Source of the DNA: an uncultured Cohaesibacter sp.
GTDB lineage: Bacteria > Pseudomonadota > Alphaproteobacteria > Rhizobiales > Cohaesibacteraceae
Reading direction: 5' to 3'
DNA: 64,000 bases
Assembly (NCBI RefSeq): GCF_963664735.1
Contig: NZ_OY761553.1
Span: forward strand, 4,523,001-4,587,000
This document shows positions 1 through 64,000 of this stretch, piece after piece. The notes below the pieces were generated by a model. The model ran no database searches, was not told the DNA's origin, and saw only the letters and a list, made by a program, of their open reading frames with translations. The position numbers and the translations under genes are program-made. Each line of letters opens with the position of its first letter. Positions within the stretch are counted from its first letter, which is position 1.

Positions 1-1072
1 CACCGTCACCATCGATAAAATAGGCAATCTCAAGGGCATTTTGCCAGGTCGCGAAGATTTGCCACCCGTGATGATCGGCTCTCACATCGATACTGTGGCC
101 ACGGGCGGTCTTTATGACGGTAACCTTGGTGTGCTGGCCGGGTTGGAAGTGATTTCGGTCCTCAAGGACAGCGGCTATGTGCCGCTGCGCCCCATCGTGG
201 TTGGGGCCTTCACGAATGAGGAAGGTTCCCGTTTTGCTCCTGATATTATGGGCAGCGCGGTGGATCGAGGTTCTCTGCCTCTGGAAGAGGCGTTGCTTTC
301 CGAGGATGCTGAGGGTTTCGTGGTTGGCCAAGAGCTTGCTCGCATCGGTTATGCCGGAGAAACCGAGCCGGGGCAGATCAATCCCTATTGCTTCTTTGAA
401 ATGCATGTGGAGCAAGGGCCTGTTCTGGAACAGGTCGGAGACCTGATTGGCGCTGTTACGGGTGTGCAAGGCATTTCCTGGACTGAATTTGTAATCGAAG
501 GCGAGTCCAACCATGCTGGCACGACGCCGATGCCTTTGCGTCATGATGCGGGATTTGCAGCTGCCGCCGTTGCGGTTGCCGCGCGTAAGGTTGCCAATGA
601 GATTGGTGGTGGTCAGGTTGTTACTGTCGGGGTCAATGAGCTTGATCCAAACCTTATTAACGTGATTGCACGCAAGGCCCGTTTGACGGTCGATATGCGC
701 AATATCGATGAGGCCCGGCTCAGGCAGGCAGAAAGCATGCTTGCCGAGGAGATTGAGGCAATCTGTGAGGCGGAAGGCGTCAGTTACAAGGCGCGCAAGC
801 TCGTTCGCTTCGAGCCGGTCATGTTCGATGCTTGTATGGTTGATCTGATTGCCCAGACCGCGAAAGAGCAGGGCTATGCTGTGCGCAAGATGCCGTCCGG
901 TGCCGGTCATGATGCGCAGATGTTTGCCCCTACCTGCCCAACCGCGATGGTCTTTGTGCCGTCCAAGGGCGGGATCAGCCACAATGTGGAGGAATATACA
1001 GCGCCTGAAGAATTGCAGGCAGGAGCCAATGTGCTGCTGCAAGCTGTGCTGACCAAAGCAGAGGAGAAGTAA
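1..1072 (+). CDS. Zn-dependent M20 amidohydrolase (HyuC/allantoate amidohydrolase type), 5' truncated
   Basis: The reading frame is open from base 2, so the true start lies left of the window; the first visible residues are TVTIDKIGNLKG. The metal site of M20 amidohydrolases is complete: GSHIDTV and YDGNLGV (His and Asp ligands), NEEGSRF (Glu pair), EMHVEQGP (His), and near the end GHDAQ and ISHNVEE (His). These motifs are typical of N-carbamoyl-L-amino acid hydrolases, beta-ureidopropionases and allantoate amidohydrolases, which hydrolyse ureido or amide bonds in the cytoplasm. The substrate cannot be read from the sequence. The next gene starts 121 bases downstream on the same strand and encodes a PLP enzyme, so the two may share an amino-acid or ureide catabolic role (inference). 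Confidence 0.85.
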   Translation, partial: TVTIDKIGNLKGILPGREDLPPVMIGSHIDTVATGGLYDGNLGVLAGLEVISVLKDSGYVPLRPIVVGAFTNEEGSRFAPDIMGSAVDRGSLPLEEALLSEDAEGFVVGQELARIGYAGETEPGQINPYCFFEMHVEQGPVLEQVGDLIGAVTGVQGISWTEFVIEGESNHAGTTPMPLRHDAGFAAAAVAVAARKVANEIGGGQVVTVGVNELDPNLINVIARKARLTVDMRNIDEARLRQAESMLAEEIEAICEAEGVSYKARKLVRFEPVMFDACMVDLIAQTAKEQGYAVRKMPSGAGHDAQMFAPTCPTAMVFVPSKGGISHNVEEYTAPEELQAGANVLLQAVLTKAEEK

Positions 1073-1193
1073 GGCTCTGGCGATGTCTTGCCTGCGTGGA
1101 GATGCCGTAGTTCAGATGGTGCCGAACTAGACCGTGTTTTCAGCGCTACCGAGAACCCGAAAATGAAACCCCGATTACCGAACCGAAAACACC

Positions 1194-2663
1194 ATGACAT
1201 TTGTGTTCAAACCTGAAGTCACCGACGAGAGAGCCCTCAAGAAGGTTGCGCAGTCTTTTCGCCGATATGATATTCGCCTGCCACTGTTTGCCGAGCTGAT
1301 TGATCCGGTTGCCCATCTGGGGGATATGGCGGCAGATCTGGCAAGCGTTGATCCTGATGCCGCGGATTCGCGCAACCTGTTCCGCGTTCATTGGCATAAT
1401 GATGCCGAGCGCAAGGGGCTGGTCAAAGTGCCCGAGCATATTGTGCTGCCAAAGGAGTTGACAGGCGTTGATGCCAAGATCGTCATTGCGCTTGGCAACC
1501 GCTTCCCGATGATCAAGGCGCACAAGGTGTTGCCTGCCTATGCCTGCCTTGTGCAGCGGCTGGTATCGGGCAATTTCGATCCTTATTCCCAGCGCGCGGT
1601 CTGGCCATCCACGGGCAACTATTGCCGTGGTGGGGTGGCGATCTCGCGCATTCTGGAATGCCACGGGGTTGCTGTTTTGCCCGAGGGGATGAGCCAGGAG
1701 CGCTTCAACTGGCTGGAAAGCTGGACGCTGAGCAATGATGACATCATCCGTACCCCGGGCTGTGAGAGCAATGTCAAGGAAATCTATGATGCCTGCAATC
1801 AGCTCGCGCTGGATCGGGACAATGTGATCCTCAACCAGTTTGCCGAGTTTGGCAATTATGCGGCTCATCGTGCGGTGACCGGCGCGGCGCTTGGCCGGAT
1901 TTTCGATGCGCTCAACGGCGAGGGTGATCTCACCATGGCCGGGTTCGTCTCGGCTTCCGGTTCTTCGGGTACGCTGGCCGCCGGGGATCATCTCAAACAG
2001 CATTATGGCGCGGACATTGCCGTGGTCGAGGCGCTGGAATGCCCGACCCTGCTTTATAATGGCTATGGTGACCATAATATTCAGGGCATCGGCGACAAGC
2101 ATGTGCCGCTCATCCATAACGTGATGAATTCGGACTATGTCATCGGTCTGTCCGAGGCTGGCTCGGATATGCTCAATCTGGTGTTCAACCGTCCGGACGG
2201 GCAGGATTATCTCAAGGATTATCGTGGCGTCGAGCCGGACCTGATCGAACGGCTGTCAGCCCTTGGTCTGTCCTCGATTGCCAACATCCTTGGTGCGATC
2301 AAGCTGGCCAAATATCGAAAGCTGGGTGCCAATGACGTCATCATGACGGTGGCAACCGACGGGGCGGAGATGTATAGCACCGAGCAGCCGAAAGCCTTGC
2401 AGAAATATTTCGGCAACCGCTTTGATAAAACCCTTGCGGCGCAGGCCTTCGGGGCGCAGATCATCGGCGCATCGGTGGATCATGTGCTGGAGCTTTCCCG
2501 CATCGATCGCGAGCGGATCTTCAATCTGGGTTATTATACCTGGGTAGAGCAGCAGGGCGTTGCGCTTAAAGATTTCGACAGTCGTCGCGATCAGTCCTTC
2601 TGGGATCAGCTGGTGGATGATCTGCCCGCATGGGATGATCTTATCACGGCCTTCATGGCCTGA
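1194..2663 (+). CDS. Fold-type II PLP-dependent enzyme, cysteine-synthase-like
   Basis: 489 residues. The middle shows the tryptophan-synthase-beta/cysteine-synthase fold: a lysine-bearing stretch (MIKAHKV), an asparagine loop of the form STGNYCRGG about 25 residues later, and a glycine-rich phosphate-binding loop SASGSSGTL. The protein is about 130 residues longer than a normal cysteine synthase, as in a poorly characterised group often annotated as PLP-dependent protein subunit beta. No strong Shine-Dalgarno sequence precedes the ATG at 1194, but upstream residues do not look coding. Its partner may be the amidohydrolase gene just upstream. The exact reaction (beta elimination or replacement, or ammonia lyase) is unknown. 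Confidence 0.75.
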   Translation: MTFVFKPEVTDERALKKVAQSFRRYDIRLPLFAELIDPVAHLGDMAADLASVDPDAADSRNLFRVHWHNDAERKGLVKVPEHIVLPKELTGVDAKIVIALGNRFPMIKAHKVLPAYACLVQRLVSGNFDPYSQRAVWPSTGNYCRGGVAISRILECHGVAVLPEGMSQERFNWLESWTLSNDDIIRTPGCESNVKEIYDACNQLALDRDNVILNQFAEFGNYAAHRAVTGAALGRIFDALNGEGDLTMAGFVSASGSSGTLAAGDHLKQHYGADIAVVEALECPTLLYNGYGDHNIQGIGDKHVPLIHNVMNSDYVIGLSEAGSDMLNLVFNRPDGQDYLKDYRGVEPDLIERLSALGLSSIANILGAIKLAKYRKLGANDVIMTVATDGAEMYSTEQPKALQKYFGNRFDKTLAAQAFGAQIIGASVDHVLELSRIDRERIFNLGYYTWVEQQGVALKDFDSRRDQSFWDQLVDDLPAWDDLITAFMA

Positions 2664-2711
2664 TGGCCAAACCCTCAGATGAGGAGATGATTGAAAAACT
2701 GCGAGGCCTTT

Positions 2712-3488
2712 TTAGCGTCTTGTGCCTTGCCCTGAGGAATATGCCATGAGTGCCGCTTTCATGGCTTTGACTTTCTCAGGGTCGGTTTGCCGATCTGAGG
2801 GCAAGGCAAAGCCCAGTTCATTTATCTTGCCGAGGGCCTTTTTCGGGCTTGAGCAGGAAGCGTGGATTTCTTTTGCTCCAGTTTGCAGAAGTGACAGCAC
2901 ATTGTCTGGATTGATGCCTCCTCCGGGCATGATGATGAGCTCCTTTGGCGCTTTTCCTATCAGCTCTTGCAAAACCTCTTGTCCTTTGCTGGCCGAAGAG
3001 GCACCTCCGGACGTAAGTATGCGTTTGATACCCAGTGAGGCTGCTTGTTCCATCGCTTCATACAAATCCGGTACGATATCGAATGCGCGGTGAAGGGTAA
3101 CGTCGAGAGGTTTTGCCGCCAACATCAGGGCTTTGAGTGCTTCAATGTCGAGCCTTCCATCGGACAAAGATGCCCCGATCACCACGCCTGCGAGTCCGGC
3201 TTCGCGGGCCGTTTCAATGTCTCGTTGCATCAGGGTGATCTCTTGCTCTGCGAATAAGAAATCTCCGGCACGGGGTCGAATGAGGGCAAAGACGGGGATC
3301 GGGCTTGTTTGTGCAGCAAAGCTCATGAAGCCTTGAGATGGTGTCAGCCCGCCCGTGGCAAGAGATGAACAGAGTTCGATGCGGTCTGCTCCGGCCTTGA
3401 TCGCGCTTTGCAAGCCGCTGACATTGTCGACACAGACCTCCAATAGCGGGGCCGTTGGACCTTCAAAGGCGCGCTGTTTGCTGGGCAT
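2712..3488 (-). CDS. cutC: CutC family TIM-barrel protein
   Basis: 258 residues with the CutC signature: LLEVCVDNVSGLQSAIKAG near the N-terminus, RIELCSSLATGGLTPS, then VFALIRPRAGDF, and the conserved LTSGG and MPGGGINPDN loops towards the C-terminus. CutC was named for copper homeostasis in Escherichia coli, but that role is disputed and the biochemical activity is unsettled. Here it follows the ROK kinase and nagA on the same strand with a 37-base gap, so it is probably the last gene of the amino-sugar operon; nothing copper-related lies nearby. Confidence 0.88.
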   Translation of the reverse strand: MPSKQRAFEGPTAPLLEVCVDNVSGLQSAIKAGADRIELCSSLATGGLTPSQGFMSFAAQTSPIPVFALIRPRAGDFLFAEQEITLMQRDIETAREAGLAGVVIGASLSDGRLDIEALKALMLAAKPLDVTLHRAFDIVPDLYEAMEQAASLGIKRILTSGGASSASKGQEVLQELIGKAPKELIIMPGGGINPDNVLSLLQTGAKEIHASCSSPKKALGKINELGFALPSDRQTDPEKVKAMKAALMAYSSGQGTRR

Positions 3489-3525
3489 GGCAGATATCCA
3501 TAGGTCCGTTTGAAAAATGGAAGAG

Positions 3526-4431
3526 CTAAATGTGTCTCAGGCCCAGAATGGCCGCGCCGATAAGTCCTGGTTCGATGCGGTTTTGAGCTGGTACGATAAG
3601 GGGCGCTTCGGGGTCTATCAGCATGCGGCTTCGAACGGCCCTGTCAATTGCCGAGATCAGCTCAGGTTCGTTTGACAAGCCTCCGCCTACAGGCACGATA
3701 GAGGCTCCTATGGTGTTGATGATCGTTGCAAGTGGTCCTGAAAGTATATCCAGATAGACGTCAATGGTTCGGCAGGCCTTTACTTCCTGATCGAGCCAGC
3801 TTGTCAGGATTTGTTTTGACGTTGCGTCTTCTCCGTGAAGATGCCGATGGATTTTTTCCAATCCTCTTGCGCCGCAGGTCGCGTCGAGGCAGCCATCCTG
3901 CCCGCAACCACAGGGAAAGCGTGGTAGCGATATGGCCGGGGACCCGGCTTGTGTTGCTGCGATGGGACCATGGCCCCATTCTCCGGCATAGCCGCCATTC
4001 TTGTTGATCAGTTGCCCGTCAATTACCAAGCCGCCACCAACACCAGTGCCCAGAATTATGCCGAACACCACGCGGTGGTTCTTGCCAGCACCATATTCAG
4101 CTTCTGCTATGGCAAAGCAGTCGGCGTCATTGGCGATCGTGACAGGCAGGCCGAGTGCTTTCTCAAGATCCTGTTGCATCGGGCGACCGTGAAGGCATGG
4201 AATATTGGCGACGATTCCAAGTCCGGTTTTGGGATGCTGCAGGCCTGCGATGGAAATGGAAACACATCTGGGCTGCTTTTTAGAATGGCCGATAACGCTT
4301 TGCAGCGCCGATACAAAGGCATCAAAATCAGTGCCGGGCGTGGCAATGCGCGGCACCGCACTTATCGACTGGGGGTCATTGACCAGTGCGCCCTTGATTG
4401 TTGATCCTCCAATGTCAAAGCAAACAATCAT
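3526..4431 (-). CDS. ROK family sugar kinase (probable amino-sugar kinase)
   Basis: 301 residues from the ATG at 4431. That start is chosen because it overlaps the nagA stop as ATGA, a classic translational-coupling arrangement; an upstream in-frame start is possible but less likely. Motifs: the N-terminal phosphate loop DIGGSTIKGALV, GTGVGGGLVI, EWGHGPI with the catalytic region before it (NDADCFA), and the ROK zinc motif CGCGQDGCLDATCGARG. ROK kinases phosphorylate GlcNAc, ManNAc, glucose or fructose with ATP. Next to nagA and murQ, GlcNAc (or possibly MurNAc) is the likely substrate (inference). Confidence 0.88.
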   Translation of the reverse strand: MIVCFDIGGSTIKGALVNDPQSISAVPRIATPGTDFDAFVSALQSVIGHSKKQPRCVSISIAGLQHPKTGLGIVANIPCLHGRPMQQDLEKALGLPVTIANDADCFAIAEAEYGAGKNHRVVFGIILGTGVGGGLVIDGQLINKNGGYAGEWGHGPIAATQAGSPAISLPRFPCGCGQDGCLDATCGARGLEKIHRHLHGEDATSKQILTSWLDQEVKACRTIDVYLDILSGPLATIINTIGASIVPVGGGLSNEPELISAIDRAVRSRMLIDPEAPLIVPAQNRIEPGLIGAAILGLRHI

Positions 4432-5630
4432 GCAGCAGTTCCTTGGCTTTTTTCGGTATAGACGCAAGTGCCATCAATCCAGGTGGATTGTAGCGCCATC
4501 GCATCGTCAAGCAGCAGGAAGTCAGCATCGGAACCCTCGTTCAACTTGCCTTTTGTCTCAGCACCAATGGCTTCTGCCGGGTAGCGCGATGCCATTTTGA
4601 GCACCTCTTCCAATGAGAGGGGCAATGTCTTGAGCGCCTTGCGAACCATCGAAATCATGTCGATATCCGCACCGGCGAGGGTTCCGTCAGCCAGCGCTAA
4701 ACGGCCTTCCTTGCGATAGGTGAGGCGGCCGCCGAGGATGAATTCGGTTACGCCTGTTCCTGTTGGGGACATGGCATCGGTCACAAAGAAAATACGCCCC
4801 GGCCCCTGCTTTGCGTGAAGAGCAACCCGCATGTTCGCATTGGCAATATGGTAGCCATCGGCGATCATGCCGCAATAGGCCGTATCCGTGTTCAGCACGG
4901 TTCCAACCAGCCCCGGTTCACGATTGCGCATCTGGCTCATGGCGTTGAACAGGTGGGTGGCCATGCAAGCGCCTGCTTCGAAATAGGCCTCAGCAGTTGT
5001 TCCATCACAATCGGTATGGCCAAGGCTTACGTGCCAGCCGCCATGCACCAGCTTTTTGACTTGCTCGATGGTGACATTTTCTGGTGCTATCGTGATCAGG
5101 CTTTTGCCAAAGGTGCCTTGTGATGCCAAGAGAGCGGTTAGGTCAGCCTCTTCCATCGGACGAATGAAATCGGCCACATGAACGCCCTTGCGTGGCACCG
5201 ACAGATGTGGGCCTTCCAGATGCAAGCCAAGGAACCCGGGGATCTTGGCCTCGTGCGCCTCTTTGCCCGCAGCCAGAGCGCGGTCGCGCACCTCTGGTGC
5301 ATCCGTGATGAGTGTTGTCAGCAGCGCTGTTGTGCCAAAGCGGGAATGGGCCTGGCATATGGTCTTGATGCCATCTTTTGTCGGGGTCTCATTGATAAGC
5401 GTGCCGCCGCCGCCATTGACCTGTAAATCGACAAAGCCGGGCACGATCATCGCTGCTGTTTGGGCAAGAACTTCATAATGAGAGGGAATGTCCTCTTGTT
5501 GGGTGATGGCAATAACCGCTCCATTTTCAATAAGGAGCGCGGCATTTTCCTGAAAACGGGTGCCGTCGAAAATACGATCGGCTGTGAAGGCTATCGGAGC
5601 CTTTCCGGTTTCATGGTTCGTTTCGGTCAT
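4428..5630 (-). CDS. nagA: N-acetylglucosamine-6-phosphate deacetylase
   Basis: 400 residues, the usual length. It converts GlcNAc-6-P to GlcN-6-P and acetate in the cytoplasm. Amidohydrolase-superfamily landmarks are present in order: PGFVDLQVNGGGG, HLEGPHLS (metal Glu), SLGHTDCD (metal His), THLFNAMSQM (metal His and substrate binding), and FVTDAMSPTGT with the catalytic Asp. It lies 91 bases downstream of the GntR regulator on the same strand and overlaps the ROK kinase start by four bases. The product feeds GlcN-6-P into glycolysis through a deaminase (nagB) that is not in the window. Confidence 0.95.
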   Translation of the reverse strand: MTETNHETGKAPIAFTADRIFDGTRFQENAALLIENGAVIAITQQEDIPSHYEVLAQTAAMIVPGFVDLQVNGGGGTLINETPTKDGIKTICQAHSRFGTTALLTTLITDAPEVRDRALAAGKEAHEAKIPGFLGLHLEGPHLSVPRKGVHVADFIRPMEEADLTALLASQGTFGKSLITIAPENVTIEQVKKLVHGGWHVSLGHTDCDGTTAEAYFEAGACMATHLFNAMSQMRNREPGLVGTVLNTDTAYCGMIADGYHIANANMRVALHAKQGPGRIFFVTDAMSPTGTGVTEFILGGRLTYRKEGRLALADGTLAGADIDMISMVRKALKTLPLSLEEVLKMASRYPAEAIGAETKGKLNEGSDADFLLLDDAMALQSTWIDGTCVYTEKSQGTAA

Positions 5631-5721
5631 GACATGCGGCTTTCTGGTTGCGGGTCGGATAGGGACAAAGGTAATGGCGGTTTCGCTCGCTTACAGATCC
5701 TATCTTTCGCCAATCTTCTCC

Positions 5722-6477
5722 CTATCTGGGGAAACTCATTTCCGCGACAAAATCATAGGTGTCGCCTCGGTATAGTGATTTTGTGAATTCAATAGCCCTG
5801 CCACTTTGCAGGTAAGAGATGCGCTGAATGCTGAGACCGGCGATGCCCGGTTTGACACCAAGCAATTTGGCTTCCGGTGCTTCAAGGTTGACCGCGGAGA
5901 TCTTCTGTACAGCTCGGACAGGGCGGTTGCCTGATTTCTCCAGAATCTCATAGAGCGAGAATGTCACGTCCATTGGGGACGGCAGAATATCAACGGGCAA
6001 GACGGCGCGTTCCAGGGCCATGGGCTGGCCATCAGCCTCTCTGAGCCGATGCAGGCAAGAGACCGATCCGCTGGCAGAAAGCCCCAGTGTCAGAATTTCG
6101 TCAGGCGAGGGATGGCGTATTTCCCGCTCCAGCCAGTTTGACGATGTCTTGAGGCCGCGCGCCAGCATGTCTTCGGTAAAGGAGGTGAGGTGAGACAGGG
6201 ATTGCTCGACCCGACTTGCCTGTTCGCGCACGAAAGATCCCGAGCCCTGCCGCTGTTCGATGACGCCCTTCTTGACCAGTTCCTGAATGGCCTTGCGGAC
6301 CGTGACACGCGACAAATCGGTTAGCTCTGCGATTTCCCGTTCGGCTGGCAAAGAGTGGCCGGGTAGCAGGAGGCCTTGTTCTATGCCTTTTTCGAGTCTG
6401 CGACTTAACACGGCATAGAGTGGTCCTGTTTTCTTGCTGCGCCACTCGTCGGGGCGAAGAAAATCCTCTATTGTCAT
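5722..6477 (-). CDS. GntR/HutC family regulator with UTRA sensor (NagR/NagQ-like)
   Basis: 251 residues. An N-terminal winged helix-turn-helix (about residues 15-80, with LPAEREIAELTDLSRVTV and GSGSFV) is followed by a UTRA ligand-binding domain containing LHRLREADGQPMALERA. HutC-subfamily regulators of amino-sugar genes usually sense GlcN-6-P or GlcNAc-6-P. It is the first gene of the minus-strand nagA operon and is divergent from murQ across a 271-base region, so it probably controls both directions (inference). Its ligand and operator are not proven by the sequence. Confidence 0.88.
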   Translation of the reverse strand: MTIEDFLRPDEWRSKKTGPLYAVLSRRLEKGIEQGLLLPGHSLPAEREIAELTDLSRVTVRKAIQELVKKGVIEQRQGSGSFVREQASRVEQSLSHLTSFTEDMLARGLKTSSNWLEREIRHPSPDEILTLGLSASGSVSCLHRLREADGQPMALERAVLPVDILPSPMDVTFSLYEILEKSGNRPVRAVQKISAVNLEAPEAKLLGVKPGIAGLSIQRISYLQSGRAIEFTKSLYRGDTYDFVAEMSFPR

Positions 6478-6748
6478 CTGGGGTGTCCCCGCATCGCTAA
6501 ATATGCCGTGTCAGTCATGCTGTCTTCAGCAGTCTAAGTGATGGATATGCCGTTTGGTGAGCTGTTCGCATTCATCTCTTGCAGCGCATATTTTTCATGT
6601 TGCAAGGATGCCAGTAAAAAAAGACCAAAACAATACCAAATTTGTATCTGCATAAAATTTTTGCCCACAATGCATGAAATTGCGCCATATTTTGCGATAG
6701 ACATTTGGTACTTAATAGGTATTATATTGAGATGTAAAAAATGGGGAG
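6478..6748. promoter_or_regulatory. Divergent gntR/murQ control region
   Basis: A 271-base AT-rich intergenic region between the GntR regulator and murQ. It holds two imperfect dyads of the kind GntR proteins bind: ATACCAAATTTGTAT at 6633-6647 and a TAC-N7-GTA element at 6709-6721, the latter just upstream of the murQ ribosome binding site (GGGGAG, 6743-6748). A TATATT hexamer lies at 6724-6729. The operator assignment is inference from symmetry and position only. Confidence 0.35.
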
Positions 6749-6754
6749 ATGGCT

Positions 6755-7654
6755 GTGGTCAGTATGACGGAAAAGCTGCATGCCAATGCTGTTGGTCTTG
6801 ATTCGCGCAAGCCGCTGGAGGTTGCTGGCTTGCTCGTTGAAAGTCAGGTCGAAGCGGCGGGTGTGGTTGCCAGTGTTCTCCCCGAATTGTGCGTAGGTGC
6901 TGACTATATGGCTACTTCCTTGCGAGAGGGAGGGGCTTTGATCTACGCCGCAGCCGGGTCATCTGCGTTGATGATGCTGGCCGATGCACTCGAGCTTGGT
7001 GGGACGTTCGGAATAGAGCCCGGAGCTGTGCGTGTTCTGATGGCTGGTGGAATTCCAACCAATTTTCAGATGCCCGGTGATACCGAAGACGAAACTGACA
7101 CTCTGGCTGTCGCTCTTGCTGATGTCTCTGCAAAGGATACCCTTGTTGCGGTGTCTGCCAGTGGCTGCACTCCTTACACTCTCGAAGCAACCCGCATTGC
7201 CAAAGAGAAAGGAGCCCGGATTGTGACGATTGCTCACAATCCGGATACGCCACTGCTTGCGTTGGGGGATTGTTCAATCCTGCTCAGGACCGCGCCGGAG
7301 GTTGTTTCCGGATCGACCCGCATGGGTGCGGCAACCGCTCAGAAAATTGCCATGAATACAATGTCGACCTTGATGGCTATTCATCTCGGGCATGTTCATG
7401 ACGGAATGATGGTCAATCTGAAGGCCGATAACCACAAGCTCAAGAAACGGGCGAGCCAAATCGTGCAAATCATTGCCGATGTGTCCGAACAACAAGCCGA
7501 AAATGCGTTGTCGCTTGCCGGTGACAACGTCAAACTTGCCAGTCTTATTGCTGCTGGCAATATCTGCGTCGAGAAAGCTCAGGCCCTTCTTGATGGCGAG
7601 CACGGAAATTTGCGAGGCGCTCTTGGGCGGCTTGCACAATCAAATCAGTTTTAA
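6755..7654 (+). CDS. murQ: N-acetylmuramic acid 6-phosphate etherase
   Basis: About 299 residues. GTG at 6755 is preferred because GGGGAG sits six bases before it; ATGs at 6749 (too close) and 6764 are in frame. MurQ cleaves the lactyl ether of MurNAc-6-P to give GlcNAc-6-P, the substrate of NagA. The single SIS domain contains IYAAAGSSALMM, and the family signature APEVVSGSTRMGAATAQK followed by LKADNHKLKKRA is clear. Glutamates corresponding to the catalytic pair are kept (LELGGTFG and DTEDETD), although the usual PPTFG is GGTFG here, so it is a somewhat divergent member. It opens the plus-strand uptake operon. Confidence 0.85.
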   Translation: MVSMTEKLHANAVGLDSRKPLEVAGLLVESQVEAAGVVASVLPELCVGADYMATSLREGGALIYAAAGSSALMMLADALELGGTFGIEPGAVRVLMAGGIPTNFQMPGDTEDETDTLAVALADVSAKDTLVAVSASGCTPYTLEATRIAKEKGARIVTIAHNPDTPLLALGDCSILLRTAPEVVSGSTRMGAATAQKIAMNTMSTLMAIHLGHVHDGMMVNLKADNHKLKKRASQIVQIIADVSEQQAENALSLAGDNVKLASLIAAGNICVEKAQALLDGEHGNLRGALGRLAQSNQF

Positions 7655-7716
7655 AAATAATACTCGGAACCAACCGAGGATCGGGCAATCCTAAACAGAG
7701 AGGTTCAACGTTCATT

Positions 7717-8964
7717 ATGAAATTAACTCCAATCGCTCTTTTGGCTGCAACATTGCTTAGCAGTGCCGCCTATGCGGAAGACGTTACCCTGACCATCGAA
7801 AGCTGGCGTAACGATGACCTGAAGCTTTGGCAGGAAAAGATTATTCCAGCCTTTGAAGCCAGCAATCCCGGCATCAAGCTGAAATTCACCCCGATGGCTC
7901 CAACCGAGTATAACTCCGCCATCAACTCCAAGCTGGGTGCAGGCACTGCCGGTGACCTGATCAGCTGCCGCCCGTTCGATGCTTCCCTTGCGCTCTACAA
8001 GGCCGGTTATCTGGAAGATCTGACCAGCATGGAAGCCATGAGCAACTTCTCTGACGTTGCCAAAGCTGCTTGGCAGACCGACGATGCTGCTCATACCTTC
8101 TGCGTGCCGATGGCATCGGTTATCCATGGCTTCATCTACAACAAGGACGCCTTTGACGAGCTTGGTCTGACGGTTCCTGAAACAGAAGATGAATTCTTCT
8201 CTGTTCTGGACAAGATCAAGGCTGACGGCACCTATATTCCTATGGCTATGGGCACCAATGACCAGTGGGAAGCTGCCACCATGGGCTATCAGAATATTGG
8301 CCCGACCTACTGGAAAGGCGAGGAAGGCCGTCTTGCTCTGATCAAGGGCACCCAGAAGCTCACCGACCCTCAGTGGACCGAGCCATATGCTGTGCTGCAT
8401 AAATGGGCACCATATCTGGGCGATGGCTATGAAGCACAGACCTATCCGGACAGTCAGAACCTGTTCACCCTTGGTCGCGCTGCCATTTATCCTGCCGGTT
8501 CATGGGAAATCGCCATGTTCAACGAACAGGCTGATTTCAAAATGGGTGCCTTTAAGCCTCCTGTTAAAGCCAAGGGCGATAGCTGCTATATCTCCGACCA
8601 TGTTGATATCGGCATTGGCATGAACACCAAGACAGCCAATCCGGAAGCTGCCAAGAAGTTCCTTGCCTGGGTAGCATCGCCTGAATTTGCCGAGATCTTT
8701 GGTAACGCTCTGCCTGGTTTCTTCCCGCTTTCCAAGGCTCCGGTCAAGATCAGCGATCCGCTTGCTGAGGAATTCGTAAGCTGGCGTGGTGATTGCGAAA
8801 CCACGATCCGTTCTACCTATCAGATCCTGTCTCGTGGTACGCCAAACCTTGAAAACGAAACCTGGGGCGCTTCGGTTGCCGCCATCAAGGGAACTTCCAC
8901 CCCTGAGGAACTGGGCAAGAAGCTGCAGGACGGCCTGGATAGCTGGTATAAACCCCAGAACTAA
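7717..8964 (+). CDS. ABC transporter sugar-binding protein (CUT1, family 1)
   Basis: 415 residues with a clear Sec signal peptide (MKLTPIALLAATLLSSAAYA, cleavage after AYA). The mature part is a family-1 solute-binding protein: WQEKIIPAFEASNPGIKL near the start, GTAGDLISCRPFDAS, then FYNKDAF-type and AAIYPAGSWE segments. It acts in the periplasm, delivering a sugar or short oligosaccharide to the permeases encoded next. Next to murQ and nagA a GlcNAc- or MurNAc-containing ligand is likely (inference). Two cysteines in the mature chain (SCRP and HTFC) may form a disulfide. Confidence 0.9.
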   Translation: MKLTPIALLAATLLSSAAYAEDVTLTIESWRNDDLKLWQEKIIPAFEASNPGIKLKFTPMAPTEYNSAINSKLGAGTAGDLISCRPFDASLALYKAGYLEDLTSMEAMSNFSDVAKAAWQTDDAAHTFCVPMASVIHGFIYNKDAFDELGLTVPETEDEFFSVLDKIKADGTYIPMAMGTNDQWEAATMGYQNIGPTYWKGEEGRLALIKGTQKLTDPQWTEPYAVLHKWAPYLGDGYEAQTYPDSQNLFTLGRAAIYPAGSWEIAMFNEQADFKMGAFKPPVKAKGDSCYISDHVDIGIGMNTKTANPEAAKKFLAWVASPEFAEIFGNALPGFFPLSKAPVKISDPLAEEFVSWRGDCETTIRSTYQILSRGTPNLENETWGASVAAIKGTSTPEELGKKLQDGLDSWYKPQN

Positions 8965-8985
8965 GTCATCTTGAAACGACATATG

Positions 8986-9010
8986 GTCAGACAGGCTGGT
9001 CCTGTCTGAC
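8986..9010 (+). promoter_or_regulatory. Intercistronic stem-loop after the binding-protein gene
   Basis: A perfect 10-bp stem (GTCAGACAGG, 8986-8995, with CCTGTCTGAC, 9001-9010) and a five-base loop lie 22 bases after the binding-protein stop. There is no T-run, so it is more likely an mRNA-stabilising or partial-termination hairpin that lets the binding protein be made in excess over the permeases, as at malE-malF. Confidence 0.6.
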
Positions 9011-9155
9011 TGTTATCGGCGATGAGTCGATCTTGGAGTTCTGTCTTCACTTCAAGTGCAGAGCTCTCATTGACACCCTTCAGAGCCCTCACGCCCTCGG
9101 CCCCTATGGCTTTCATGGCGTTCTGGAAAACGGGTTTTCGCTACTGGAGATCGTG

Positions 9156-10070
9156 ATGCAAGCTTCCCGCTTCCGATGGCATATCGTCATTTTTCTGGCA
9201 CCGGCGGTTATCGTTTATACGGCGGTTATGATTTTCCCGCTGTTCAATACCTTGCGTTTGGCGCTCTATACTGACGTTGATCAGGTGCGCACTTTTGTCG
9301 GCTTGGACAATTTCAACATGTTGTTCGGAGATCCTCGCTGGTCTGAACAATTCTGGAACGCGCTTGGAAATAACTTCAAGTTTTTCTTCATTCACATGTT
9401 GGTGCAGAACCCGATCGGGATTGCGCTGGCTGCGATGCTGAGCCATCCGCGTCTGCGCTTTGCAGCGCTTTATCGCTCTGCAATTTTCATTCCTACGATT
9501 TTGTCGTTTGTGATTGTCGGTTTTGCCTGGAAGCTCATTCTGTCTCCGATCTGGGGGATTGCTCCTTCCATGCTGGATGCTGTCGGTCTCAAATCCTTGT
9601 TCGCGCCATGGTTAGGCAAGGAAGCCTATGCTCTGGTTACCCTGTCGCTTGTTTCCGTCTGGCAATTTGTCGGTATCCCGATGATGCTGATTTATGCAGC
9701 TTTGCTCTCCATTCCCAAAGAAATTCTGGAGGCTGGCGAGATTGATGGCATTACGGGCATCAATGCTTTCTGGAAGATCAAGTTGCCTCTGATCCTGCCA
9801 TCGATCGGGATCATTTCCATTTTGACCTTTGTGGGCAACTTTAACGCCTTCGATCTTATCTATGCCGCGCAAGGGGCGCTGGCAGGGCCAGATTTTTCAA
9901 CGGACATTCTGGGCACCTTCCTTTACCGCACTTTCTTCGGTTTTCAGTTGCAGCTTGGTGATCCCTATATGGGCTCGGCAGTGGCCGGAACCATGTTTGC
10001 GATCATTCTGGTCGGGGTCTGCATCTATCTGTTTGGCATCCAGACGCGCATGCGGCGCTATCAGCTTTAG
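9156..10070 (+). CDS. ABC sugar transporter permease 1 (MalF/UgpA type)
   Basis: 304 residues from the ATG at 9156, which has a GGAG six bases upstream; the open frame to the left is not membrane-like and is probably untranslated. About six transmembrane segments are visible, starting IVIFLAPAVIVYTAVMIF. The EAA loop that docks the ATPase is present late in the protein (EILEAGEIDGITGINAFWKI). It forms the inner-membrane channel with the next gene product. Confidence 0.9.
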   Translation: MQASRFRWHIVIFLAPAVIVYTAVMIFPLFNTLRLALYTDVDQVRTFVGLDNFNMLFGDPRWSEQFWNALGNNFKFFFIHMLVQNPIGIALAAMLSHPRLRFAALYRSAIFIPTILSFVIVGFAWKLILSPIWGIAPSMLDAVGLKSLFAPWLGKEAYALVTLSLVSVWQFVGIPMMLIYAALLSIPKEILEAGEIDGITGINAFWKIKLPLILPSIGIISILTFVGNFNAFDLIYAAQGALAGPDFSTDILGTFLYRTFFGFQLQLGDPYMGSAVAGTMFAIILVGVCIYLFGIQTRMRRYQL

Positions 10071-10081
10071 GAGGCGGTTTC

Positions 10082-10921
10082 ATGAACAAGGCACGATCCA
10101 ATCCTGTCAGCGCCGCTGCCATGCATGGTGCGCTCATAATCTACACACTGATCGCGCTATTTCCGGTGTTTGTCATTCTGATCAACAGCTTCAAGAGCAG
10201 GCGGGCGATTTTTCGCGAACCGCTGTCTCTACCTAGTAGCGATACTTTCTCGATGATCGGCTACGAAACAGTGATGAAGCAAGGGGACTTTTTCCTCTAT
10301 TTCCAGAACTCGATGATCGTGACAGTGGCTTCGCTGTTCTTCATTTTGCTGTTCGGTTCCATGGCTGCTTTTGCCCTTAGCGAGTATCGCTTCAAAGGCA
10401 ATCTGATCATGGGGCTTTATCTGGCGCTGGGCATCATGATCCCGATCCGCATTGGCACGGTGGCCATTCTGGAAATGATGGTCGCAACAGGGCTGGTCAA
10501 TACGCTGTGGTCGTTGATCCTAGTCTATACGGCGCAAGGATTGCCGCTGGCGGTGTTTATTCTCAGTGAGTTCATGCGGCAGGTGTCTGATGACCTGAAG
10601 GATGCGGGCCGGGTGGACGGGCTCAGCGAATATACCATTTTCGCCCGCATCGTCGTGCCGCTGGTCCGCCCGGCCATGGCGACGGTTGCCGTGTTCAACA
10701 TGATCCCGATCTGGAATGATCTGTGGTTCCCGTTGATCCTTGCTCCAGCTGAAGAAACGAAAACACTGACGCTGGGCAGTCAGGTCTTTATCGGCCAGTT
10801 TGTTACGGACTGGAATGCGGTTCTGTCCGCCTTGTCCATGGCAATTCTGCCGGTGCTCATTCTCTATGTCATTTTCTCGCGGCAATTGATCCGCGGTATC
10901 ACGTCGGGGGCAGTCAAATGA
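10082..10921 (+). CDS. ABC sugar transporter permease 2 (MalG/UgpE type)
   Basis: 279 residues, about six transmembrane segments, with the EAA loop DLKDAGRVDGLSEYTIFARI around residue 180. A ribosome binding site AGGAGG precedes the ATG, 11 bases after the stop of permease 1. The stop overlaps the following oxidoreductase start as ATGA, so the genes are one transcript. Confidence 0.9.
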   Translation: MNKARSNPVSAAAMHGALIIYTLIALFPVFVILINSFKSRRAIFREPLSLPSSDTFSMIGYETVMKQGDFFLYFQNSMIVTVASLFFILLFGSMAAFALSEYRFKGNLIMGLYLALGIMIPIRIGTVAILEMMVATGLVNTLWSLILVYTAQGLPLAVFILSEFMRQVSDDLKDAGRVDGLSEYTIFARIVVPLVRPAMATVAVFNMIPIWNDLWFPLILAPAEETKTLTLGSQVFIGQFVTDWNAVLSALSMAILPVLILYVIFSRQLIRGITSGAVK

Positions 10922-11952
10922 TCCGGACATTGATCGCAGGGCTGGGCAATATGGGCTATGCCCATGCGCTGGCTCATCACAATCATCCAGACTCTGAAAT
11001 CGTCGCATTGGTCAACCGTACCGGAGAAGTGCCTGAGGGGCCATTAAGCGGCTATCCGATGTTTGTCGATTTCTATGCTGGTTTGGAAGCGGTGAAGCCG
11101 GATCTGGTTGTCATCGCCACTTACACGGACACACATGTGGACTTTGCCTGTGCCGCCATGGAAGCTGGTGCGCATGTGTTTGTCGAAAAGCCCCTGTCCA
11201 TGACCGTGGAGGGCGCAAAGCGGGTTGTCGAGACTGCCAAGCGCTCCGGCAAGAAGCTGGTTGTCGGTTATATTCTGCGCCATCATCCTTCTTGGGTACG
11301 GTTTGTTTCCGAAGCTCGGAATCTTGGCGGACCTTATGTCTTCCGGCTCAATCTCAATCAGCAATCAAGTGGCCATGAATGGGAAACCCACAAGGCGCTG
11401 ATGCAGACCACGAGTCCGATCGTTGATTGTGGGGTGCATTATGTTGACGTGATGTGTCAGATCACCGATGCCAGACCGGTGCGGGTCAATGGTATCGGCT
11501 TGCGGCTTTCCGATGAAATCGGGCCAGACATGTATAACTATGGGCAGCTGCAAGTTTCTTTCGCTGATGGTTCAGTGGGTTGGTATGAAGCTGGATGGGG
11601 GCCGATGATGTCGGAAACGGCATTCTTCGTCAAAGATATCGTCTCGCCGAATGGGGCAGTTTCCATTGTGGATGGCAACAAGGGGGCGAGCGCTGATGTG
11701 GACGGTCACACCAAGGTCGGTGGCATTCTTGTGCATCGCCCCGAGGGAGACCGACATATCGATTTGAGCGGCGAGCCGGGACATAACGAGCTCTGCGCCG
11801 CCGAGCAGACTTATATTCTGAAGGCCATCCGCGAAGATATAGATCTCTCCCGTCACATGGAGGATGCTGTCCGGTCGCTGGCGATTTGCCTTGCCGCCGA
11901 TGAAAGCATCCGAACTGGCAAGACTGTTATGCTTGAGGACAATACGCAATGA
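10918..11952 (+). CDS. Gfo/Idh/MocA family oxidoreductase
   Basis: 344 residues. An N-terminal Rossmann fold opens with LIAGLGNMGYAHA, the family lysine motif VEKPLSMTVEG is near residue 95, and the C-terminal domain has the DCGVHYVDVM helix that usually carries the catalytic histidine. Such NAD(P)-dependent enzymes oxidise or reduce sugars and cyclitols. It overlaps the permease upstream and the ATPase downstream by four bases each, so it is an integral part of the uptake operon and probably acts on the imported sugar; the exact reaction is not predictable. Confidence 0.88.
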   Translation: MIRTLIAGLGNMGYAHALAHHNHPDSEIVALVNRTGEVPEGPLSGYPMFVDFYAGLEAVKPDLVVIATYTDTHVDFACAAMEAGAHVFVEKPLSMTVEGAKRVVETAKRSGKKLVVGYILRHHPSWVRFVSEARNLGGPYVFRLNLNQQSSGHEWETHKALMQTTSPIVDCGVHYVDVMCQITDARPVRVNGIGLRLSDEIGPDMYNYGQLQVSFADGSVGWYEAGWGPMMSETAFFVKDIVSPNGAVSIVDGNKGASADVDGHTKVGGILVHRPEGDRHIDLSGEPGHNELCAAEQTYILKAIREDIDLSRHMEDAVRSLAICLAADESIRTGKTVMLEDNTQ

Positions 11953-12932
11953 GCGCACTTACTCTGAAAAATGTTTATAAAACCTTTGGTGAAACCGAGG
12001 TGCTCAAGGATATCAGCATCGAGGTGGAGCAGGGTGAGTTCGTCGTTTTCGTCGGTCCGTCCGGCTGTGGCAAGTCAACCTTGCTGCGGGTGATTGCCGG
12101 GCTTGAGGATGCCACAGCGGGCGAGGTTCATATCGACGGCAAACTTGTCAATCTCGTGCCGCCCTCCAAGCGCGGTATCGCCATGGTGTTCCAGTCCTAT
12201 GCCCTTTATCCGCATCTTAATGTCGCCAACAACATGTCGCTGGCGCTAAAGCAGGAAGGGGTTAGCAAGGCCGAGATCGCCGAACGCGTGCAGGAGGCCA
12301 GTCGCATGCTGCAGTTGGATGATTATCTCAAGCGCTTCCCCTCTGAGCTTTCCGGCGGTCAGCGACAGCGTGTTGCCATTGGCCGTGCGGTCGTGCGCCA
12401 GCCAAAGCTGTTTCTGCTTGATGAACCGCTCTCCAACCTTGATGCAGCTTTGCGCGTCAGCACCCGACTGGAGATTGCCAATCTTCACAAGCAGCTGGAT
12501 GCCACGATGATCTATGTGACCCATGATCAGACAGAGGCAATGACGCTGGCTGACAAGATTGTCGTCTTGCGTGATGGGCGCGTCGAGCAAATTGGTAGCC
12601 CGATGGAGCTTTACAACAAACCGGCGAACAAGTTTGTGGCTGGCTTTCTTGGCTCTCCTGCAATGAATTTTCTGCCTGCATCCCTGCTCAACAAGGGCGA
12701 CGAGCGGATGATGGGGCTGCGACCGGAATATATCTATCTGGCTGATGATGGCCCACTTTCAGCCAAGGTGCAGCATGTGGAGCAACTTGGAGGCGACACC
12801 AACGTTATCGCCATGGTCGGGGACCATCAGGTGACTGTTCGTTTGTTCGGGCAACATGCAATCAAACCGGATCAGGATTTGAAGCTGGGGTTCGATGCGG
12901 AAAATCTGCTCTATTTTGACGCCGATTCTTGA
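11949..12932 (+). CDS. ABC sugar transporter ATPase (MalK/UgpC type)
   Basis: 327 residues. Walker A GPSGCGKST, signature LSGGQRQRV, Walker B LFLLDEPLSNLD and the H-loop VTHDQTEAM are all intact, followed by a shortened TOBE-type C-terminal region (MGLRPEYIYL onwards). It energises the importer encoded just upstream and is the last gene of that operon. The start overlaps the oxidoreductase stop. Confidence 0.93.
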   Translation: MSALTLKNVYKTFGETEVLKDISIEVEQGEFVVFVGPSGCGKSTLLRVIAGLEDATAGEVHIDGKLVNLVPPSKRGIAMVFQSYALYPHLNVANNMSLALKQEGVSKAEIAERVQEASRMLQLDDYLKRFPSELSGGQRQRVAIGRAVVRQPKLFLLDEPLSNLDAALRVSTRLEIANLHKQLDATMIYVTHDQTEAMTLADKIVVLRDGRVEQIGSPMELYNKPANKFVAGFLGSPAMNFLPASLLNKGDERMMGLRPEYIYLADDGPLSAKVQHVEQLGGDTNVIAMVGDHQVTVRLFGQHAIKPDQDLKLGFDAENLLYFDADS

Positions 12933-13060
12933 CGAAAAACTGGCCGCCTTGAAATGTTGAGAGGACGCGTCAGCCACTTCCGGCAAGCTTGGGAGAAGAA
13001 TTTGTAAGCTTTGGCAGGGTTCAGATGGTATGCCGCATACACAGATAGGGAACGATTTCA

Positions 13061-14398
13061 ATGACCTTTCAATCGGCAAATCCCTTTCAGGTCATGTCCA
13101 AGCCAATCGGTCCTCGCTGCAACCTTGATTGCCGATATTGCTATTATCTTGAGAAAGAGCGCCTCTATCCGGAGACCAAGCGTTTCAATATGTCTCAAGA
13201 GGTTCTTGGAACCTACATCTGCGACTACATCGCCTCGCAAGAGTATGCCCCGGAGCGTGAAATCTGGTTTAACTGGCAAGGCGGCGAGCCAACGATCCTA
13301 GGACTTGAGTATTTCCGTCAGGTGGTTGCTCTGCAGGAGAAATATAGGCCCTCAGGGAAACGTATCCGCAATGCATTGCAGACGAACGGTACGCTGTTGG
13401 ATCATGAGTGGGTGCAGTTTTTCAAGCAGGAGGCGTTTCTGATCGGGCTCAGTCTCGATGGTCCTAGAGAATTGCACGATGCCTATAGGGTTGATCGTGC
13501 CGGGCGCTCCAGTTTCGATGCCGTTATGGCAGGGCTTGAGCTGCTGAAGTCTCACCACGTATCATTCAATATTCTATGCGTGGTCAATCGGACCAATGCG
13601 GAAAAGCCCAAGGAGGTCTACCGGTTTTTACGCTCTATCGGAGCGGAACATATCCAGTTCATTCCAATTGTCGAACGCTCAGTCGATGGCGAGACATTGG
13701 CTGCTGCGCCTCAACTTGATCAGGATGGGGCTGAATATAAGGTGATGCCATGGAGTGTTTTGCCAAGAACCTATGGCTCCTTTCTGACTGATGTGTTCGA
13801 TGAATGGGTTCGTCACGATGTAGGGCGGATCTTTGTGCAGTTCTTCGATTTGCAACTGGGGCTGATGATGGGAGCGCCTGCAAGCCTTTGCTGGTTTTCC
13901 GAAACTTGTGGCGGCGGCTTGGCTTTGGAGCATAACGGCGATCTTTATGCCTGCGATCACTATGTCTATCCCGAATTCCGTTTGGGCAATATAATGCAAA
14001 CTCCCATCGGTGATCTGGCGCATTCGCCCCAACAGCTGCAGTTTGGAGATGCCAAGTGCGATACATTGCCCAAACAGTGCCGACAATGTGACATCCGGTT
14101 TGCCTGCCACGGGGGGTGCCCGAAGCATCGTTTTCTGAAGACTTCTGATGGTGAGGACGGGCTTAGTTATTTCTGCCGGTCCATGAAGCACTTTATGAAT
14201 CATGCCGGCCCAACACTTCGTGACATGGCGATGTTGGTGCATTCGGGCAGACCTGCAAGCGATATTATGGCGAATGTCTCAATGCGGGGAGGTGCCAATG
14301 CAAGGGGAGCGGCCAAGTCCGCTAAAATCGGACGAAATGATCCTTGTCCTTGCGGAAGCGGCAAGAAATACAAGGCCTGCTGTGGTCGCCTAAGCTAG
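13061..14398 (+). CDS. Anaerobic sulfatase-maturating radical SAM enzyme with SEC-C tail
   Basis: 445 residues. The radical-SAM cluster motif CNLDCRYCYY (Cys 20, 24, 27) is followed by the WQGGEPT strand and, in the C-terminal half, the SPASM cysteines (CGGG, YACDHYVYPEFRLGN, CRQCDIRFACHGGCPKHRF). Enzymes of this group convert an active-site Cys or Ser of sulfatases into formylglycine. A SEC-C zinc-binding motif (DPCPCGSGKKYKACCG) closes the protein. It sits 128 bases after the ABC operon; no sulfatase is in the window, so its client must be encoded elsewhere. Confidence 0.9.
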   Translation: MTFQSANPFQVMSKPIGPRCNLDCRYCYYLEKERLYPETKRFNMSQEVLGTYICDYIASQEYAPEREIWFNWQGGEPTILGLEYFRQVVALQEKYRPSGKRIRNALQTNGTLLDHEWVQFFKQEAFLIGLSLDGPRELHDAYRVDRAGRSSFDAVMAGLELLKSHHVSFNILCVVNRTNAEKPKEVYRFLRSIGAEHIQFIPIVERSVDGETLAAAPQLDQDGAEYKVMPWSVLPRTYGSFLTDVFDEWVRHDVGRIFVQFFDLQLGLMMGAPASLCWFSETCGGGLALEHNGDLYACDHYVYPEFRLGNIMQTPIGDLAHSPQQLQFGDAKCDTLPKQCRQCDIRFACHGGCPKHRFLKTSDGEDGLSYFCRSMKHFMNHAGPTLRDMAMLVHSGRPASDIMANVSMRGGANARGAAKSAKIGRNDPCPCGSGKKYKACCGRLS

Positions 14399-14455
14399 TC
14401 GGCTTTGCTTTTCATAAGAGGGGGCTTCAGCGAACATCATCTTGCGTGACAACAT

Positions 14456-14498
14456 GAAAAACCCGGCCTGCTCAATGAACAAGACCGGGTTCTTTTCT
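14456..14498. terminator. Bidirectional rho-independent terminator
   Basis: Stem AACCCGG (14460-14466) and CCGGGTT (14485-14491), followed by CTTTTCTTT on the plus strand and preceded by TGAAAA (TTTTCA on the minus strand). It lies between the converging sulfatase-maturase and RND genes and can serve both. Confidence 0.7.
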
Positions 14499-14517
14499 TT
14501 AATTGCTCGCCCCTTGC

Positions 14518-17500
14518 TCAGGCTTTTTTTCTGCCGTAGCCAAAATCGGTCAGAATGGCAAACAGGCTTGGAACAAGGAACAGGGACAGCACGGTTGCCG
14601 TCAGGAGGCCAAAGGCAAGGCTGTTGACCAGCGGGATCAGGAATTGCGCCTGCGTGCTGGTCTCGGCGAGAAGTGGTAGCAAACCGGCGATTGTGGTCAG
14701 CGAGGTCATAACGACGGCTCTGAAACGTGCTTTCGCCGCCTGTTTGGTTGCTTCCAAGGCATCATGCCCAGCTTCCATCTCCTCATGAATGAAGGACACG
14801 AGCAATATGGAGTTGTTGACGACGACACCGGAAAGCGTCGCAAGGCCAACAAGGCTCGGAATGGAAATATCCAGCCCCATCAAGAGGTGCCCGATGACCA
14901 TGCCAATGGCCCCAAGTGGAATGGCAGCCAAGACCACCAGCGGCAGGATATAGCTGCGGAACTGGAAGCTTAGCAGGATGAAGACAAAGGCCAGCCCGAT
15001 GTAGAAGTTAGTAAGCAGAGAGCTGCCTGTGGTCGCCGCTTCCTTGCCCTGGCCATTGAACGCCGGAGAGACTTCCGGATATTTCTTCTTCAATTCCGGC
15101 AGGAATTTGTTTTTCACTTCTGCCATCAGTTCGCGAGCGTTGACAACGCTCGGTTTGATGGAACCCTGAATTGTAACCGTGCGCTGGCCATCCACTCTGT
15201 TGATCCGGGCGTAGCCGCGGCTTTCAATCACATCTGCCACAGTGGAGAGCGGAATTTTAGAGCCATCCGAAGCGGTAATATAGATCGAGTTGATACCGCC
15301 GCGGCTGTCGATGGCTCCGTTGGCAAGGCGCACGCGCACATCGACGCCATAACGACCGGTCTGGATTTCAAGCCCCGTGTTGCCCTGAATAATTGCACGC
15401 AGTTCTTCGGAGACCGATTTGGCCGTCAGGCCAAGTCCGCCGGCATCATCATGCAGCTTGACGATGAACTCCGGTTTGCCCGGCCGCAGGTCATCAAGCA
15501 CATCCACCACGCCGTTGTAGCTGTAAAGGAATGCCTTGAGCTCGTTGCCAGCCTGTTTGATCTGTTCCAGATTGTTGCCACGCAAGCGGATGTCAATAGC
15601 ATTGCCCGCAACGCCGCGTTCCTTATCGGTGAATTTCATGGCAAGGCTGCCTGGAACCGGACCGGTATATTTGCGCCATTTGGAGAGCATGTCCTGCAAG
15701 GAGCCTTCGCGATCTTGCGCGCGTAGCAGGTCAGCACTGATGGTGGCCAGATGAGGTCCCTTTTCGTTGGCGTCGACATTGACGCCATAATAGACCAGCA
15801 CATTGTTCACGAGATCCTGACCATCTTTTTGTAGGGGTGCAAATTCCTTGTTGACCTTGTCCAGCGCTTCGACAACCTGCTGCACCGCTTGTTCTGTTTC
15901 CGAAAGCGGGGTGCCTTGCGGCATCAGGATGCGGGCCTGGATTGTGTCGCTTTCCAGATTGGGGAAAGAGCGGAATTTCAGCATGCCGCTTGTAAAGGCC
16001 GAGAAGGAAATGATGAGAAGCCCAATGATGACGCCTGTCGTAAGATAGCGCCATGAAACGGCCCAGTCGATCATGCGGCCGAAAACGCCGGTTCTGAACC
16101 GCTCGAAACCTCGTTCGAAGGCCGCATGGAACCGTGACTGCTTTTTGTCGCCTTGCTTTTTGAGCGAATGATAAAGGTGCGATGGCAGAATAAGGAAAGC
16201 TTCAATGAGGCTGATTGCCAGCGTGATGACCAGAATAACCGGCAACACATTGAGAACAGCGCCGATCTTGCCTGCCATCAGGGCTAGAGGGCCGACGATC
16301 AGGATGGTCGTCAGGAAGGATGATACCACGCTTGGCAGGACTTGTTTGGTGCCATTAACCGCAGCTTCAAGCTCATTCTCGCCTTTTTTGAGCCGTGCCC
16401 CGATATTTTCCGATATCACAATGGCATCATCCATGAGCAGGCCGGTGGAGACAATCAGTCCGACCATGGTCATCGTGTTGAGCGTGTAGCCCAGTCCCTG
16501 CATGGCAAAAATGGCGCCAAGGAAGGAGACCGGCAGGCCCATGGCCACCCAGAAGCTGTAGCGTAAGGAGAAGAATACCCACATGGTCAGGAACACCAAC
16601 ACAAGACCTTGAATGCCGTTGTCGGTGAGGATGCGTAGGCGGTCGACGATGTTGGGCGAGACATCCTGTGAGATATCAAGGCTGACGCCCGGAGGTGCCA
16701 TCTTTCTCTCATTGGCCAGAATGTCGTCGATAAGAGCCTTGATCTTCAAGGTATCCTGATTTGGCGTTTTGGCGATCTCGATAAGGGCTGCGCGTTTGCC
16801 GTTAAAGGTAACCTTGTCTTCGGCAAACTCGAAGGTCTTGGCAATCGTTGCAATATCCTTGAGGCGAACGATGCCGCCATCGTCAGAGCTTTTGATGACA
16901 AGTTCGCCAAATTCTCGGGGTTTGCGCCGCTGGTCAGCATATCGCAGAACCAGATCGCCGCTCTTTGTCTCCAGCGTGCCTGCTGGCAGGTCAACGCTCT
17001 GCGCCTTGATTGCAGTGGCAACGTCGGTAATGCTGAGACCGAGATCTCTCAAGGCAGTTTCCGAGACCCGAATGTCTATCAGCGGATCGGCAAAGCCCTT
17101 CATGGTTGCCTGCGCGATCTGCTTGTTGCGCATGACGCGGCTAAGGACCTGGTCGGCATAGGCAAACAGGCTGCCCGGATCGTCAATGCCCGTAATCGCG
17201 ATGGTCGAGATCGTTGCCGTACGCTCCATTTTGGTGACGGTGGGGCGCTCTACATTGTCTGGAAAGCCGGTGATCGCTTCGATTTCACTCTTGATGTCAT
17301 TGTAAAATGTATCGAAGTTGCGCCCTTCAATCATGGTGGCAACGGCGATGGCCAGGTTTTCCCGTGCTTCGCAGGTCATTTCCAACTTGTCAGGGATTAC
17401 ACCGAGGGCTTCTTCAAAGCGCAGGCATACCGCCTCTTCAACATCGAGTGCCGTTGCGCCGGGATAGCTCACGCGCACTTCTACCTGTGTCGGGTCAGTG

Positions 17501-17610
17501 GCTGGAAAGGTGTCGCGTTGAAGTTTTGGTAGTGCCAGAATGCCGATCAGCAAAATGCCGACCATCAGCAGATTGGCTGCCGTGGGGTGTTTGGCGAAGT
17601 AGCGGATCAT
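14518..17610 (-). CDS. RND family efflux permease (AcrB/MexF-like)
   Basis: 1030 residues with the RND layout: TM1 near the N-terminus (NLLMVGILLIGILALP), a first large periplasmic loop, TM2-TM6, a second periplasmic loop and TM7-TM12. TM4 contains GLLMDDAIVISENI, the conserved acidic proton-relay helix. It forms the inner-membrane proton-driven pump of a tripartite exporter. The adaptor gene lies two bases upstream. No outer-membrane TolC-like gene is in the window, and the transported compounds are not predictable. Confidence 0.92.
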   Translation of the reverse strand: MIRYFAKHPTAANLLMVGILLIGILALPKLQRDTFPATDPTQVEVRVSYPGATALDVEEAVCLRFEEALGVIPDKLEMTCEARENLAIAVATMIEGRNFDTFYNDIKSEIEAITGFPDNVERPTVTKMERTATISTIAITGIDDPGSLFAYADQVLSRVMRNKQIAQATMKGFADPLIDIRVSETALRDLGLSITDVATAIKAQSVDLPAGTLETKSGDLVLRYADQRRKPREFGELVIKSSDDGGIVRLKDIATIAKTFEFAEDKVTFNGKRAALIEIAKTPNQDTLKIKALIDDILANERKMAPPGVSLDISQDVSPNIVDRLRILTDNGIQGLVLVFLTMWVFFSLRYSFWVAMGLPVSFLGAIFAMQGLGYTLNTMTMVGLIVSTGLLMDDAIVISENIGARLKKGENELEAAVNGTKQVLPSVVSSFLTTILIVGPLALMAGKIGAVLNVLPVILVITLAISLIEAFLILPSHLYHSLKKQGDKKQSRFHAAFERGFERFRTGVFGRMIDWAVSWRYLTTGVIIGLLIISFSAFTSGMLKFRSFPNLESDTIQARILMPQGTPLSETEQAVQQVVEALDKVNKEFAPLQKDGQDLVNNVLVYYGVNVDANEKGPHLATISADLLRAQDREGSLQDMLSKWRKYTGPVPGSLAMKFTDKERGVAGNAIDIRLRGNNLEQIKQAGNELKAFLYSYNGVVDVLDDLRPGKPEFIVKLHDDAGGLGLTAKSVSEELRAIIQGNTGLEIQTGRYGVDVRVRLANGAIDSRGGINSIYITASDGSKIPLSTVADVIESRGYARINRVDGQRTVTIQGSIKPSVVNARELMAEVKNKFLPELKKKYPEVSPAFNGQGKEAATTGSSLLTNFYIGLAFVFILLSFQFRSYILPLVVLAAIPLGAIGMVIGHLLMGLDISIPSLVGLATLSGVVVNNSILLVSFIHEEMEAGHDALEATKQAAKARFRAVVMTSLTTIAGLLPLLAETSTQAQFLIPLVNSLAFGLLTATVLSLFLVPSLFAILTDFGYGRKKA

Positions 17611-17612
17611 GA

Positions 17613-18950
17613 CTATTTTTTCTCCCCGCTAGGCTTTTTGCCAGTGGCTTCGGCGATGATGCGCTCAAGAAGTGCCTTGTCCGGCTTTGGTCCTACAAGC
17701 ATGCCATCAACCGGAGCGGGCAAATCAGAGACCACCACCTTCTCGTTTGGTTCCAGCCCAGACATCAGCACGGCAATGTCACCCTGAATGTAAGCGACTT
17801 TGACAGGTTTGAAATGCAGACGCTTTTCTGCATCAACGACCATGACTTGTCCTTTGCGGATGGCTGATGCGGGAATGGCTATCTTGTCCTTCTTTGGCTG
17901 ACCTTCAAGGACCACTTCAACAGCGGTGTCTTTCACAAGAGGTGGCCGTTGGCCCGGTGTTGCCTTGCCATATGGATCGGCGACCGTGAGCACGATGCCG
18001 CGGGTTCTTGTCTTGGGATTCATCACGGCCGATACGCGGTCGACCTTGGCATCCCAGACGATATCACTCTTGGGTGTTTGCAGGATGACCTTGGCCTTCA
18101 GGGTATCGTGGCGTTGCGATACTTCTCTGCCTTCTTCAAGAGCTGCGAGGGGAGAGCCTTCTTCCCCAGCCTTGCCAAAGAGAGGGCTGAGGGCGCCGAT
18201 CGGGAATTGAGCTACAACCTCAGCAACCGCAATGCCGTCGCCAGAGAACAGCTGCTGGCCCTTGTTTACATATTGGCCAACGGATATGTCTACGGTATCC
18301 AGCCGCACATCAAAGGGGGCTTTCAATTCTGTCCGGGCAAGGTTGAGGGCTGCGATTTCCCGCTGCTGTTGCAGCACTTTCCTTTCGGCTTCATCGAGCT
18401 TCAAGGTACTGAGTAGAGACTGGACTTTCACATCCTGCGTGAGCAGGGCGCGCTCTGCCGTGTCAACTATGGATTGGGAGGCTGAACCTCTTGATTGAAG
18501 TTCTTTCTTGCGTCCCAGATCTTCCTTCAGCAGGGCAAGGGCGCGATCCTCAATCTTTTTGGATGCAATTGTGGTTTCGTCTTTGGCATTGAGTGCTTCG
18601 ATCTGGGCATCAATTTGAGCGAGACTCAATTCATACTCCCGTTCATCGATGCGGAGGAGGCTTGTCCCTTCAGGAATGAGCAATCCGTCGCGCAGCTTGT
18701 CTGATGTCCAGATCACCGGCCCCGCGACCTGAGCAACTGCGTCCCAGGTTCGGCTTGGCTGCACCTTGCCAAAGCCGGAAATGGAGGGAACCGCCATGAC
18801 TGCTTTGACGCCGATAACCTTGACCGGGGTGGCCTTCTCCTTGCTTTCTGTGGCCGCTTGAGGCGGCTTGGCTGCTTGTCCTGATGCTAGAAAAAGACCA
18901 ATGGCAATCAAAACCGGAGGAAGAACGAGAGATTTCTTGAAAATGCTCAT
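17613..18950 (-). CDS. RND efflux periplasmic adaptor (HlyD/MFP family)
   Basis: 445 residues from the ATG at 18950. The open frame extends further upstream, but the residues from MSIFKKSLVLPPVLIAIGLF form a proper signal or anchor segment, so this start is preferred. A biotinyl-lipoyl-like half motif, a long alpha-hairpin rich in charged residues (about 130-230) and beta-barrel segments follow. It bridges the inner-membrane pump and an outer-membrane channel in the periplasm. Two bases separate it from the permease, so they are co-transcribed. Confidence 0.9.
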   Translation of the reverse strand: MSIFKKSLVLPPVLIAIGLFLASGQAAKPPQAATESKEKATPVKVIGVKAVMAVPSISGFGKVQPSRTWDAVAQVAGPVIWTSDKLRDGLLIPEGTSLLRIDEREYELSLAQIDAQIEALNAKDETTIASKKIEDRALALLKEDLGRKKELQSRGSASQSIVDTAERALLTQDVKVQSLLSTLKLDEAERKVLQQQREIAALNLARTELKAPFDVRLDTVDISVGQYVNKGQQLFSGDGIAVAEVVAQFPIGALSPLFGKAGEEGSPLAALEEGREVSQRHDTLKAKVILQTPKSDIVWDAKVDRVSAVMNPKTRTRGIVLTVADPYGKATPGQRPPLVKDTAVEVVLEGQPKKDKIAIPASAIRKGQVMVVDAEKRLHFKPVKVAYIQGDIAVLMSGLEPNEKVVVSDLPAPVDGMLVGPKPDKALLERIIAEATGKKPSGEKK

Positions 18951-19629
18951 GTCGAGGCTCTTTGGCTGTCCATACAGGGAATGAATCAAGAATATTATTC
19001 TATTTATCTTCTTAATTCGAAAATACTGTAACAGGGCGAGCCCATACAAGCCGCAAATCGTATCAGTTCGTATTCTATTGTAATCATGTTTGGGCAGGCC
19101 CATGAAAGGCTCTTGGGTTCAAAGTCTGGGTCGTGCCACGGGGCATGGAATGTCTTTGGTGCGCTGCCTGTTTCGCTGTAGTCTTCCTGCAGCAAATTCA
19201 GATCAGAGAGCCCAATTTGGGGCTGAACTGGCAAATCTGTTGCTGGTGTTCTGGTGGTGCTGGACGTCGTCGAATTGGCCCTACACCTTGCTAGCCAAGG
19301 CAGGTTGACAGTGTTGGCTCGTGTAAACAATTTCTCTGGGCGCTAAATGGCCTTGCTTGGAAGGCCAAGGGGAGCGTTCAGATTCGTCTGGGGTAATGGT
19401 TTGTGTCGTCTGATCTGACGGCTTGTCTGAAGATTTCAGGCTATCAGTTGGCTCTGTCCCAGATTTGATATGGACAATCTTCATCACTGCGCGGCTGGCA
19501 AGCGAAGCGCTATCGCGAGCCCTTTTCCTGCCAATCCCCGCAATTGTGAGATTTCAGATGTCGCCGCAAAAGGCGGCCGATCCGGTTGCCTGACGGTAAC
19601 CCTGAATATGGTGATCTGTCAGCACTGGT
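18951..19629. other. 679-base gene-free stretch
   Basis: No protein-coding frame here has a convincing start, composition or domain. It must hold the promoter of the minus-strand adaptor/pump operon near its left end. Two hairpins are visible: TGGCCTT/AAGGCCA (19348-19367) and GCCGC/GCGGC (around 19563-19577). Neither has a clear T-run, though either could end the lyase transcript that stops at 19630. Confidence 0.5.
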
Positions 19630-21039
19630 TCATTTTGAGTGAGTAGCGTTTAGGTCCGTTTGCTCTTTGAGGAACGGGTCAACAACAGTGTCGATAAATG
19701 CCTGAACCTGCCTTGAAGCCATGCCGGTGAATTTTTCTGGCTTGACGATTTCGTCGATGTCGTCCTTCGAGAGAGGAATGTCCGGACAAGCTGCAATCCT
19801 TTCGAGGATGTTGTTGTCCAAGCCTTCAGCCCGAACTCTTTGAACGGTCTGCATGCTCATTTCCTTGAGAACGTGATGCACCAGTTGCCTGTCAGCGCCT
19901 TTCTTGGTGGCTTCCATGATGATGTTCTCGGTCGCCATGAAGGGGAGTTCCTGCTCGAGATTGCGCTTGATCATCTTGTCATAGACCATGATGCCAGACG
20001 TCATTTTCAGCATTTTCTCACACAGAGTGTCGGCCGCCATGAAGATATTTTCCATTCCGATGGTGCGCATGGGGAGATTGTCGCATGTTTGCTCCAGCAT
20101 CTCCTGACCCGTCGACTGAAACATTCCGGGGAGAATTGTAATGAGATATTTGGCATAGCCGACCAGATCTTCTGCGATCCATGGATTGCGCTTGTAAGCC
20201 ATAGTGCTTGATCCCACCTGATCGGCAGGAACCGGCTCTTCCAGTTCCTTCATCATTGCAAGGATACGGATGTCATTGCCCATCTTCTGGGCAGTCTCTG
20301 CAATTCCGGCGACTGCGGCGAGCAACTGGGTTTCCACCTTGCGTGTATATATTTGCGAAGTGATTGGCATTAGCTTCGAGAAGCCAAGTTTTTCGGAAAA
20401 GCGTTTGTCCAGTTGTTCGACCTTGTCTGGGTCTTCATCCAACAAGGCGTAGAATGAGGCCTGTGTTCCCGTGGCCCCTTTGAGCCCGCGGAAATACATG
20501 TTGTCGATCTTTTCCTGCATGGCGATGACATCGAAGATGGCATCTTGCAGCCAGACTGCGGCCCGCTTGCCGACGGTGACGGGCTGAGCTGCTTGCAGGC
20601 GGGTATAACCAAGGATCGGCATGTCTTTGTATTTGTCGACAAAGTCACGCAGATTGGCGATGACCTTTATCATCTTGCCGATGAGGAGCAGGGTTGCTTC
20701 CCGTTGCAGGATCAAGGTCGTGTTATCGATCAGGTCGCTGGTCGTTGCTCCCAGATGAATGATCGGCTCTGCCAATGGCACTGTCCTGCCAAACTCCTCG
20801 ATGGCGGCAATGGTGACATTGCCATATTTCTGGCGGAGCTCTTCGAGCAGATCAAGATCAATCTTTTCAAGATTGTCGCGCATCTGATTGAGCTGCGCGT
20901 CGGTGATATCAAGTCCGACCTCTTGTTCGGCTTCGGCCAAAGCCAGCCAGATGCGTCTGAAGATCTTGATTTTGAACTTGTCCGTGAGGAGATATTTCAT
21001 CTCCTCACTGGTGGTGTTTCGTAAGTAAATGTAATCCAT
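19630..21039 (-). CDS. Adenylosuccinate-lyase-like enzyme lacking catalytic histidines (fumarase/aspartase superfamily)
   Basis: 469 residues that follow the animal ADSL type of adenylosuccinate lyase from end to end: FKIKIFRRIWLALAEAEQ, IIHLGATTSDLIDNT, FRGLKGATGTQASF, LKELEEPVP, the mobile loop GSSTMAYKRNP (Ser277/278) and ELPFMATENIIM. The two catalytic histidines of human ADSL are not there: AHVHTFG is replaced by AAIEEFG (about residues 78-84), and the general-acid segment FTHFQPAQ reads YTRLQAAQ (Arg147). The phosphate-side ERTLDD segment reads EQTCDN. The Ser-loop chemistry that releases fumarate may remain, but on another substrate (inference). It is downstream of dcuC with an eight-base gap. 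A housekeeping PurB role is unlikely. Confidence 0.82.
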   Translation of the reverse strand: MDYIYLRNTTSEEMKYLLTDKFKIKIFRRIWLALAEAEQEVGLDITDAQLNQMRDNLEKIDLDLLEELRQKYGNVTIAAIEEFGRTVPLAEPIIHLGATTSDLIDNTTLILQREATLLLIGKMIKVIANLRDFVDKYKDMPILGYTRLQAAQPVTVGKRAAVWLQDAIFDVIAMQEKIDNMYFRGLKGATGTQASFYALLDEDPDKVEQLDKRFSEKLGFSKLMPITSQIYTRKVETQLLAAVAGIAETAQKMGNDIRILAMMKELEEPVPADQVGSSTMAYKRNPWIAEDLVGYAKYLITILPGMFQSTGQEMLEQTCDNLPMRTIGMENIFMAADTLCEKMLKMTSGIMVYDKMIKRNLEQELPFMATENIIMEATKKGADRQLVHHVLKEMSMQTVQRVRAEGLDNNILERIAACPDIPLSKDDIDEIVKPEKFTGMASRQVQAFIDTVVDPFLKEQTDLNATHSK

Positions 21040-21047
21040 TGATAGAC

Positions 21048-22328
21048 CTATGCAAATGCGACGAGCAGAGCAACAATTGCTCCGAGGACCATGGGCAGCG
21101 CCGTTCTTTTGGCGATGGCCACCGGACTAATCGCGGCGTAACCGGCGCAAATAATGGTGGCTCCGGCGATCGGGGACATCGCGCGCCCCAACGCGCCACC
21201 AAGCGGGGCCATGGTGCCCATGGTCGATATCATTAGTCCAATGTCAGGGGCGTGAGGCGTAACAGCTTCGTTGAATGCCATTGCAGCCGCTTCACCACTG
21301 CCGGTAACCACTGCCATCAGGAATGGCCCAAAGGAAATGGCAACTTTTGCAAGACCATCAACGCTCATGAGCAGATTGTTGAAAGCGTCGACCAGTCCGA
21401 TCAGTTTCATGCCTGCTACGAACACGCCTGCGCCGATGATGATGCCCAGAATACTGCCATAGGCACGTCCCATTCCGTTGAAGAACTCTTCGGAGGCTTT
21501 TGCCGGGGAGACGCGGGCAACGATGAAGGCAATTACTGACCCTATGAGCATCGCATGGGAAATTCTGATTTCGGCAATCCAGGGAACTGTAGCTTTTACC
21601 GCCGTGCTGGAGCCGATAAGAAGGATGGCCAGAGGGATGACCGGGACGATCACATGCAACGGTTTGATCTTGGCTTCATCCTGGTTAGCTTCTTCAAGCT
21701 TCTCCTCATCAAAGCAATCTTTGTCTTCTTTGAGAAACTTGGCCACAACCCACATGGTAATGCAAACGGTCACCAAAGCAGCGAAGGTGTAGGGGGCGTG
21801 ATGTCTGACAAGATCCGCAGGGGTCGTGCCGTCATTCATCAGCTTCGAGACGAATGAGAAGTGATAATAGCTCGGATTGAGCAGACCACCGAATGTTCCT
21901 GCAATTACGGCACTGGCGGCAATGGCTCGTGATACACCCATCGAGATCAGCAAAGGGATCAAAATGGCACCAACAGCTGCGGCAATGCCTGAAGCACTTT
22001 GCAATGCGATCGCTATGAGGAATACGACCACAATCGTTGCCGGAATGATGATGGCGCGCAGTGGCTTCAGCCCCTTGATCAAGAAATTGATCAGCTGTTT
22101 ATCACATCCCGTTAGCTTGAGCACAAATGCAAAACCCATGGCGGAGCAAATCGGCTCAATCATGCGGCCCGAGCCCATCTTGTCGGTAAAAGCCTGCAAT
22201 CCAGTCAGAATGTCACCTGACAACAGGCACATTAATAGCCCTGATGTGATCAGAACCAGCCGCGTTTCATATTGCTTGATGAGTAAAACCACTGTGGCTA
22301 CTACAATCAAAATTCCCACGTAAATCAT
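21048..22328 (-). CDS. dcuC: DcuC-type anaerobic C4-dicarboxylate transporter
   Basis: 426 residues from the ATG at 22328, which has GGAG at good spacing; a GTG at 22340 is too close to its GGAG. Around 12 hydrophobic segments fill the protein, with conserved pieces such as GGLLNPSYYHF, SASGIAAAVGAILIPL and SGEAAAMAFNEAVTPHA. DcuC carriers exchange fumarate, succinate, malate or aspartate across the inner membrane under anoxic conditions. It is co-transcribed with the lyase downstream and divergent from a Crp/Fnr-family regulator, with an FNR-type box between them. Confidence 0.85.
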   Translation of the reverse strand: MIYVGILIVVATVVLLIKQYETRLVLITSGLLMCLLSGDILTGLQAFTDKMGSGRMIEPICSAMGFAFVLKLTGCDKQLINFLIKGLKPLRAIIIPATIVVVFLIAIALQSASGIAAAVGAILIPLLISMGVSRAIAASAVIAGTFGGLLNPSYYHFSFVSKLMNDGTTPADLVRHHAPYTFAALVTVCITMWVVAKFLKEDKDCFDEEKLEEANQDEAKIKPLHVIVPVIPLAILLIGSSTAVKATVPWIAEIRISHAMLIGSVIAFIVARVSPAKASEEFFNGMGRAYGSILGIIIGAGVFVAGMKLIGLVDAFNNLLMSVDGLAKVAISFGPFLMAVVTGSGEAAAMAFNEAVTPHAPDIGLMISTMGTMAPLGGALGRAMSPIAGATIICAGYAAISPVAIAKRTALPMVLGAIVALLVAFA

Positions 22329-22460
22329 GCTATTCTCCACTTCTCCAGCACTTGCGGGAAAACATATCGAGATGCTGCTCTCGGAGATGTGATGGCCATC
22401 ACCAAGTTTTCGATTTGAGCGGTTTTTCTAAGCGGGCTTTTGATTTGTGGGAATTTATAC

Positions 22461-22474
22461 TTGACTTGAATCAA
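22461..22474. promoter_or_regulatory. FNR/FixK-type box
   Basis: TTGACTTGAATCAA matches the FNR consensus TTGAT-N4-ATCAA at nine of ten defined positions. It is almost midway between the starts of dcuC (133 bases) and the Crp/Fnr-family regulator (141 bases), so it could activate either or both when oxygen is low. Confidence 0.65.
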
Positions 22475-22614
22475 TCTCGAAAAATGATTGATGTTTTTTA
22501 TCTGATCTGAATAATAGATCGAACGCCAGATCGCATGAAACCTGTCACAAATAGTTGCTCAAGGACCTGGCTGAATGGTCTTTGGGACAATGATGCCTAG
22601 ATTCGGGAAAAACC

Positions 22615-23310
22615 TTGACTGATTTACTAAACAAAAGCTTTGTGAGCAGATTGCCGTGGCTGGATGTTCCCGCAACAAAACTGGAAGATTTGTTTGAAGC
22701 GAACGGGGCGCATCGCAGAATTCATAAGGGTGGAGTTGTCAAGCACGCGCAAGAGCCCAATGAATATCTGCATTTTTTGAAGTCCGGTCTTTGCTATAAC
22801 TTCACAATCAATGATGAAGGCGCGAAGAATATCAGCAGACTATTGACGCCGGGGAGCATCTTCGGCGAGGTGACTTCTGTCGTTGGGCCCAATGGTGCTT
22901 CTTTGACTTATACGCACGCAGTGGTGGATTCTGATATTTATATGATCAAGTATTCCGCATTTTTGGACTTGATCGTGGGAGATAAGGATCTCGTTCATTA
23001 CGCTCTGGAGTCCTATGCCTGGCGCGTTGGTGCCTACAATCTATCGATTTTTATCAAGAATACTTTTTCTATTGAACAACGTATTGCGCACCTGCTGATA
23101 TCCATTTCTGATGATAGCAGTGATCAGAGTGAGGACGGCTTAAGGAAACTCTATTTTCAGCTAACCCATCAGCAGATTGGGGAGATGGTGGGGGTGTCTA
23201 GAGAGACTGTTTCCCGCACACTCTCTAAGTGGAAGAAGATGCATCTGACCTCGGGTCAGGGTGAACTGACGATCAATGTGACCAGATTGAAACAAGTTCT
23301 GCAATCTTGA
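22615..23310 (+). CDS. Crp/Fnr family transcription regulator
   Basis: 231 residues. An N-terminal cyclic-nucleotide-binding-like beta barrel (to about residue 120) is followed by a dimer helix and a C-terminal helix-turn-helix with LTHQQIGEMVGVSRETVSRTLSKW. There is only one cysteine in the whole chain, so it cannot carry an FNR-type iron-sulfur cluster; it may sense another signal. The start is assigned to TTG 22615; a GTG lies nine codons further in. It is divergent from dcuC and probably regulates it. Confidence 0.85.
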   Translation: MTDLLNKSFVSRLPWLDVPATKLEDLFEANGAHRRIHKGGVVKHAQEPNEYLHFLKSGLCYNFTINDEGAKNISRLLTPGSIFGEVTSVVGPNGASLTYTHAVVDSDIYMIKYSAFLDLIVGDKDLVHYALESYAWRVGAYNLSIFIKNTFSIEQRIAHLLISISDDSSDQSEDGLRKLYFQLTHQQIGEMVGVSRETVSRTLSKWKKMHLTSGQGELTINVTRLKQVLQS

Positions 23311-23725
23311 TGCTTGGCTCCAGAAACGCTCGTGACTGGCATTTCGGAAGTTGAATCTTGCAAAAATCTTGCAGGGAACAAAACTTCCTCACCATTCATT
23401 CTCTCGCGGATTATCTTCCTGTTTTTGTTTTATCACATGATTTCAGGGTACGGTGAGCGTTTCATTTTCGGAAACGATTCAGCCTGTCTTGTCAAAAATC
23501 TCAATGGCGTCGTTGCCTGCAAGGATTCCAATCGAGGACAATCTCTACCTGGAACCGGGTTTTACGCTTTTCATCCCAGAGTGGGGCTGCGGGATTTGGG
23601 AATGCAATCGGCTGAGATGCCCGCTTGTGTTGACCCTATAGTTTTGTAAATTTTTTAATTGCAATTCCAGGTTATATTATCTATTAACTATTTATTAACT
23701 ATTTTATATTGGCCGTGGGGGTTCC
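23311..23725. other. 415-base intergenic stretch
   Basis: No gene can be supported. The last 70 bases are very AT-rich and contain an exact tandem pair of the 11-mer TATTAACTATT (23682-23692 and 23693-23703), probably part of the promoter for the lipoprotein gene that follows. Confidence 0.45.
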
Positions 23726-24385
23726 ATGACTTTTCAATCCAAGATATTTGCGATTTCTGTTTGCTTATTATTGCCAAGCTGTGCTCAATATACAGATGCC
23801 TACACCAAGGGCAATTATATGCAAGCAGACACTTTGTTCAAATATACTGTCGCTAATGAAAGCGTTACGGCTTTTTCGATCACCAAAAGTGGTGAGGATG
23901 AAATCCCAACTATAAATATAAATTCAAGAGATCTGGTAAATGCTTCCGTTGACAGGGCCGAGCAGAATATGTTTCAGGACTACTTGTTGACGCGATCTGA
24001 TAAGCTTTGTTCTACCTATCTGAACAATATGTATATTCGTATTTCCTCCCGACAAATGTCACTTGCATCTATTGCTAAGGCGGCTGGGGCTGTTGGCACA
24101 TTTGCGGAAGCCATTTCTCCAGAAATGAGCTTGGTGCAAACCTTGGCGACGGGCTTAAATGACACTTATGATAATCAAGTTTTGCAGAACCAAATGGTCT
24201 ACCTTTTGATCAACAAGATCAATACAGAACGAGATACGAAACTCTCTGAAATAAAAAAGAGCAGAGCTAAAACTACATATACTTTAAGTAATTCTCTTCA
24301 GGATGTGAATGAATATCATAAAATGTGTAGTTTCCTTGAAGGTTTGACCGGGCTGACAAAAGCTTCAACTTCAAAAAGTGATTGA
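23726..24385 (+). CDS. Hypothetical lipoprotein
   Basis: 219 residues with a short lipoprotein signal (FAISVCLLLPSC, lipobox LPSC). The mature protein is polar and mostly helical, with LASIAKAAGAVGTFAEAISPE in the middle and a basic segment (KSRAKTTYTLSNSLQD) near the end; two further cysteines (KLCSTYL, KMCSFL) could pair. I recognise no family. Lower GC than its neighbours and the absence of partners suggest a recently acquired or fast-evolving gene. Confidence 0.65.
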   Translation: MTFQSKIFAISVCLLLPSCAQYTDAYTKGNYMQADTLFKYTVANESVTAFSITKSGEDEIPTININSRDLVNASVDRAEQNMFQDYLLTRSDKLCSTYLNNMYIRISSRQMSLASIAKAAGAVGTFAEAISPEMSLVQTLATGLNDTYDNQVLQNQMVYLLINKINTERDTKLSEIKKSRAKTTYTLSNSLQDVNEYHKMCSFLEGLTGLTKASTSKSD

Positions 24386-24718
24386 TTTTTACTTGTGCGC
24401 AGTAAATCGAGATTATGGTGCTATTCATTCGAAATGGAGCTGACATGCTTCAATTTGCGTGTAGCAGCTTGAAATAGCCAGCGTGATAAACATTGTCGGG
24501 CATCTCGCTATGCCTCGTCTTGATGATTGAGGCTTGAGCAATTGGAACGAAGAGGACTTGGGGGCACATGCCCCCGAAGTCTGACATCCCTTTCAGGCGT
24601 CTTTTGCCACCAGTCTTGTTGTCTCATGATGCCTGGCCATGGATTTTACTGGCCAGGTTTCCTTGTTCCTGCATTCTCTAGTGAAGAGGTCAAAGTTGCT
24701 TCTGGAGGGAGCTGTCTT
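24386..24718. other. 333-base convergent intergenic stretch
   Basis: Between the lipoprotein gene and the convergent SGNH hydrolase gene. The only structure seen is a hairpin at 24632-24657 (CCTGGCCA, ten-base loop, TGGCCAGG), followed on the plus strand by TTTCCTTGTT, which could act as a weak terminator. No coding frame is supported. Confidence 0.45.
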
Positions 24719-26533
24719 CTAGTGCAGGTCAAAATCTTTGCGTAGTTGCTCAATGATGACCGCGCTAACCGCCCTGTGACCGAAATAGTTCGGATGCATG
24801 GTACCTGAAGGGAGAGCTCTGCTTCTTTTACCTTCGCAATCTTTTGCTGTTGCATTGGGTTGGCTGCATAGAGACATGTTGACCAGATAATCAGAAGGGT
24901 CCTTGCCCTGTTTGTCTAAAGAATCCCAATAGGTATTGAAGTAGCGTCTGTCGCTGCAATAGCCGTGTCCCAACATAGAGTTTTCTGTGTCGATATAGCT
25001 CCAGCCTAACTCACTAGCGAGATCTTCAAGTGTTTTATTCAATGGAGCCAGAATTTTTTCGTACGCCCATTTTGCTCCATTCTTCGAGATGCCTATTTTC
25101 ATGAGGCCGCTTCCGATCAATATGGGGTGATTATCCCCTTCTGCAAAAATTCTCTGATCATTGCAGTATAGAAAGTTATTCTCGCTTGATCCTTGACGAG
25201 TTAACGGGTTTGGATAGCTCACAATGTAGATCTGGTTATCTTTCTGCGGATAAAGCCCGGCTTCTTTCAGTTTGGCTTTGAAGCTCGTTAAGGTCTTTTT
25301 GGTTTGCTTGAGGCCTTCGTTGATTTGTTTTTCGTTTTCCTTCATGCAAGCGCCACGGCTTTCGCAATTGAGGATCAAATCAACGACCAGATCTGAAAAG
25401 CCAATATCATTGACACCCATATAAAGCATGATCGCGTCTGGCTTGCGACAAGGCATGCCCCCGCAATCAAGTATTCTTTTCAGCTGCTTTATCTGAGCTG
25501 GTATGTCGCGTTTGGCAGGTTTCTCTCTACTATTGATCATACTTTTGGCTCGGAAACTGGGGTCAAATCCGAAATAGCTTTCCTCGTAAACTTCAGGAAT
25601 GAGGCTGTTTGTATAACGAGTCCAGAGTGTTGCTGTTTGGGCAATGCTAAGCTTGCCTCGATAGGCTTCTGTGAGCCCAAAGGTCGTCTCTGCACCTGAA
25701 CATGCCGTGTTGATTAAAGAGAACGACTTGTCTCGGTTGCCGTCTGCCAGAAGTGCTGTTGTCAGACCGGAAGACGAAAATAGAGAGCGGTGGCAGCGTG
25801 GATCCCACCACATGGCCGGCTTTGGGTTCTTATATTTGTTGCTATCGACATCTCGTTGGGCAACGGCATAAGTGTGAGGATTGCCTTCGCCAGATCCGAA
25901 GGAATCGCCCATGGCAACAAGTAGAAAATCCCTTACTTGAAAAGCCAATTCTTCGGTTGTCATGACAAGCTTGCCGTTTCTGAAAACCTCTACGCGCGCA
26001 ACGTGATCGCCCAATGCCAATTCTGTTTCAAAATAGCGGCAGGGTTGATGGCTTTCGATGGTTTCTCCATCAATTGTCCATTGGCACATATATCCAAGAC
26101 TTTGCGTCCAACCGCCTCGCTCTTTGCGGAATAGACCCAGGCGTACCATGCGGCGGTCCCAGCCATCGCCGGAGACATAGCCAGGTTTGAAATTAAGTTT
26201 TTCGGGTACCCATTTTGTAATGAATTGCTTGTTGGTCGGGGCCGGTCTGGAAGAGTTATGACAGAGACGCTTCTGTCGTCTGTTGTCGGGATCGTAGCGA
26301 TTAGCCAAGGTGCGAGGATCACAAGCCCTGTTTTCCTGTAGACGATTTTGGTAACTATTTATCGTTTGTAGAAATCTAGAACCCTCATCAGTGTTGGTAA
26401 TGCTATTATATTCAAATAGATTGTTGTTGTTGATCACTCTGACGCCAATGTAATTTGTCCAAGCATCAGCCTTTTGTTCTGAGATTAATGTGGCAATAAC
26501 GAAAACTATTGCCATTTGAAGTGCTCTGACCAT
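24719..26533 (-). CDS. Secreted SGNH/GDSL hydrolase
   Basis: 604 residues with an N-terminal signal peptide (ALQMAIVFVIATLISEQKADA). The SGNH blocks are present: AMGDSFGSGEGNP (block I, nucleophile Ser), YMGVNDIGFSDL (block III, Asn) and GTMHPNYFGH (block V, catalytic His). About 200 residues precede the catalytic domain and carry paired cysteines, so an extra domain is likely. It should act outside the cytoplasm as an esterase or lipase-like enzyme on an unknown ester. Confidence 0.85.
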   Translation of the reverse strand: MVRALQMAIVFVIATLISEQKADAWTNYIGVRVINNNNLFEYNSITNTDEGSRFLQTINSYQNRLQENRACDPRTLANRYDPDNRRQKRLCHNSSRPAPTNKQFITKWVPEKLNFKPGYVSGDGWDRRMVRLGLFRKERGGWTQSLGYMCQWTIDGETIESHQPCRYFETELALGDHVARVEVFRNGKLVMTTEELAFQVRDFLLVAMGDSFGSGEGNPHTYAVAQRDVDSNKYKNPKPAMWWDPRCHRSLFSSSGLTTALLADGNRDKSFSLINTACSGAETTFGLTEAYRGKLSIAQTATLWTRYTNSLIPEVYEESYFGFDPSFRAKSMINSREKPAKRDIPAQIKQLKRILDCGGMPCRKPDAIMLYMGVNDIGFSDLVVDLILNCESRGACMKENEKQINEGLKQTKKTLTSFKAKLKEAGLYPQKDNQIYIVSYPNPLTRQGSSENNFLYCNDQRIFAEGDNHPILIGSGLMKIGISKNGAKWAYEKILAPLNKTLEDLASELGWSYIDTENSMLGHGYCSDRRYFNTYWDSLDKQGKDPSDYLVNMSLCSQPNATAKDCEGKRSRALPSGTMHPNYFGHRAVSAVIIEQLRKDFDLH

Positions 26534-26585
26534 AATCCTAATCCTGATTAAAAGAAATAATTCGGAAACATACGTAATATTGCCG

Positions 26586-26615
26586 ATATTACTGTCTTGT
26601 GCAACCAGAGGTCAA
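26586..26615 (-). promoter_or_regulatory. Putative promoter of the SGNH hydrolase gene
   Basis: On the minus strand, TTGACC (26615-26610) and TAATAT (26591-26586) are separated by 18 bases, placing the transcription start about 45 bases before the gene. The rest of the 26534-26860 interval shows no gene. Confidence 0.4.
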
Positions 26616-26860
26616 TATTATTGGGGTGTGCTCTTTTGTTTTTGCATTGTTTTGGTTGCTGCAGGTTTCAATTGAAGGTGATAATGCGATCGCATGAGAA
26701 GGTCTTTCCGCTTGGGCAAAATGCCCTGTATTGCGGTAAATATCGCTTGGGTTTGATGTGCGCTCTATTTCGCCAAATATGTTAGGGGAATGTGCTAGAA
26801 CCGATGTCTTGTCGAGTGCATGATTGTTTCATCGGACTACAACAAATCTGTCTATTCGAT

Positions 26861-27799
26861 TTATTCGATATTTTTTGATTTGAGGCTATTGAGCAGCATC
26901 CATGTTGCGGGGCTGGTGCTGGATGGTTGCCAGTGAATCCCCAGCTGCCAATGGGAGATGCCAATCTCCAGCGGCAGTTCAACGAGGCTGCCATCCTGCA
27001 AGCCTCGCTTGACGATGCTGCGTGGCAGCACGGTCACCAGCTCCCGTGCATGCAGCATGGCGAGTGTAAGTGAAATGCTGCGGCTGGTCAGGTTAACCGT
27101 TTTCACATTGTCCCAATTGTTTTGGTTACGCAGATAGTCAAAGCCTCGTCTTGAGGCTGTTCGGGCATGATTGGGCAACCAGGTTTCTTTGCCGAAATCT
27201 CGCGATGCAAAATCGCCGCTCTGTCCCAATCGGGACTGTGCCGAACAAACTGCGACGAGTTTGTCGTTTATACAGGGATAAAAGTCCCATCCCTCTGGTA
27301 GCACTTCTTTCTTGAGGCAACAGATCAGGTCATATTCGCCACCCGCAAAGCCTTCGTCCAATTCACGATTTGAAATTTCGTTCAGATCAACCTGAATTTC
27401 GGGATGCTTTCGGGTGAATTCAGGCATCGCCTGAATGAACAGATTTTCAATCATCGAAGCGGTTGCCGCGACACGTACGAAGTAGCGAGCGCCGAAGATT
27501 TGAGCGCTTATAGCTTCCGCCCCGTCTTCCAGATGCTTGATGATATACCCCGCAACAGTGATCAGTTCCATGGCTGCTGGCGTGGGTTCAACGCCCCGCG
27601 TGTGTCGCAAGAAAAGCCTTGTTTCCAACAGCTTCTCCAAGTCTGAGACAAGCTGCGACATGGCTGGTTGAGTTATGCCAATCGACTCGGCCGCTCTGCT
27701 GATATTTCTGAGATCATTGAGGCGAACAATAGCTTGCAGATGACGAAACTTTCCTTTCGTCAGCAATCGATTGAGCAGCGAAGTAGAATCCATGGACAT
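26861..27799 (-). CDS. LysR family transcription regulator
   Basis: 312 residues. N-terminal helix-turn-helix about residues 18-75 (LQAIVRLNDLRNISRAAESI, then TQPAMSQLVSDLEKLLETRLF) and a substrate-binding-like effector domain. It is divergent from the tctC operon across about 125 bases, so it most likely controls that operon in response to the imported carboxylate. Confidence 0.9.
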   Translation of the reverse strand: MSMDSTSLLNRLLTKGKFRHLQAIVRLNDLRNISRAAESIGITQPAMSQLVSDLEKLLETRLFLRHTRGVEPTPAAMELITVAGYIIKHLEDGAEAISAQIFGARYFVRVAATASMIENLFIQAMPEFTRKHPEIQVDLNEISNRELDEGFAGGEYDLICCLKKEVLPEGWDFYPCINDKLVAVCSAQSRLGQSGDFASRDFGKETWLPNHARTASRRGFDYLRNQNNWDNVKTVNLTSRSISLTLAMLHARELVTVLPRSIVKRGLQDGSLVELPLEIGISHWQLGIHWQPSSTSPATWMLLNSLKSKNIE

Positions 27800-27925
27800 G
27801 ATTTCGATATAAGAGATGCTTATGAAAATGGCAATTTTTTAATTTTTAATTCTATCAAATTTGTGAGGTCATATTGAAAAGTGCTTTTTTGGAGGAAAGC
27901 ACCCAATCTTACCGGGAGGAATAGA

Positions 27926-28933
27926 ATGACCCTTGGAATTAATCTCTCACGCACCTTTCTTGCATGCGCCGCAGGTGGCCTTTTGCTCGCCAGTGGTCTG
28001 ATTGCGGCCAGCGTGTCGACGGTTGAGGCCGCTGCCGTCAAATGGCCCAGAGGCTCTGTCCGAATGATCGTGCCAATCAAGCCGGGCGGTGGTACGGACG
28101 CCGTTTCTCGCCTGATTGCGAGCAAACTGCATGAACAGCTTGGAAAGCCGTTTGTCGTTGTCAACCAGCCTGCCGGCGGGGGTGGTGTTGCTGCCAGCTC
28201 GGTTCAGCGTGCCCGTCCGGATGGCAACACGCTGCTATTCTTCAACTCGGCCATTATTCACCGGTCGCACACCGGACTGATCAAGGCATCTCCATCGAAG
28301 GATTTCACGACCCTTGCCTTCTTCCCGCTTCAGGCAAGCTATTGTCTGGTTGTTGACCAGAAGTCGCCTTATGACAGTTTGCAAGCCCTGACCGATGCCT
28401 CCAAAGAAACGCCAGACAGTCTTACATTTGGTGTGCAGCTTAAAAGTGGTACTCACTTCGGTGGAGCCCTCATTCAGCGCGAAACGGGATCAGCCTACCG
28501 TTTTGTTCAGGGCGGCGGCGATTCTGATCTGACTGTTGCCATAGAAGGTGGCAATATCATCACAGGGCTTGTTAGCTGTTCAACGGCTGTGCAGCATCAG
28601 CAAGCTGGCAAACTCAAGATCCTTGCCAGCGTTTCTCGCACCTCGGAGAAAGACGAAACTGTCGCTGATATTCCAACCTTCACGGAGCTTGGTTATCCGG
28701 GCGTGCTCTTCAGTCTCGACTTTCTGCTGCTCGGCCCAAAAGACATGGATCCTGCTCTGGCTGAGGCCATCAACAAGGGCTTTGCAAATGCTGTTGCGGA
28801 TCCGGAGATTTCAGAACAGCTAACCAAAATGCGCATCCCAATGACAACATTGCCACTGGCGGAAAGCCAAGAAGTTCTTGGCGAACAGGATGCTGTGGTT
28901 GCCGAACTTGCCAAAGAGCTCGGTTTCGAGTGA
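27926..28933 (+). CDS. tctC: Tripartite tricarboxylate transporter binding protein (TctC/Bug)
   Basis: 335 residues from the ATG at 27926, which has a strong GGGAGGA site at 27914-27920. A signal peptide ends near VSTVEAAA. The mature protein has the TctC signature: MIVPIKPGGGTDAVSRLIA near the start, VVNQPAGGGGVAAS, and the ligand-binding RPDGNTLLFF segment. It captures a carboxylate in the periplasm for the TctAB membrane pair encoded downstream. Confidence 0.92.
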   Translation: MTLGINLSRTFLACAAGGLLLASGLIAASVSTVEAAAVKWPRGSVRMIVPIKPGGGTDAVSRLIASKLHEQLGKPFVVVNQPAGGGGVAASSVQRARPDGNTLLFFNSAIIHRSHTGLIKASPSKDFTTLAFFPLQASYCLVVDQKSPYDSLQALTDASKETPDSLTFGVQLKSGTHFGGALIQRETGSAYRFVQGGGDSDLTVAIEGGNIITGLVSCSTAVQHQQAGKLKILASVSRTSEKDETVADIPTFTELGYPGVLFSLDFLLLGPKDMDPALAEAINKGFANAVADPEISEQLTKMRIPMTTLPLAESQEVLGEQDAVVAELAKELGFE

Positions 28934-28962
28934 TCCCCCCGAGAATGAAGGAGACGGGGGAT
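28933..28962 (+). promoter_or_regulatory. Stem-loop after tctC
   Basis: ATCCCCC (28933-28939) pairs with GGGGGAT (28956-28962). The hairpin begins at the last base of the tctC stop codon and has no T-run, so it probably protects or limits the transcript between the highly needed binding protein and the downstream genes. Confidence 0.5.
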
Positions 28963-29039
28963 GCCATCTGGTAGTCAAACTCGCCTCCTTCGCTTGGTAG
29001 TGCTCCGAAAGTTCAGTAAAATCAATAAGGAATAAAGAT

Positions 29040-29885
29040 ATGTCCGAGCAGACAGTCTCTCCGGTTCGGAGGGATCCCGTCGCCTCGTTGCGGCAGGGAT
29101 GCGAACGCCCATGGGAAGTCGATATCGACCCCTTCAAGGTTGCTCCAAATACATATTATGTTGGAAACAGCTGGGTCGGTTGCTATTTGCTTAGCAGCTC
29201 CGAGGGCCTGATCCTGATCGACTCGACAATGCAGCCTCAGGTCCATATCGTTCTTGAGAATATCCGAAAGCTCGGATTTGATCCAAAGGATATCAAGCTT
29301 CTGCTCCTGTCCCACATGCATTATGATCATGTTGGTGGCGCGCGCGTGATTGCCGAACTTTCTGGTGCTCGAACCATGCTGAGCCGTGTGGACCACGATT
29401 TTCTGAACCGGCGGCCCGACATGCTGTTCGATTTCGGCTATCCCTATGGGGAGTTCAAAGTGGATGCCTATTACGACGATGCCGAGCCGATCCGCTTGGG
29501 CGACAGGGAAATCACAACCGTCCTGACGCCCGGCCACACGCCGGGAACAACATCGTTCTTCTTCGATGCAACAAGTGAAGACGGCAAGACCTACCGCTGT
29601 GGCTTGCATGGAGGTATTGGCCTAAACACGCTCTCAAATGCCTTTTTGAAAGAGCACTCTTTGCCCAAAAGCTACCAGTCGGACTATCTCCAGTCGCTGC
29701 ACATTCTTCGGGATATGCCTGTAGATATTGCTCTTGGCTCCCACCCGATCCATGTACGCATGCTGGATCGTGTCTCGGAGATTTCCGAGGATCACAATCC
29801 ATTCTATGACCCGGACCTTTGGTGTCGCTTCATCGATGACCTGATTGAGAAGGCTGAGATCGAATTCGCTAAAGATAGTGAATAG
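29040..29885 (+). CDS. MBL-fold metallohydrolase, subclass-B3 beta-lactamase-like
   Basis: 281 residues without a signal peptide. Zinc ligands are visible: LLSHMHYDHVGG (HxHxDH), TPGHTPGTTSFF (His) and GSHPIHV near the C-terminus, the pattern of subclass B3 enzymes and related lactonases or hydrolases. It sits between tctC and tctB, so it probably acts in the cytoplasm on the imported compound or a derivative rather than on an antibiotic (inference). Confidence 0.82.
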   Translation: MSEQTVSPVRRDPVASLRQGCERPWEVDIDPFKVAPNTYYVGNSWVGCYLLSSSEGLILIDSTMQPQVHIVLENIRKLGFDPKDIKLLLLSHMHYDHVGGARVIAELSGARTMLSRVDHDFLNRRPDMLFDFGYPYGEFKVDAYYDDAEPIRLGDREITTVLTPGHTPGTTSFFFDATSEDGKTYRCGLHGGIGLNTLSNAFLKEHSLPKSYQSDYLQSLHILRDMPVDIALGSHPIHVRMLDRVSEISEDHNPFYDPDLWCRFIDDLIEKAEIEFAKDSE

Positions 29886-29962
29886 CACAGACAACACAGA
29901 CAGGGCAGGGCAGCCGTTCCCGCATCTCAAGATGGTTGCCCTTTTCCTGCACGGAACAGACC

Positions 29963-30412
29963 ATGACTAGAGACCGATATCTTGGTATTTTACTGATGAT
30001 CGCTGCCCTTCTTCTGGGTATCGTGACCATCCAGATCGACTATACCCCAATGACAGATGATCCGGGGCCAAAGCTATTCCCGCTTTTTGCTTGCGCCATC
30101 CTCATACTCTGCGGACTGGGGCTGCTCATCCAATCGAAGCCAAGACGACAGGAGCTGATCGTCGACAAGAGTTACTGGATCAAGCTGGCATTGGTGTTTG
30201 CCGGTCTGATTGCCTATGGTCTGATGCTCTGGCTCATCGGGTTCAAGATTGCAACGCCCATCATGCTTTTCTTCTTCTACTGGCAGATGTCGCAGAAGGG
30301 GCAGTTCTCCCTTTTGGCAGCGTTGATCTACACGGCAATCTCGTTCGCCATCATCTATTCGTTCTTCCAATATGTTCTGGGATCCTATCTCCCGGAAGGC
30401 ATTCTGTTCTGA
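29963..30412 (+). CDS. tctB: Tripartite tricarboxylate transporter small membrane subunit (TctB)
   Basis: 149 residues from the ATG at 29963; an in-frame TTG upstream is unlikely to be used. Four hydrophobic segments match TctB: LGILLMIAALLLGIV, LFPLFACAILILCGLGLL, LALVFAGLIAYGLMLWLIGF and a C-terminal segment. It is followed ten bases later by tctA. Confidence 0.88.
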   Translation: MTRDRYLGILLMIAALLLGIVTIQIDYTPMTDDPGPKLFPLFACAILILCGLGLLIQSKPRRQELIVDKSYWIKLALVFAGLIAYGLMLWLIGFKIATPIMLFFFYWQMSQKGQFSLLAALIYTAISFAIIYSFFQYVLGSYLPEGILF

Positions 30413-30421
30413 GGCCCCGCG

Positions 30422-31918
30422 ATGACCATGTTTCTAACCAGTTTCGGGGCCCTTTTCCTGCCCACGACATTCGCAATAGTCCTCCTCTCAAACGTTGTCG
30501 GCATTGTATTTGGTGCAATTCCTGGTCTGAGCGGAGGCATAGCCGTTGCCCTCTTTCTGCCGATGACCTTTGGCATGGATCCTCAAATGGCCTTTGCCAT
30601 GCTGATCTCTGTCTGGGTCGGCGGTCAGTCCGGGGCGATGATTGGCTCTATCCTGCTGGGTATTCCCGGTTCTCCTTCAGCGGTTGCAACAACGTTTGAT
30701 GGCTATCCCATGACGCAAAAGGGCGAGGCCGTACGGGCTTTGGGTGCTGCCATTTCGGCATCCTTCATCGGTACTGCGCTCAGCATCATCATTGCCACCT
30801 TCATGAGCCAGATGCTCGCCAGTGTGGCGGTGCGCCTTGGGCCGTGGGAATATTTCGCGCTCGGCCTCTGTGCCATTTCGCTGGTTTCTTCCCTTGCCAA
30901 AGACGGCGTGTTCCATGGCTTTGCGGCGGCCGCTCTTGGCTTGTTGGCGAGTTGTGTTGGCTTTGCTCCTATCGATGGTTCGGAGCGCTTTACCTTTGGT
31001 TCGGTCTATATGGGAAGTGGCTTCGATCTGATTGCTTTGATGCTCGGTCTGTTCGCCATCAAACAGATTGCCGCAGAATATGCTCGTGGTTTGCGCAGCT
31101 TTCCTCAAGTCGATATCGGCAAAATCCATGGACTGGGTGTTTCCCTTGAAGAATATCGCTCGAACGCCAGTAATATGTTTCGGTCCTTCATGATCGGCCT
31201 CTGGATTGGATTCCTTCCCGGTATGGGCGCCGCCTTGTCCAATCTTGTTGCTTATGCTCAGGCCAAAAGCGCCAGCAAACATCCCGAAGAGTTTGGCAAG
31301 GGGTGTATTGATGGCGTGTTTGCCAGCGAGACCGCTAACAATGCTTCAATCGGCGGATCGCTGATTCCGATGATCTCGCTTGGTATTCCCGGCGATGGTA
31401 CCACCGCCTTGCTGCTTGGTGGCCTGATGATCCACGGTTTGCAGCCCGGCCCGCTGCTGTTCGACAGCAATCCCGATATCATCTATACGATCTTCGCAAC
31501 CGCGCTGTTCTCGTCCATTCTGGTGCTTATCATCCAGTTTTTCGGTATTCGCCTGTTCCCTTATATCCTGCGCATTCCGCACAATATCCTCTATCCAGCG
31601 ATTATCGTGCTGTGCTTTACGGGCACCTTTGTTTATGCGGGAACCGAGTTCAACTTCTATTTCCTGCTTGGCTTCGCTCTTTTCGGCTTCCTGATGGACT
31701 GGTTTTCGCTGCCCATCAGCCCGTTCCTGCTCGCCTATATTCTGGGCCCCATGCTTGAACTCAACATGCGCAACTCGCTCACCTATGACGAGCACGGCCT
31801 GATGATGTTCTTGACGCGACCGGTATCGGCGATCCTTCTTTTGATCGCTCTCGTCAGCATTCTCTGGCCTTACGTCAAGCCTCTGTTTCATAGAGCAAAC
31901 AAGCAGGCTAAGGCATAG
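30422..31918 (+). CDS. tctA: Tripartite tricarboxylate transporter large membrane subunit (TctA)
   Basis: 498 residues, about 12 transmembrane segments. The duplicated glycine-proline motif of TctA is seen in both halves: GAIPGLSGGIAVALFLP near residue 30 and GFLPGMGAALSNLVAYAQAK near residue 265, with SLGIPGDGTTALLLGGLMIH later. It is the ion-coupled permease of the tct system and the last gene of the operon; a convergent LacI-family gene begins 61 bases later. Confidence 0.93.
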   Translation: MTMFLTSFGALFLPTTFAIVLLSNVVGIVFGAIPGLSGGIAVALFLPMTFGMDPQMAFAMLISVWVGGQSGAMIGSILLGIPGSPSAVATTFDGYPMTQKGEAVRALGAAISASFIGTALSIIIATFMSQMLASVAVRLGPWEYFALGLCAISLVSSLAKDGVFHGFAAAALGLLASCVGFAPIDGSERFTFGSVYMGSGFDLIALMLGLFAIKQIAAEYARGLRSFPQVDIGKIHGLGVSLEEYRSNASNMFRSFMIGLWIGFLPGMGAALSNLVAYAQAKSASKHPEEFGKGCIDGVFASETANNASIGGSLIPMISLGIPGDGTTALLLGGLMIHGLQPGPLLFDSNPDIIYTIFATALFSSILVLIIQFFGIRLFPYILRIPHNILYPAIIVLCFTGTFVYAGTEFNFYFLLGFALFGFLMDWFSLPISPFLLAYILGPMLELNMRNSLTYDEHGLMMFLTRPVSAILLLIALVSILWPYVKPLFHRANKQAKA

Positions 31919-31979
31919 CTCATAATCAAATTCGGGATTATCAGCGAGAGCGACTGCTTGCTGATGATCCACCCCGCCT

Positions 31980-33020
31980 TCATGTGCTTTCGCGTTCGAT
32001 GATTTCGAAGCCTACGTCAATGATTTTCTTGTCAACCGGCTCGTTCTTCATGCGGGTGATGAGCATGTCTGCCGCGTGAATGCCAATCGCATTCCTGTTG
32101 ATTGAAATGGTGGTCAGGGACGGGGATGAATAGGCGGCAAAATCCAGATTCCCAAAGCCTATGACCGCAAAATCTTTCGGCACCCTGTAGCCCCGCTCCA
32201 GAGCCTCGGTGATCACCCCATGTGCGAGCCAATCGGAGTTACAGAAGATTGCTGCGCGCTTTACCCCTGTTTCAACCATTTGCGCCAGACAGAGGCGCCC
32301 CATTTCGAGTGTACTGGGTGATGCCGTGTCCATGGTTATGGTGTCTTCAATACCCATCTGATTTGCCATCGACAAAAAACCGTCTCGCCTCAGTCGAGCG
32401 CGTTCATCCTGCGCTCCCAGCACGCCGAGTTTGTCGTGCCCCTTTTGAATGAGGAACCGCGCAACTGCTGCGCCCACTTCCTTGTGCGAAAATCCGACTG
32501 CCATATCGAGGGGGGACTTTGAGAGATCCCAGCCTTCAACAATCGGAATATCCATGGCTTTCAGTTGTTTGCGGGCCTTTTCGGAATGGTTGGTGCCGGT
32601 GAGCAGAATGGCTTCAGGGCAACGGCTTAGGATGGTCTGGATCAGATCGTCGTCGCTTTGGCTATATCCGGTCAATCCAAGGAGCATTTGATAGCCTTCT
32701 TCGGCCAGTCGGCTATTGAAAACTTCGATGGAGCCAGAGAAAAGCATGTGAGACAGGGTCGGAACGATGGCTCCGACAAGACGGGTGCGACTGGAAGCCA
32801 AACCACCCGCCAACATATTGGGTACATATCCGGTTTTGGTAATCGCGGCTTGCACGACTTCCAGCGCCTGAGCTGTGACGGATTCTGGCCGATTGATCGC
32901 TCGTGAAACGGTCATGGCCGATACGCCAGCCACCTTTGCCACATCGCTGAGGGTGACGCGACCCGAAGAGGTGCGGCCCGCACGCTCCGTGTCGGGCTTC
33001 TTCTTGCCTGGTTCATCCAT
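31980..33020 (-). CDS. LacI family transcription regulator
   Basis: 346 residues from the ATG at 33020; the frame is open to a TTG at 33086, and neither start has a clear Shine-Dalgarno site. N-terminal helix-turn-helix VTLSDVAKVAGVSAMTVSRA and hinge, then a periplasmic-binding-protein-like sensor domain. It is divergent from the TRAP operon, and two copies of a LacI-type operator lie in the region between, so it very likely represses that operon until a sugar acid is present. Confidence 0.9.
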   Translation of the reverse strand: MDEPGKKKPDTERAGRTSSGRVTLSDVAKVAGVSAMTVSRAINRPESVTAQALEVVQAAITKTGYVPNMLAGGLASSRTRLVGAIVPTLSHMLFSGSIEVFNSRLAEEGYQMLLGLTGYSQSDDDLIQTILSRCPEAILLTGTNHSEKARKQLKAMDIPIVEGWDLSKSPLDMAVGFSHKEVGAAVARFLIQKGHDKLGVLGAQDERARLRRDGFLSMANQMGIEDTITMDTASPSTLEMGRLCLAQMVETGVKRAAIFCNSDWLAHGVITEALERGYRVPKDFAVIGFGNLDFAAYSSPSLTTISINRNAIGIHAADMLITRMKNEPVDKKIIDVGFEIIEREST

Positions 33021-33142
33021 TTGAGGCTTTTTGTAACGGCTAGCCAACAGGCATCTCCCGATCAGTTCGAATTCGGCATCCTTCAAAGAAACTCAGGATA
33101 ACTACTTTTAGCTAGAAAAAAAAGGAAGTCCCTGCGACAAAA

Positions 33143-33190
33143 GTTAGCGCTAACAATTTTTTCTTGCGTGATGATTATGTTAGCGCTAAC
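33143..33190. promoter_or_regulatory. Twin LacI-family operators
   Basis: The perfect 12-bp palindrome GTTAGCGCTAAC occurs at 33143-33154 and again at 33179-33190, centres 36 bp apart, between the LacI regulator and dctP. The central CG and flanking symmetry are typical of LacI/GalR operators. Two sites would allow cooperative or looped repression. Confidence 0.8.
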
Positions 33191-33282
33191 GTTTTATTGT
33201 CTGCGATGTGGAGGCTGCCGCATGAAAGTTGCAATTGCGGTGGGAGGACCTCCATTCATTCGTTTCATGGGAGGAAACAATT

Positions 33283-34371
33283 GTGACGAAATTTACAGAT
33301 AAAGGATCTAGAAAGTTCGTGCGCAGCCCTTTGGGGAAGGTCTTGGCTGCGACAACGATATTTGCTGCAGGCGGCGCTCTGCTTGACGTTGGTGTTGACG
33401 GCGCGAGTGCTGCTGAAACTCTTCGTATTCAATCGTCCTTCAACTCCGGGGACTTTGCCAATCAGTATCTGATCAAGAACTGGTTGCCCAAAGTGCCGGA
33501 AATGACGGGTGGAGAAGTCGAAATTGAAATGCTTCCATCAGGCGCTGTTGTTCCTGCCAAAGAAACCGTTGATGTCATTATGGCCGGCGTATTGGATGGT
33601 GACTTCACGACTCCAATCTATTTTTCCGGCCGCAATCCGGCCTTTGCCATTCTGGGCGACCTGACCGCAGCCTATGATTCTCCTTTGCAGCAGCAGGGAT
33701 TCTGCAAGGATGGGCCGGGTGAGGCAGTTCACCAAAAGGTCTATGACGAGGTTTTCGGTGGTTCCATTACGGTGGTGGCCTGTGGTCCCTATACGCGTGA
33801 AGCTCTGCCTGCAACGGTTGAGATTGCCAGTGTCGATGCCATGAAGGGCAAGAAGATCCGAGCACCTGAAGGACTGAGTTCTGAAGTCTTCCGCCGCGCA
33901 GGTGCCACGCCAGTGAATATTCCCTATTCCGAAGTCTATACAGCTCTGCAAACGGGCATTGTCGACGCTGCGGATGCGAGTGCCTATGTCAACAATGATG
34001 CGGCCGGTCTTAACAAGATTGCCACTTACCCGATCTATCCGGGCATCCACTCACAAGCCGTGATGCAGCTTGCCCTCAATACGGATAAGTGGAATAGCCT
34101 GTCAGAAACTGCGCAAAAGGGGCTCCGGAGCTGGTGGTATGCCGCGATGGAAGATCTGGCCAAGGTTGCAAATGAGGAAGACGCCAAGCTGGTTGCACGG
34201 GATCGTCAAGGTGACACAGTGCATGTGGTTGACTGGCCTCAGGCGGAGCGGGACAAGTTCCGCGAAATCGCCAAGGACGCTTGGGCAGAGTTCGCCGCCA
34301 AGACCCCGCAGGCTCAGGAAGCGCTTGATGCGCATATGGCCTACATGAAGAAAATCGGTCTTCTTAAATAG
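33283..34371 (+). CDS. dctP: TRAP transporter periplasmic binding protein (DctP)
   Basis: 362 residues from a GTG at 33283, chosen because GGAGG sits at 33270-33274; the upstream frame is not signal-like. A long signal peptide runs to GASAAE. The DctP family core follows: MTGGEVEIEMLPSGAVVPA, KGKKIRAPEG (the carboxylate-binding Arg region), and NIPYSEVYTALQTGIVDAAD. It captures an organic acid for the DctQM membrane pair. Confidence 0.92.
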   Translation: MTKFTDKGSRKFVRSPLGKVLAATTIFAAGGALLDVGVDGASAAETLRIQSSFNSGDFANQYLIKNWLPKVPEMTGGEVEIEMLPSGAVVPAKETVDVIMAGVLDGDFTTPIYFSGRNPAFAILGDLTAAYDSPLQQQGFCKDGPGEAVHQKVYDEVFGGSITVVACGPYTREALPATVEIASVDAMKGKKIRAPEGLSSEVFRRAGATPVNIPYSEVYTALQTGIVDAADASAYVNNDAAGLNKIATYPIYPGIHSQAVMQLALNTDKWNSLSETAQKGLRSWWYAAMEDLAKVANEEDAKLVARDRQGDTVHVVDWPQAERDKFREIAKDAWAEFAAKTPQAQEALDAHMAYMKKIGLLK

Positions 34372-34380
34372 ACTGCCGCT

Positions 34381-34412
34381 CTGGCGCATCCCTGATCACA
34401 AGGATGCGCCAG
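34381..34412 (+). promoter_or_regulatory. Stem-loop between dctP and dctQ
   Basis: A perfect 11-bp stem (CTGGCGCATCC, 34381-34391; GGATGCGCCAG, 34402-34412) with a ten-base loop lies just after the dctP stop, before the dctQ ribosome binding site GGAGG (34422 onwards). It lacks a T-run and is likely a stabilising or attenuating hairpin that keeps dctP expression above dctQM. Confidence 0.6.
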
Positions 34413-34433
34413 TAATGGCAGGAGGTCTCTTCA

Positions 34434-34958
34434 ATGAAATCTGCAATCATTCGTCAGGTGCGCTTGATGGATCGCATCAGCGTGTTCATCGGCTATGCCT
34501 GCATCGTTCCCTACTTTCTCTGCATCGCGCTCTCTATCTATGAGGTGATTATGCGCTATGTGTTCCGAGCACCAACGCAATGGACCTTTGAGGTTCTCAT
34601 GGTGCTGTGTGCAACGAGCTGGGCCTTGTCTTCCGGCTTCGTCACACAAAGGAACCGTCATATTGCCATCACCATGATGGAAACCCTCGTGTCTGCGGCA
34701 ACCTGGCGCTTTATGCGTTTGTTGGCGCTTTGTGTGTCCGTTGTCGCAGTCGCTGTTTTGATCTGGGCAACCTGGCATCCTGCTATGCGGGCTTTTTCCA
34801 TGATGGAGCGCAGTGGAAGCGCCTTTAATGCTCCGACGCCGACATATTTAAAGTTGGTGCTGGTTGCTGGTGCCGTTCTGTATCTGTTGCAACTTTTCGC
34901 CAACATAGCCCGCTGGTTCATCGGCGCTGAGAGTGAGGACAAGACTGATGGGAATTGA
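34434..34958 (+). CDS. dctQ: TRAP transporter small permease (DctQ)
   Basis: 174 residues with four transmembrane segments (for example YACIVPYFLCIALSIYEVIM) and the DctQ landmark APTQWTFEVLMVLCATSWALS. Its end overlaps the start of dctM by 11 bases. Confidence 0.9.
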   Translation: MKSAIIRQVRLMDRISVFIGYACIVPYFLCIALSIYEVIMRYVFRAPTQWTFEVLMVLCATSWALSSGFVTQRNRHIAITMMETLVSAATWRFMRLLALCVSVVAVAVLIWATWHPAMRAFSMMERSGSAFNAPTPTYLKLVLVAGAVLYLLQLFANIARWFIGAESEDKTDGN

Positions 34959-36264
34959 GTTTGCAACCATCGCCATCGTCGCGGCACTCCTTGCCTTGAT
35001 GGCCATTGGTATTCCTCTGGGGATCACGACACTTGTTGTCTCGATTGGCACTGCGCTGTTGTATTTTGGCCCTCCCGGCCTGTCTCTTATTGCTGCCAAC
35101 GTTCTGCATGTACTCGAGAAGTATGAACTGATCGCCGTACCATTCTTTGTTTTTATGGCCAATATGCTGGAAAGATCCGGGGTGGCCGAGTCGCTCTTTC
35201 AGAGCATGTCTGTGCTTGGGGGACGTTTCCGGGGCTCAGTTGCCGTGCAGACCTGTCTGGTCGCCATCGTTCTTGCAGCGATGAGCGGGATTATGGGTGG
35301 GGAGATCGTTATGCTCGGTCTCATTGCTCTGCCGCAGATGCTCCGCCTTGGCTATGACAAGAAACTGACGATCGGCATCGTGTGCGCAGCAGGTGCCCTC
35401 GCAACGCTTGTTCCGCCATCGGTGGTGATGATTGTCTATGGACTTGCCGCTCAGGTCTCTATTGCCGATCTGTTCTCTGCGGGGCTTATCCCGGGCGTTA
35501 TCCTCGCCAGCCTCTACATCAGCTATGTGTTGATCCGGGTCCGCCTCAATCCGGCGCTGGCTCCGCTTGATACCAATCCGGTGCTTAGTGAGCCTTTGTA
35601 CAAGCGCTTGCCGCACATGAAGGGAGCGGTTCTGCCGCTTTTGCTTATCGGCGGAGTGCTTGGGTCCATCTATACCGGGGTGGCAACGGTTACAGAATCC
35701 GCTGCGGTTGGCGCCACCGGTTCCCTGTTCATTGCCGCCTGGCAGCGAAGGCTCAATTGGCAAACCGCCCGTGACGCCATGCGTCAGACCGCGCTGACGG
35801 TTGGTTCGATCATCTGGCTCGTCATGGGGGCTATCAGTCTGGTGGGTATCTATAACCTCATCGGTGGTATCAATTTTGTTCGCCACACTCTGGTCGGGCT
35901 GAATATCGCGCCACTGGCAACCGTTGCCGTCATGATGCTGATCGTCGCTGTGCTTGGCACTTTCATGGAATGGATCGCGATCATTTTCATCACAGTTCCG
36001 ATCTTTGCGCCGGTCATCAAGGATCTCGGATTTGATCCGGTCTGGTTCGGCGTGCTCTTCGCCATGAATATCCAGATCTACTATCTGTCGCCACCTTTTG
36101 GGCCAGCCTGCTTCTTCCTCAAGAGCGTGGCTCCCAAGCATATTACCCTACAGGACATTTTCGTGGCGGTTCTGCCGTTCATTGCTCTGCAGTTCATCGG
36201 CATGCTGGCGGTTATGTTCTTCCCCGAGTTGGCATTGTTCCTGCCACGATTGATCAATGGTTGA
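34948..36264 (+). CDS. dctM: TRAP transporter large permease (DctM)
   Basis: 438 residues from the ATG at 34948, which has GAGGA seven bases upstream. About 12 transmembrane segments; DctM motifs GIPLGITTLVVSIG, AMSGIMGGEIVMLGLIALPQM, LVPPSVVMIVYG and LGTFMEWIAIIFITVPIF. It is the sodium-coupled permease of the TRAP system and is followed by a tiny membrane protein and an enzyme gene. Confidence 0.92.
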   Translation: MGIEFATIAIVAALLALMAIGIPLGITTLVVSIGTALLYFGPPGLSLIAANVLHVLEKYELIAVPFFVFMANMLERSGVAESLFQSMSVLGGRFRGSVAVQTCLVAIVLAAMSGIMGGEIVMLGLIALPQMLRLGYDKKLTIGIVCAAGALATLVPPSVVMIVYGLAAQVSIADLFSAGLIPGVILASLYISYVLIRVRLNPALAPLDTNPVLSEPLYKRLPHMKGAVLPLLLIGGVLGSIYTGVATVTESAAVGATGSLFIAAWQRRLNWQTARDAMRQTALTVGSIIWLVMGAISLVGIYNLIGGINFVRHTLVGLNIAPLATVAVMMLIVAVLGTFMEWIAIIFITVPIFAPVIKDLGFDPVWFGVLFAMNIQIYYLSPPFGPACFFLKSVAPKHITLQDIFVAVLPFIALQFIGMLAVMFFPELALFLPRLING

Positions 36265-36274
36265 GGAGGTCAAG

Positions 36275-36424
36275 ATGAATACGGACATGCATGAAAGTTC
36301 CGAAGACCAGTTAGGCCAAACAGACGACCCGTTCAATTTCGGCCTCTGGCCATCCTTGGCCGGACTGATCGCCAGCGCGTTGATTATCTGGTTCATGTTC
36401 CACTTTGCCAATGGCAACTATTAA
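36275..36424 (+). CDS. 49-residue single-span membrane protein in the TRAP operon
   Basis: ATG at 36275 is preceded by the near-perfect ribosome binding site GAGGAGGT (36263-36270), and the frame runs 49 codons to a TAA at 36422-36424. The first 22 residues are acidic and soluble (MNTDMHESSEDQ), the next 20 are a clear transmembrane helix (WPSLAGLIASALIIWFMFHF) and the tail is ANGNY. It lies ten bases after dctM. I know no family for it; a small accessory subunit or stability factor of the TRAP permease is a reasonable guess. Confidence 0.7.
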   Translation: MNTDMHESSEDQLGQTDDPFNFGLWPSLAGLIASALIIWFMFHFANGNY

Positions 36425-36510
36425 CCGGCGCAGATGATGCCCAACCATGGGCAGCCCGGTCCTCGGGCTGCTCCGTCTCCCTTGTTCGAGGCCTACCAAA
36501 GGAAAATGTC

Positions 36511-37596
36511 ATGTATCTCGGAGAGCAACTTATAGATCCCACTGATGAACGTCTGCGCCTTTCAGCCCAGCTAGGTTGTGAAGGGATTGTTGTCGACACC
36601 CGACCAAATCGCGCGGTTCTCAATCAGGATGGATCCTGGGATGCTGAACGCATAGCCAAGCAACGCAAGTGGATTGAAGGCTACGGCATGAGTCTGGATT
36701 GTATGGCACTTGATCTGGGCTCCTTGCTGCTGGACAGTTTGCGCGATCTGGAGAAAGCCAAGCAAAGGGCCCAGATGCTGCGTCAACATATTGAGGCAGC
36801 TGCCGCCGGTGGTGTTGACATGGTCAAGTTTACTGTTGCCATGGTCGGCATAACGCGCACGGGTGTTGTCGATGGGCGAGGTGGCATGAAGTGTTCGGTT
36901 TTCCGGGCCAAGGACTATGCGCAGGAAAGTGATGCGCGCTTTTCCTACTGGGGAACCGTGCTGCCTGAGGATGGCGAAGAAAAGCCAACCGTTTATGACA
37001 CGAGCAATCCTGAAACCGGTGGGCAGCTATTGGCCAGTGAGGCGGGAGGCATCAGTGTGGAAGATGGCTGGCGAGCAATCGAGTTCCTCGTTGACCAATT
37101 GCTGCCAACAGCCGAGAAGGAAGGGGTTCGTCTTGCCTGCCATCCCCATGATCCCGCCTATCCTCCGGAAGGTCTGAATGGTGTGCATCATGTACTTGGA
37201 TCTCTGGAAGGCATGAAGCAGTTCGTCAATCTCGCGCCGGAAAGCCCTTCGCTCGGTTTCAACTTCTGTCAGGGCACCATCGCTGAAATGTCAACGGATC
37301 CCAATGCCGCCGTTCTTGAGGCGATACACGAGTTCGGTCCGCGCCAGAAGATCTTCATGGTTCACTTCCGCAATATCAAAGGCGGGTATCTGGATTTTCG
37401 CGAAGCCATGCCTGATGAAGGATCTGTCGATATGGCTGCCTCGATCCGTGCCTACAGGCAGGTTGGATATAGGGGCATTCTCTGCCCTGATCATGTTCCA
37501 CTCTCTGACGTCGATCCAAGCCGGGAGCGCTTTTTCGCTTTTTGTCTTGGCTACACCAAGGCACTCCTAGAGCAAGAGAAACCGCCTCGATTTTGA
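36511..37596 (+). CDS. Mannonate dehydratase-like TIM-barrel enzyme (UxuA family)
   Basis: 361 residues. The C-terminal half has UxuA-type metal-site motifs: RLACHPHDPAYPPEG, FNFCQGTIAEMS, VHFRNIKGGYLDFREAM with DEGSVDM, and ILCPDHVP. Mannonate dehydratase removes water from D-mannonate to give 2-keto-3-deoxygluconate. The protein is divergent in its N-terminal half, so another sugar acid is possible. Together with the LacI regulator and TRAP genes it suggests uptake and dehydration of an aldonate or hexuronate-derived acid. Confidence 0.8.
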   Translation: MYLGEQLIDPTDERLRLSAQLGCEGIVVDTRPNRAVLNQDGSWDAERIAKQRKWIEGYGMSLDCMALDLGSLLLDSLRDLEKAKQRAQMLRQHIEAAAAGGVDMVKFTVAMVGITRTGVVDGRGGMKCSVFRAKDYAQESDARFSYWGTVLPEDGEEKPTVYDTSNPETGGQLLASEAGGISVEDGWRAIEFLVDQLLPTAEKEGVRLACHPHDPAYPPEGLNGVHHVLGSLEGMKQFVNLAPESPSLGFNFCQGTIAEMSTDPNAAVLEAIHEFGPRQKIFMVHFRNIKGGYLDFREAMPDEGSVDMAASIRAYRQVGYRGILCPDHVPLSDVDPSRERFFAFCLGYTKALLEQEKPPRF

Positions 37597-38056
37597 TGGA
37601 GCGGATGAAGCATGCTGAAACGAGTTTCACGAAAGAGGCGTTCTAGATCTCCTTGAGGAACGCAAGCGGTTCCTGATAGAGAGTGTGAGACTGGGAATGG
37701 CTGTCTTTGCCGCTTGATGTCCGAGGAGACTATATTCTCTTCACGCGTCCAATTTGTAGGGTGTTGATTGCTCTATTAGCTATTACGACAGTGCTTCTAC
37801 CCATGTGGGAACAGATTGTTCTGCGCAGAGAAAAGAACGTGTTGAACAAACAAAGAAATTGAACAGATGTTAGGGCGTTGGCCAAGACAGGAGCTAAAGA
37901 CCGAAACAGGGGAGGGGTGCCTACATATGGTTGCTTAATTCAATTGTTACGTCTGCTTTTGAAAAGCGGTCGCATAGTATCTGTAACCAGATGAGGCTAT
38001 CTCTCTTTTATGTTTGAACTTACTTGGTTCAACCGACTTTGAAGACGGAAACTTCT
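37597..38056. other. 460-base convergent intergenic stretch
   Basis: No supportable gene. A small imperfect inverted repeat (AGGAACGC and GCGGTTCCT, 37656-37674) lies 60 bases after the dehydratase stop but has no T-run. Confidence 0.4.
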
Positions 38057-38791
38057 TTATTGCGTATCCAACTCATGTAGCTTTTCAAGCAGCTTGCCAG
38101 CTATGCGTTTCTCAATATCGATTGTGTAATGATAGGGGGAACGCGCCCAACGGTGATTGGCATCGCCGACAAATTCGGATTTTGGCAATCCAAAAAAAGT
38201 GGCTTTAGTCTTAGCTGCCAGGCGATCATAGATCACGTCCAGCATGCGGTTCATGCGGTCGGTGAAGCCGGTTTCGTTTTCATCGTACGACTGTCCTTTG
38301 TTGTCTTGCGATGCCCAGTAGCAGACATTAATTACGGAAATGCCCTTGGCGTCAACGAGTTCGCAAAACTGGTCCAGTTTCGAGGCAATCAATTCAAGGA
38401 ATGCATCGCTGTTTGGAGCTATCCAGACACCCTTTTTCAAGATCTGTTCAAGCCCACCCGCCATCGCACGCAGGCCAGTTGACAATGTTACCATGCGATC
38501 GTCTTGAAGTTTCAATATGCCATAACGTTCATCGGTGAAATCGTAGATGGTTGGAATGTTGTCAGGTTTCTTGAAGCGCCAACTTTTATCAAAGTCGTTG
38601 TAGATGTTGCGACGTTCGAAGTTAGGTAATTCGCTTTGATCCTGAAACCAGATATCAACCGGATCAGATATGAGAGATGCTATGCTGGAGCGGGCATTGT
38701 ATGTTTCAATTGAAACCCTGTCCATGACGCATTCGACAGCGTCGCGAGTTACGCAAGATCCCTGAATTTTGATGGGGTACTTTTGTTCCAT
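38057..38791 (-). CDS. DUF6270 family protein
   Basis: 244 residues. It begins with the family hallmark IQGSCVTRDAVECV, which resembles an SGNH-type nucleophile block, and has the mid-protein segments WIAPNSDAFLELI and INVCYWASQ and the late piece RWARSPYHYT. DUF6270 proteins occur in polysaccharide and glycan gene sets, but no activity is established. It stands alone next to the prophage boundary. Confidence 0.7.
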   Translation of the reverse strand: MEQKYPIKIQGSCVTRDAVECVMDRVSIETYNARSSIASLISDPVDIWFQDQSELPNFERRNIYNDFDKSWRFKKPDNIPTIYDFTDERYGILKLQDDRMVTLSTGLRAMAGGLEQILKKGVWIAPNSDAFLELIASKLDQFCELVDAKGISVINVCYWASQDNKGQSYDENETGFTDRMNRMLDVIYDRLAAKTKATFFGLPKSEFVGDANHRWARSPYHYTIDIEKRIAGKLLEKLHELDTQ

Positions 38792-39073
38792 AAATCTGAC
38801 ATCCCAGCTGACTCAACCAATGATAATTGGTATAAGGCACACTCATCTTATTCAAGCAAAATCGCAACGGTGAGCACCGAAGGAAGCTGACTTGATGCAG
38901 AATCTCGAGATTTTGGTGCGCAAAAGGTGAATGTTTGCAGCGCATAAGCTGTGGCCTGATACACATAAATGCACACTGCCTAGGATGAGCACAGGTCTCT
39001 GTTCGCCAATCCATAAAATGGCAAAACGGAGCCATCGGCTAAAGACCATTTGCGGATTTCATTTGGAAAATCT

Positions 39074-39117
39074 TGGTAGCGGAGGAGGGACTTGAACCCC
39101 CGACACGCGGATTATGA
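39074..39117 (-). other. attL: 3' fragment of tRNA-Met (CAU)
   Basis: Read on the minus strand the segment gives TCATAATCCGCGTGTC, a T-arm GGGGG-TTCAAGT-CCCTC, acceptor strand CTCCGCT, discriminator A and CCA. The anticodon CAU and its 3' stem (TCCGC) are intact, but the 5' half of the tRNA is absent: past the anticodon loop the sequence (ATAAGTAGGG on the plus strand) is not tRNA. This is the usual footprint of a tyrosine integrase crossing over in the anticodon loop; the rebuilt tRNA should lie at the far prophage end. Confidence 0.8.
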
Positions 39118-39471
39118 TAAGTAGGGTTTGGCAATAGATACAATAAGATAGGTGTGACGACGGTCGTAAAACTTTATTCAAAAATCAAAGAGATATAAGC
39201 TAAATTGTAAAACTGCTTTTGATTTTGCTATTGGTAACAAGGGCGGATACCGGACATTGCGCCAAGCTGAGTCTGCTGCAAAGTTTGACCTAACGCGGTC
39301 ACAGAGAATGCTCTCTCCGACTGACTACAAATTTATATTACGCCCCTTTGCTGCCATCTCATGTATATCCGCATTAGATTAAGCTTAATTGGGGTAGGAC
39401 TCGACCTAGCGATGCCAGCTGGATACCATGCAGCGATACGGCATGGCAGATAAACGGGGAGACGGGGGATC

Positions 39472-40467
39472 ATGGCGGATCTTCTAGAACAAATGGCGGA
39501 TTTACTGGAACAAGGCGCACACGCCGGTGAAATACTGTCCGGCATCGGTGTCATATTTGTGGGTCTCGCGCTAATCTGGCAACGAAGGTCCGTACGCCAC
39601 CAGTCGCTGCTCCATCTCCATCAATACCTTGCTCAGGATGCATTCAGTGCAGCAAGGCGCAGAGTTCGAACGGAGCTTTACAAAAAGCCTTACGGTAATT
39701 GGAATGACCATGACAAAGATGACGCGAACAGTGTTTGTGCCAGCTATGATCAGGCGGGCCTCCTTATTTCGAACGGGACAATAGACAAAAAGACAACTAA
39801 CTCGTTTTTGGAGTCTTCTTGGGGTGAGAGCATTTGTGACCAATATGAGGCGCTTACCCCATTTTTAAGCGACTACCAAACCCCTAATAAGACTGGTTAT
39901 GAATTTTTCTTGCATTTTACGGGTTTGTACAAGAAGGCGCGAAAGGTCTGGAGGAAGCCTATCAAAGGAGAACCTCTTAAGATTGTCTCGGGAGGACAGA
40001 CGGGGGCCGATCGCGCGGCGTTGGATGCGGCGATAGCTCTTGGTTTGCCGTATGGTGGCTGGTGCCCACAGGGAGGAAAGGCAGAAGATATGCCCCGCTC
40101 CCCAGGATTGTTGCTACATTACGAGTGCCTGCAGGAGACAGATACGATCGAGCCGAATGAGCGGACGGAATTGAATGTTCGCGACAGCGATGCGACCGTC
40201 ATTATTGTCAATACCTGTGGTTTGGATAATTCCCCGGGGACGAAGCATACCATTCAGGCCGCGGAAAAATACGGGCGGCCATTCAAGTTGATCCATGCCG
40301 ATGCCGAGGACGCCGTCGAGCAGATCTCAGTTTGGATCAACGGGCAACGTGGCTTGAAAGTATTGAACGTCGCCGGCCCTCGCGAAAGCGAGGCACCAGG
40401 GTTGTATTCCATCACGCGGGCTTTGCTACAGCAGGTTTTGAAAACCCCAGCAGTTAGTAAGATGTGA
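39472..40467 (+). CDS. Membrane-anchored protein with C-terminal SLOG/molybdenum-cofactor-carrier-like domain
   Basis: 331 residues in three parts. Residues 1-14 are a tandem MADLLEQ MADLLEQ, so translation may start at either Met. Residues about 20-40 form one transmembrane helix (ILSGIGVIFVGLALIW) followed by a basic helical cytoplasmic region to about 160 that resembles DUF4760-type membrane proteins. From about residue 170 there is a complete putative MoCo-carrier/SLOG Rossmann-like domain: LKIVSGGQTGADRAALDAA, GGWCPQGGKAED, TELNVRDSDATVIIV. SLOG domains bind nucleotide-like ligands and occur in bacterial conflict systems coupled to membrane or nuclease effectors. The gene lies in the cargo zone at the phage end. 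Confidence 0.75.
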   Translation: MADLLEQMADLLEQGAHAGEILSGIGVIFVGLALIWQRRSVRHQSLLHLHQYLAQDAFSAARRRVRTELYKKPYGNWNDHDKDDANSVCASYDQAGLLISNGTIDKKTTNSFLESSWGESICDQYEALTPFLSDYQTPNKTGYEFFLHFTGLYKKARKVWRKPIKGEPLKIVSGGQTGADRAALDAAIALGLPYGGWCPQGGKAEDMPRSPGLLLHYECLQETDTIEPNERTELNVRDSDATVIIVNTCGLDNSPGTKHTIQAAEKYGRPFKLIHADAEDAVEQISVWINGQRGLKVLNVAGPRESEAPGLYSITRALLQQVLKTPAVSKM

Positions 40468-40799
40468 CTTCCACAGTGGGCGGTGTTTACTATGATTATG
40501 CGTTTCTAGGCATTTTGAGGGCGTAGCTATATTCTCAACCGACAGAGAGCGTCTAGAATGAAGACAGCTGGATGCCACGGACGAATAGCTGAAGATGGCC
40601 TAACCAAGAAGAGGCGGTGAATCTGTGGAAGTCTGCTATCTGGAAGGGGGCGGTAATCCTCGGAACTACGATAACGGGCGCCAACCAGTAATATCATCAC
40701 TGAAAATGCTGCACGTCGTTCGAATGGCAGGAATGGGGAAGCGACATCAGGGATGCATCCTCTGTCGAGTGACCGCTTAGAGCCCATAGTGACGGATGC

Positions 40800-41014
40800 T
40801 GCATTTTGAATGAAGGTCTGCTCATTGACGGTGACGCCCCACGCTCACCATACCAGTCCAGAAACTCGACCGAGGCCCGAAAATACGCCCGCCGCGTATT
40901 GGCATTGCGAATATTGGCCGTGAAGAATTCAAGAAAGCGCGAAAGGCTGGGTGACGTGTCTGATGCCAAAATCATCGGCAAACTCTCGGAGGTGATCAGG
41001 ATATTGCTCGACAC
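40800..41014 (-). pseudogene. Remnant of a tyrosine recombinase N-terminal domain
   Basis: The minus-strand frame from 41014 reads SRFLEFFTANIRNANTRRAY and then FLDWYGERG, the SAM-like core-binding domain of a plasmid- or transposon-type integrase. The similarity stops after about 70 residues and no catalytic domain follows, so this is a truncated relic. Its frame starts at a GTG overlapping the stop of the HEPN-like gene. It differs from the intact integrase at 41909-42949 and probably records an earlier insertion. Between 40468 and 40800 nothing else is recognisable. Confidence 0.55.
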
Positions 41015-41664
41015 TACATACCCGCCTCACTACGGCCATCAACTAGCATTGCAAGCCAGTTTTCTAGGCCATCAAAATAATCCGACAGCTTCTCCATCGC
41101 GAAAGCAAACGAACGAATATTGATATGCACGACATCAGAGCCAAGCGTTCTTGTATCATCGCGACTACGAGAGTAGCGAAAGCTCTCACCATTTGGGTCG
41201 TGCTCATTTAGTTGACGCATGTAGGCATCAATCCCATCGAGGTCAGATGCAGGCAGAGGGCTTTCTCCTGCCTTCTGACATGCTGGATCGAGCAAGGGAC
41301 GGATCATGGACCATAATTTCGCTAGATCGTGTCGCCCAAGATTCTTTTCCTGACGCCCCGATATCGAGACTTCGAGCAGATCGACCGCCAAACGGAAGAT
41401 GTCTTTAAGCATCAGCTCGATATGGTGCCTATAGAGAAACGCGATTGGGTAAATCATATAATCTTGATAGACGGGCTCTTTACACACTTTCTCCGTCAAC
41501 TGAAGAGCGGCCTTTCTAAAGCCAGCCTTATAAGCATGATTGACCTCGCCGTAATGTTCTATGCAGGCGTTCAACTTCCAATCAGCACTATTACCCCCAA
41601 ACAAAACATCTTCAGCACGCGGTGGTGGTGAGTTTCCAAACACAGACTTGCTTTCCGTTTCCAT
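41014..41664 (-). CDS. Hypothetical all-helical protein, HEPN-like
   Basis: 216 residues from the ATG at 41664 (AGGA upstream); a TTG further out is possible. The centre reads YPIAFLYRHHIELMLKDIFR and, 30 residues later, GRHDLAKLWSMIRPLL, a pattern shared by uncharacterised HEPN-clan helical proteins of phages and defence islands. No clear Rx4-6H ribonuclease motif is seen, so it may be a non-catalytic relative. It is transcribed toward the integrase remnant and away from the integrase. Function unknown. Confidence 0.6.
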   Translation of the reverse strand: METESKSVFGNSPPPRAEDVLFGGNSADWKLNACIEHYGEVNHAYKAGFRKAALQLTEKVCKEPVYQDYMIYPIAFLYRHHIELMLKDIFRLAVDLLEVSISGRQEKNLGRHDLAKLWSMIRPLLDPACQKAGESPLPASDLDGIDAYMRQLNEHDPNGESFRYSRSRDDTRTLGSDVVHINIRSFAFAMEKLSDYFDGLENWLAMLVDGRSEAGM

Positions 41665-41908
41665 TGTAGTTTCCTTTTCCGCGCGCACTGCCCTAGTATA
41701 TATAAGATAAAGTACATTATCATATGTAGTTGAATACAATCATAGATAGAATCGTTTTTCTCAACCGGATATCGTTTTTATCTAGATAGCAGCCATTCAC
41801 GGTTACAAGGCAAAAGTCTGTTTTGTCCGCTTAGCCGACTTCTCGCGCTTTAAATTGCGGGTTTTGCCAGAGATGGCGGTTTTTGACAATCGAAGCAAAG
41901 AGTGTGGG

Positions 41909-42949
41909 TTAGTTTTGATGCCTTTTGTTCTTAGTGGTCTTGCCAATAGCGCTCTCTGCCAATTTTTTTCTGTTTGCATTGCGCGAGTAGTGGCTGGCCA
42001 TTGCTTCGGTTCGGTGGCCTAGGACTGCCATCATTTCTTTTTCGCTGCCGCCAGCTTCGGCTATGTCTGTGGCGAGTGTGGTGCGTAGGCCGTGAAAGGT
42101 TAAACCAGGCTGGACTTTTTCCTGTTTCTTGAGGGTACGGATGTGTTTGAAGAAGGTGGCTCGTAGGCCGCTTTCTGTCCAGGACGTAACGCGTGTTGTC
42201 AGGCACATGATGGTGCCTTTACGTTCTGTGCTATCGATGATGGCTTTGAGAACGGGGCCTGTCGGAATCCAGACCATGTCTCCTGTTTTGCCTTGAGTAA
42301 AATTGATTGAGGTGCCGTCATAGGCTGCCCAAGTGAGGCGCACAACATCTCCCTCTCGTAAGCCTGCATAAAGCGCCAATGCCATGGGCAGGATGAGCTG
42401 TGGAGGAGCTATCTCGAAAGCGGCAAGCCTTTCTGCTACCGTCCAAGGCCTGTTGGCTGTACCTTCTTTACTCGATCTTCTGATCTTCTTCACCTTGGAT
42501 GCAGGATTGTTCTCTACGAAATCGTATTGCATGCCCCAATTGAAGAGAATTGAGAAAAGCGTAACGACGTAATTGGCAAAGGTGCGCTTGTGCTTTTCGA
42601 AGGCCAGATCGCGGATCTTTGTAATGGTTGAGGGCTTGAAGCTGGTAAGGGGTGTGTCTTTCTTTTTGCCTTCCAGCATCCAAAGCATAACTCTTTCATA
42701 ATCACTGCGGGTGCGAGGTGCCAAACCCCTGAAATCCGGGCTTTGACGATAGGCTTCAATCAAGCCTCCCAGAGTGCCTTTGATCGGTTTTTGCTTTTTG
42801 AGCTTTGCGTCTTCTATGGCTATTTGATGATAGAACTCGGCTGTTCCCGGCTCGGCGGTAATCCGCGCTCGGGTTTTACGGTGGTAGTAGTACCGCTTTC
42901 CTTTAGATGTAATGATGTGAAGGTTCTTGACCCTATTCATCCCAGCCAT
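41909..42949 (-). CDS. int: Phage integrase (tyrosine recombinase)
   Basis: 346 residues if it starts at the ATG at 42949 (42940 and 42982 are alternatives). N-terminal AP2-like DNA-binding part, core-binding domain (LAPRTRSDYERVMLWM), and a catalytic domain with the Arg in LYAGLREGDVVRL, HGLRTTLAT (His-x-x-Arg), GHRTEAMASHYSR (His and nucleophile Tyr). It should integrate and excise the phage at the tRNA-Met site 2.8 kb to the left. Its start overlaps the excisionase gene, so the two are coupled. Confidence 0.93.
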   Translation of the reverse strand: MAGMNRVKNLHIITSKGKRYYYHRKTRARITAEPGTAEFYHQIAIEDAKLKKQKPIKGTLGGLIEAYRQSPDFRGLAPRTRSDYERVMLWMLEGKKKDTPLTSFKPSTITKIRDLAFEKHKRTFANYVVTLFSILFNWGMQYDFVENNPASKVKKIRRSSKEGTANRPWTVAERLAAFEIAPPQLILPMALALYAGLREGDVVRLTWAAYDGTSINFTQGKTGDMVWIPTGPVLKAIIDSTERKGTIMCLTTRVTSWTESGLRATFFKHIRTLKKQEKVQPGLTFHGLRTTLATDIAEAGGSEKEMMAVLGHRTEAMASHYSRNANRKKLAESAIGKTTKNKRHQN

Positions 42950-43151
42950 AGTCTTCAACCGTGTTCTCTGTTGCTGGAGCACTATTGCCTAGACCTGACA
43001 TTTCATCAATCCAGCGGTCTAAAACCTTGCGATCCCATTTGAGGTATCTGCCAATCTGAATCTGTCTGCCCGGGTAATTGCAACGCAAGTACTCGACTGT
43101 CACGCCACAATAGCGAGCGGCATCTTTTGTGCTGATTAGGCGAGGTGTCAT
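42933..43151 (-). CDS. Excisionase-like helix-turn-helix protein
   Basis: 72 residues. The N-terminal part, STKDAARYCGVTVEYLR with RYLKWDRKVLDRWID, is the winged-helix fold of AlpA/excisionase proteins; the tail is acidic (ENTVEDYGWDE). It directly precedes and overlaps int, as Xis genes do, and would direct excision. Confidence 0.8.
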   Translation of the reverse strand: MTPRLISTKDAARYCGVTVEYLRCNYPGRQIQIGRYLKWDRKVLDRWIDEMSGLGNSAPATENTVEDYGWDE

Positions 43152-43235
43152 TTGTTGCTATTTCCTCTGAAGGCTCCCCGCGACGGGCGTTGATGCGGCA
43201 AAACAATCATGGAGATGCTCGCCGCGGGGAATTGG

Positions 43236-44210
43236 TTATTCGGGGTTGCCGTAGAAGAGGGGGAGGCCTGTTTCGGTGGCTGCTTTGCTGCAAGCGAGTT
43301 TGAAGGCATCTTCAAGAAAGATGTCCGGGCGGTGCAGTTCCATCATCCAGACAACAGTTCCGGCGCGTGGGCGATAGCGTAGGCGCACAGGAATGCGGTA
43401 GTGCTGGTCACCATTGAACACCGGAATGGAAATCAGGAACATGTTCGGCACGTCCAGCTTATTGCCTTCTGCGTCGGTATGTTCGGATTCAAAACCGATT
43501 TTGCTTTGGCCACTGTTGCGGTCATAGAAGGCTTTGATCTTTGTGTCTTCATTGACCTGAAGACCTTTGGCAAGGTTCATCAGCTTTTCTGGGCCGCAAG
43601 GTTTCCCTTCCAGCTTCTGGATCAGTGCAAGCAAGTCCTTATCGGCTGGCGTTTCCGGCGCTTTACCGTCTGGCCGCAAGAAATCCGGCAAGAACATCAC
43701 ATCGATGATGTTGTCTTCGAGGAAGTAGGAAAATTCCCTCGTATCAAGCGGCTCTCTGCGTTCGCTAATAGCGAGCCATTTCTTATACTCTTCGGAGAGC
43801 GGGAAGTCGTGGCGTCCTCGGTGGCTGCCGTGGCGTGGCTTTGCGTCCGCGTGTTCTTCTCCATCCAGATCGTTGACCCGATCATGATAATCAATCACGC
43901 ATTGGATCGAGATTTCACCTGAAAGCTTGGTGGCGAACAGAGCGCTATTTGTGTTTTGAAAGCGGTTTGCATGATCGATGAAGCTATCAAGGGTTTCAAA
44001 GCAAGCTGTGCCTTTGCGGCGCAATGGCGTTTCGTCGAATGTTGCGAGTGCAGAGGTGATGTCCCTTGCGTCCATGCCGCCATCACCCTGATAGGTGACG
44101 AGGAAAGAAAGCTTTTCACCGGAAGAGTGATCAACGGTGATGACTTCCGGCTTTTGCTTCCGATTTGCCATGATTTCCAGATGCTTGAGGGCTTCGGCTG
44201 AAATGTCCAT
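43236..44210 (-). CDS. DUF2303 (YfdQ-like) phage protein
   Basis: 324 residues. The segment FETLDSFIDHANRFQNTNSALFA and the later LFLIPVF-type strand match the DUF2303 family found in early regions of many prophages, often beside single-strand annealing or recombination genes. Activity unknown. It is part of the minus-strand early operon running from the HNH gene to int. Confidence 0.82.
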   Translation of the reverse strand: MDISAEALKHLEIMANRKQKPEVITVDHSSGEKLSFLVTYQGDGGMDARDITSALATFDETPLRRKGTACFETLDSFIDHANRFQNTNSALFATKLSGEISIQCVIDYHDRVNDLDGEEHADAKPRHGSHRGRHDFPLSEEYKKWLAISERREPLDTREFSYFLEDNIIDVMFLPDFLRPDGKAPETPADKDLLALIQKLEGKPCGPEKLMNLAKGLQVNEDTKIKAFYDRNSGQSKIGFESEHTDAEGNKLDVPNMFLISIPVFNGDQHYRIPVRLRYRPRAGTVVWMMELHRPDIFLEDAFKLACSKAATETGLPLFYGNPE

Positions 44211-44218
44211 TGCAGTTC

Positions 44219-44599
44219 CTATTCGTTGGCGTTGGTCGAAACGGTGCGCACGTCGCTATTTCCTTGCTGAACGACACGCGGGGTATTGTCGAACATGTGC
44301 ATCTGTTTCGGGTTCTGAGGGCTGAAGCCGCCTGCTGTCTGCCAAGCCATAGCCGGGCGTCTTGGTGCAGGCGGCAACTTCTTGCTCATTTCCGGGGTGA
44401 TGGTGACAACGCCCTTATCAACCTTGAATTTGATCTTCAGGCTGAGTTCTGCTGCTGGTTTGCCGCCATGTTCGATAACGTAGTTGGTCAAGGCGTCGTT
44501 GATTTCCTTGACTGTGTTGCTCAAATCCTGATGCAAATCTCCGTCTTCGAGAAATTGCAGCAGTTCCGAGAAAGTGCGGAAGGTGTAGGGATCTTGCAT
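44219..44599 (-). CDS. Hypothetical phage protein
   Basis: 126 residues; SELLQFLEDGDLHQDLSNTV near the start and AAELSLKIKFKVDKGVVTI in the middle. Genes of this type commonly accompany DUF2303 genes in alphaproteobacterial phages. Its start codon overlaps the stop of the 47-residue gene upstream (ATGA), and DUF2303 follows eight bases later. Confidence 0.75.
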   Translation of the reverse strand: MQDPYTFRTFSELLQFLEDGDLHQDLSNTVKEINDALTNYVIEHGGKPAAELSLKIKFKVDKGVVTITPEMSKKLPPAPRRPAMAWQTAGGFSPQNPKQMHMFDNTPRVVQQGNSDVRTVSTNANE

Positions 44600-44742
44600 C
44601 AGATTGCTCCTGTGAAAAGAAAGACGGACAGGAGACAGGCTAGAGGGCCTGAGAATGCGAAGAGGGCTTCAGGGAGATAGCGCAGGGAAGCGATAAGCTC
44701 TTGTGCCTCTTTCATTGCTGGTTTCATTCTCTGGTGGCTCAT
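44599..44742 (-). CDS. 47-residue phage protein with hydrophobic C-terminus
   Basis: ATG at 44742 with AGGAGA seven bases upstream. The frame (MSHQRMKPAMKEAQELIAS, then ALFAFSGPLACLLSVFLFTG) runs 47 codons and ends in an ATGA overlap with the next early gene. The last 20 residues can span the membrane. No family is known to me; the ribosome binding site and overlap are the support for reality. Confidence 0.6.
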   Translation of the reverse strand: MSHQRMKPAMKEAQELIASLRYLPEALFAFSGPLACLLSVFLFTGAI

Positions 44743-44790
44743 GAGCCTGTCTCCTTTATGCTGTGGGGACAGCAATGGGAATTGATTGGG

Positions 44791-45000
44791 TTATTCATCC
44801 TTGAGGGCTGCGATAATCTTCTCGCAGAAAGAGGTAATGCTCTCGCCTTCGGTTGAGCCGGCATATCCGCTCAAGCTTCCGATGAAATCTTCAGAAGCGT
44901 CTTTGGCCATTCTCTCAAGGAAGTAGAAGAACTCTTCCTCATCAAAGAGCATGCTGGAAGCGATCTGGCTTCCAGTGACGCTGGTTTCAATATCGATCAT
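44791..45000 (-). CDS. Hypothetical acidic phage protein
   Basis: 69 residues from the ATG at 45000 (MIDIETSVTGSQIASSML), overlapping the end of the HNH gene by 14 bases. The chain is acidic and helical (FDEEEFFYFLERMAKD). The upstream part of the same frame lies inside the HNH gene and is probably not translated. Function unknown. Confidence 0.65.
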   Translation of the reverse strand: MIDIETSVTGSQIASSMLFDEEEFFYFLERMAKDASEDFIGSLSGYAGSTEGESITSFCEKIIAALKDE

Positions 45001-45421
45001 GGATCGGGGCTCCCTTCTCTTTGCTGCGCCTGACGACGCTTCCATCCAGCTTCTTTTTCCAGCCTGAGGCACGTGTGCTAGGGAAGGGGCGAGAGGGGAT
45101 TTTCTGTTTGCGTCGGGTTTCAACACCCACATGCTTGTTGTGCATGCGCTTGACCTTGGCGATGGTCTTTACATCGTCCTTGGTTTTGCCCTTGTGGCAG
45201 TCACAGCAGAGGCACTGGCAGTTATCGAGGGAGTTGTCGCCATCCAGACCACAAGGCTTGATGTGGTCATACTCGGTCGTATCCGGATGCAGCTTGGCGC
45301 CACATTTTGCACAGCAGCCACCATCACGCAGGAAGGCTGCTGCTTTTGTCTTCTTGGAGAATTCAGACCGGTTCGTAACAAGCTTTTCAGCTGTCTGTTC
45401 CGTAGCGACTGCGGCAAGCAT
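44987..45421 (-). CDS. HNH endonuclease
   Basis: 144 residues. Zinc-type HNH domain: CCAKCGAKLHPDTTEYDHIKP with the catalytic DH pair, then DNSLDNCQCLCCDCHKGK. The C-terminal tail is very basic. First gene of the early operon, directly behind an operator-containing promoter. Possible roles are DNA processing, recombination or host takeover; similar proteins near terminases aid packaging, but this one is in the early region. Confidence 0.85.
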   Translation of the reverse strand: MLAAVATEQTAEKLVTNRSEFSKKTKAAAFLRDGGCCAKCGAKLHPDTTEYDHIKPCGLDGDNSLDNCQCLCCDCHKGKTKDDVKTIAKVKRMHNKHVGVETRRKQKIPSRPFPSTRASGWKKKLDGSVVRRSKEKGAPIHDRY

Positions 45422-45425
45422 TTAA

Positions 45426-45453
45426 ACCCCCATCGGTTGCGTTCTATGGGGGT
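45426..45453 (-). promoter_or_regulatory. 5' leader hairpin covering the HNH ribosome binding site
   Basis: ACCCCCAT (45426-45433) pairs with ATGGGGGT (45446-45453). On the minus-strand transcript the GGGGG next to the HNH start codon (45421) would be paired with the very 5' end of the RNA, which could limit translation. Inference from pairing only. Confidence 0.45.
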
Positions 45454-45504
45454 AGTGTAAGGAGTAGTTTTACTCCTGTCAACAAATTAGAGTAAAACTA
45501 CTCT
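45454..45504 (-). promoter_or_regulatory. Early-operon promoter with two repressor operators
   Basis: On the minus strand: -35 TTGACA (45482-45477), 17-base spacer, -10 TACACT (45459-45454). The spacer is filled by the palindrome GGAGTA-N4-TACTCC (45461-45476), and a second copy, AGAGTA-N4-TACTCT (45489-45504), lies just upstream. The same palindrome flanks the CI-like repressor gene, so the repressor should silence the HNH-to-int operon. The rest of the gap to 45834 shows no gene. Confidence 0.7.
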
Positions 45505-45834
45505 ATTTTCATAATGATGCCAACTGTTGTGATTTTAGACGGTTCTTAGTTCAGCATTTGAAATGGCTAGGTGTGGCAGGGGAGCACGTCATGACGAATA
45601 TTTAAATTGATTAGATGGCTTTGGCCGAAAACCTGCCGCAAATCTCCAGTTTCGGGACGCCCGGCTACAGGGATGAACGTGCGAAATGGCGGCGCGAAGC
45701 TGCCATATATCTAGGAGGGACCTATGGAGGCAATGGGCCGCGATTGCAACTCACGACCCAGATGAGCCCAAGATGGACTTTGAAAATGATCGACTGTTGG
45801 CATGCTCAACAAAGTGCAACATTTCTGCGAGCCA

Positions 45835-47373
45835 CTAATTCGTAATGGCTAAGGCTTTATCTAGTTTGTCTTTATGCCAGTTGAACGATTGAATTAGCAT
45901 CACTACAGGGTTTCCTTGCGGATAATTTCCTTGCCTCAATTGTGAAAAGTCGTAGCCACATTCGATCAATTCCGATAGTACAAAAATGGTTTCCAACGTC
46001 ATGGTAAAAAAGGGAAGAAATTCAGAATTTTGTTGTTCTGTTAACTTGGTCTGAGAGCCGTGGATGAAACGATTTCTCAATTTCACGGCGTTAATCACAA
46101 CCAAGTTCCATTCTGATGAAATGTTGCTGCAAGAGTTTTGTATCAATTTTAGTCGGCTGAGAATTGTATCTGTGGTTGAAGATTTTTTAACTCCTCCCAC
46201 TGCAGTTTTGAAGCGATTTGCCCAATCTGTGTCGAGGTTTGTCTCATTTATCTCTTGTTTGAACTTTTTGACTAGGTTCAAAACCTGAGTAGGGGGATTG
46301 GGCTTTGGTCTATCGATGCTAGGCAGAAGCTCGAAAGCTGCACACACACCAATGAGCCTATCGCGCGAAAAACCTGTACCCAACCTATATCCATCCAATA
46401 GCCTTGCTCGAGCTTCAGATTTCTCCCCCTCGCTCTCAAACCATGACTCTGTTACTTGTTCAAATTCGCAACGATTTCTTGCTGGAGCGACCAATGCATC
46501 TCTCCAATCTCCTAATCGACTATTTGACCAAGCATCAGAAGAGACGCCCCGCGTTCCAAATCCTAAATCGAAAGTATAAATATCAACATGATCAATTGAT
46601 TCTTCACTTACCTCTGAATTCGGATCAGCTTTATTATCTAGTACCGCTTGAAATCGGGTTGGATGGATTTCCATTCCGTAGGAAAACTCACACAACCTTA
46701 TAAATTTACAGCATTCAGCTATTGCTTTTGAAAAGTTTTGAGGTGAGAAAAACTCAATTCCAACAGTAAAACTGTAGTCTAAACAGCGCGAATAAGCCCC
46801 GAAGTTCAAATCAGGTCCGGCCTGCTCGCCGATAATTTGGCCAGTTTCAGAATTTGCAGAGAACGAAGGGCCTGTATCGAGCTTAATATGAATATCTGAC
46901 TTCCAACCAAAATCCTTGCTATCGATGTCAATATAGCCAGCTTTAACCAAGCAATCTATCGCCTTTTCTGGGGCTGAAACATGAGGCATTCGGTTTGGAT
47001 CATGACAAATTGCTGATGTGTTATCGTTTACAATATAGATGCTTTCAATCTGCTCTTTTCTTAAGTCAAATCGACAATGGCTGATTGCTAGATACTGCGC
47101 TGCACATTTAAACCGGTGAGTTGATATTCCTGCGCGAATATTTGATATTTCACCGTGTAGCATCTTCCAAATGATGTTGTCCAAGCAAAAGAATTTTTGA
47201 TCAGAGGTAACTCCAGATAAATATGAAACCTCTGTAAAGTTGTAGTATTGCTTTGATGTAAGCTCTGCCTCCAGTCTTCCCTCAGAAAGCATAACATGCA
47301 CATCAAACGATATACCGTCTAAGTCAATTTTCCCTGTAAAACTCGTCAGCTTTGAATATGAAAGCTCCAACAA
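45835..47373 (-). CDS. ApeA-like HEPN ribonuclease (predicted anti-phage protein)
   Basis: 512 residues. A beta-rich N-terminal two-thirds (FTGKIDLDGISFDVHVML, and later IEFFSPQNFSKAIAECC) resembles ApeA N-terminal domains; the C-terminal 150 residues are helical and contain AVKLRNRFIHGSQ, an Rx4H ribonuclease motif of HEPN domains. ApeA proteins are single-gene abortive-infection systems. The gene is markedly AT-rich compared with its neighbours and lies between the early operon and the repressor, a usual place for lysogenic cargo. Family assignment is from motif and architecture; without a search a related HEPN family remains possible. Confidence 0.65.
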   Translation of the reverse strand: MLELSYSKLTSFTGKIDLDGISFDVHVMLSEGRLEAELTSKQYYNFTEVSYLSGVTSDQKFFCLDNIIWKMLHGEISNIRAGISTHRFKCAAQYLAISHCRFDLRKEQIESIYIVNDNTSAICHDPNRMPHVSAPEKAIDCLVKAGYIDIDSKDFGWKSDIHIKLDTGPSFSANSETGQIIGEQAGPDLNFGAYSRCLDYSFTVGIEFFSPQNFSKAIAECCKFIRLCEFSYGMEIHPTRFQAVLDNKADPNSEVSEESIDHVDIYTFDLGFGTRGVSSDAWSNSRLGDWRDALVAPARNRCEFEQVTESWFESEGEKSEARARLLDGYRLGTGFSRDRLIGVCAAFELLPSIDRPKPNPPTQVLNLVKKFKQEINETNLDTDWANRFKTAVGGVKKSSTTDTILSRLKLIQNSCSNISSEWNLVVINAVKLRNRFIHGSQTKLTEQQNSEFLPFFTMTLETIFVLSELIECGYDFSQLRQGNYPQGNPVVMLIQSFNWHKDKLDKALAITN

Positions 47374-47571
47374 TCTTCAGCACCCCAATGAATTTAACAT
47401 TCCCTCTTTAAGGGATTGTTATAGACAATACACCAAATAATTGCTTACCGTCTACTCAGTTCGCTTGCATCTTACTAATGCAAAAGAACGAATGCCCGCT
47501 TTGTCTGCCAACCAGCCATCGGCCGACTACAAATGCTACACTTCGTTCGAATGTCGGGAGATGGTGACTAG

Positions 47572-48306
47572 CTATGGCGCCAGAAGCTGTATTATTTTTT
47601 CAATTTTGTGGATAGACGTTATTCTGTCTTCTTCATTTCTGCAGTAGCCATGTTTTGCAAGGAGAAGAAGGCTTTCGGCATACTGTAGCGGGGTCAAACT
47701 AGGGTTGCCTGTAGAAATACTTGCGTCTGCTCCTGCCGAAATTAAAAGCGATATTGTAGTCAAGCAATCATCAAGACTTCCCATCGCTGAGACAGCAGAG
47801 TGCATTGGTGTGTTGCCATGGCACAGGGGAGGTTTGTGAGCCACTCTAGCATTCACGTCAGCTCCATGATTGATTAGTAGCTCAACTGCTACTGGGTGTC
47901 CAAACCAAGCAGCATTATGTAGAGGTGTATGTCCAACCGAATTGAAAATGTTTACGTCAGATTTTGCCTTTAATAGCAAATCAATTGAATTGTAATCTCC
48001 TTCGGAAGCGAAGTAGTGAATCGGTAAATGTCCAAATTTTGATGGTAGATTGGGATTTGCATTTTTTTTTATCAGTGTTGACACTAATTCTTCGGTTCTA
48101 TGGTTTCCTCTCCAATGGGCTGCGTAGTGAAGAGGCCTTTGTCCAACTCGACCTCGAGAAATATGACTGCGCGTATCCGCAATGTTGGGGTTAGCTCCAT
48201 CATTTAACAATTGCTTAATTTTGTAGAGGCCTGCATTGTTGTCGATTGCGGACAAGAGTTCTTGATCAATGCTTCTCATACCAAAAAGGTTTAGCATTCC
48301 CATCAC
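47572..48306 (-). CDS. Ankyrin-repeat protein
   Basis: 244 residues with about five ankyrin repeats: GQRPLHYAAHWRGNH, FGHLPIHYFASEGDY, VGHTPLHNAAWFGHP, GNTPMHSAVSAM, LTPLQYAESLL. No signal peptide or enzymatic domain. It is co-directional with and 198 bases upstream of the ApeA-like gene, with similarly low GC, so they may have arrived together. Ankyrin proteins mediate protein contacts; a regulatory or inhibitory partner role is possible. Confidence 0.82.
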   Translation of the reverse strand: MMGMLNLFGMRSIDQELLSAIDNNAGLYKIKQLLNDGANPNIADTRSHISRGRVGQRPLHYAAHWRGNHRTEELVSTLIKKNANPNLPSKFGHLPIHYFASEGDYNSIDLLLKAKSDVNIFNSVGHTPLHNAAWFGHPVAVELLINHGADVNARVAHKPPLCHGNTPMHSAVSAMGSLDDCLTTISLLISAGADASISTGNPSLTPLQYAESLLLLAKHGYCRNEEDRITSIHKIEKIIQLLAP

Positions 48307-48497
48307 AATCCCTTAGAAAATTTGTTTAGAAAAGGCATATGGAATTTTAGCATTTTCAATGGTAGCGGAGTTTCTAGGTTCCATTCTCGTCAGAAAAGGC
48401 TGCGTACCCTTAAGTTGCTGCTGCAACTGCAGCGATTTTAAAAAATGTCAGGGGCTGGCAAGCCGCTCGGGGGATATATCCGCTGGCGGAGGGCTGC

Positions 48498-49277
48498 TCA
48501 GCCAAATGGCCTAGCTGTGTTGGCAGGCACAATGCCACTTATCACGATAGCTTTCACAAAAACGGATTCATAATCCTTGACCTGGATGAGTTGTTCTTTG
48601 TCCGGGGCGTTGCGATAGTGCTCTGGTAGAACAAGCGGCTTCTGGTAATGGGGGTCTGTGGACCAAGGATGGTACTCTATCCGGTTCAGTTCAAAGTTCA
48701 GGAAAACAAATTTGGCCGTGTATTCGAAAGTGCCGTCATCTTCTCGGTGGCGTTCGATGATCACGAGGTCATTGTTTTTCAGGTCTTCAATGCCAGTGCC
48801 ATATCCTGCCAATTCCACACAGAGCAGTTCTGAGCCATGCGGGTATTGCTTGTTGATCGAATTCCCCTCGACCATGACGGTGAATTGCGCGTTGAGCGGA
48901 TAGTTTGGGTTGGGAGACATGTGTGAACGATGCTCTCCCGGTAACTCCTGGGTATTCTGATATTCACGCCACAGCCCGGCTGCAACGGTGCCGAGACGTG
49001 GCAATGTTACTTGTTCCTCGAAGAAATGATCGTGATTGGTTGGAACCACTCGGTCGGTGGCTTCCTTCGGCCCTTTGCCTTCTAGAAGCCATTCTGGATA
49101 AGTTTCCAGCGCTTGAGCCATGAGAACTAGTGTTTCGGCTTTCGCACTTCTGGTTTTCTCATGAAGGATATTATTGAACAAGTCTTTGCGTTTGCCGACA
49201 CGTTTAGCCGCCTCGGTCACATTTAGTCCAAGTTCCTCCAGTCTGATCTGAATGCGATTCTTGAAGCCATTTTCCAT
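48498..49277 (-). CDS. CI-like lysogeny repressor (HTH plus S24 peptidase domain)
   Basis: 259 residues. N-terminal helix-turn-helix (LGLNVTEAAKRVGKRKDLFN), an Ala-Gly cleavage site in GTVAAGLW around residue 100, and an S24 domain with VEGNSINKQYPHGSELL (catalytic Ser region) and TAKFVF (Lys region). It should hold the prophage silent and be cleaved during the SOS response. It faces the Cro-like gene across operators, and the same operators are found at the early promoter near 45.5 kb. Confidence 0.88.
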   Translation of the reverse strand: MENGFKNRIQIRLEELGLNVTEAAKRVGKRKDLFNNILHEKTRSAKAETLVLMAQALETYPEWLLEGKGPKEATDRVVPTNHDHFFEEQVTLPRLGTVAAGLWREYQNTQELPGEHRSHMSPNPNYPLNAQFTVMVEGNSINKQYPHGSELLCVELAGYGTGIEDLKNNDLVIIERHREDDGTFEYTAKFVFLNFELNRIEYHPWSTDPHYQKPLVLPEHYRNAPDKEQLIQVKDYESVFVKAIVISGIVPANTARPFG

Positions 49278-49278
49278 A

Positions 49279-49352
49279 AGAGTAATTCTACACTAGCTTA
49301 TCAATGTTGAAACTGAGTAATTTAACTCTTGAAAAAAGAGTAGATTTACTCC
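49279..49352. promoter_or_regulatory. Repressor/Cro operator-promoter switch
   Basis: Three copies of the phage palindrome: AGAGTA-N4-TACACT (49279-49294), TGAGTA-N4-AACTCT (49314-49329) and AGAGTA-N4-TACTCC (49337-49352). The minus-strand -10 TAGAAT (49290-49285) is inside the first and would start a leaderless repressor mRNA at 49277. The plus-strand TTGAAA (49329-49334), 17-base spacer and CATCAT (49352-49357) would start a leaderless cro mRNA at 49364. Confidence 0.65.
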
Positions 49353-49363
49353 ATCATAACCCC

Positions 49364-49621
49364 ATGATGATGACGAACCACATAGTTGATTTGGCCTCCA
49401 CATTCTCGAAACATCTTGGGATTGAGGTTTCCGCGTTATCCCGGCGTTTGTTCAAGGATAGCAAGAAAATTCAACAGCTATCAAATGGTCATGACCTCTA
49501 CACAGCTCGCTATCAGGCAGCGTTAGCCTACTTCGATACGAACTGGCCAAGCGATCTGGAATGGCCTTCTGATATTCCACGCCCATCGGTGGCGGAGCGG
49601 GAAGATGCTTCTGCGGCATAG
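49364..49621 (+). CDS. Cro-like small regulatory protein
   Basis: 85 residues from the first of three ATGs at 49364. ASTFSKHLGIEVSALSRRLF has helix-turn-helix character, and the ending LEWPSDIPRP is common in small proteins opposite the repressor in alphaproteobacterial phages. No Shine-Dalgarno site precedes it, which fits a leaderless transcript. Position makes it the Cro analogue. Confidence 0.65.
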   Translation: MMMTNHIVDLASTFSKHLGIEVSALSRRLFKDSKKIQQLSNGHDLYTARYQAALAYFDTNWPSDLEWPSDIPRPSVAEREDASAA

Positions 49622-49749
49622 TCATCAATCGAATTCTGAATGCGGCGGGCCTGAGGCCTGCGCTGGTCCGGCGGATTGGTTTTGTCCTCCCGCCACTCTG
49701 CCGGACCTTTTGATTTGAGGTGTGCCGGTTCCGCATGGCCCCTCCAACT

Positions 49750-49786
49750 CTCAGGCTCAAACTTACCCTTTGAGCCTGAGCTTTTT
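49750..49786 (+). terminator. Strong rho-independent terminator (tR1-like position)
   Basis: A perfect 12-bp stem (CTCAGGCTCAAA, 49750-49761; TTTGAGCCTGAG, 49769-49780), seven-base loop and CTTTTT tail, between the Cro-like and CII-like genes. Transcription must pass or be re-initiated to express the downstream replication genes, as with lambda tR1. Confidence 0.88.
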
Positions 49787-49847
49787 ATCCCACGCCCGAG
49801 GAAGCCTGTCACCGGCCACCCCAAGGGCAAAAGCAACGGTGGACGCG

Positions 49848-50363
49848 ATGACCGCGATAATTAACCCGGATGGCAGCGAGCGGCTGATCTCGCTGGAAGA
49901 TGTTGAAGAGATTTCGGAGCGGACAGGGCAACTGATGCGGCTTTGTCGCCACGGTGGGCGTCGAGGGCGGACAGCTCTGGCGGCTGTTACGCGGGTGAGT
50001 GAAACCCAGATCAAGCGCTATGAAGACAAGGGCGATCCGCTGATCATTCCGCTTGATATTGTGCTTGAGCTGGAAACCATGCTTGGTCATCCATCGCTTA
50101 CCCAGATGATTGCTGACATTCACGGCTACGATTTGGTGAAACGCAACTGCGGGCGGGGCAAAAGCCTGCTTTCACTGATGCAAAGGAGCGTAAAGGAAAG
50201 TGCTGGGGCACACCAAACCATTCTGGAAGCGGAAGACGACGGTGTTTTGACGCTGGAAGAATGGCGGGCGATCAAGAAAGAAGCTGCTGACGCCAAGGAT
50301 GCCTTCGCTGTGATTGAAGAAAAGGCGGGCCGCAACATCAAACGCATGTTGGAGGCGAAGTGA
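49848..50363 (+). CDS. CII-like phage regulator
   Basis: 171 residues from the ATG at 49848. The middle reads LAAVTRVSETQIKRYEDKGD, a helix-turn-helix arrangement similar to phage CII/HTH regulators, and the C-terminal 50 residues form a charged helix (LTLEEWRAIKKEAADAKDA). The frame is open further left across the terminator but that part is not protein-like. Its stop overlaps the next small gene. Confidence 0.7.
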   Translation: MTAIINPDGSERLISLEDVEEISERTGQLMRLCRHGGRRGRTALAAVTRVSETQIKRYEDKGDPLIIPLDIVLELETMLGHPSLTQMIADIHGYDLVKRNCGRGKSLLSLMQRSVKESAGAHQTILEAEDDGVLTLEEWRAIKKEAADAKDAFAVIEEKAGRNIKRMLEAK

Positions 50364-50536
50364 TGGCCCGGCGCAAGAAGCAGGTAAAACGGCCTGCAAC
50401 TCCGAAAATCCAACAGGTTTGGAGCAAGTCCAGAGGGACGGACGACAAGGGCCGCCCTCAGTTTGTTTATAAGCTCGGGGGCTTTGAGGTTTTCAATCGG
50501 GTGACGCTGCCTCTTGTGAGAGGGTTTTCGGAATGA
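50363..50536 (+). CDS. 57-residue basic phage protein
   Basis: ATG at 50363 overlaps the stop of the preceding gene (TGATG), and GGAGG lies 50351-50355. The product is basic at the N-terminus (MARRKKQVKRPATPK) and ends LVRGFSE. No family known to me; nucleic-acid binding is plausible. Confidence 0.6.
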   Translation: MARRKKQVKRPATPKIQQVWSKSRGTDDKGRPQFVYKLGGFEVFNRVTLPLVRGFSE

Positions 50537-50546
50537 GCGGTGCGAT

Positions 50547-50777
50547 ATGAGCATCTACAACAAGTTCCTTGTCATTCGTGCCAATGAGATTGGGCTAGTA
50601 ACGAATGAGGCCTTTCTTGACGCCTGTCAGGAGCTGATAGACGCGAAGACGAGCGTTGATGTTGGTTCGATCTACACGCACCATTTGGGAAATGTTCTCC
50701 CTCTCGGTGACGGGGCAATAGCTCTATTCAAGAACATTCACAACTGGCGGAAGGGAGAGAGCAATCATGAGAGCTGA
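50547..50777 (+). CDS. Hypothetical phage protein
   Basis: 76 residues (MSIYNKFLVIRANEIGLVTN). Starts ten bases after the preceding gene and overlaps the next by 11 bases, in a tight train of small early genes. No recognisable domain. Confidence 0.6.
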   Translation: MSIYNKFLVIRANEIGLVTNEAFLDACQELIDAKTSVDVGSIYTHHLGNVLPLGDGAIALFKNIHNWRKGESNHES

Positions 50778-51030
50778 AAGACCTTTCCGGCAGGAGGCAG
50801 GCAGAAGAGAGCTTGTGATCTGCAACAGCGTTACGGATGCAATTGAGTGGTGGTCTGTGCGCACTGAGCCGAAGATAACGCGGTTTGCAGGTTCGATTCT
50901 TCTGGTGAGCTATTTGCAAAGCGGATTGGGCAACAGGGAGACGGTAGGCTTTGCCTTCTCATCTACGGCTGACTGCACCCGATTTATCGATACGCTCGCC
51001 ATGAGGGCGGTAGAGGGGAGGACGGTATGA
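50767..51030 (+). CDS. Hypothetical phage protein
   Basis: 87 residues (MRAERPFRQEAGRRELVICN). Overlaps its left neighbour and ends in an ATGA junction with a very short frame to the right. No recognisable domain. Confidence 0.6.
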   Translation: MRAERPFRQEAGRRELVICNSVTDAIEWWSVRTEPKITRFAGSILLVSYLQSGLGNRETVGFAFSSTADCTRFIDTLAMRAVEGRTV

Positions 51031-51113
51031 ACCGACGAGATAGGCTTGCATCCAGAGCAATGGAAAGAAAAGGCTTACGCTGGCCGGGCGGTCAAAAATG
51101 GTGGTGCCAATGA
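51027..51113 (+). CDS. Possible 28-residue phage peptide
   Basis: Short frame MNRRDRLASRAMERKGLRWP ending KWWCQ, joined by ATGA overlaps on both sides (51027-51030 and 51110-51113). The two exact junctions suggest that ribosomes pass through it, either making a basic peptide or relaying translation to the replication gene. Confidence 0.4.
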   Translation: MNRRDRLASRAMERKGLRWPGGQKWWCQ

Positions 51114-52063
51114 ATGAGGTAACTATTCACAGAGGGACACCGCACGAGAATTTCACCGTCTTGCGCAACGAGATATTCGAGCATGAAGAGCTCTCGCTAG
51201 AAGCTCTTGGTTTGCTGACCTATTTGATTTCTCGTCCGCGAGACTGGAAGGTCAATCAAAGTCATCTGAAAAAGCGGTTCGGCTTTGGGCGCGATAAATT
51301 CCAGCGGGTTATGCGCGAGCTTATCTTGGTGGGATATGTTGAGCGCAGACAGGGGCGAAGCGATGATGAAAGCACCTTTGGCGCGGTGCAATATCATGTA
51401 TTCGACACGCCGATCAAAGCCTGTGAAACACAAGATACTCTGCAGCCTGAAAATCCGGTTGCTGATGAGAACAAAGCAGAACTGGACGGGAACGAAGAGG
51501 AAATTTGTACTTCCGAGGATCAGCAGCCTGAAAACCTGGTGACCAGATCATCAGGTGACCTGAAAATCCGCACCTTAACAAATAAGGATAATATAACAAA
51601 TAATACTCCCTTACCCCCCAAGGGGGCGAGGAGGGGCGCTGCGCTGGCCGGAGATGGATTGGGTTCTGATTGGGATCGTTTCTGCAAAAGCTGGATCTTG
51701 GCACCGGGCGATAGCTTCGAGAGGGCCAAGCGGGCTTGGCGGAAGCTTGATGTGTTCGAGCAAAGCAAGGCCGTGACTTTTGCCGAGCGATATCAATCGG
51801 CAGCGAAGGGCAACAGCCGCAAGACGGCGGCACGAACCTATCTCCGCCAGCATCTCTGGGAGGGGTTCGAGCGCTCGAATGTCGGGTTGGCAGGGCGCAA
51901 GCAGGTTTTTGTTTTGCAAGGGTCTCCGGCGTGGGATGTCTGGCGAAACTATCGCGGCAAAGCCATTCCCACTGGTCACCATCCCGAGACGGGAAAACCG
52001 GGATGGTGGTTTGACAGCCTTTTCCCACCGGGTCACAATGAGGACCAAAGCAAAGCGAGCTAA
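51110..52063 (+). CDS. Phage replication-type protein with N-terminal winged helix
   Basis: 317 residues from the ATG at 51110. The first 90 residues form a helix-turn-helix domain (LSLEALGLLTYLISRPRDWK, LKKRFGFGRDKFQRVMREL) as in phage replication initiators of the O type. An acidic linker follows, and the C-terminal half (GDSFERAKRAWRKLDVFEQS, RTYLRQHLWEGFE) is common in alphaproteobacterial phages. Likely binds the phage origin. Confidence 0.75.
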   Translation: MNEVTIHRGTPHENFTVLRNEIFEHEELSLEALGLLTYLISRPRDWKVNQSHLKKRFGFGRDKFQRVMRELILVGYVERRQGRSDDESTFGAVQYHVFDTPIKACETQDTLQPENPVADENKAELDGNEEEICTSEDQQPENLVTRSSGDLKIRTLTNKDNITNNTPLPPKGARRGAALAGDGLGSDWDRFCKSWILAPGDSFERAKRAWRKLDVFEQSKAVTFAERYQSAAKGNSRKTAARTYLRQHLWEGFERSNVGLAGRKQVFVLQGSPAWDVWRNYRGKAIPTGHHPETGKPGWWFDSLFPPGHNEDQSKAS

Positions 52064-52167
52064 CGACGCGATAAGCGCCGATTAGAAAAATCGGGAAGAG
52101 GCAAAGCCCGCCCGACGAGACCAACGGAACCGGCACACCCAAGACCTGAAATCAGAAGGCTTGGGAC

Positions 52168-52413
52168 ATGACAGCAGCGAAACTGCAGCGCAATAGCGCA
52201 TACAACGAGCGCATGAAAGCGCTTAGGCACGGCGAACTAGACGCCGATATCTTCCGCATGATGGCTTCGGATTTACCGCTCAAGCTTATCGCGAGCCGGA
52301 TCCACATCACCCCCTACCACCTCAAGCTCCATGTCGACCGGGTTTTGAATGCGTTCAAGGCTCCTGATGATTGTGTCAAACCGTTTCCATGGGCGCTGAG
52401 GGTGATCAGATAA
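52168..52413 (+). CDS. Small helix-turn-helix protein
   Basis: 81 residues; ASDLPLKLIASRIHITPYHLKLHVDRVLNAF resembles the LuxR-type recognition helix. Its TAA overlaps the next ATG (TAATG). Probably a late-early phage regulator. Confidence 0.65.
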   Translation: MTAAKLQRNSAYNERMKALRHGELDADIFRMMASDLPLKLIASRIHITPYHLKLHVDRVLNAFKAPDDCVKPFPWALRVIR

Positions 52414-53126
52414 TGGATTGGTCAGAAGCCGAGAACGAGGCAGTACGAGCCAGAGCAAGGCGACGGCCGAAGCGGGCAGCAAGCCAAACAGTCGAGCGAG
52501 ATCCTTTGCCGGGCAGCGAGTTGTTTCGGCGCAATCAGGAACAGGGCCTGAAGGGCAAACGCAAGCTCAAAGACAGCGTAACAAGAGCTTGTACAGAAGA
52601 CCTGAGCGGGGCACCTGCGCATAAAGCCTTCAAGCGCGTGATGGTCGAGAATCCTTACGGCAAAGGCGAAATGGAAAGGGTGAAAAGGCGCGTGATTGAT
52701 CCGATTGAAAATCTGTTTGCACGGGGGCGGCTTGATGACATGCAGCATCGGGCGGCTCACTTGGTGCGCAAGGCTGTTGAAGGGATGGCCCAGAGTGTGG
52801 GCTCGATCGATCCTGAGCGAATTCGCGTGGATTGCTCAAGAGCGGGGGATAGCTCGATTTTCATCATGGAAGCGGGTGCTTTGCTGAAAAGAGCGCAAAA
52901 TGCGGTTGAGCGGGAAATGGGGCGCGACGGCTGGAACGTGGTTCGCCGAGTGGCTGGCGATGGAGAGACGCTGACAGCGGTTGCGTTTGATTTCATCGTC
53001 TCGGCAGAGGAAACCAAAAATGGCGGTGTGAGCCGGGAGGCGATTGCCTATGCAAGCCGAGCGTTACAGCTGGGGCTGAACCATGTGGCGGTGGAATTTG
53101 GACTATTTCTTGAACTCAATTTTTAG
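52413..53126 (+). CDS. Hypothetical phage protein, DUF6456-like
   Basis: 237 residues from the ATG at 52413. A basic N-terminal half is followed by DPIENLFARGRLDDMQHRAA, a pattern reminiscent of DUF6456 regulators in alphaproteobacterial phages. The last 24 bases overlap the convergent restriction gene, so the original C-terminus may have been replaced when the restriction-modification cassette arrived. Confidence 0.6.
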   Translation: MDWSEAENEAVRARARRRPKRAASQTVERDPLPGSELFRRNQEQGLKGKRKLKDSVTRACTEDLSGAPAHKAFKRVMVENPYGKGEMERVKRRVIDPIENLFARGRLDDMQHRAAHLVRKAVEGMAQSVGSIDPERIRVDCSRAGDSSIFIMEAGALLKRAQNAVEREMGRDGWNVVRRVAGDGETLTAVAFDFIVSAEETKNGGVSREAIAYASRALQLGLNHVAVEFGLFLELNF

Positions 53127-54038
53127 GCTTGGATCGGTTTCTACCGTGTCGATGATTTCATTGTACCTATTCACTAAATCAGTCACGGCAACACGGCGTC
53201 CTGCCGCGGCAAATTTTCCTAATTCGTAAAGGTTCAAGGCGATGAACTGTTCCACTTCAAAGACGTCAATTCTATCCGCAACTTCGGCATTTTCAGCCAA
53301 TGCTTCAGCAACGAGTAAGCCTTTTTGGAGCGTTACAATAATAGGTCTGTATCCGTCGTCAAGATTGGCTTTGCAACGAGCAACAACAGCCTCTCCTGGG
53401 GAGGTTGTCACATGGATTGCAGCATCTCCAATAAAGAAGTCTCCGGCTCTGCCCGTCTGGGCATCTGAAGTTGAAAAGCTGTTATGTTGGAAAAGACCTT
53501 TGCCCAAGGCACAATCGAGCTTTGCTCCGATTAAGTGCTGCAGAACCCCTCCCATATAATGCGTGCCTGAAGATGATTTCTGGCGCTCTTCTGCTTGACC
53601 AAGGACGTCTCGCACTACGGTACGTAGGCTTCTGGATGCATCCAGCTTAATTTTGAAAGGTTTAGCGGCAAAGAATTCATTTACTCGGTTTATCCAGAAT
53701 TCTTCGATAACATTTAGATCGATGGTGCCTCTTGAATGGAGCATATTTAGAAGAGCAACATACCTTTGCATATTGCCTATGCTTCCGCGGCTTGTACGGC
53801 CGCCTTCTTCCGCTAAAACTTTTGAGATACCATGTCGGTTCAGTATTGTTTGAACTGCGCTTTTGCCGAGACCGAGGACCTGACCTCCCCCTTTTGTGAG
53901 CAGTTCTTTATCGTCTAAAGGTAGTCCTTTTGTCTTCGCATGTTGAGTTAATACGAGAGCTACACAAAGAGGACCTTTATTTTTAAAACGATTTTTCTTC
54001 GTAAATGCATTCAGTTCTTCAAACAGATCTTTCGTCAT
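53103..54038 (-). CDS. DUF4928 family type II restriction endonuclease
   Basis: 311 residues. DUF4928 proteins are found next to cytosine methyltransferases and act as their cognate nucleases. The C-terminal part holds GDFFIGDAAIHVTTSPGEAVVARCKANL, written here as two halves GDFFIGDAAIHVT and EAVVARCKANL, which fits a PD-(D/E)xK-like core. It lies one base after the methyltransferase stop on the same strand. Recognition sequence unknown. Confidence 0.8.
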   Translation of the reverse strand: MTKDLFEELNAFTKKNRFKNKGPLCVALVLTQHAKTKGLPLDDKELLTKGGGQVLGLGKSAVQTILNRHGISKVLAEEGGRTSRGSIGNMQRYVALLNMLHSRGTIDLNVIEEFWINRVNEFFAAKPFKIKLDASRSLRTVVRDVLGQAEERQKSSSGTHYMGGVLQHLIGAKLDCALGKGLFQHNSFSTSDAQTGRAGDFFIGDAAIHVTTSPGEAVVARCKANLDDGYRPIIVTLQKGLLVAEALAENAEVADRIDVFEVEQFIALNLYELGKFAAAGRRVAVTDLVNRYNEIIDTVETDPSLKIEFKK

Positions 54039-54039
54039 T

Positions 54040-55224
54040 TTAGGCAGCCTTTTGTCTCCGACGAGTGTTTGACTTTAGAATCGGTTCGAATACACTTTTT
54101 GCTAAGTATCTGACAACCGGAACAGCTACTCCGTCGCCTATTAGATGATAAGCGTCATTGTATTTGGGGGGAAGCTTATAGTCTTCGGAAAGGCCCATAA
54201 GACGAGCGGCCTCTCTGGGGGCCAATAAGCGAGTGCGAATAGTATTTCCGTTGACGATTATTATGATTTGACGGCTTGACCCACCGGTAGGGGTCCTTAA
54301 ACATCCGGCGATGTCGTCAAAGCGTACCTCAGCGCGCTGCACTCGTTTCTTATATTCATCAATTCTTGTGCGTTTATAAATGCTTCCAACAACGCGTTTC
54401 TTTAAGCTCTGGGCTTTCAGAACTTTTTCTGCGTTCACTTGGCTCATCATATCTAGTAGGCGCTTGGTTTCTTCCTGCGAGTGCCATTTGACGCCTACGG
54501 GCTCATCCTCGATAAGTTCTGAGAGAATTGAATTTCGTTTGGGGATCAAGGGCAGATCCCACCAAACCGGTGAAGCTGTCGCTGCTCTATTCAATCGTTT
54601 GGTCGCTTCAATTAAATTGGAAGTGTGAAACGGAGGTTGTGGATCTGCGCGGACTAAGTTATCCGGGATCTCAGTGCTTGAGTGCACGCCAATAATGAAC
54701 AGTCTAGGACGGGATTGGGGAACAAAGCAGGCAGCATCAATCACTACCGCTCCAAATCTATAGCCTTGGGCGCTTAGTGCCTCGCAGATTGCTGCGAAAT
54801 CCTTTCCTCCATGTGACGTCAAAGCTCCACAGACGTTTTCAAGAGCTATCAATTTAGGTGCGCGGCCCTCGGAGCAAAGGCTTTTTATGATTTCCCAAAA
54901 AGGCCAAAAAGTTCCAGAGCGTTTGCCGTTTAGCCCAGCTCCTGCTCCTGCTAGAGACAAATCTTGGCACGGGAAAGATGCCCAAACTAGGTCGGCGATA
55001 TCAGGAAGAACAGTTGAAGAAATTTTCGCTATGTCTTCAATAGCTAAGTGATCCTTGCCCCAATTTGAGATATAACTGGCAGCCTTCTTTTCATCGATGT
55101 CATTTGAGAATAGGCATTTCCATTCAGCGCCTAAGCCAGAACGCGCCATTCCTCCACCAGCGAAAAACTCATAAAATGTAGGCATCTTCGTCTTCCTCGA
55201 TTGGGGATGCTCGGTCCGACTCAA
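54040..55224 (-). CDS. DNA (cytosine-5) methyltransferase
   Basis: 394 residues (or a few less if it starts at MPTFYEFF). Motif I FYEFFAGGGMARSGL, motif IV PCQDLSLAG with the catalytic Cys, motif VI ENVCG, motif VIII QSRPRLFIIG, and motifs IX-X near the end (LLAPREAARLMGL, NDAYHLIGDGVAVPVV). It methylates cytosine and protects DNA from the neighbouring nuclease. Lower GC than the phage genes around it. Confidence 0.93.
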   Translation of the reverse strand: MSRTEHPQSRKTKMPTFYEFFAGGGMARSGLGAEWKCLFSNDIDEKKAASYISNWGKDHLAIEDIAKISSTVLPDIADLVWASFPCQDLSLAGAGAGLNGKRSGTFWPFWEIIKSLCSEGRAPKLIALENVCGALTSHGGKDFAAICEALSAQGYRFGAVVIDAACFVPQSRPRLFIIGVHSSTEIPDNLVRADPQPPFHTSNLIEATKRLNRAATASPVWWDLPLIPKRNSILSELIEDEPVGVKWHSQEETKRLLDMMSQVNAEKVLKAQSLKKRVVGSIYKRTRIDEYKKRVQRAEVRFDDIAGCLRTPTGGSSRQIIIIVNGNTIRTRLLAPREAARLMGLSEDYKLPPKYNDAYHLIGDGVAVPVVRYLAKSVFEPILKSNTRRRQKAA

Positions 55225-55279
55225 AAAGCGGAATCGTAAAATGTTTATGGGGGAAGGTTCTCACAAAATCAAATTGTTC

Positions 55280-55576
55280 TCAATATGTTCCTGAAAAGCG
55301 ATCTGCTAGGAAGTGTTTGATCAAAAATGAGGGATTTGTAAGAGCGTCGTCAGGAATACTGGCAAATAAGCTTTCGGGGTCAAGTGCCGTCACCTTCATT
55401 TCACGGCAACACGCGAAAAGTTCTTTAGGATCTGGGCTTGGCTTTCGCGTTGGCGTCATTGTCTCGGCGAGCAAGCCTGAGATGGTGATATTTGATCTGC
55501 TTAATATAAATCCTTTTTCTCGGCGTTTCTGCTTCTCGTTTTGCCTGTTACAGGATGTAGTAGTGCAGAACAGCAC
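55280..55576 (-). CDS. Doubtful hypothetical protein upstream of the methyltransferase
   Basis: 98 residues from a GTG at 55576, or 59 from the ATG at 55459 (MTPTRKPSPDPKELFACCRE). No domain is recognised and no good ribosome binding site is seen. It is kept because it is co-directional with the restriction-modification pair 55 bases before it and has plausible composition. Confidence 0.3.
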   Translation of the reverse strand: MLFCTTTSCNRQNEKQKRREKGFILSRSNITISGLLAETMTPTRKPSPDPKELFACCREMKVTALDPESLFASIPDDALTNPSFLIKHFLADRFSGTY

Positions 55577-55830
55577 TTTCTTCGTGCTTTTCTGTCAGGA
55601 GTAGAGTGAGATTGATAATGGTCGGAGCTTTAAACTATGGGTCATAGTTCTTAGACATTAAGTCCTCCATTCGTTTGAGAAACTGAATGGTGTTTTTATG
55701 TGCAGTTTCTGATTATTAAAAGAGCGCGTATTTCAACCGATGGAGCAGTGGGCTGAAGCCATATATTGCCACCTAGATCGACATTGAAAGATGAAGCTTG
55801 TCGCTTGAGGGAAGCAATACCAGATTCAAT

Positions 55831-56073
55831 CTATTCTTCTGGCCAATCTTCCGGTCTGTGTCCGGATAGGTAGGCCTCAATCAAGCGCCGGTGGACATTG
55901 TTCACCGGCTTCTCTCCGCGCTCCATGCGGCTGACTTGCTGGCGCATGTTGCCGGTGGGTTTGTAACCGAGCATCAAGCCAAGTCCGAATTGAGACAAGC
56001 CAAGGGCTTCACGCGCTTTTTTCAGGTCTTCGCCGGTCATTCCGTCTTGGGGGTAGTCATTCTCGTTGATCAT
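55831..56073 (-). CDS. XRE-family helix-turn-helix protein
   Basis: 80 residues; GEDLKKAREALGLSQFGLGLMLG then NMRQQVSRMERGEKP is a typical XRE/Cro-type DNA-binding domain. It is the last gene of a three-gene minus-strand operon and overlaps its predecessor by four bases (ATGA). It is the obvious candidate to bind the 28-bp palindrome at the operon promoter. Confidence 0.85.
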   Translation of the reverse strand: MINENDYPQDGMTGEDLKKAREALGLSQFGLGLMLGYKPTGNMRQQVSRMERGEKPVNNVHRRLIEAYLSGHRPEDWPEE

Positions 56074-56672
56074 GTTGGCTTGTCCTGTGCTTGTGAAAGA
56101 GCCTTGGCAACGGCTCTGGCTTGCTTTGGTGAGAGGCTTCTAAGGGTCATTTGAATATAGCCGCTTTTGCGAATTTCTATATTTCCGTAAGCGCCTTCAA
56201 AAGCATATCCCAAAGAAATATACATTGTGTCATCTGATCTGGTCCGGTCAATGCGAGGTCTATTTAGCAATTGAGCGATATCGTCGGCAAGGTCCATTTG
56301 TTGACTTGCCAGGTGGTGGCCTTCTGCTATTCGCTTTAACACTTCGATTGATGCCGATATGGAAGGGGCGACAATCTGGCTTTCAATCTCGTTTGCTATC
56401 CTTTGAGGCTGTGTCTCAAATCTGGATGCGCCAAATGTGCGATTAAGTTTTGTTTTGGCAAAGTCAGAGAGGCTGTAAAAGTATCCGCTAGGAGCTGGAA
56501 CGCGCTTGGCAAATGCTGAAACGGCAATCCGGTCTTTTTGTTGGGAGAAAAACATATTGAATGGATAAACCGGATGAGGAACGAGAGCTTGACTATCGTT
56601 GCGTTCTTCAATGACAAAGTCGCCGGGCAAGAGCCCGACAACTGCTGCGATTTGCTTTGCAAGGCCGGGCAC
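56070..56672 (-). CDS. Unknown middle gene of the J-domain/XRE operon
   Basis: 200 residues, starting with a GTG that overlaps the stop of the J-domain gene (TAGTG). It begins LAKQIAAVVGLLPGDFVIEE and shows beta segments (YPFNMFFSQQKDRIAVSAFA) followed by helices. No family recognised. The arrangement, unknown protein plus XRE partner under tight autoregulation, is like many toxin-antitoxin operons but is not proof of one. Confidence 0.7.
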   Translation of the reverse strand: MPGLAKQIAAVVGLLPGDFVIEERNDSQALVPHPVYPFNMFFSQQKDRIAVSAFAKRVPAPSGYFYSLSDFAKTKLNRTFGASRFETQPQRIANEIESQIVAPSISASIEVLKRIAEGHHLASQQMDLADDIAQLLNRPRIDRTRSDDTMYISLGYAFEGAYGNIEIRKSGYIQMTLRSLSPKQARAVAKALSQAQDKPT

Positions 56673-57163
56673 TATGCTGCCTCCACTTGCTCATATGTTT
56701 TACGAGATGGGCGGGCGCTGCCGTATTTTTCGCGGATATCATCCATTGATGTTGCGCCACGGCTTTTGCTTTTCCAGTTTGACGGGCGGAAGTTCCACAT
56801 TTTCTTATTGTTTGCCCAGCGGAAGCCTGCCGACTTCAGGGTTGTCTTGTGGGGGAAGGTGTCGCCGGAAACCCAGATCCAAGCGCCACAAATTTCGATT
56901 TCCAAGCCTTCCAGATTGATGATTGCATTTAGCGCTGTGTTGAGCGCTTCGCCATAGTCTGCTTGGGCTTCTTCCTTGGTTTCGGTGGTCTCGGCACTTT
57001 TCAAAACATCGTAAGCAGCATTGACCAGCTTCATCATTTCGGCGCCTGCCGGGTTGATGTCTGGATGATATTTTTTCGCGGCTGTTTTGTATGCTTTGGT
57101 GATTTCTTCCTTGGTTGCGCCGGAGGCAAGATCGAGGATAGAGAGAGCGTCTGCAAGTTTCAT
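56672..57163 (-). CDS. J-domain (DnaJ-like) phage protein
   Basis: 163 residues. N-terminal J-domain with YKTAAKKYHPDINPAGAEMM (the HPD motif that stimulates DnaK). The C-terminal half carries IWVSGDTFPHKTTLKSAGF and WNFRP, a module seen in phage and plasmid DnaJ-like proteins. AAGGAA lies eight bases before the start. It could recruit host DnaK for phage replication or control of its operon partner. Confidence 0.85.
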   Translation of the reverse strand: MKLADALSILDLASGATKEEITKAYKTAAKKYHPDINPAGAEMMKLVNAAYDVLKSAETTETKEEAQADYGEALNTALNAIINLEGLEIEICGAWIWVSGDTFPHKTTLKSAGFRWANNKKMWNFRPSNWKSKSRGATSMDDIREKYGSARPSRKTYEQVEAA

Positions 57164-57208
57164 TTTTCAATTCCTTCGAGAGGGGGGCGCGATGCCCCGG
57201 TGATAAAT

Positions 57209-57239
57209 ACAATGTAGCCTAATTAGGCTACATTGTCAA
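57209..57239 (-). promoter_or_regulatory. Promoter under a 28-bp perfect palindrome
   Basis: Minus-strand -35 TTGACA (57239-57234), 17-base spacer and -10 TACATT (57216-57211). A perfect palindrome at 57209-57236, half-site ACAATGTAGCCTAA, covers the spacer, the -10 and half of the -35. A protein bound there must block transcription of the J-domain/unknown/XRE operon; the XRE protein is the likely ligand. Confidence 0.75.
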
Positions 57240-57416
57240 TAAAGAAAATGAGAAAAATGCAACAAAGTAAGCGGGTTATATCAAGTGTCGCGTGTCTTTT
57301 GGGTTCCGAAATCTGCTCGTTGCGACGAATGGCGCTAGGGCTTTTGCTTGGGTGAAGCTTCGGTGGTGTGGTATAAGTATTAATTATTATAAGTTGTCCT
57401 CATTGGGGAGAGAGCA

Positions 57417-57875
57417 ATGAAAAAGCTATTGGTTGTTATGGCGTTTGTCGCAGTGTTTGGAGTGGGTAAAGCTGGGGCTTCGGATAAAGTGCCGGAAATA
57501 GGCTTGGCGGATTTCATAGCCCAGATAAAAGCCGAGATACTGGAAGCTCAATTAAGATCGATCAAGAGCAAAACAGGGCCGCTATTCTGTCTTGAAGATT
57601 TTAGTCTTGAGGTGAATGTGGGGGTAAGGACGAACCTTTCCGGCTCTGGAGAGATCGAGTTCTACGTCTTCAAGCTTGGCGGTGGTGCTGAGAAAGAAAC
57701 GGTTCAAGGACAGAAACTTAATTTAACGTTTTCAACACTGACAGATTGTGAAGCCCTTCGGAAACTCAGAAAAGAAGATCCTGAAAAGTTTCTGGCAGAG
57801 TATCTTAAAGGGTTCTATTTGATGGATCCTATCGCGAATACAACCGGTCAGAACAGTCCGACAAGAAACTTCTAA
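57417..57875 (+). CDS. Secreted trypco2-like protein
   Basis: 152 residues. A signal peptide (KKLLVVMAFVAVFGVGKAGA) precedes a domain that follows the trypsin-co-occurring domain 2 pattern: IGLADFIAQIKAEILEAQ, then FCLEDFSLEVNVGV, then GEIEFYVFKLGGG and GQKLNLTFSTL. Trypco2 domains are normally reported as cytoplasmic parts of conflict systems with trypsin-like or NTPase partners; here the protein would be exported and stands alone. Ribosome binding site GGGGAGAGAG is good. A possible promoter is TTGGGT (57348-57353) with TATAAG (57372-57377). Confidence 0.65.
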   Translation: MKKLLVVMAFVAVFGVGKAGASDKVPEIGLADFIAQIKAEILEAQLRSIKSKTGPLFCLEDFSLEVNVGVRTNLSGSGEIEFYVFKLGGGAEKETVQGQKLNLTFSTLTDCEALRKLRKEDPEKFLAEYLKGFYLMDPIANTTGQNSPTRNF

Positions 57876-57976
57876 ACCGTACGAGTTTGACGGGAGCAAA
57901 ATTCACAGGCCGATATCAGCCGTCATTGACATGACCGGCACTCAGGGGGCACCCTTGAGGCATAATCAAGAAATGC

Positions 57977-58008
57977 GCCCGGGGCCGGTAACGGCTGCCG
58001 GGCTTTTT
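57977..58008 (+). terminator. Terminator, copy 1
   Basis: GCCCGG...CCGGGC stem with inner CCG-GTAA-CGG and a TTTTT tail, 100 bases after the trypco2-like gene. The 27-base hairpin sequence is identical to copy 2 at 58553-58579. Confidence 0.85.
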
Positions 58009-58027
58009 GATGTTCGCATTGTTTGCG

Positions 58028-58438
58028 CTAGCGATCAAAAATCTGCCTTTGTCGCTCTGCCGAAATGGACGGGGACTGTTTGAACAGTCTCAAGATAGCC
58101 CCAATAGTCCATCCTGCAGGTGCTGCGAGCACGTATGCGAGAGGCGGAAAGAATCCTCTTAAAACCAGATCAAGAAAAGCGGCTGGTTTGAAAAGGATAA
58201 ACAGTCCGGTTCCTATTACGGAGCAATACCCTGTGCGTGAATGGCAAGCAGCAAGGGCGAGCCACATTCCGATGTATGCGGGCAGGAATAGGTAAAACAG
58301 GATGTTGGTAAAGCTCAAAACATGAGATTTGCTGAAGAATATGCGTGCTGCCACCAGAGCAAAGATGATGAGCGACGGTATGAGAAGCAGGTCGACATAT
58401 GCATCACGAGCTTCGGGTGAGAAATAATCAAAATTCAT
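58028..58438 (-). CDS. Small multi-span membrane protein (moron)
   Basis: 136 residues with three to four hydrophobic segments (LLLIPSLIIFALVAARIFF, ILFYLFLPAYIGMWLALAA, FFPPLAYVLAAPAGWTI). It is reversed relative to the genes on both sides and sits between two identical terminators, the usual setting of a moron, a gene expressed from the prophage for the benefit of the lysogen. A superinfection-exclusion role is possible but unproven. Confidence 0.65.
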   Translation of the reverse strand: MNFDYFSPEARDAYVDLLLIPSLIIFALVAARIFFSKSHVLSFTNILFYLFLPAYIGMWLALAACHSRTGYCSVIGTGLFILFKPAAFLDLVLRGFFPPLAYVLAAPAGWTIGAILRLFKQSPSISAERQRQIFDR

Positions 58439-58552
58439 AGTGCACCTAACGAGTTGGTTTGCACTTAATTATAGAAAAAATTTCAGTGGCAATTTTTAAT
58501 ACTCTCTTTCATTTCACAACCTTTGGTATGGTTGGTTAAGAAAACGAGTATA

Positions 58553-58585
58553 GCCCGGGGCCGGTAACGGCTGCCGGGCCTTTTT
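58553..58585 (+). terminator. Terminator, copy 2
   Basis: Same 27-base hairpin as copy 1 (58553-58579), followed by CTTTTT. No plus-strand gene lies between the two copies, so this one insulates the packaging operon from upstream transcription. Confidence 0.85.
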
Positions 58586-58675
58586 GTATCGATCGACAGG
58601 ACGCTTGGGAAACTTGCAAAAGTTGACAGCTATCGCGCACGCGCGCGGGCTAAACTGTAATGAGGTGTCGGGGAA

Positions 58676-59191
58676 TTGGTGAAGAAGAGAAAACCACGAC
58701 AGCCCTATGTGCTTTCAAAGGCGAAGTGGCAACAAATATTGATCCAGATAATGGAAGGCCAGAGCCTTAGCTGCATTTGCAAGAAGGATGGCATGCCTAG
58801 AACGGCGACAGTCTATAAGGCATTGGCGAAAGATCCGGAAAAGCAGAAAGAATACCAATTCGCTTGTGATATCCGCCTTGAGACGCGGCTTGATGAGATC
58901 ATAGATATTGCAGATGACGGTTCAAACGACTGGATGGAACGCCTGACTGCAAGTGGTGACAAGGTGTCTGTTGTTGATCACGAGCATATCCAGCGGTCCA
59001 AGCTTCGGATTGAGGCCCGCCAATGGGAAGCCTCCAAGCTCAAGCCCAAGAAATATGGTGCTCCTGCACAAATGGTGGTGGTGAAAGAACCTGACGGGGA
59101 TGGCGAAACAGTCAAGCCCCGGTCTACTGAAGAAATCAGGGCGGCTATCATTGAATTGATGGCGCAAAGCAAGGCTAACAAAGACCAATGA
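58676..59191 (+). CDS. terS: Terminase small subunit
   Basis: 171 residues, start at TTG 58676 or GTG 58679. N-terminal helix-turn-helix (QILIQIMEGQSLSCICKKDG, then PRTATVYKALAKDPEKQ) and a helical oligomerisation part, as in small terminases that recognise the packaging site. Its stop overlaps terL by four bases (ATGA). Confidence 0.85.
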   Translation: MVKKRKPRQPYVLSKAKWQQILIQIMEGQSLSCICKKDGMPRTATVYKALAKDPEKQKEYQFACDIRLETRLDEIIDIADDGSNDWMERLTASGDKVSVVDHEHIQRSKLRIEARQWEASKLKPKKYGAPAQMVVVKEPDGDGETVKPRSTEEIRAAIIELMAQSKANKDQ

Positions 59192-60768
59192 GTTTTGACA
59201 ATGATGCAGCCTTGACGGAATGGATTGAAAGCCTTTACGGTCAACAGCGTGTTGATTTGGAGGCCGCTCTTGCCCCGATGTTTAATCGCCTCTGGAAGCC
59301 GCAAGACGGCCCTCAGACTGAGGGTTATTATTCTCGTGCAGACTTGATGTTGTATGGAGGCGAGGCAGGCGGTGGTAAGAGTGATCTACTACTCGGATTA
59401 GCTGTAAACGAGCATAGGAAATCAGCGATATTCCGCCAGAAGCTATCAGACGCAAAGTCGATGGAAGAGCGTTTGTCCGAGATTGTCGGTGAGCGCGGGC
59501 GCATGAACTATTCGGATCATGTCTGGAAGGATGGAGAGCAACGCATTCAGTTTGGTTATCTGGAAAAGCCCGGAGCGGAAAAGGGTCACCAAGGCCAGCC
59601 AAAGGATTTCCTTGGCTTTGATGAAGGGGCGCAGCAACAGGCCAAAAAGCAGATCTTCTTGATGGGCTGGGTACGCTCGGTCGATCCTGATCAGCGTTGC
59701 CGTGTGGTGATTGCTTCTAACCCGCCTCTCTCTGGCGACGGAGACCATCTGATTGAATGGTTCGGGCCTTGGCTTGATCCGATGCATCCGCTTTATCCGG
59801 CCAGACCGGGTCAATTGCTATGGGCTGTCTTTGTTGGTGATGAAGAGGAAATGCATTCAGTTTGGGTGGATGGGCCTGAGCCTGTAGAGATAGAGGGTGA
59901 GGTGAGAACGCCAAAGTCTCGCACCTTTGTTCCGGCTTCCTTGGCTGACAATGCCTATTTGCGCGATACCGATTATGGAAGTCAGCTTGACCAGCTGCCA
60001 GAGCCTCTTCGCACGGCACTGAAGACGGGTAACTTCATGATGGCTCGCAAGGACCATGCCTGGCAGGTCATCCCGTCCGAGTGGGTGCGATTGGCGCAAG
60101 AGAGATGGAGTGAAGACCATCCTCATTTGAAAAAGCGAATGTGGGCCATGGGTGTCGATGTGGCCCAAGGTGGCGGTGATAAGACGACCCTTGCCCCGCT
60201 TTATGACGAATGCTTCGGGCGCCTTACGACAGAGCGCGGTATTGATACCAAGAACGGTCCAATCGTTGCGGCTCTGATCCTCAGGGAACGCCGGGACGGT
60301 GCTGATATCGGAATTGACTGCACTGGTGGCTGGGGCAACTCGGCACGGGACCACCTTGAGACAAACAACAACATTACGGCCTACTCGGTGGTGTTCTCTC
60401 GCGGAACGACAGAGAGGCAAGCTAACGGGTCATTAGGCTTCAAAAACGAGCGTGCGCGGCTCTGGTGGCGTTTTCGCGAAGCCTTGGACCCGAACGGAGA
60501 GCACAAGATTGCTTTACCTCCGAGCAAGAAGCTTTTTGCTGAACTGACAGCGGTTCACTGGATGGTTAAATCGGGTGGCTCTTCCAATGAAGGGGTTATC
60601 CAAATTGAAGAGAAGGACGAGGTCAGAAAGCGTCTCGGATCTTCTACCGATGAAGCAGATGCCGTGATCATGGCTTGGGATCTGCGGGATGCCGCACAGT
60701 ATCGCATGCTCAAGCCTTTGATGGATGAACAAGAGGACGAATGGAGCGCCCTGGGAGATGTTGGATAG
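59188..60768 (+). CDS. terL: Terminase large subunit
   Basis: 526 residues. ATPase domain with Walker A GGEAGGGKSDLLL near residue 55 and Walker B FLGFDEGAQQ; C-terminal nuclease domain starting MGVDVAQGGGDKTTL with the first metal Asp, and DEADAVIMAWDL near the end. It cuts concatemeric phage DNA and pumps it into proheads. Confidence 0.93.
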   Translation: MSFDNDAALTEWIESLYGQQRVDLEAALAPMFNRLWKPQDGPQTEGYYSRADLMLYGGEAGGGKSDLLLGLAVNEHRKSAIFRQKLSDAKSMEERLSEIVGERGRMNYSDHVWKDGEQRIQFGYLEKPGAEKGHQGQPKDFLGFDEGAQQQAKKQIFLMGWVRSVDPDQRCRVVIASNPPLSGDGDHLIEWFGPWLDPMHPLYPARPGQLLWAVFVGDEEEMHSVWVDGPEPVEIEGEVRTPKSRTFVPASLADNAYLRDTDYGSQLDQLPEPLRTALKTGNFMMARKDHAWQVIPSEWVRLAQERWSEDHPHLKKRMWAMGVDVAQGGGDKTTLAPLYDECFGRLTTERGIDTKNGPIVAALILRERRDGADIGIDCTGGWGNSARDHLETNNNITAYSVVFSRGTTERQANGSLGFKNERARLWWRFREALDPNGEHKIALPPSKKLFAELTAVHWMVKSGGSSNEGVIQIEEKDEVRKRLGSSTDEADAVIMAWDLRDAAQYRMLKPLMDEQEDEWSALGDVG

Positions 60769-60771
60769 GCA

Positions 60772-61038
60772 ATGAACAAACAAGATTTGCACGAATTGGC
60801 GGCCGCCTATAGCGCTGCTTCGAACGGAAGGCTCATCAATCTGATGGGCCTTTTGCTTTTTCTGGCTTTGGCCGTGACGGTTGATCACCGCTATTTTCTG
60901 GTTGCTCTGGTGTCCATTCTTGCGGTTGCTGCGGCCTATCTGGCGGACCTGCTCAATGAAGTGATCCTGATGTGGGTGAGTGTCATTCTGACCATGGTGC
61001 CCTTCAGCTTTCTTTTGTGGTTGGGGGTGGGGCTATGA
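60772..61038 (+). CDS. Small phage membrane protein
   Basis: 88 residues with two or three hydrophobic helices (LINLMGLLLFLALAVTV, YFLVALVSILAVAAAYLADL, VILMWVSVILTMVPFSFLLW). Between terL and the portal. A holin-like role is possible but the position is unusual; otherwise unknown. Confidence 0.65.
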   Translation: MNKQDLHELAAAYSAASNGRLINLMGLLLFLALAVTVDHRYFLVALVSILAVAAAYLADLLNEVILMWVSVILTMVPFSFLLWLGVGL

Positions 61039-61304
61039 GTGACATGGGGACGATCGTTAGCTTCCCAACGGGAAGCAAGACGGAAGCCAAGTGCGAACCT
61101 GACGCCGAACTCGTTGGAGCTGTTGAACGCTTGCATGAAGAGGCCAGAGCGGGAAAAATACAGGGGTTCATTGCGGTAACAACACGCAATGACAAGACCG
61201 TTTCCCGTTGGGATTATGGTTTCCATGCCAGTTGGCCAGTTGTTGGAGCCTTGCAGGCAAGCATTCAGGTCATTCTTGAAAACGTTGAGGAGCGAGAGGT
61301 TTGA
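61035..61304 (+). CDS. Hypothetical phage protein
   Basis: 89 residues from the ATG at 61035, which overlaps the preceding stop (ATGA). Begins MSDMGTIVSFPTGSK; the centre AGKIQGFIAVTTRNDKTV resembles small proteins found before podovirus head genes. Ends in a TTGA overlap with the next gene. Confidence 0.65.
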   Translation: MSDMGTIVSFPTGSKTEAKCEPDAELVGAVERLHEEARAGKIQGFIAVTTRNDKTVSRWDYGFHASWPVVGALQASIQVILENVEEREV

Positions 61305-61777
61305 AACGAGTTGTCATCAAACCGGCGACACGGCGCGATCTGAGTTTCGTCGCCGCCAATCTGAGCGATGAGGACAAGGCCGAAATCTATTGCCAGATGG
61401 ATAAGCCGGATAATTGTTTGATTGCAGAGATGGCATATCAGGGTTCGCCTCTGTGGCGATATGTGGCTTGGCTTGATGGTCAGCCGGTACTGGCTTTTGG
61501 CGTTGGCCTGATGCATTCCCGCCTCGGTCTTGCCTGGGCATGGGGGACGGTTCGCAAGCTTCGCGCCTTTCCCGAAGCTACCCGATTTATGCTCGATGTG
61601 GTCAAGCCTGCCTGTATCGAAAGCGGGATCACTCGCATTCATGCCGACACTATTTCAACGCACGTCAATGCCCATAAATGGCTTGAACGCTTGGGCGCTC
61701 ACCGGGAAGCCGTCATGCCTCGTTTGGGTTTGGGCGGAGAAACATTCTATCGCTATGCGTGGATCAATGAGGAATAG
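61301..61777 (+). CDS. GNAT-like phage protein (DUF2833/internal virion protein type)
   Basis: 158 residues from a TTG start at 61301 with GAGAGGT before it. The GNAT-like fold is suggested by VIKPATRRDLSFVAANL, LWRYVAWLDGQPVLAFGVGL and HKWLERLGAH. Similar proteins precede the portal in T7-like podoviruses, where they are called internal virion protein A. Acetyltransferase activity is uncertain. Confidence 0.75.
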   Translation: MKRVVIKPATRRDLSFVAANLSDEDKAEIYCQMDKPDNCLIAEMAYQGSPLWRYVAWLDGQPVLAFGVGLMHSRLGLAWAWGTVRKLRAFPEATRFMLDVVKPACIESGITRIHADTISTHVNAHKWLERLGAHREAVMPRLGLGGETFYRYAWINEE

Positions 61778-61780
61778 ACA

Positions 61781-61987
61781 ATGTGCTTTTTCAGTACACC
61801 CAAGATACGTCCTGCGCCTTCCACTCCGTCCGAAGATGACAAAGAGGTCAAGCAACGTAAGGCGGAAGAGGAGCGCAAGACGCGGGAGCAACAGGGCCGT
61901 CGCGCAACAATCCTCACCAGTATGTCTGGAGCCTCGGACTACGGGCAAAATTTGAAAGTCACCAAATTGGGTGCAGCGGGTGTCTAG
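61781..61987 (+). CDS. Small podovirus structural-region protein
   Basis: 68 residues; MCFFSTPKIRPAPSTPSEDD, a charged helix (KQRKAEEERKTREQQGRRA) and the ending TILTSMSGASDYGQNLKV. Proteins of this pattern regularly precede the head-tail connector in podoviruses; role unknown. GAGGA eight bases upstream. Confidence 0.75.
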   Translation: MCFFSTPKIRPAPSTPSEDDKEVKQRKAEEERKTREQQGRRATILTSMSGASDYGQNLKVTKLGAAGV

Positions 61988-61990
61988 GAA

Positions 61991-63733
61991 ATGGGACTTG
62001 TTCAGGACATACTTGATCGTCAGACGCAATTAGCATCTGATCGGATGCCGTGGGAGAGTGAGTGGGATGCTGTTATTCGCTTCGCTCTGCCCTATGAGAA
62101 GGGCGTCTCTGGCATGAACCGGCTTGGCAGTGCCGAGAGTTTTTTGACGCAAGGGCCCCGTTCTAAAAAAGCCGGAACACAATTGCTTGACGGCACAGCA
62201 ATCTATTCGATTGAACGATTGGCTGCTGGCATTCTAAGCCTGACAATGCCGCAGTCCTCTAAGTGGCATGGGTTGGGGTCTGTTGATCCCCTAGCGCCTG
62301 ACCTTGATGAGGCTGCAGAAAACTGGTGTAGCCGAGTGACCGACTATCTGTTTGCTGTGCGCTACACGCCAAGGGCGGGATTTGCATCGGTTAATGAAAT
62401 GGCGGTCAAGGCAGCATGTGGGCTTGGGACAGGTGTCATTTTCTTGGAAGAAAGCTTCGGAGATGCCCATGCAAGTGAAGCGCAGATGCCATTCAAATAC
62501 AGCTATGCGCCGTTGGCTGAATGCTTTCTCGGGCAGAATGCGCAAGGAATTCATGACACCAATTATCGGCGGGTCAATTACAAGGCGCGGCAGGCTGTCC
62601 AGAAGTTCGGGGAGAAGAATGTCTCTTCCAAATTGCTCGATGCTGCCAATGATCCACGGCACAAAGACACACCATTTCAGTTTATCCATGCGGCAATGCC
62701 AAGGGCAGAAGCCGGAAGCCGTGCTTCAAGCAATCGGGACAGCTCTGTTGCGTCCTATTGGGTCGAGGTGGGAGAAAAGAAGCTGGTCAAGGAAAGTGGC
62801 TATTTCACCTTTCCTTATGTGGTTCATCGTTGGGTAAGACGGGCAGATAGCCCTTATGGGGAAAGCCCGGTTATGCTGGCTATGCGGGAAATCGTCCGCT
62901 CCCAGATCATAGAAGAAGATATTGCGCGCGGGGTTTCCCAACAAGGAAGACCTCCTATTGCCACGGTTGCCGGAAAGATCAATGGCAAGCAAGCCCCTTT
63001 ACGTCCTCCCAGTTTTGCACCCGGAGCCAACAACAAGGGCTACCTTGATCCTTCAGGGGCGCTCTATGTCAAGCCGATGTTGGAGAGCAACGGGCAGGCT
63101 CTGAGCTTTATGTTGTCCATTCAGGAGGCAAAGCGCCGCCAGATACAGGACATGCTTTACATCAACCTGTTCCAGATCCTCGTAGACAATCCGCAGATGA
63201 CCGCAACTGAGGTTTTACAGCGAGCGCAGGAGAAGGGGGATCTTCTCGGCCCTGTCGGTACGAGTTTTCAGCAATCGTCATCGCTTCAGGTGGATCGGGA
63301 GCTTGAAATACTGGAGCGCAAGGACGCTTTCACTCCCGGCTCTGCTCTGGAAGCGCCAGACAGCATTTATGATCATGACATTCGGGCGTCTTCAACCTCT
63401 CCGATGGATCGCTTGCGCCGAACCGAAGAACTGATCGGGGCGAACGATGTTGTCGATACGGCTTTGAAGTTTGCGCAGGCAGGCAAAACCAAGCTGCTTG
63501 AGCGGATCAATGAAGACGAAGTTGGTGATCTGGTTGCCGATGTTCGCGGTGCTTCTCGCAAGATCTTCTACAGCGAAGAAGAAATGGAAGCCCAACGCCA
63601 GCAGAAGGAGCAAATGGCCCAAATGCAGCAGATGCAAGCTGGTCTTGATATGGCCGGTCAGGCGGCTGATGTGGTAAACAAGGGCGCCCCTGCAATGGAG
63701 CAATTGAATGCGCTTATGGAACAGAGCCAGTAA
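61991..63733 (+). CDS. Head-to-tail connector (portal) protein
   Basis: 580 residues of the T7-type head-tail connecting protein family: WESEWDAVIRFALPYEKG near the start, LLDGTAIYSIERLAAGILSL, YGESPVMLAMREIVRSQ, and a Gln/Met-rich C-terminal helix (QQKEQMAQMQQMQAGL). The dodecameric ring through which DNA passes during packaging. Directly after the small gene with a three-base gap. Confidence 0.93.
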   Translation: MGLVQDILDRQTQLASDRMPWESEWDAVIRFALPYEKGVSGMNRLGSAESFLTQGPRSKKAGTQLLDGTAIYSIERLAAGILSLTMPQSSKWHGLGSVDPLAPDLDEAAENWCSRVTDYLFAVRYTPRAGFASVNEMAVKAACGLGTGVIFLEESFGDAHASEAQMPFKYSYAPLAECFLGQNAQGIHDTNYRRVNYKARQAVQKFGEKNVSSKLLDAANDPRHKDTPFQFIHAAMPRAEAGSRASSNRDSSVASYWVEVGEKKLVKESGYFTFPYVVHRWVRRADSPYGESPVMLAMREIVRSQIIEEDIARGVSQQGRPPIATVAGKINGKQAPLRPPSFAPGANNKGYLDPSGALYVKPMLESNGQALSFMLSIQEAKRRQIQDMLYINLFQILVDNPQMTATEVLQRAQEKGDLLGPVGTSFQQSSSLQVDRELEILERKDAFTPGSALEAPDSIYDHDIRASSTSPMDRLRRTEELIGANDVVDTALKFAQAGKTKLLERINEDEVGDLVADVRGASRKIFYSEEEMEAQRQQKEQMAQMQQMQAGLDMAGQAADVVNKGAPAMEQLNALMEQSQ

Positions 63734-64000
63734 GGGCCGCAAAGCGCGGCACTCGAGGCAAAGGCTGATCGATGCTTGGCACCGTTTCAGCAACGGCAAG
63801 GCAACCAAGGACGATTTTGAAATCATCATGGTTGATCTGGCCAATTTTAGCGGATGGGACCGATTTAGTGATCACCCGCCAGATAATGCGGAAGCACAGT
63901 TTAATGAGGGAAAAAGGTCTGTCTTCGGGCGGGCCTTTTCCTTTTTGACCATGACGCAGGCTGATCGGGTTGGCCTTGCACAAGCTGCCTTGGAAGAGGC
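63708..64000 (+). CDS. Bbp19-like phage protein, 3' end outside window
   Basis: The frame from the ATG at 63708, overlapping the portal gene by 26 bases, stays open to the window edge: MRLWNRASKGRKARHSRQRL, then DDFEIIMVDLANFSGW, FNEGKRSVFGRAFSFLTM. The order of a small domain, DLANF-type strand and EGKRSV is like Bbp19 of Bordetella phage and relatives, which follow the portal in podoviruses. Confidence 0.7.
   Translation, partial: MRLWNRASKGRKARHSRQRLIDAWHRFSNGKATKDDFEIIMVDLANFSGWDRFSDHPPDNAEAQFNEGKRSVFGRAFSFLTMTQADRVGLAQAALEE

Follow-up and report, generated by a model that had tools for sequence, protein, structure and literature searches.

The window analysed here (a 64,000-nucleotide stretch of the genome of an uncultured Cohaesibacter sp.) harbors three adjacent genes: a PurB-derived lyase of 469 amino acids (19630..21039, minus strand); a DcuC-family C4-dicarboxylate carrier (21048..22328, minus strand; conserved ATG at 22328, with a GTG at 22340 that is also open); and a divergent Crp/Fnr-superfamily regulator of 231 amino acids (22615..23310, plus strand; recognition helix SRETVSR). 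As originally predicted, the dcuC and lyase genes are separated by 8 bp. The same order (the divergent regulator, then dcuC-lyase) occurs in all four loci of the clade described below. The carrier scores above the DcuC models TIGR00771 (194.2 vs 187) and NF037994 (394.2 vs 100), and below two DcuC models of the E. coli type (100.3 of 513 and 83.7 of 623). The GC content of the three genes (0.46-0.52) is like that of the window (0.51), so that composition gives no sign of a recent transfer. No purine gene was recognised among the neighbours of the lyase, and we found no open-licence PMC paper joining an adenylosuccinate lyase (ADSL) look-alike with DcuC (PMC8743547, on E. coli promoters, contains both terms).

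The family resemblance of the lyase (window:19630-21039(-)) is to animal-type ADSL. Its closest solved structure, over residues 10-460 (E 1.4e-114), is the adenylosuccinate lyase 5nx8, which we take to be the hominin enzyme; this bears out the whole-length likeness initially noticed. The protein comprises a Lyase_1 domain (PF00206, 82.2 bits) and an ADSL_C domain (PF10397, 64.9 bits), and is up to 45% identical to PurB proteins of Deferribacterota. Its SS loop reads GSSTMAYKRNP in the members of the genus and GSSTMAFKRNP in the homologue from Desulfuromusa kysingii; the proline of the superfamily consensus GSSxxPxKxN, as given in PMC13411527, is an alanine in the lyase clade, as it is in the majority of the aligned canonical PurB rows. 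The SS loop, the Lyase_1 domain and the whole-length homology to a solved member thus place the lyase in the aspartase/fumarase superfamily. Compared with ADSL, RHDVMAHVHTFG has become GNVTIAAIEEFG, THFQPAQ has become TRLQAAQ and ERTLDD has become EQTCDN.

The genome possesses a separate canonical purB (L004; 504.4 bits vs the cut-off of 326.2 of the purB model TIGR00928), a gene whose presence the original prediction had proposed to check. The lyase (270.6) and its D. kysingii homologue (292.4) both fall below that cut-off, which alone proves neither way, because L109, an S-(2-succino) lyase (2SL) by gene context, passes it (383.3). The lyase is also far below two aspartase models (30.1 and 27.3 bits vs 510 and 681.2).

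To locate the changes, the four clade members were aligned with 92 canonical PurB rows in human ADSL numbering, leaving aside L005, L105, L107, L108 and L112, which duplicate clade rows, and the distant row L124; all our statements on the active site of the lyase are based on this alignment. We take positions 20, 21, 86, 87, 111, 112, 158, 161, 241, 295, 297, 302, 331, 334 and 338 to belong to the active site of human ADSL, R20, S334 and R338 presumably contacting the nucleotide. PMC6301967 names residues 159, 289, 290, 303, 329, 396, 400 and 404; it proposes Ser289 or Ser290 as the base, His159 as the acid and Arg329 as a stabiliser of the SAICAR anion, and describes Arg303 as touching the phosphate, Arg396 and His400 as ordering the loop, and the His159Asn variant as inactive.

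The 92 canonical rows have 120 columns conserved to at least 95%, and in 28 of these all four clade members depart from the conserved residue. These 28 include all nine nucleotide-side columns (R20, H86, D87, H159, R303, R329, L331, S334 and R338), a set that was chosen after the comparison output had been seen, so that its value is descriptive and not a test. Each of the nine is replaced in 4/4 clade members and invariant in the canonical rows, barring one gap at R20. The equivalent of H159 (His in 92/92 canonical rows) is R147 in the lyase and Arg throughout the clade; that of H86 (also His in 92/92) is N74 in the lyase, and Asn or Tyr across the clade. Both histidine regions and the ERTLDD motif are rewritten, as had been claimed. 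Y21 is replaced in the genus and kept in D. kysingii; since the equivalents of H86, R20 and Y21 differ between the two, their substrates may not be the same. By contrast with the nucleotide side, T111, T158, Q161, Q241, S289, S290, K295, N297, E302, R396 and H400 are unchanged in all four, the SS-loop residues kept in the lyase being S277, S278, K283 and N285. The fumarate side is nevertheless partly altered, which counts against the interpretation that we propose below: S112 is a Thr, the loop Ala291 is a Thr, and the neighbours of Q241 change from TGQT to TSQI. As judged from the alignment, the rewriting of the active site is a trait of the clade and not noise.

Of the 18 genomes of the genus that were searched, 3 carry this rewritten active site, and D. 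kysingii carries it too. At E<=1e-30, 41 relatives yielded 3 matches (own included). In samples taken from larger groups, 398 genomes of the organism's phylum returned only its own match (E<=1e-60); 385 genomes of its class returned this match together with G913 and G816, both with canonical motifs; and 297 genomes of the phylum of D. kysingii returned 13 matches, namely D. kysingii itself, 11 proteins with canonical motifs and the distant L124, which has a His at the His159 place. Among the 136 genomes of its order, only D. kysingii matched. No relative was found in viral contigs, and the 418 matching plasmid records are all below 60% identity (the highest among the 20 matches listed being 41.6%). 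We then built a tree of 62 rows: the four clade members, five Deferribacterota proteins, up to fifteen named others, and alternate canonical rows from a contig scan of genomes (80 of 175 relatives kept) that used two peptide patterns and detects only members carrying at least one of them. In this tree, the four-row clade (support 100) nests within bacterial PurB on a long stem (1.47), adjoining the Deferribacterota PurB (SH-aLRT 89). It is under purifying selection (pN 0.06-0.27 vs pS 0.73-0.78, with synonymous sites saturated), and the module has probably spread horizontally.

The FNR box that the original prediction placed upstream of the carrier fared less well. The FNR-box-like TTGACTTGAATCAA (22461..22474, 1 mismatch) is one of 2 such sites in the window, for 3.87 expected, which is the chance level; a one-mismatch site also occurs in G001, and none better than 3 mismatches was found in the G003 and D. 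kysingii loci. Furthermore, the adjacent regulator lacks the FNR-type N-terminal Cys cluster (alignment of the four regulators) and reaches 41.3 with the FNR model for a cut-off of 228. FNR control is therefore not supported. What is conserved instead is a CRP-type palindrome, TGTGA-N6-TCACA, which is exact in the other three loci and present with 1 mismatch in the window (TGTGATGGCCATCACC, 22388..22403), 59 bp before the dcuC ATG.

Comparison of these sequences makes it, in our opinion, somewhat more probable than not that the locus is a self-contained catabolic module, in which a neofunctionalised, PurB-derived lyase would act on a small 2-substituted succinate, other than a nucleotide, that DcuC imports, and set fumarate free. 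The Crp/Fnr-family regulator would turn on dcuC-lyase, probably by binding the conserved palindrome, and the carrier would import the substrate, probably by antiport against a C4-dicarboxylate. The lyase would then perform the anti beta-elimination of the superfamily: an SS-loop serine (S277/S278) would take the C-beta proton, K283, N285, T99, T100, T146 and Q229 would hold the two carboxylates, and the substituent would depart, leaving fumarate. The His-Glu acid relay would be replaced by R147, probably paired with E290, so that only a substituent able to depart without a proton from a histidine would fit: either an amine that already carries its proton, as with aspartase, or an anion. The positive charge of R147 would sit uneasily beside a cationic amine, unless E290 neutralises it. 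Thus, of the original idea of a lyase freeing fumarate from a non-nucleotide compound, the departure from PurB, a substrate that is very probably not a nucleotide, fumarate release as the likeliest chemistry and the link to DcuC (4/4 loci) are retained, and FNR control is not; nothing in our analysis speaks for fumarate export, and a role in anaerobic respiration would be hypothetical. The histidine loss is real and not unique, as aspartases and nitrosuccinate lyase also lack a leaving-group histidine.

The substrate is most likely aspartate-like, i.e., aspartate itself or an N-substituted aspartate, because the other DcuC genes in these genomes sit in aspartase clusters. In D. kysingii, a racemase-aspartase fusion is followed by DcuC and two M20 hydrolases; in the window genome, DcuC is followed by an M20 hydrolase and a cNMP-domain aspartase. 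The window module carrier is 47% identical to the aspartase-side carrier of D. kysingii and 46% identical to its module carrier. Two observations weigh on the other side: the other DcuC paralogs of the window genus share only 30-31% identity with this carrier, and in G001 a second DcuC lies far from the aspartase. EDDS lyase, a member of the argininosuccinate-lyase lineage, offers a parallel in fumarate-linked chemistry. This enzyme is described in PMC12363623 as joining amines to fumarate to give N-substituted aspartates.

Alternatively, the lyase could be an additional aspartase (or fumarase) that arose from PurB and uses ordinary aspartate or malate, in which case the locus would have converged on the layout of the aspA-dcuA operon. 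Such a DcuC beside a fumarate-forming lyase mirrors aspA-dcuA and fumB-dcuB of E. coli, which PMC10634366 presents as lyase-carrier pairs, and which are a precedent for the favoured module as well. The present locus differs from them by its DcuC-family carrier, its PurB-lineage lyase and its own Crp/Fnr-type regulator. Moreover, the aspartase-type proteins of these genomes also lack a His159-type histidine (Gln or Glu stands at this place), and the nucleotide pocket of the lyase is lost. However, aspartase-type proteins occur in 4/4 clade genomes (L002, by model score; L094, L095 and L096, recognised by sequence), which would make plain aspartate a redundant substrate, for the favoured module too. 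The window genome has FumC besides its aspartase-type protein (0.4 bits below the TIGR00839 cut-off, above that of PRK12273), and D. kysingii has its racemase-aspartase with its own DcuC. The presence of the module in few of the genomes searched fits a rare substrate better, and we regard this reading as unlikely. As to the fate of fumarate, neither the window genome nor D. kysingii has a match above the cut-off of the fumarate reductase flavoprotein model of the E. coli type, a level reached in only 1/14 control genomes; both have weaker SDH/FRD-type matches.

There is a small chance that the lyase acts on S-(2-succino)cysteine or a related succinated thiol, in the manner of S-(2-succino) lyases, which PMC9706529 reports in the superfamily and which likewise use a non-nucleotide succinyl substrate. 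A thiolate could depart without a general acid, and R147/D291 could bind the departing part if that is an amino acid. We had expected a 2SL identity at first; it was rejected since L109 (our 2SL by context, from a yxe-type locus of a Pantoea plasmid, and distinct from the two proteins assayed in PMC9706529) keeps both histidine regions (KHSLMP, RTHGMQ) and is 25% identical to the lyase. Read by eye, the four modules share no yxe-type set (GNAT acetyltransferase, amino-acid ABC carrier and deacetylase) such as accompanies L109; isolated ABC genes are present within a few kb in L009, L089 and L090, as is a MarR-GNAT-like gene in L089, and these genes vary by locus.

A slim chance goes to a substituted succinate that loses an anion, such as nitrite or sulfite, as with the nitrosuccinate lyase CreD of the same superfamily. 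CreD is described in PMC13411527 as having Leu170 in place of the histidine and as depending on a positively charged site, and R147 could bind an anion. Nevertheless, the essential Arg341 of CreD, said there to match Arg332 of the ADSL construct, corresponds to Gln in 4/4 clade members (ADSL chain residue 332 aligns with Gln317 of the lyase), and the lyase is far below the cut-off of the nitrosuccinate lyase model NF052556 (72.4 vs 650), so that membership of a CreD-type family was rejected. Inspection of the neighbours by eye revealed no nitrite- or sulfite-related gene.

It is very improbable that the lyase has lost all activity and acts instead as a sensor, or as a partner protein for DcuC or PurB: neither histidine region survives and the His159Asn change abolishes ADSL activity (PMC6301967), but the SS-loop Ser-Ser, Lys and Asn, the fumarate-side Thr and Gln, and R396/H400 are unchanged throughout the clade. 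A divergent, still working ADSL is barely credible, despite the length, SS loop, fumarate-side residues, ADSL_C domain and whole-length homology shared with the animal/clostridial-type enzymes, given that the general acid is an Arg, that H86/D87, R20, R303, R329, S334 and R338 are gone, that the score is below the purB cut-off and that a canonical purB exists elsewhere; the idea of an extra PurB was accordingly rejected.

Returning to the catabolic lyase that we favor, we tentatively suggest, as a conjecture falling somewhat short of an even chance, that the PurB lineage has here given rise to a new activity operating without a histidine acid, which would release fumarate from an aspartate-like compound with a substituent on N or S, so far not known to support bacterial growth or respiration, and that the three genes may form an uptake-and-cleavage module moving between phyla. 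PMC13411527 calls the need for leaving-group protonation in the superfamily unresolved. If our proposal is true, the lyase would be a natural test of leaving-group elimination without a histidine acid, the module would open a path to fumarate from a compound that bacteria may not be known to use, and an essential purine enzyme would have been rebuilt through its nucleotide-holding half, offering a compact and testable case of new enzyme function.

The 469-aa PurB-derived lyase (window positions 19630-21039, minus strand; Lyase_1 and ADSL_C domains) lies 8 bp downstream of a gene matching the DcuC family profile (21048 to 22328 or 22340, depending on the start; minus strand), from which a Crp/Fnr-superfamily regulator gene (22615-23310, plus strand) diverges. 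The solved ADSL structure 5nx8 aligns with lyase residues 10-460 (E 1.4e-114), and the lyase scores 270.6 bits with the purB model, short of its cut-off of 326.2. Lyase_1 domains are encoded at five places in the complete 4.94-Mb assembly: FumC, an aspartase-type protein with a cNMP domain, ArgH, the module lyase and a canonical PurB (504.4 bits; HDVIAFLTH, RSHGIHAEP, GSSAMPHKRNP), so that purine synthesis need not rely on the module lyase.

We found four members of this lyase clade, in the window genome, two congeners (G001 and G003) and Desulfuromusa kysingii. When aligned to 92 canonical PurB rows (79 from the genome_contigs scan, 13 from searched genomes), they all depart from 28 of the 120 columns that are at least 95% conserved in the canonical rows. 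These 28 include, in human ADSL numbering, R20, H86, D87, H159, R303, R329, L331, S334 and R338 (nine of nine altered; hypergeometric 6.6e-7, the nine having been chosen with the list already in view); D. kysingii retains Y21, which is Thr in the genus. As described in PMC6301967, His159 is the acid (His159Asn is inactive), Ser289 or Ser290 is the proposed base, Arg303 contacts the phosphate, Arg329 lies near the leaving group, and Arg396 and His400 order the loop. T111, T158, Q161, Q241, S289, S290, K295, N297, E302, R396 and H400 are retained, and the fumarate-side changes are mild (S112 to Thr, loop Ala291 to Thr, G240S and T242I beside Q241, and R404 to Lys in the genus). The picture from the alignment is of an enzyme with its nucleotide half replaced and its succinyl half and catalytic loop largely intact. 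The new pocket is in part conserved too, with Arg for H159 and Asp for R303 in all four members. The sub-cut-off score, the lost histidines and nucleotide residues, and the separate purB together rule out PurB, in agreement with the original observation of a lyase with both histidine regions rewritten, for which a separate purB was to be sought.

Judging by precedents, a missing histidine need not be fatal: in the aspartase-type proteins of these genomes the His159 place is taken by Gln or Glu, and the nitrosuccinate lyase CreD has Leu170 there, as reported in PMC13411527. If the leaving group were already protonated or anionic, no acid would be needed. Two CMLE/PurB-like lyases (L103 in G001, L104 in G003; called CMLE-like by resemblance) have Lys at this place, with GRTKIQHG. 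Among other relatives, an ArgH-like lyase of G001 (L106) has an SS loop without glycine ahead of the two serines (QISSIMPQKRNP), and a distant PurB-like protein (L124, genome G710) combines the loop GSSAMPHKMNT with EEGDVS where PurB has ERTLDD.

Two further identities were rejected. The S-(2-succino) lyase (2SL) identity was judged against one putative 2SL, L109 (6986-8356; Pantoea piersonii plasmid NZ_CP115896.1): L109 keeps the histidines, whereas the window lyase has lost them, and the two are 25% identical. L109, annotated purB and exceeding the purB cut-off, is probably a 2SL because of its yxe-type locus (GNAT, amino-acid ABC carrier, amidohydrolase). A known nitrosuccinate lyase is ruled out by score (72.4 versus 650 bits) and by Gln at the equivalent of CreD Arg341.

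At E<=1e-30, 3 of 41 relatives matched, i.e. the window genome and two of 17 other genomes of the genus (74-75% identity to the window lyase). Among 398 genomes of its phylum the window genome was the single match at E<=1e-60, and among 136 genomes of the order of D. kysingii this species was the single match. The genome_contigs scan, non-exhaustive as it was based on two peptide patterns, kept 80 of 175 loci; one had the rewritten motifs (D. kysingii DSM 7343, 59% identity) and 79 the canonical PurB motifs (38-45%). A quick tree of 62 rows puts the four members in a 100* clade inside the animal-type PurB rows, next to Deferribacterota PurB (SH-aLRT 89, no bootstrap), with the exact neighbour unsure because the program flags long branches; the clade stem measures 1.47 changes per column. 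Amino-acid change is low and synonymous change saturated, which argues that the lyases are kept functional. The GC content of the module genes is unremarkable for the window, so we infer transfer between phyla from the tree and from how patchily the module is distributed.

The layout of divergent regulator, dcuC and lyase recurs in all four loci (dcuC-lyase spacing 8-9 bp), with regulators 42-54% and carriers 46-76% identical to the window's, while the flanking genes vary, as judged by eye. The stretch separating regulator and dcuC contains a palindrome, TGTGA-N6-TCACA, a pattern picked after being seen; three loci match it perfectly and the window with a single mismatch. At most 0.95% of composition-shuffled regions come within one mismatch of it. 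Window-wide, one-mismatch sites are no commoner than chance predicts (2 against 2.15 expected), so the weight rests on conservation across loci. The regulator helix SRETVSR, invariant in the four, suits TGTGA-type half-sites, as in CRP. The FNR box initially proposed did not hold across the loci: similar one-mismatch sites occur in the window and G001, and nothing better than three mismatches in G003 and D. kysingii.

E. coli-type FrdA was absent above the cut-off from the window genome and D. kysingii, with weaker matches in both; the cut-off was passed in 1 of 14 control genomes. In the window genome the other DcuC gene comes before an M20 hydrolase, beyond which lies the cNMP-aspartase (L136:7578-9539), one open frame with an N-terminal cyclic-nucleotide-binding domain. 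A second DcuC lies near an aspartase in G003, but not in G001; the aspartase-type protein of G003 (L094) shares this architecture, the binding domain being scored for L136 alone. The other close DcuC relative of D. kysingii stands after an Asp/Glu racemase-aspartase-type fusion (L135:3575-5782, one 735-aa frame) and before two M20 hydrolases, a cluster that looks like one for the use of D-aspartate or N-acyl-aspartate. Another lyase-carrier pair occurs on Roseomonas gilardii plasmid NZ_CP015586.1, where an adenylosuccinate-lyase-family gene (L110:6935-8299) neighbours a dicarboxylate symporter and a dihydrodipicolinate-synthase-family gene. The same lyase-carrier logic is seen in the E. coli pairs aspA-dcuA and fumB-dcuB, as outlined in PMC10634366. 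By analogy with that logic and with the DcuC-aspartase clusters, we favour an aspartate-like compound as the substrate of the module lyase, and would put N-substituted aspartates at the head of the list, given that the genomes already have aspartase-type proteins.
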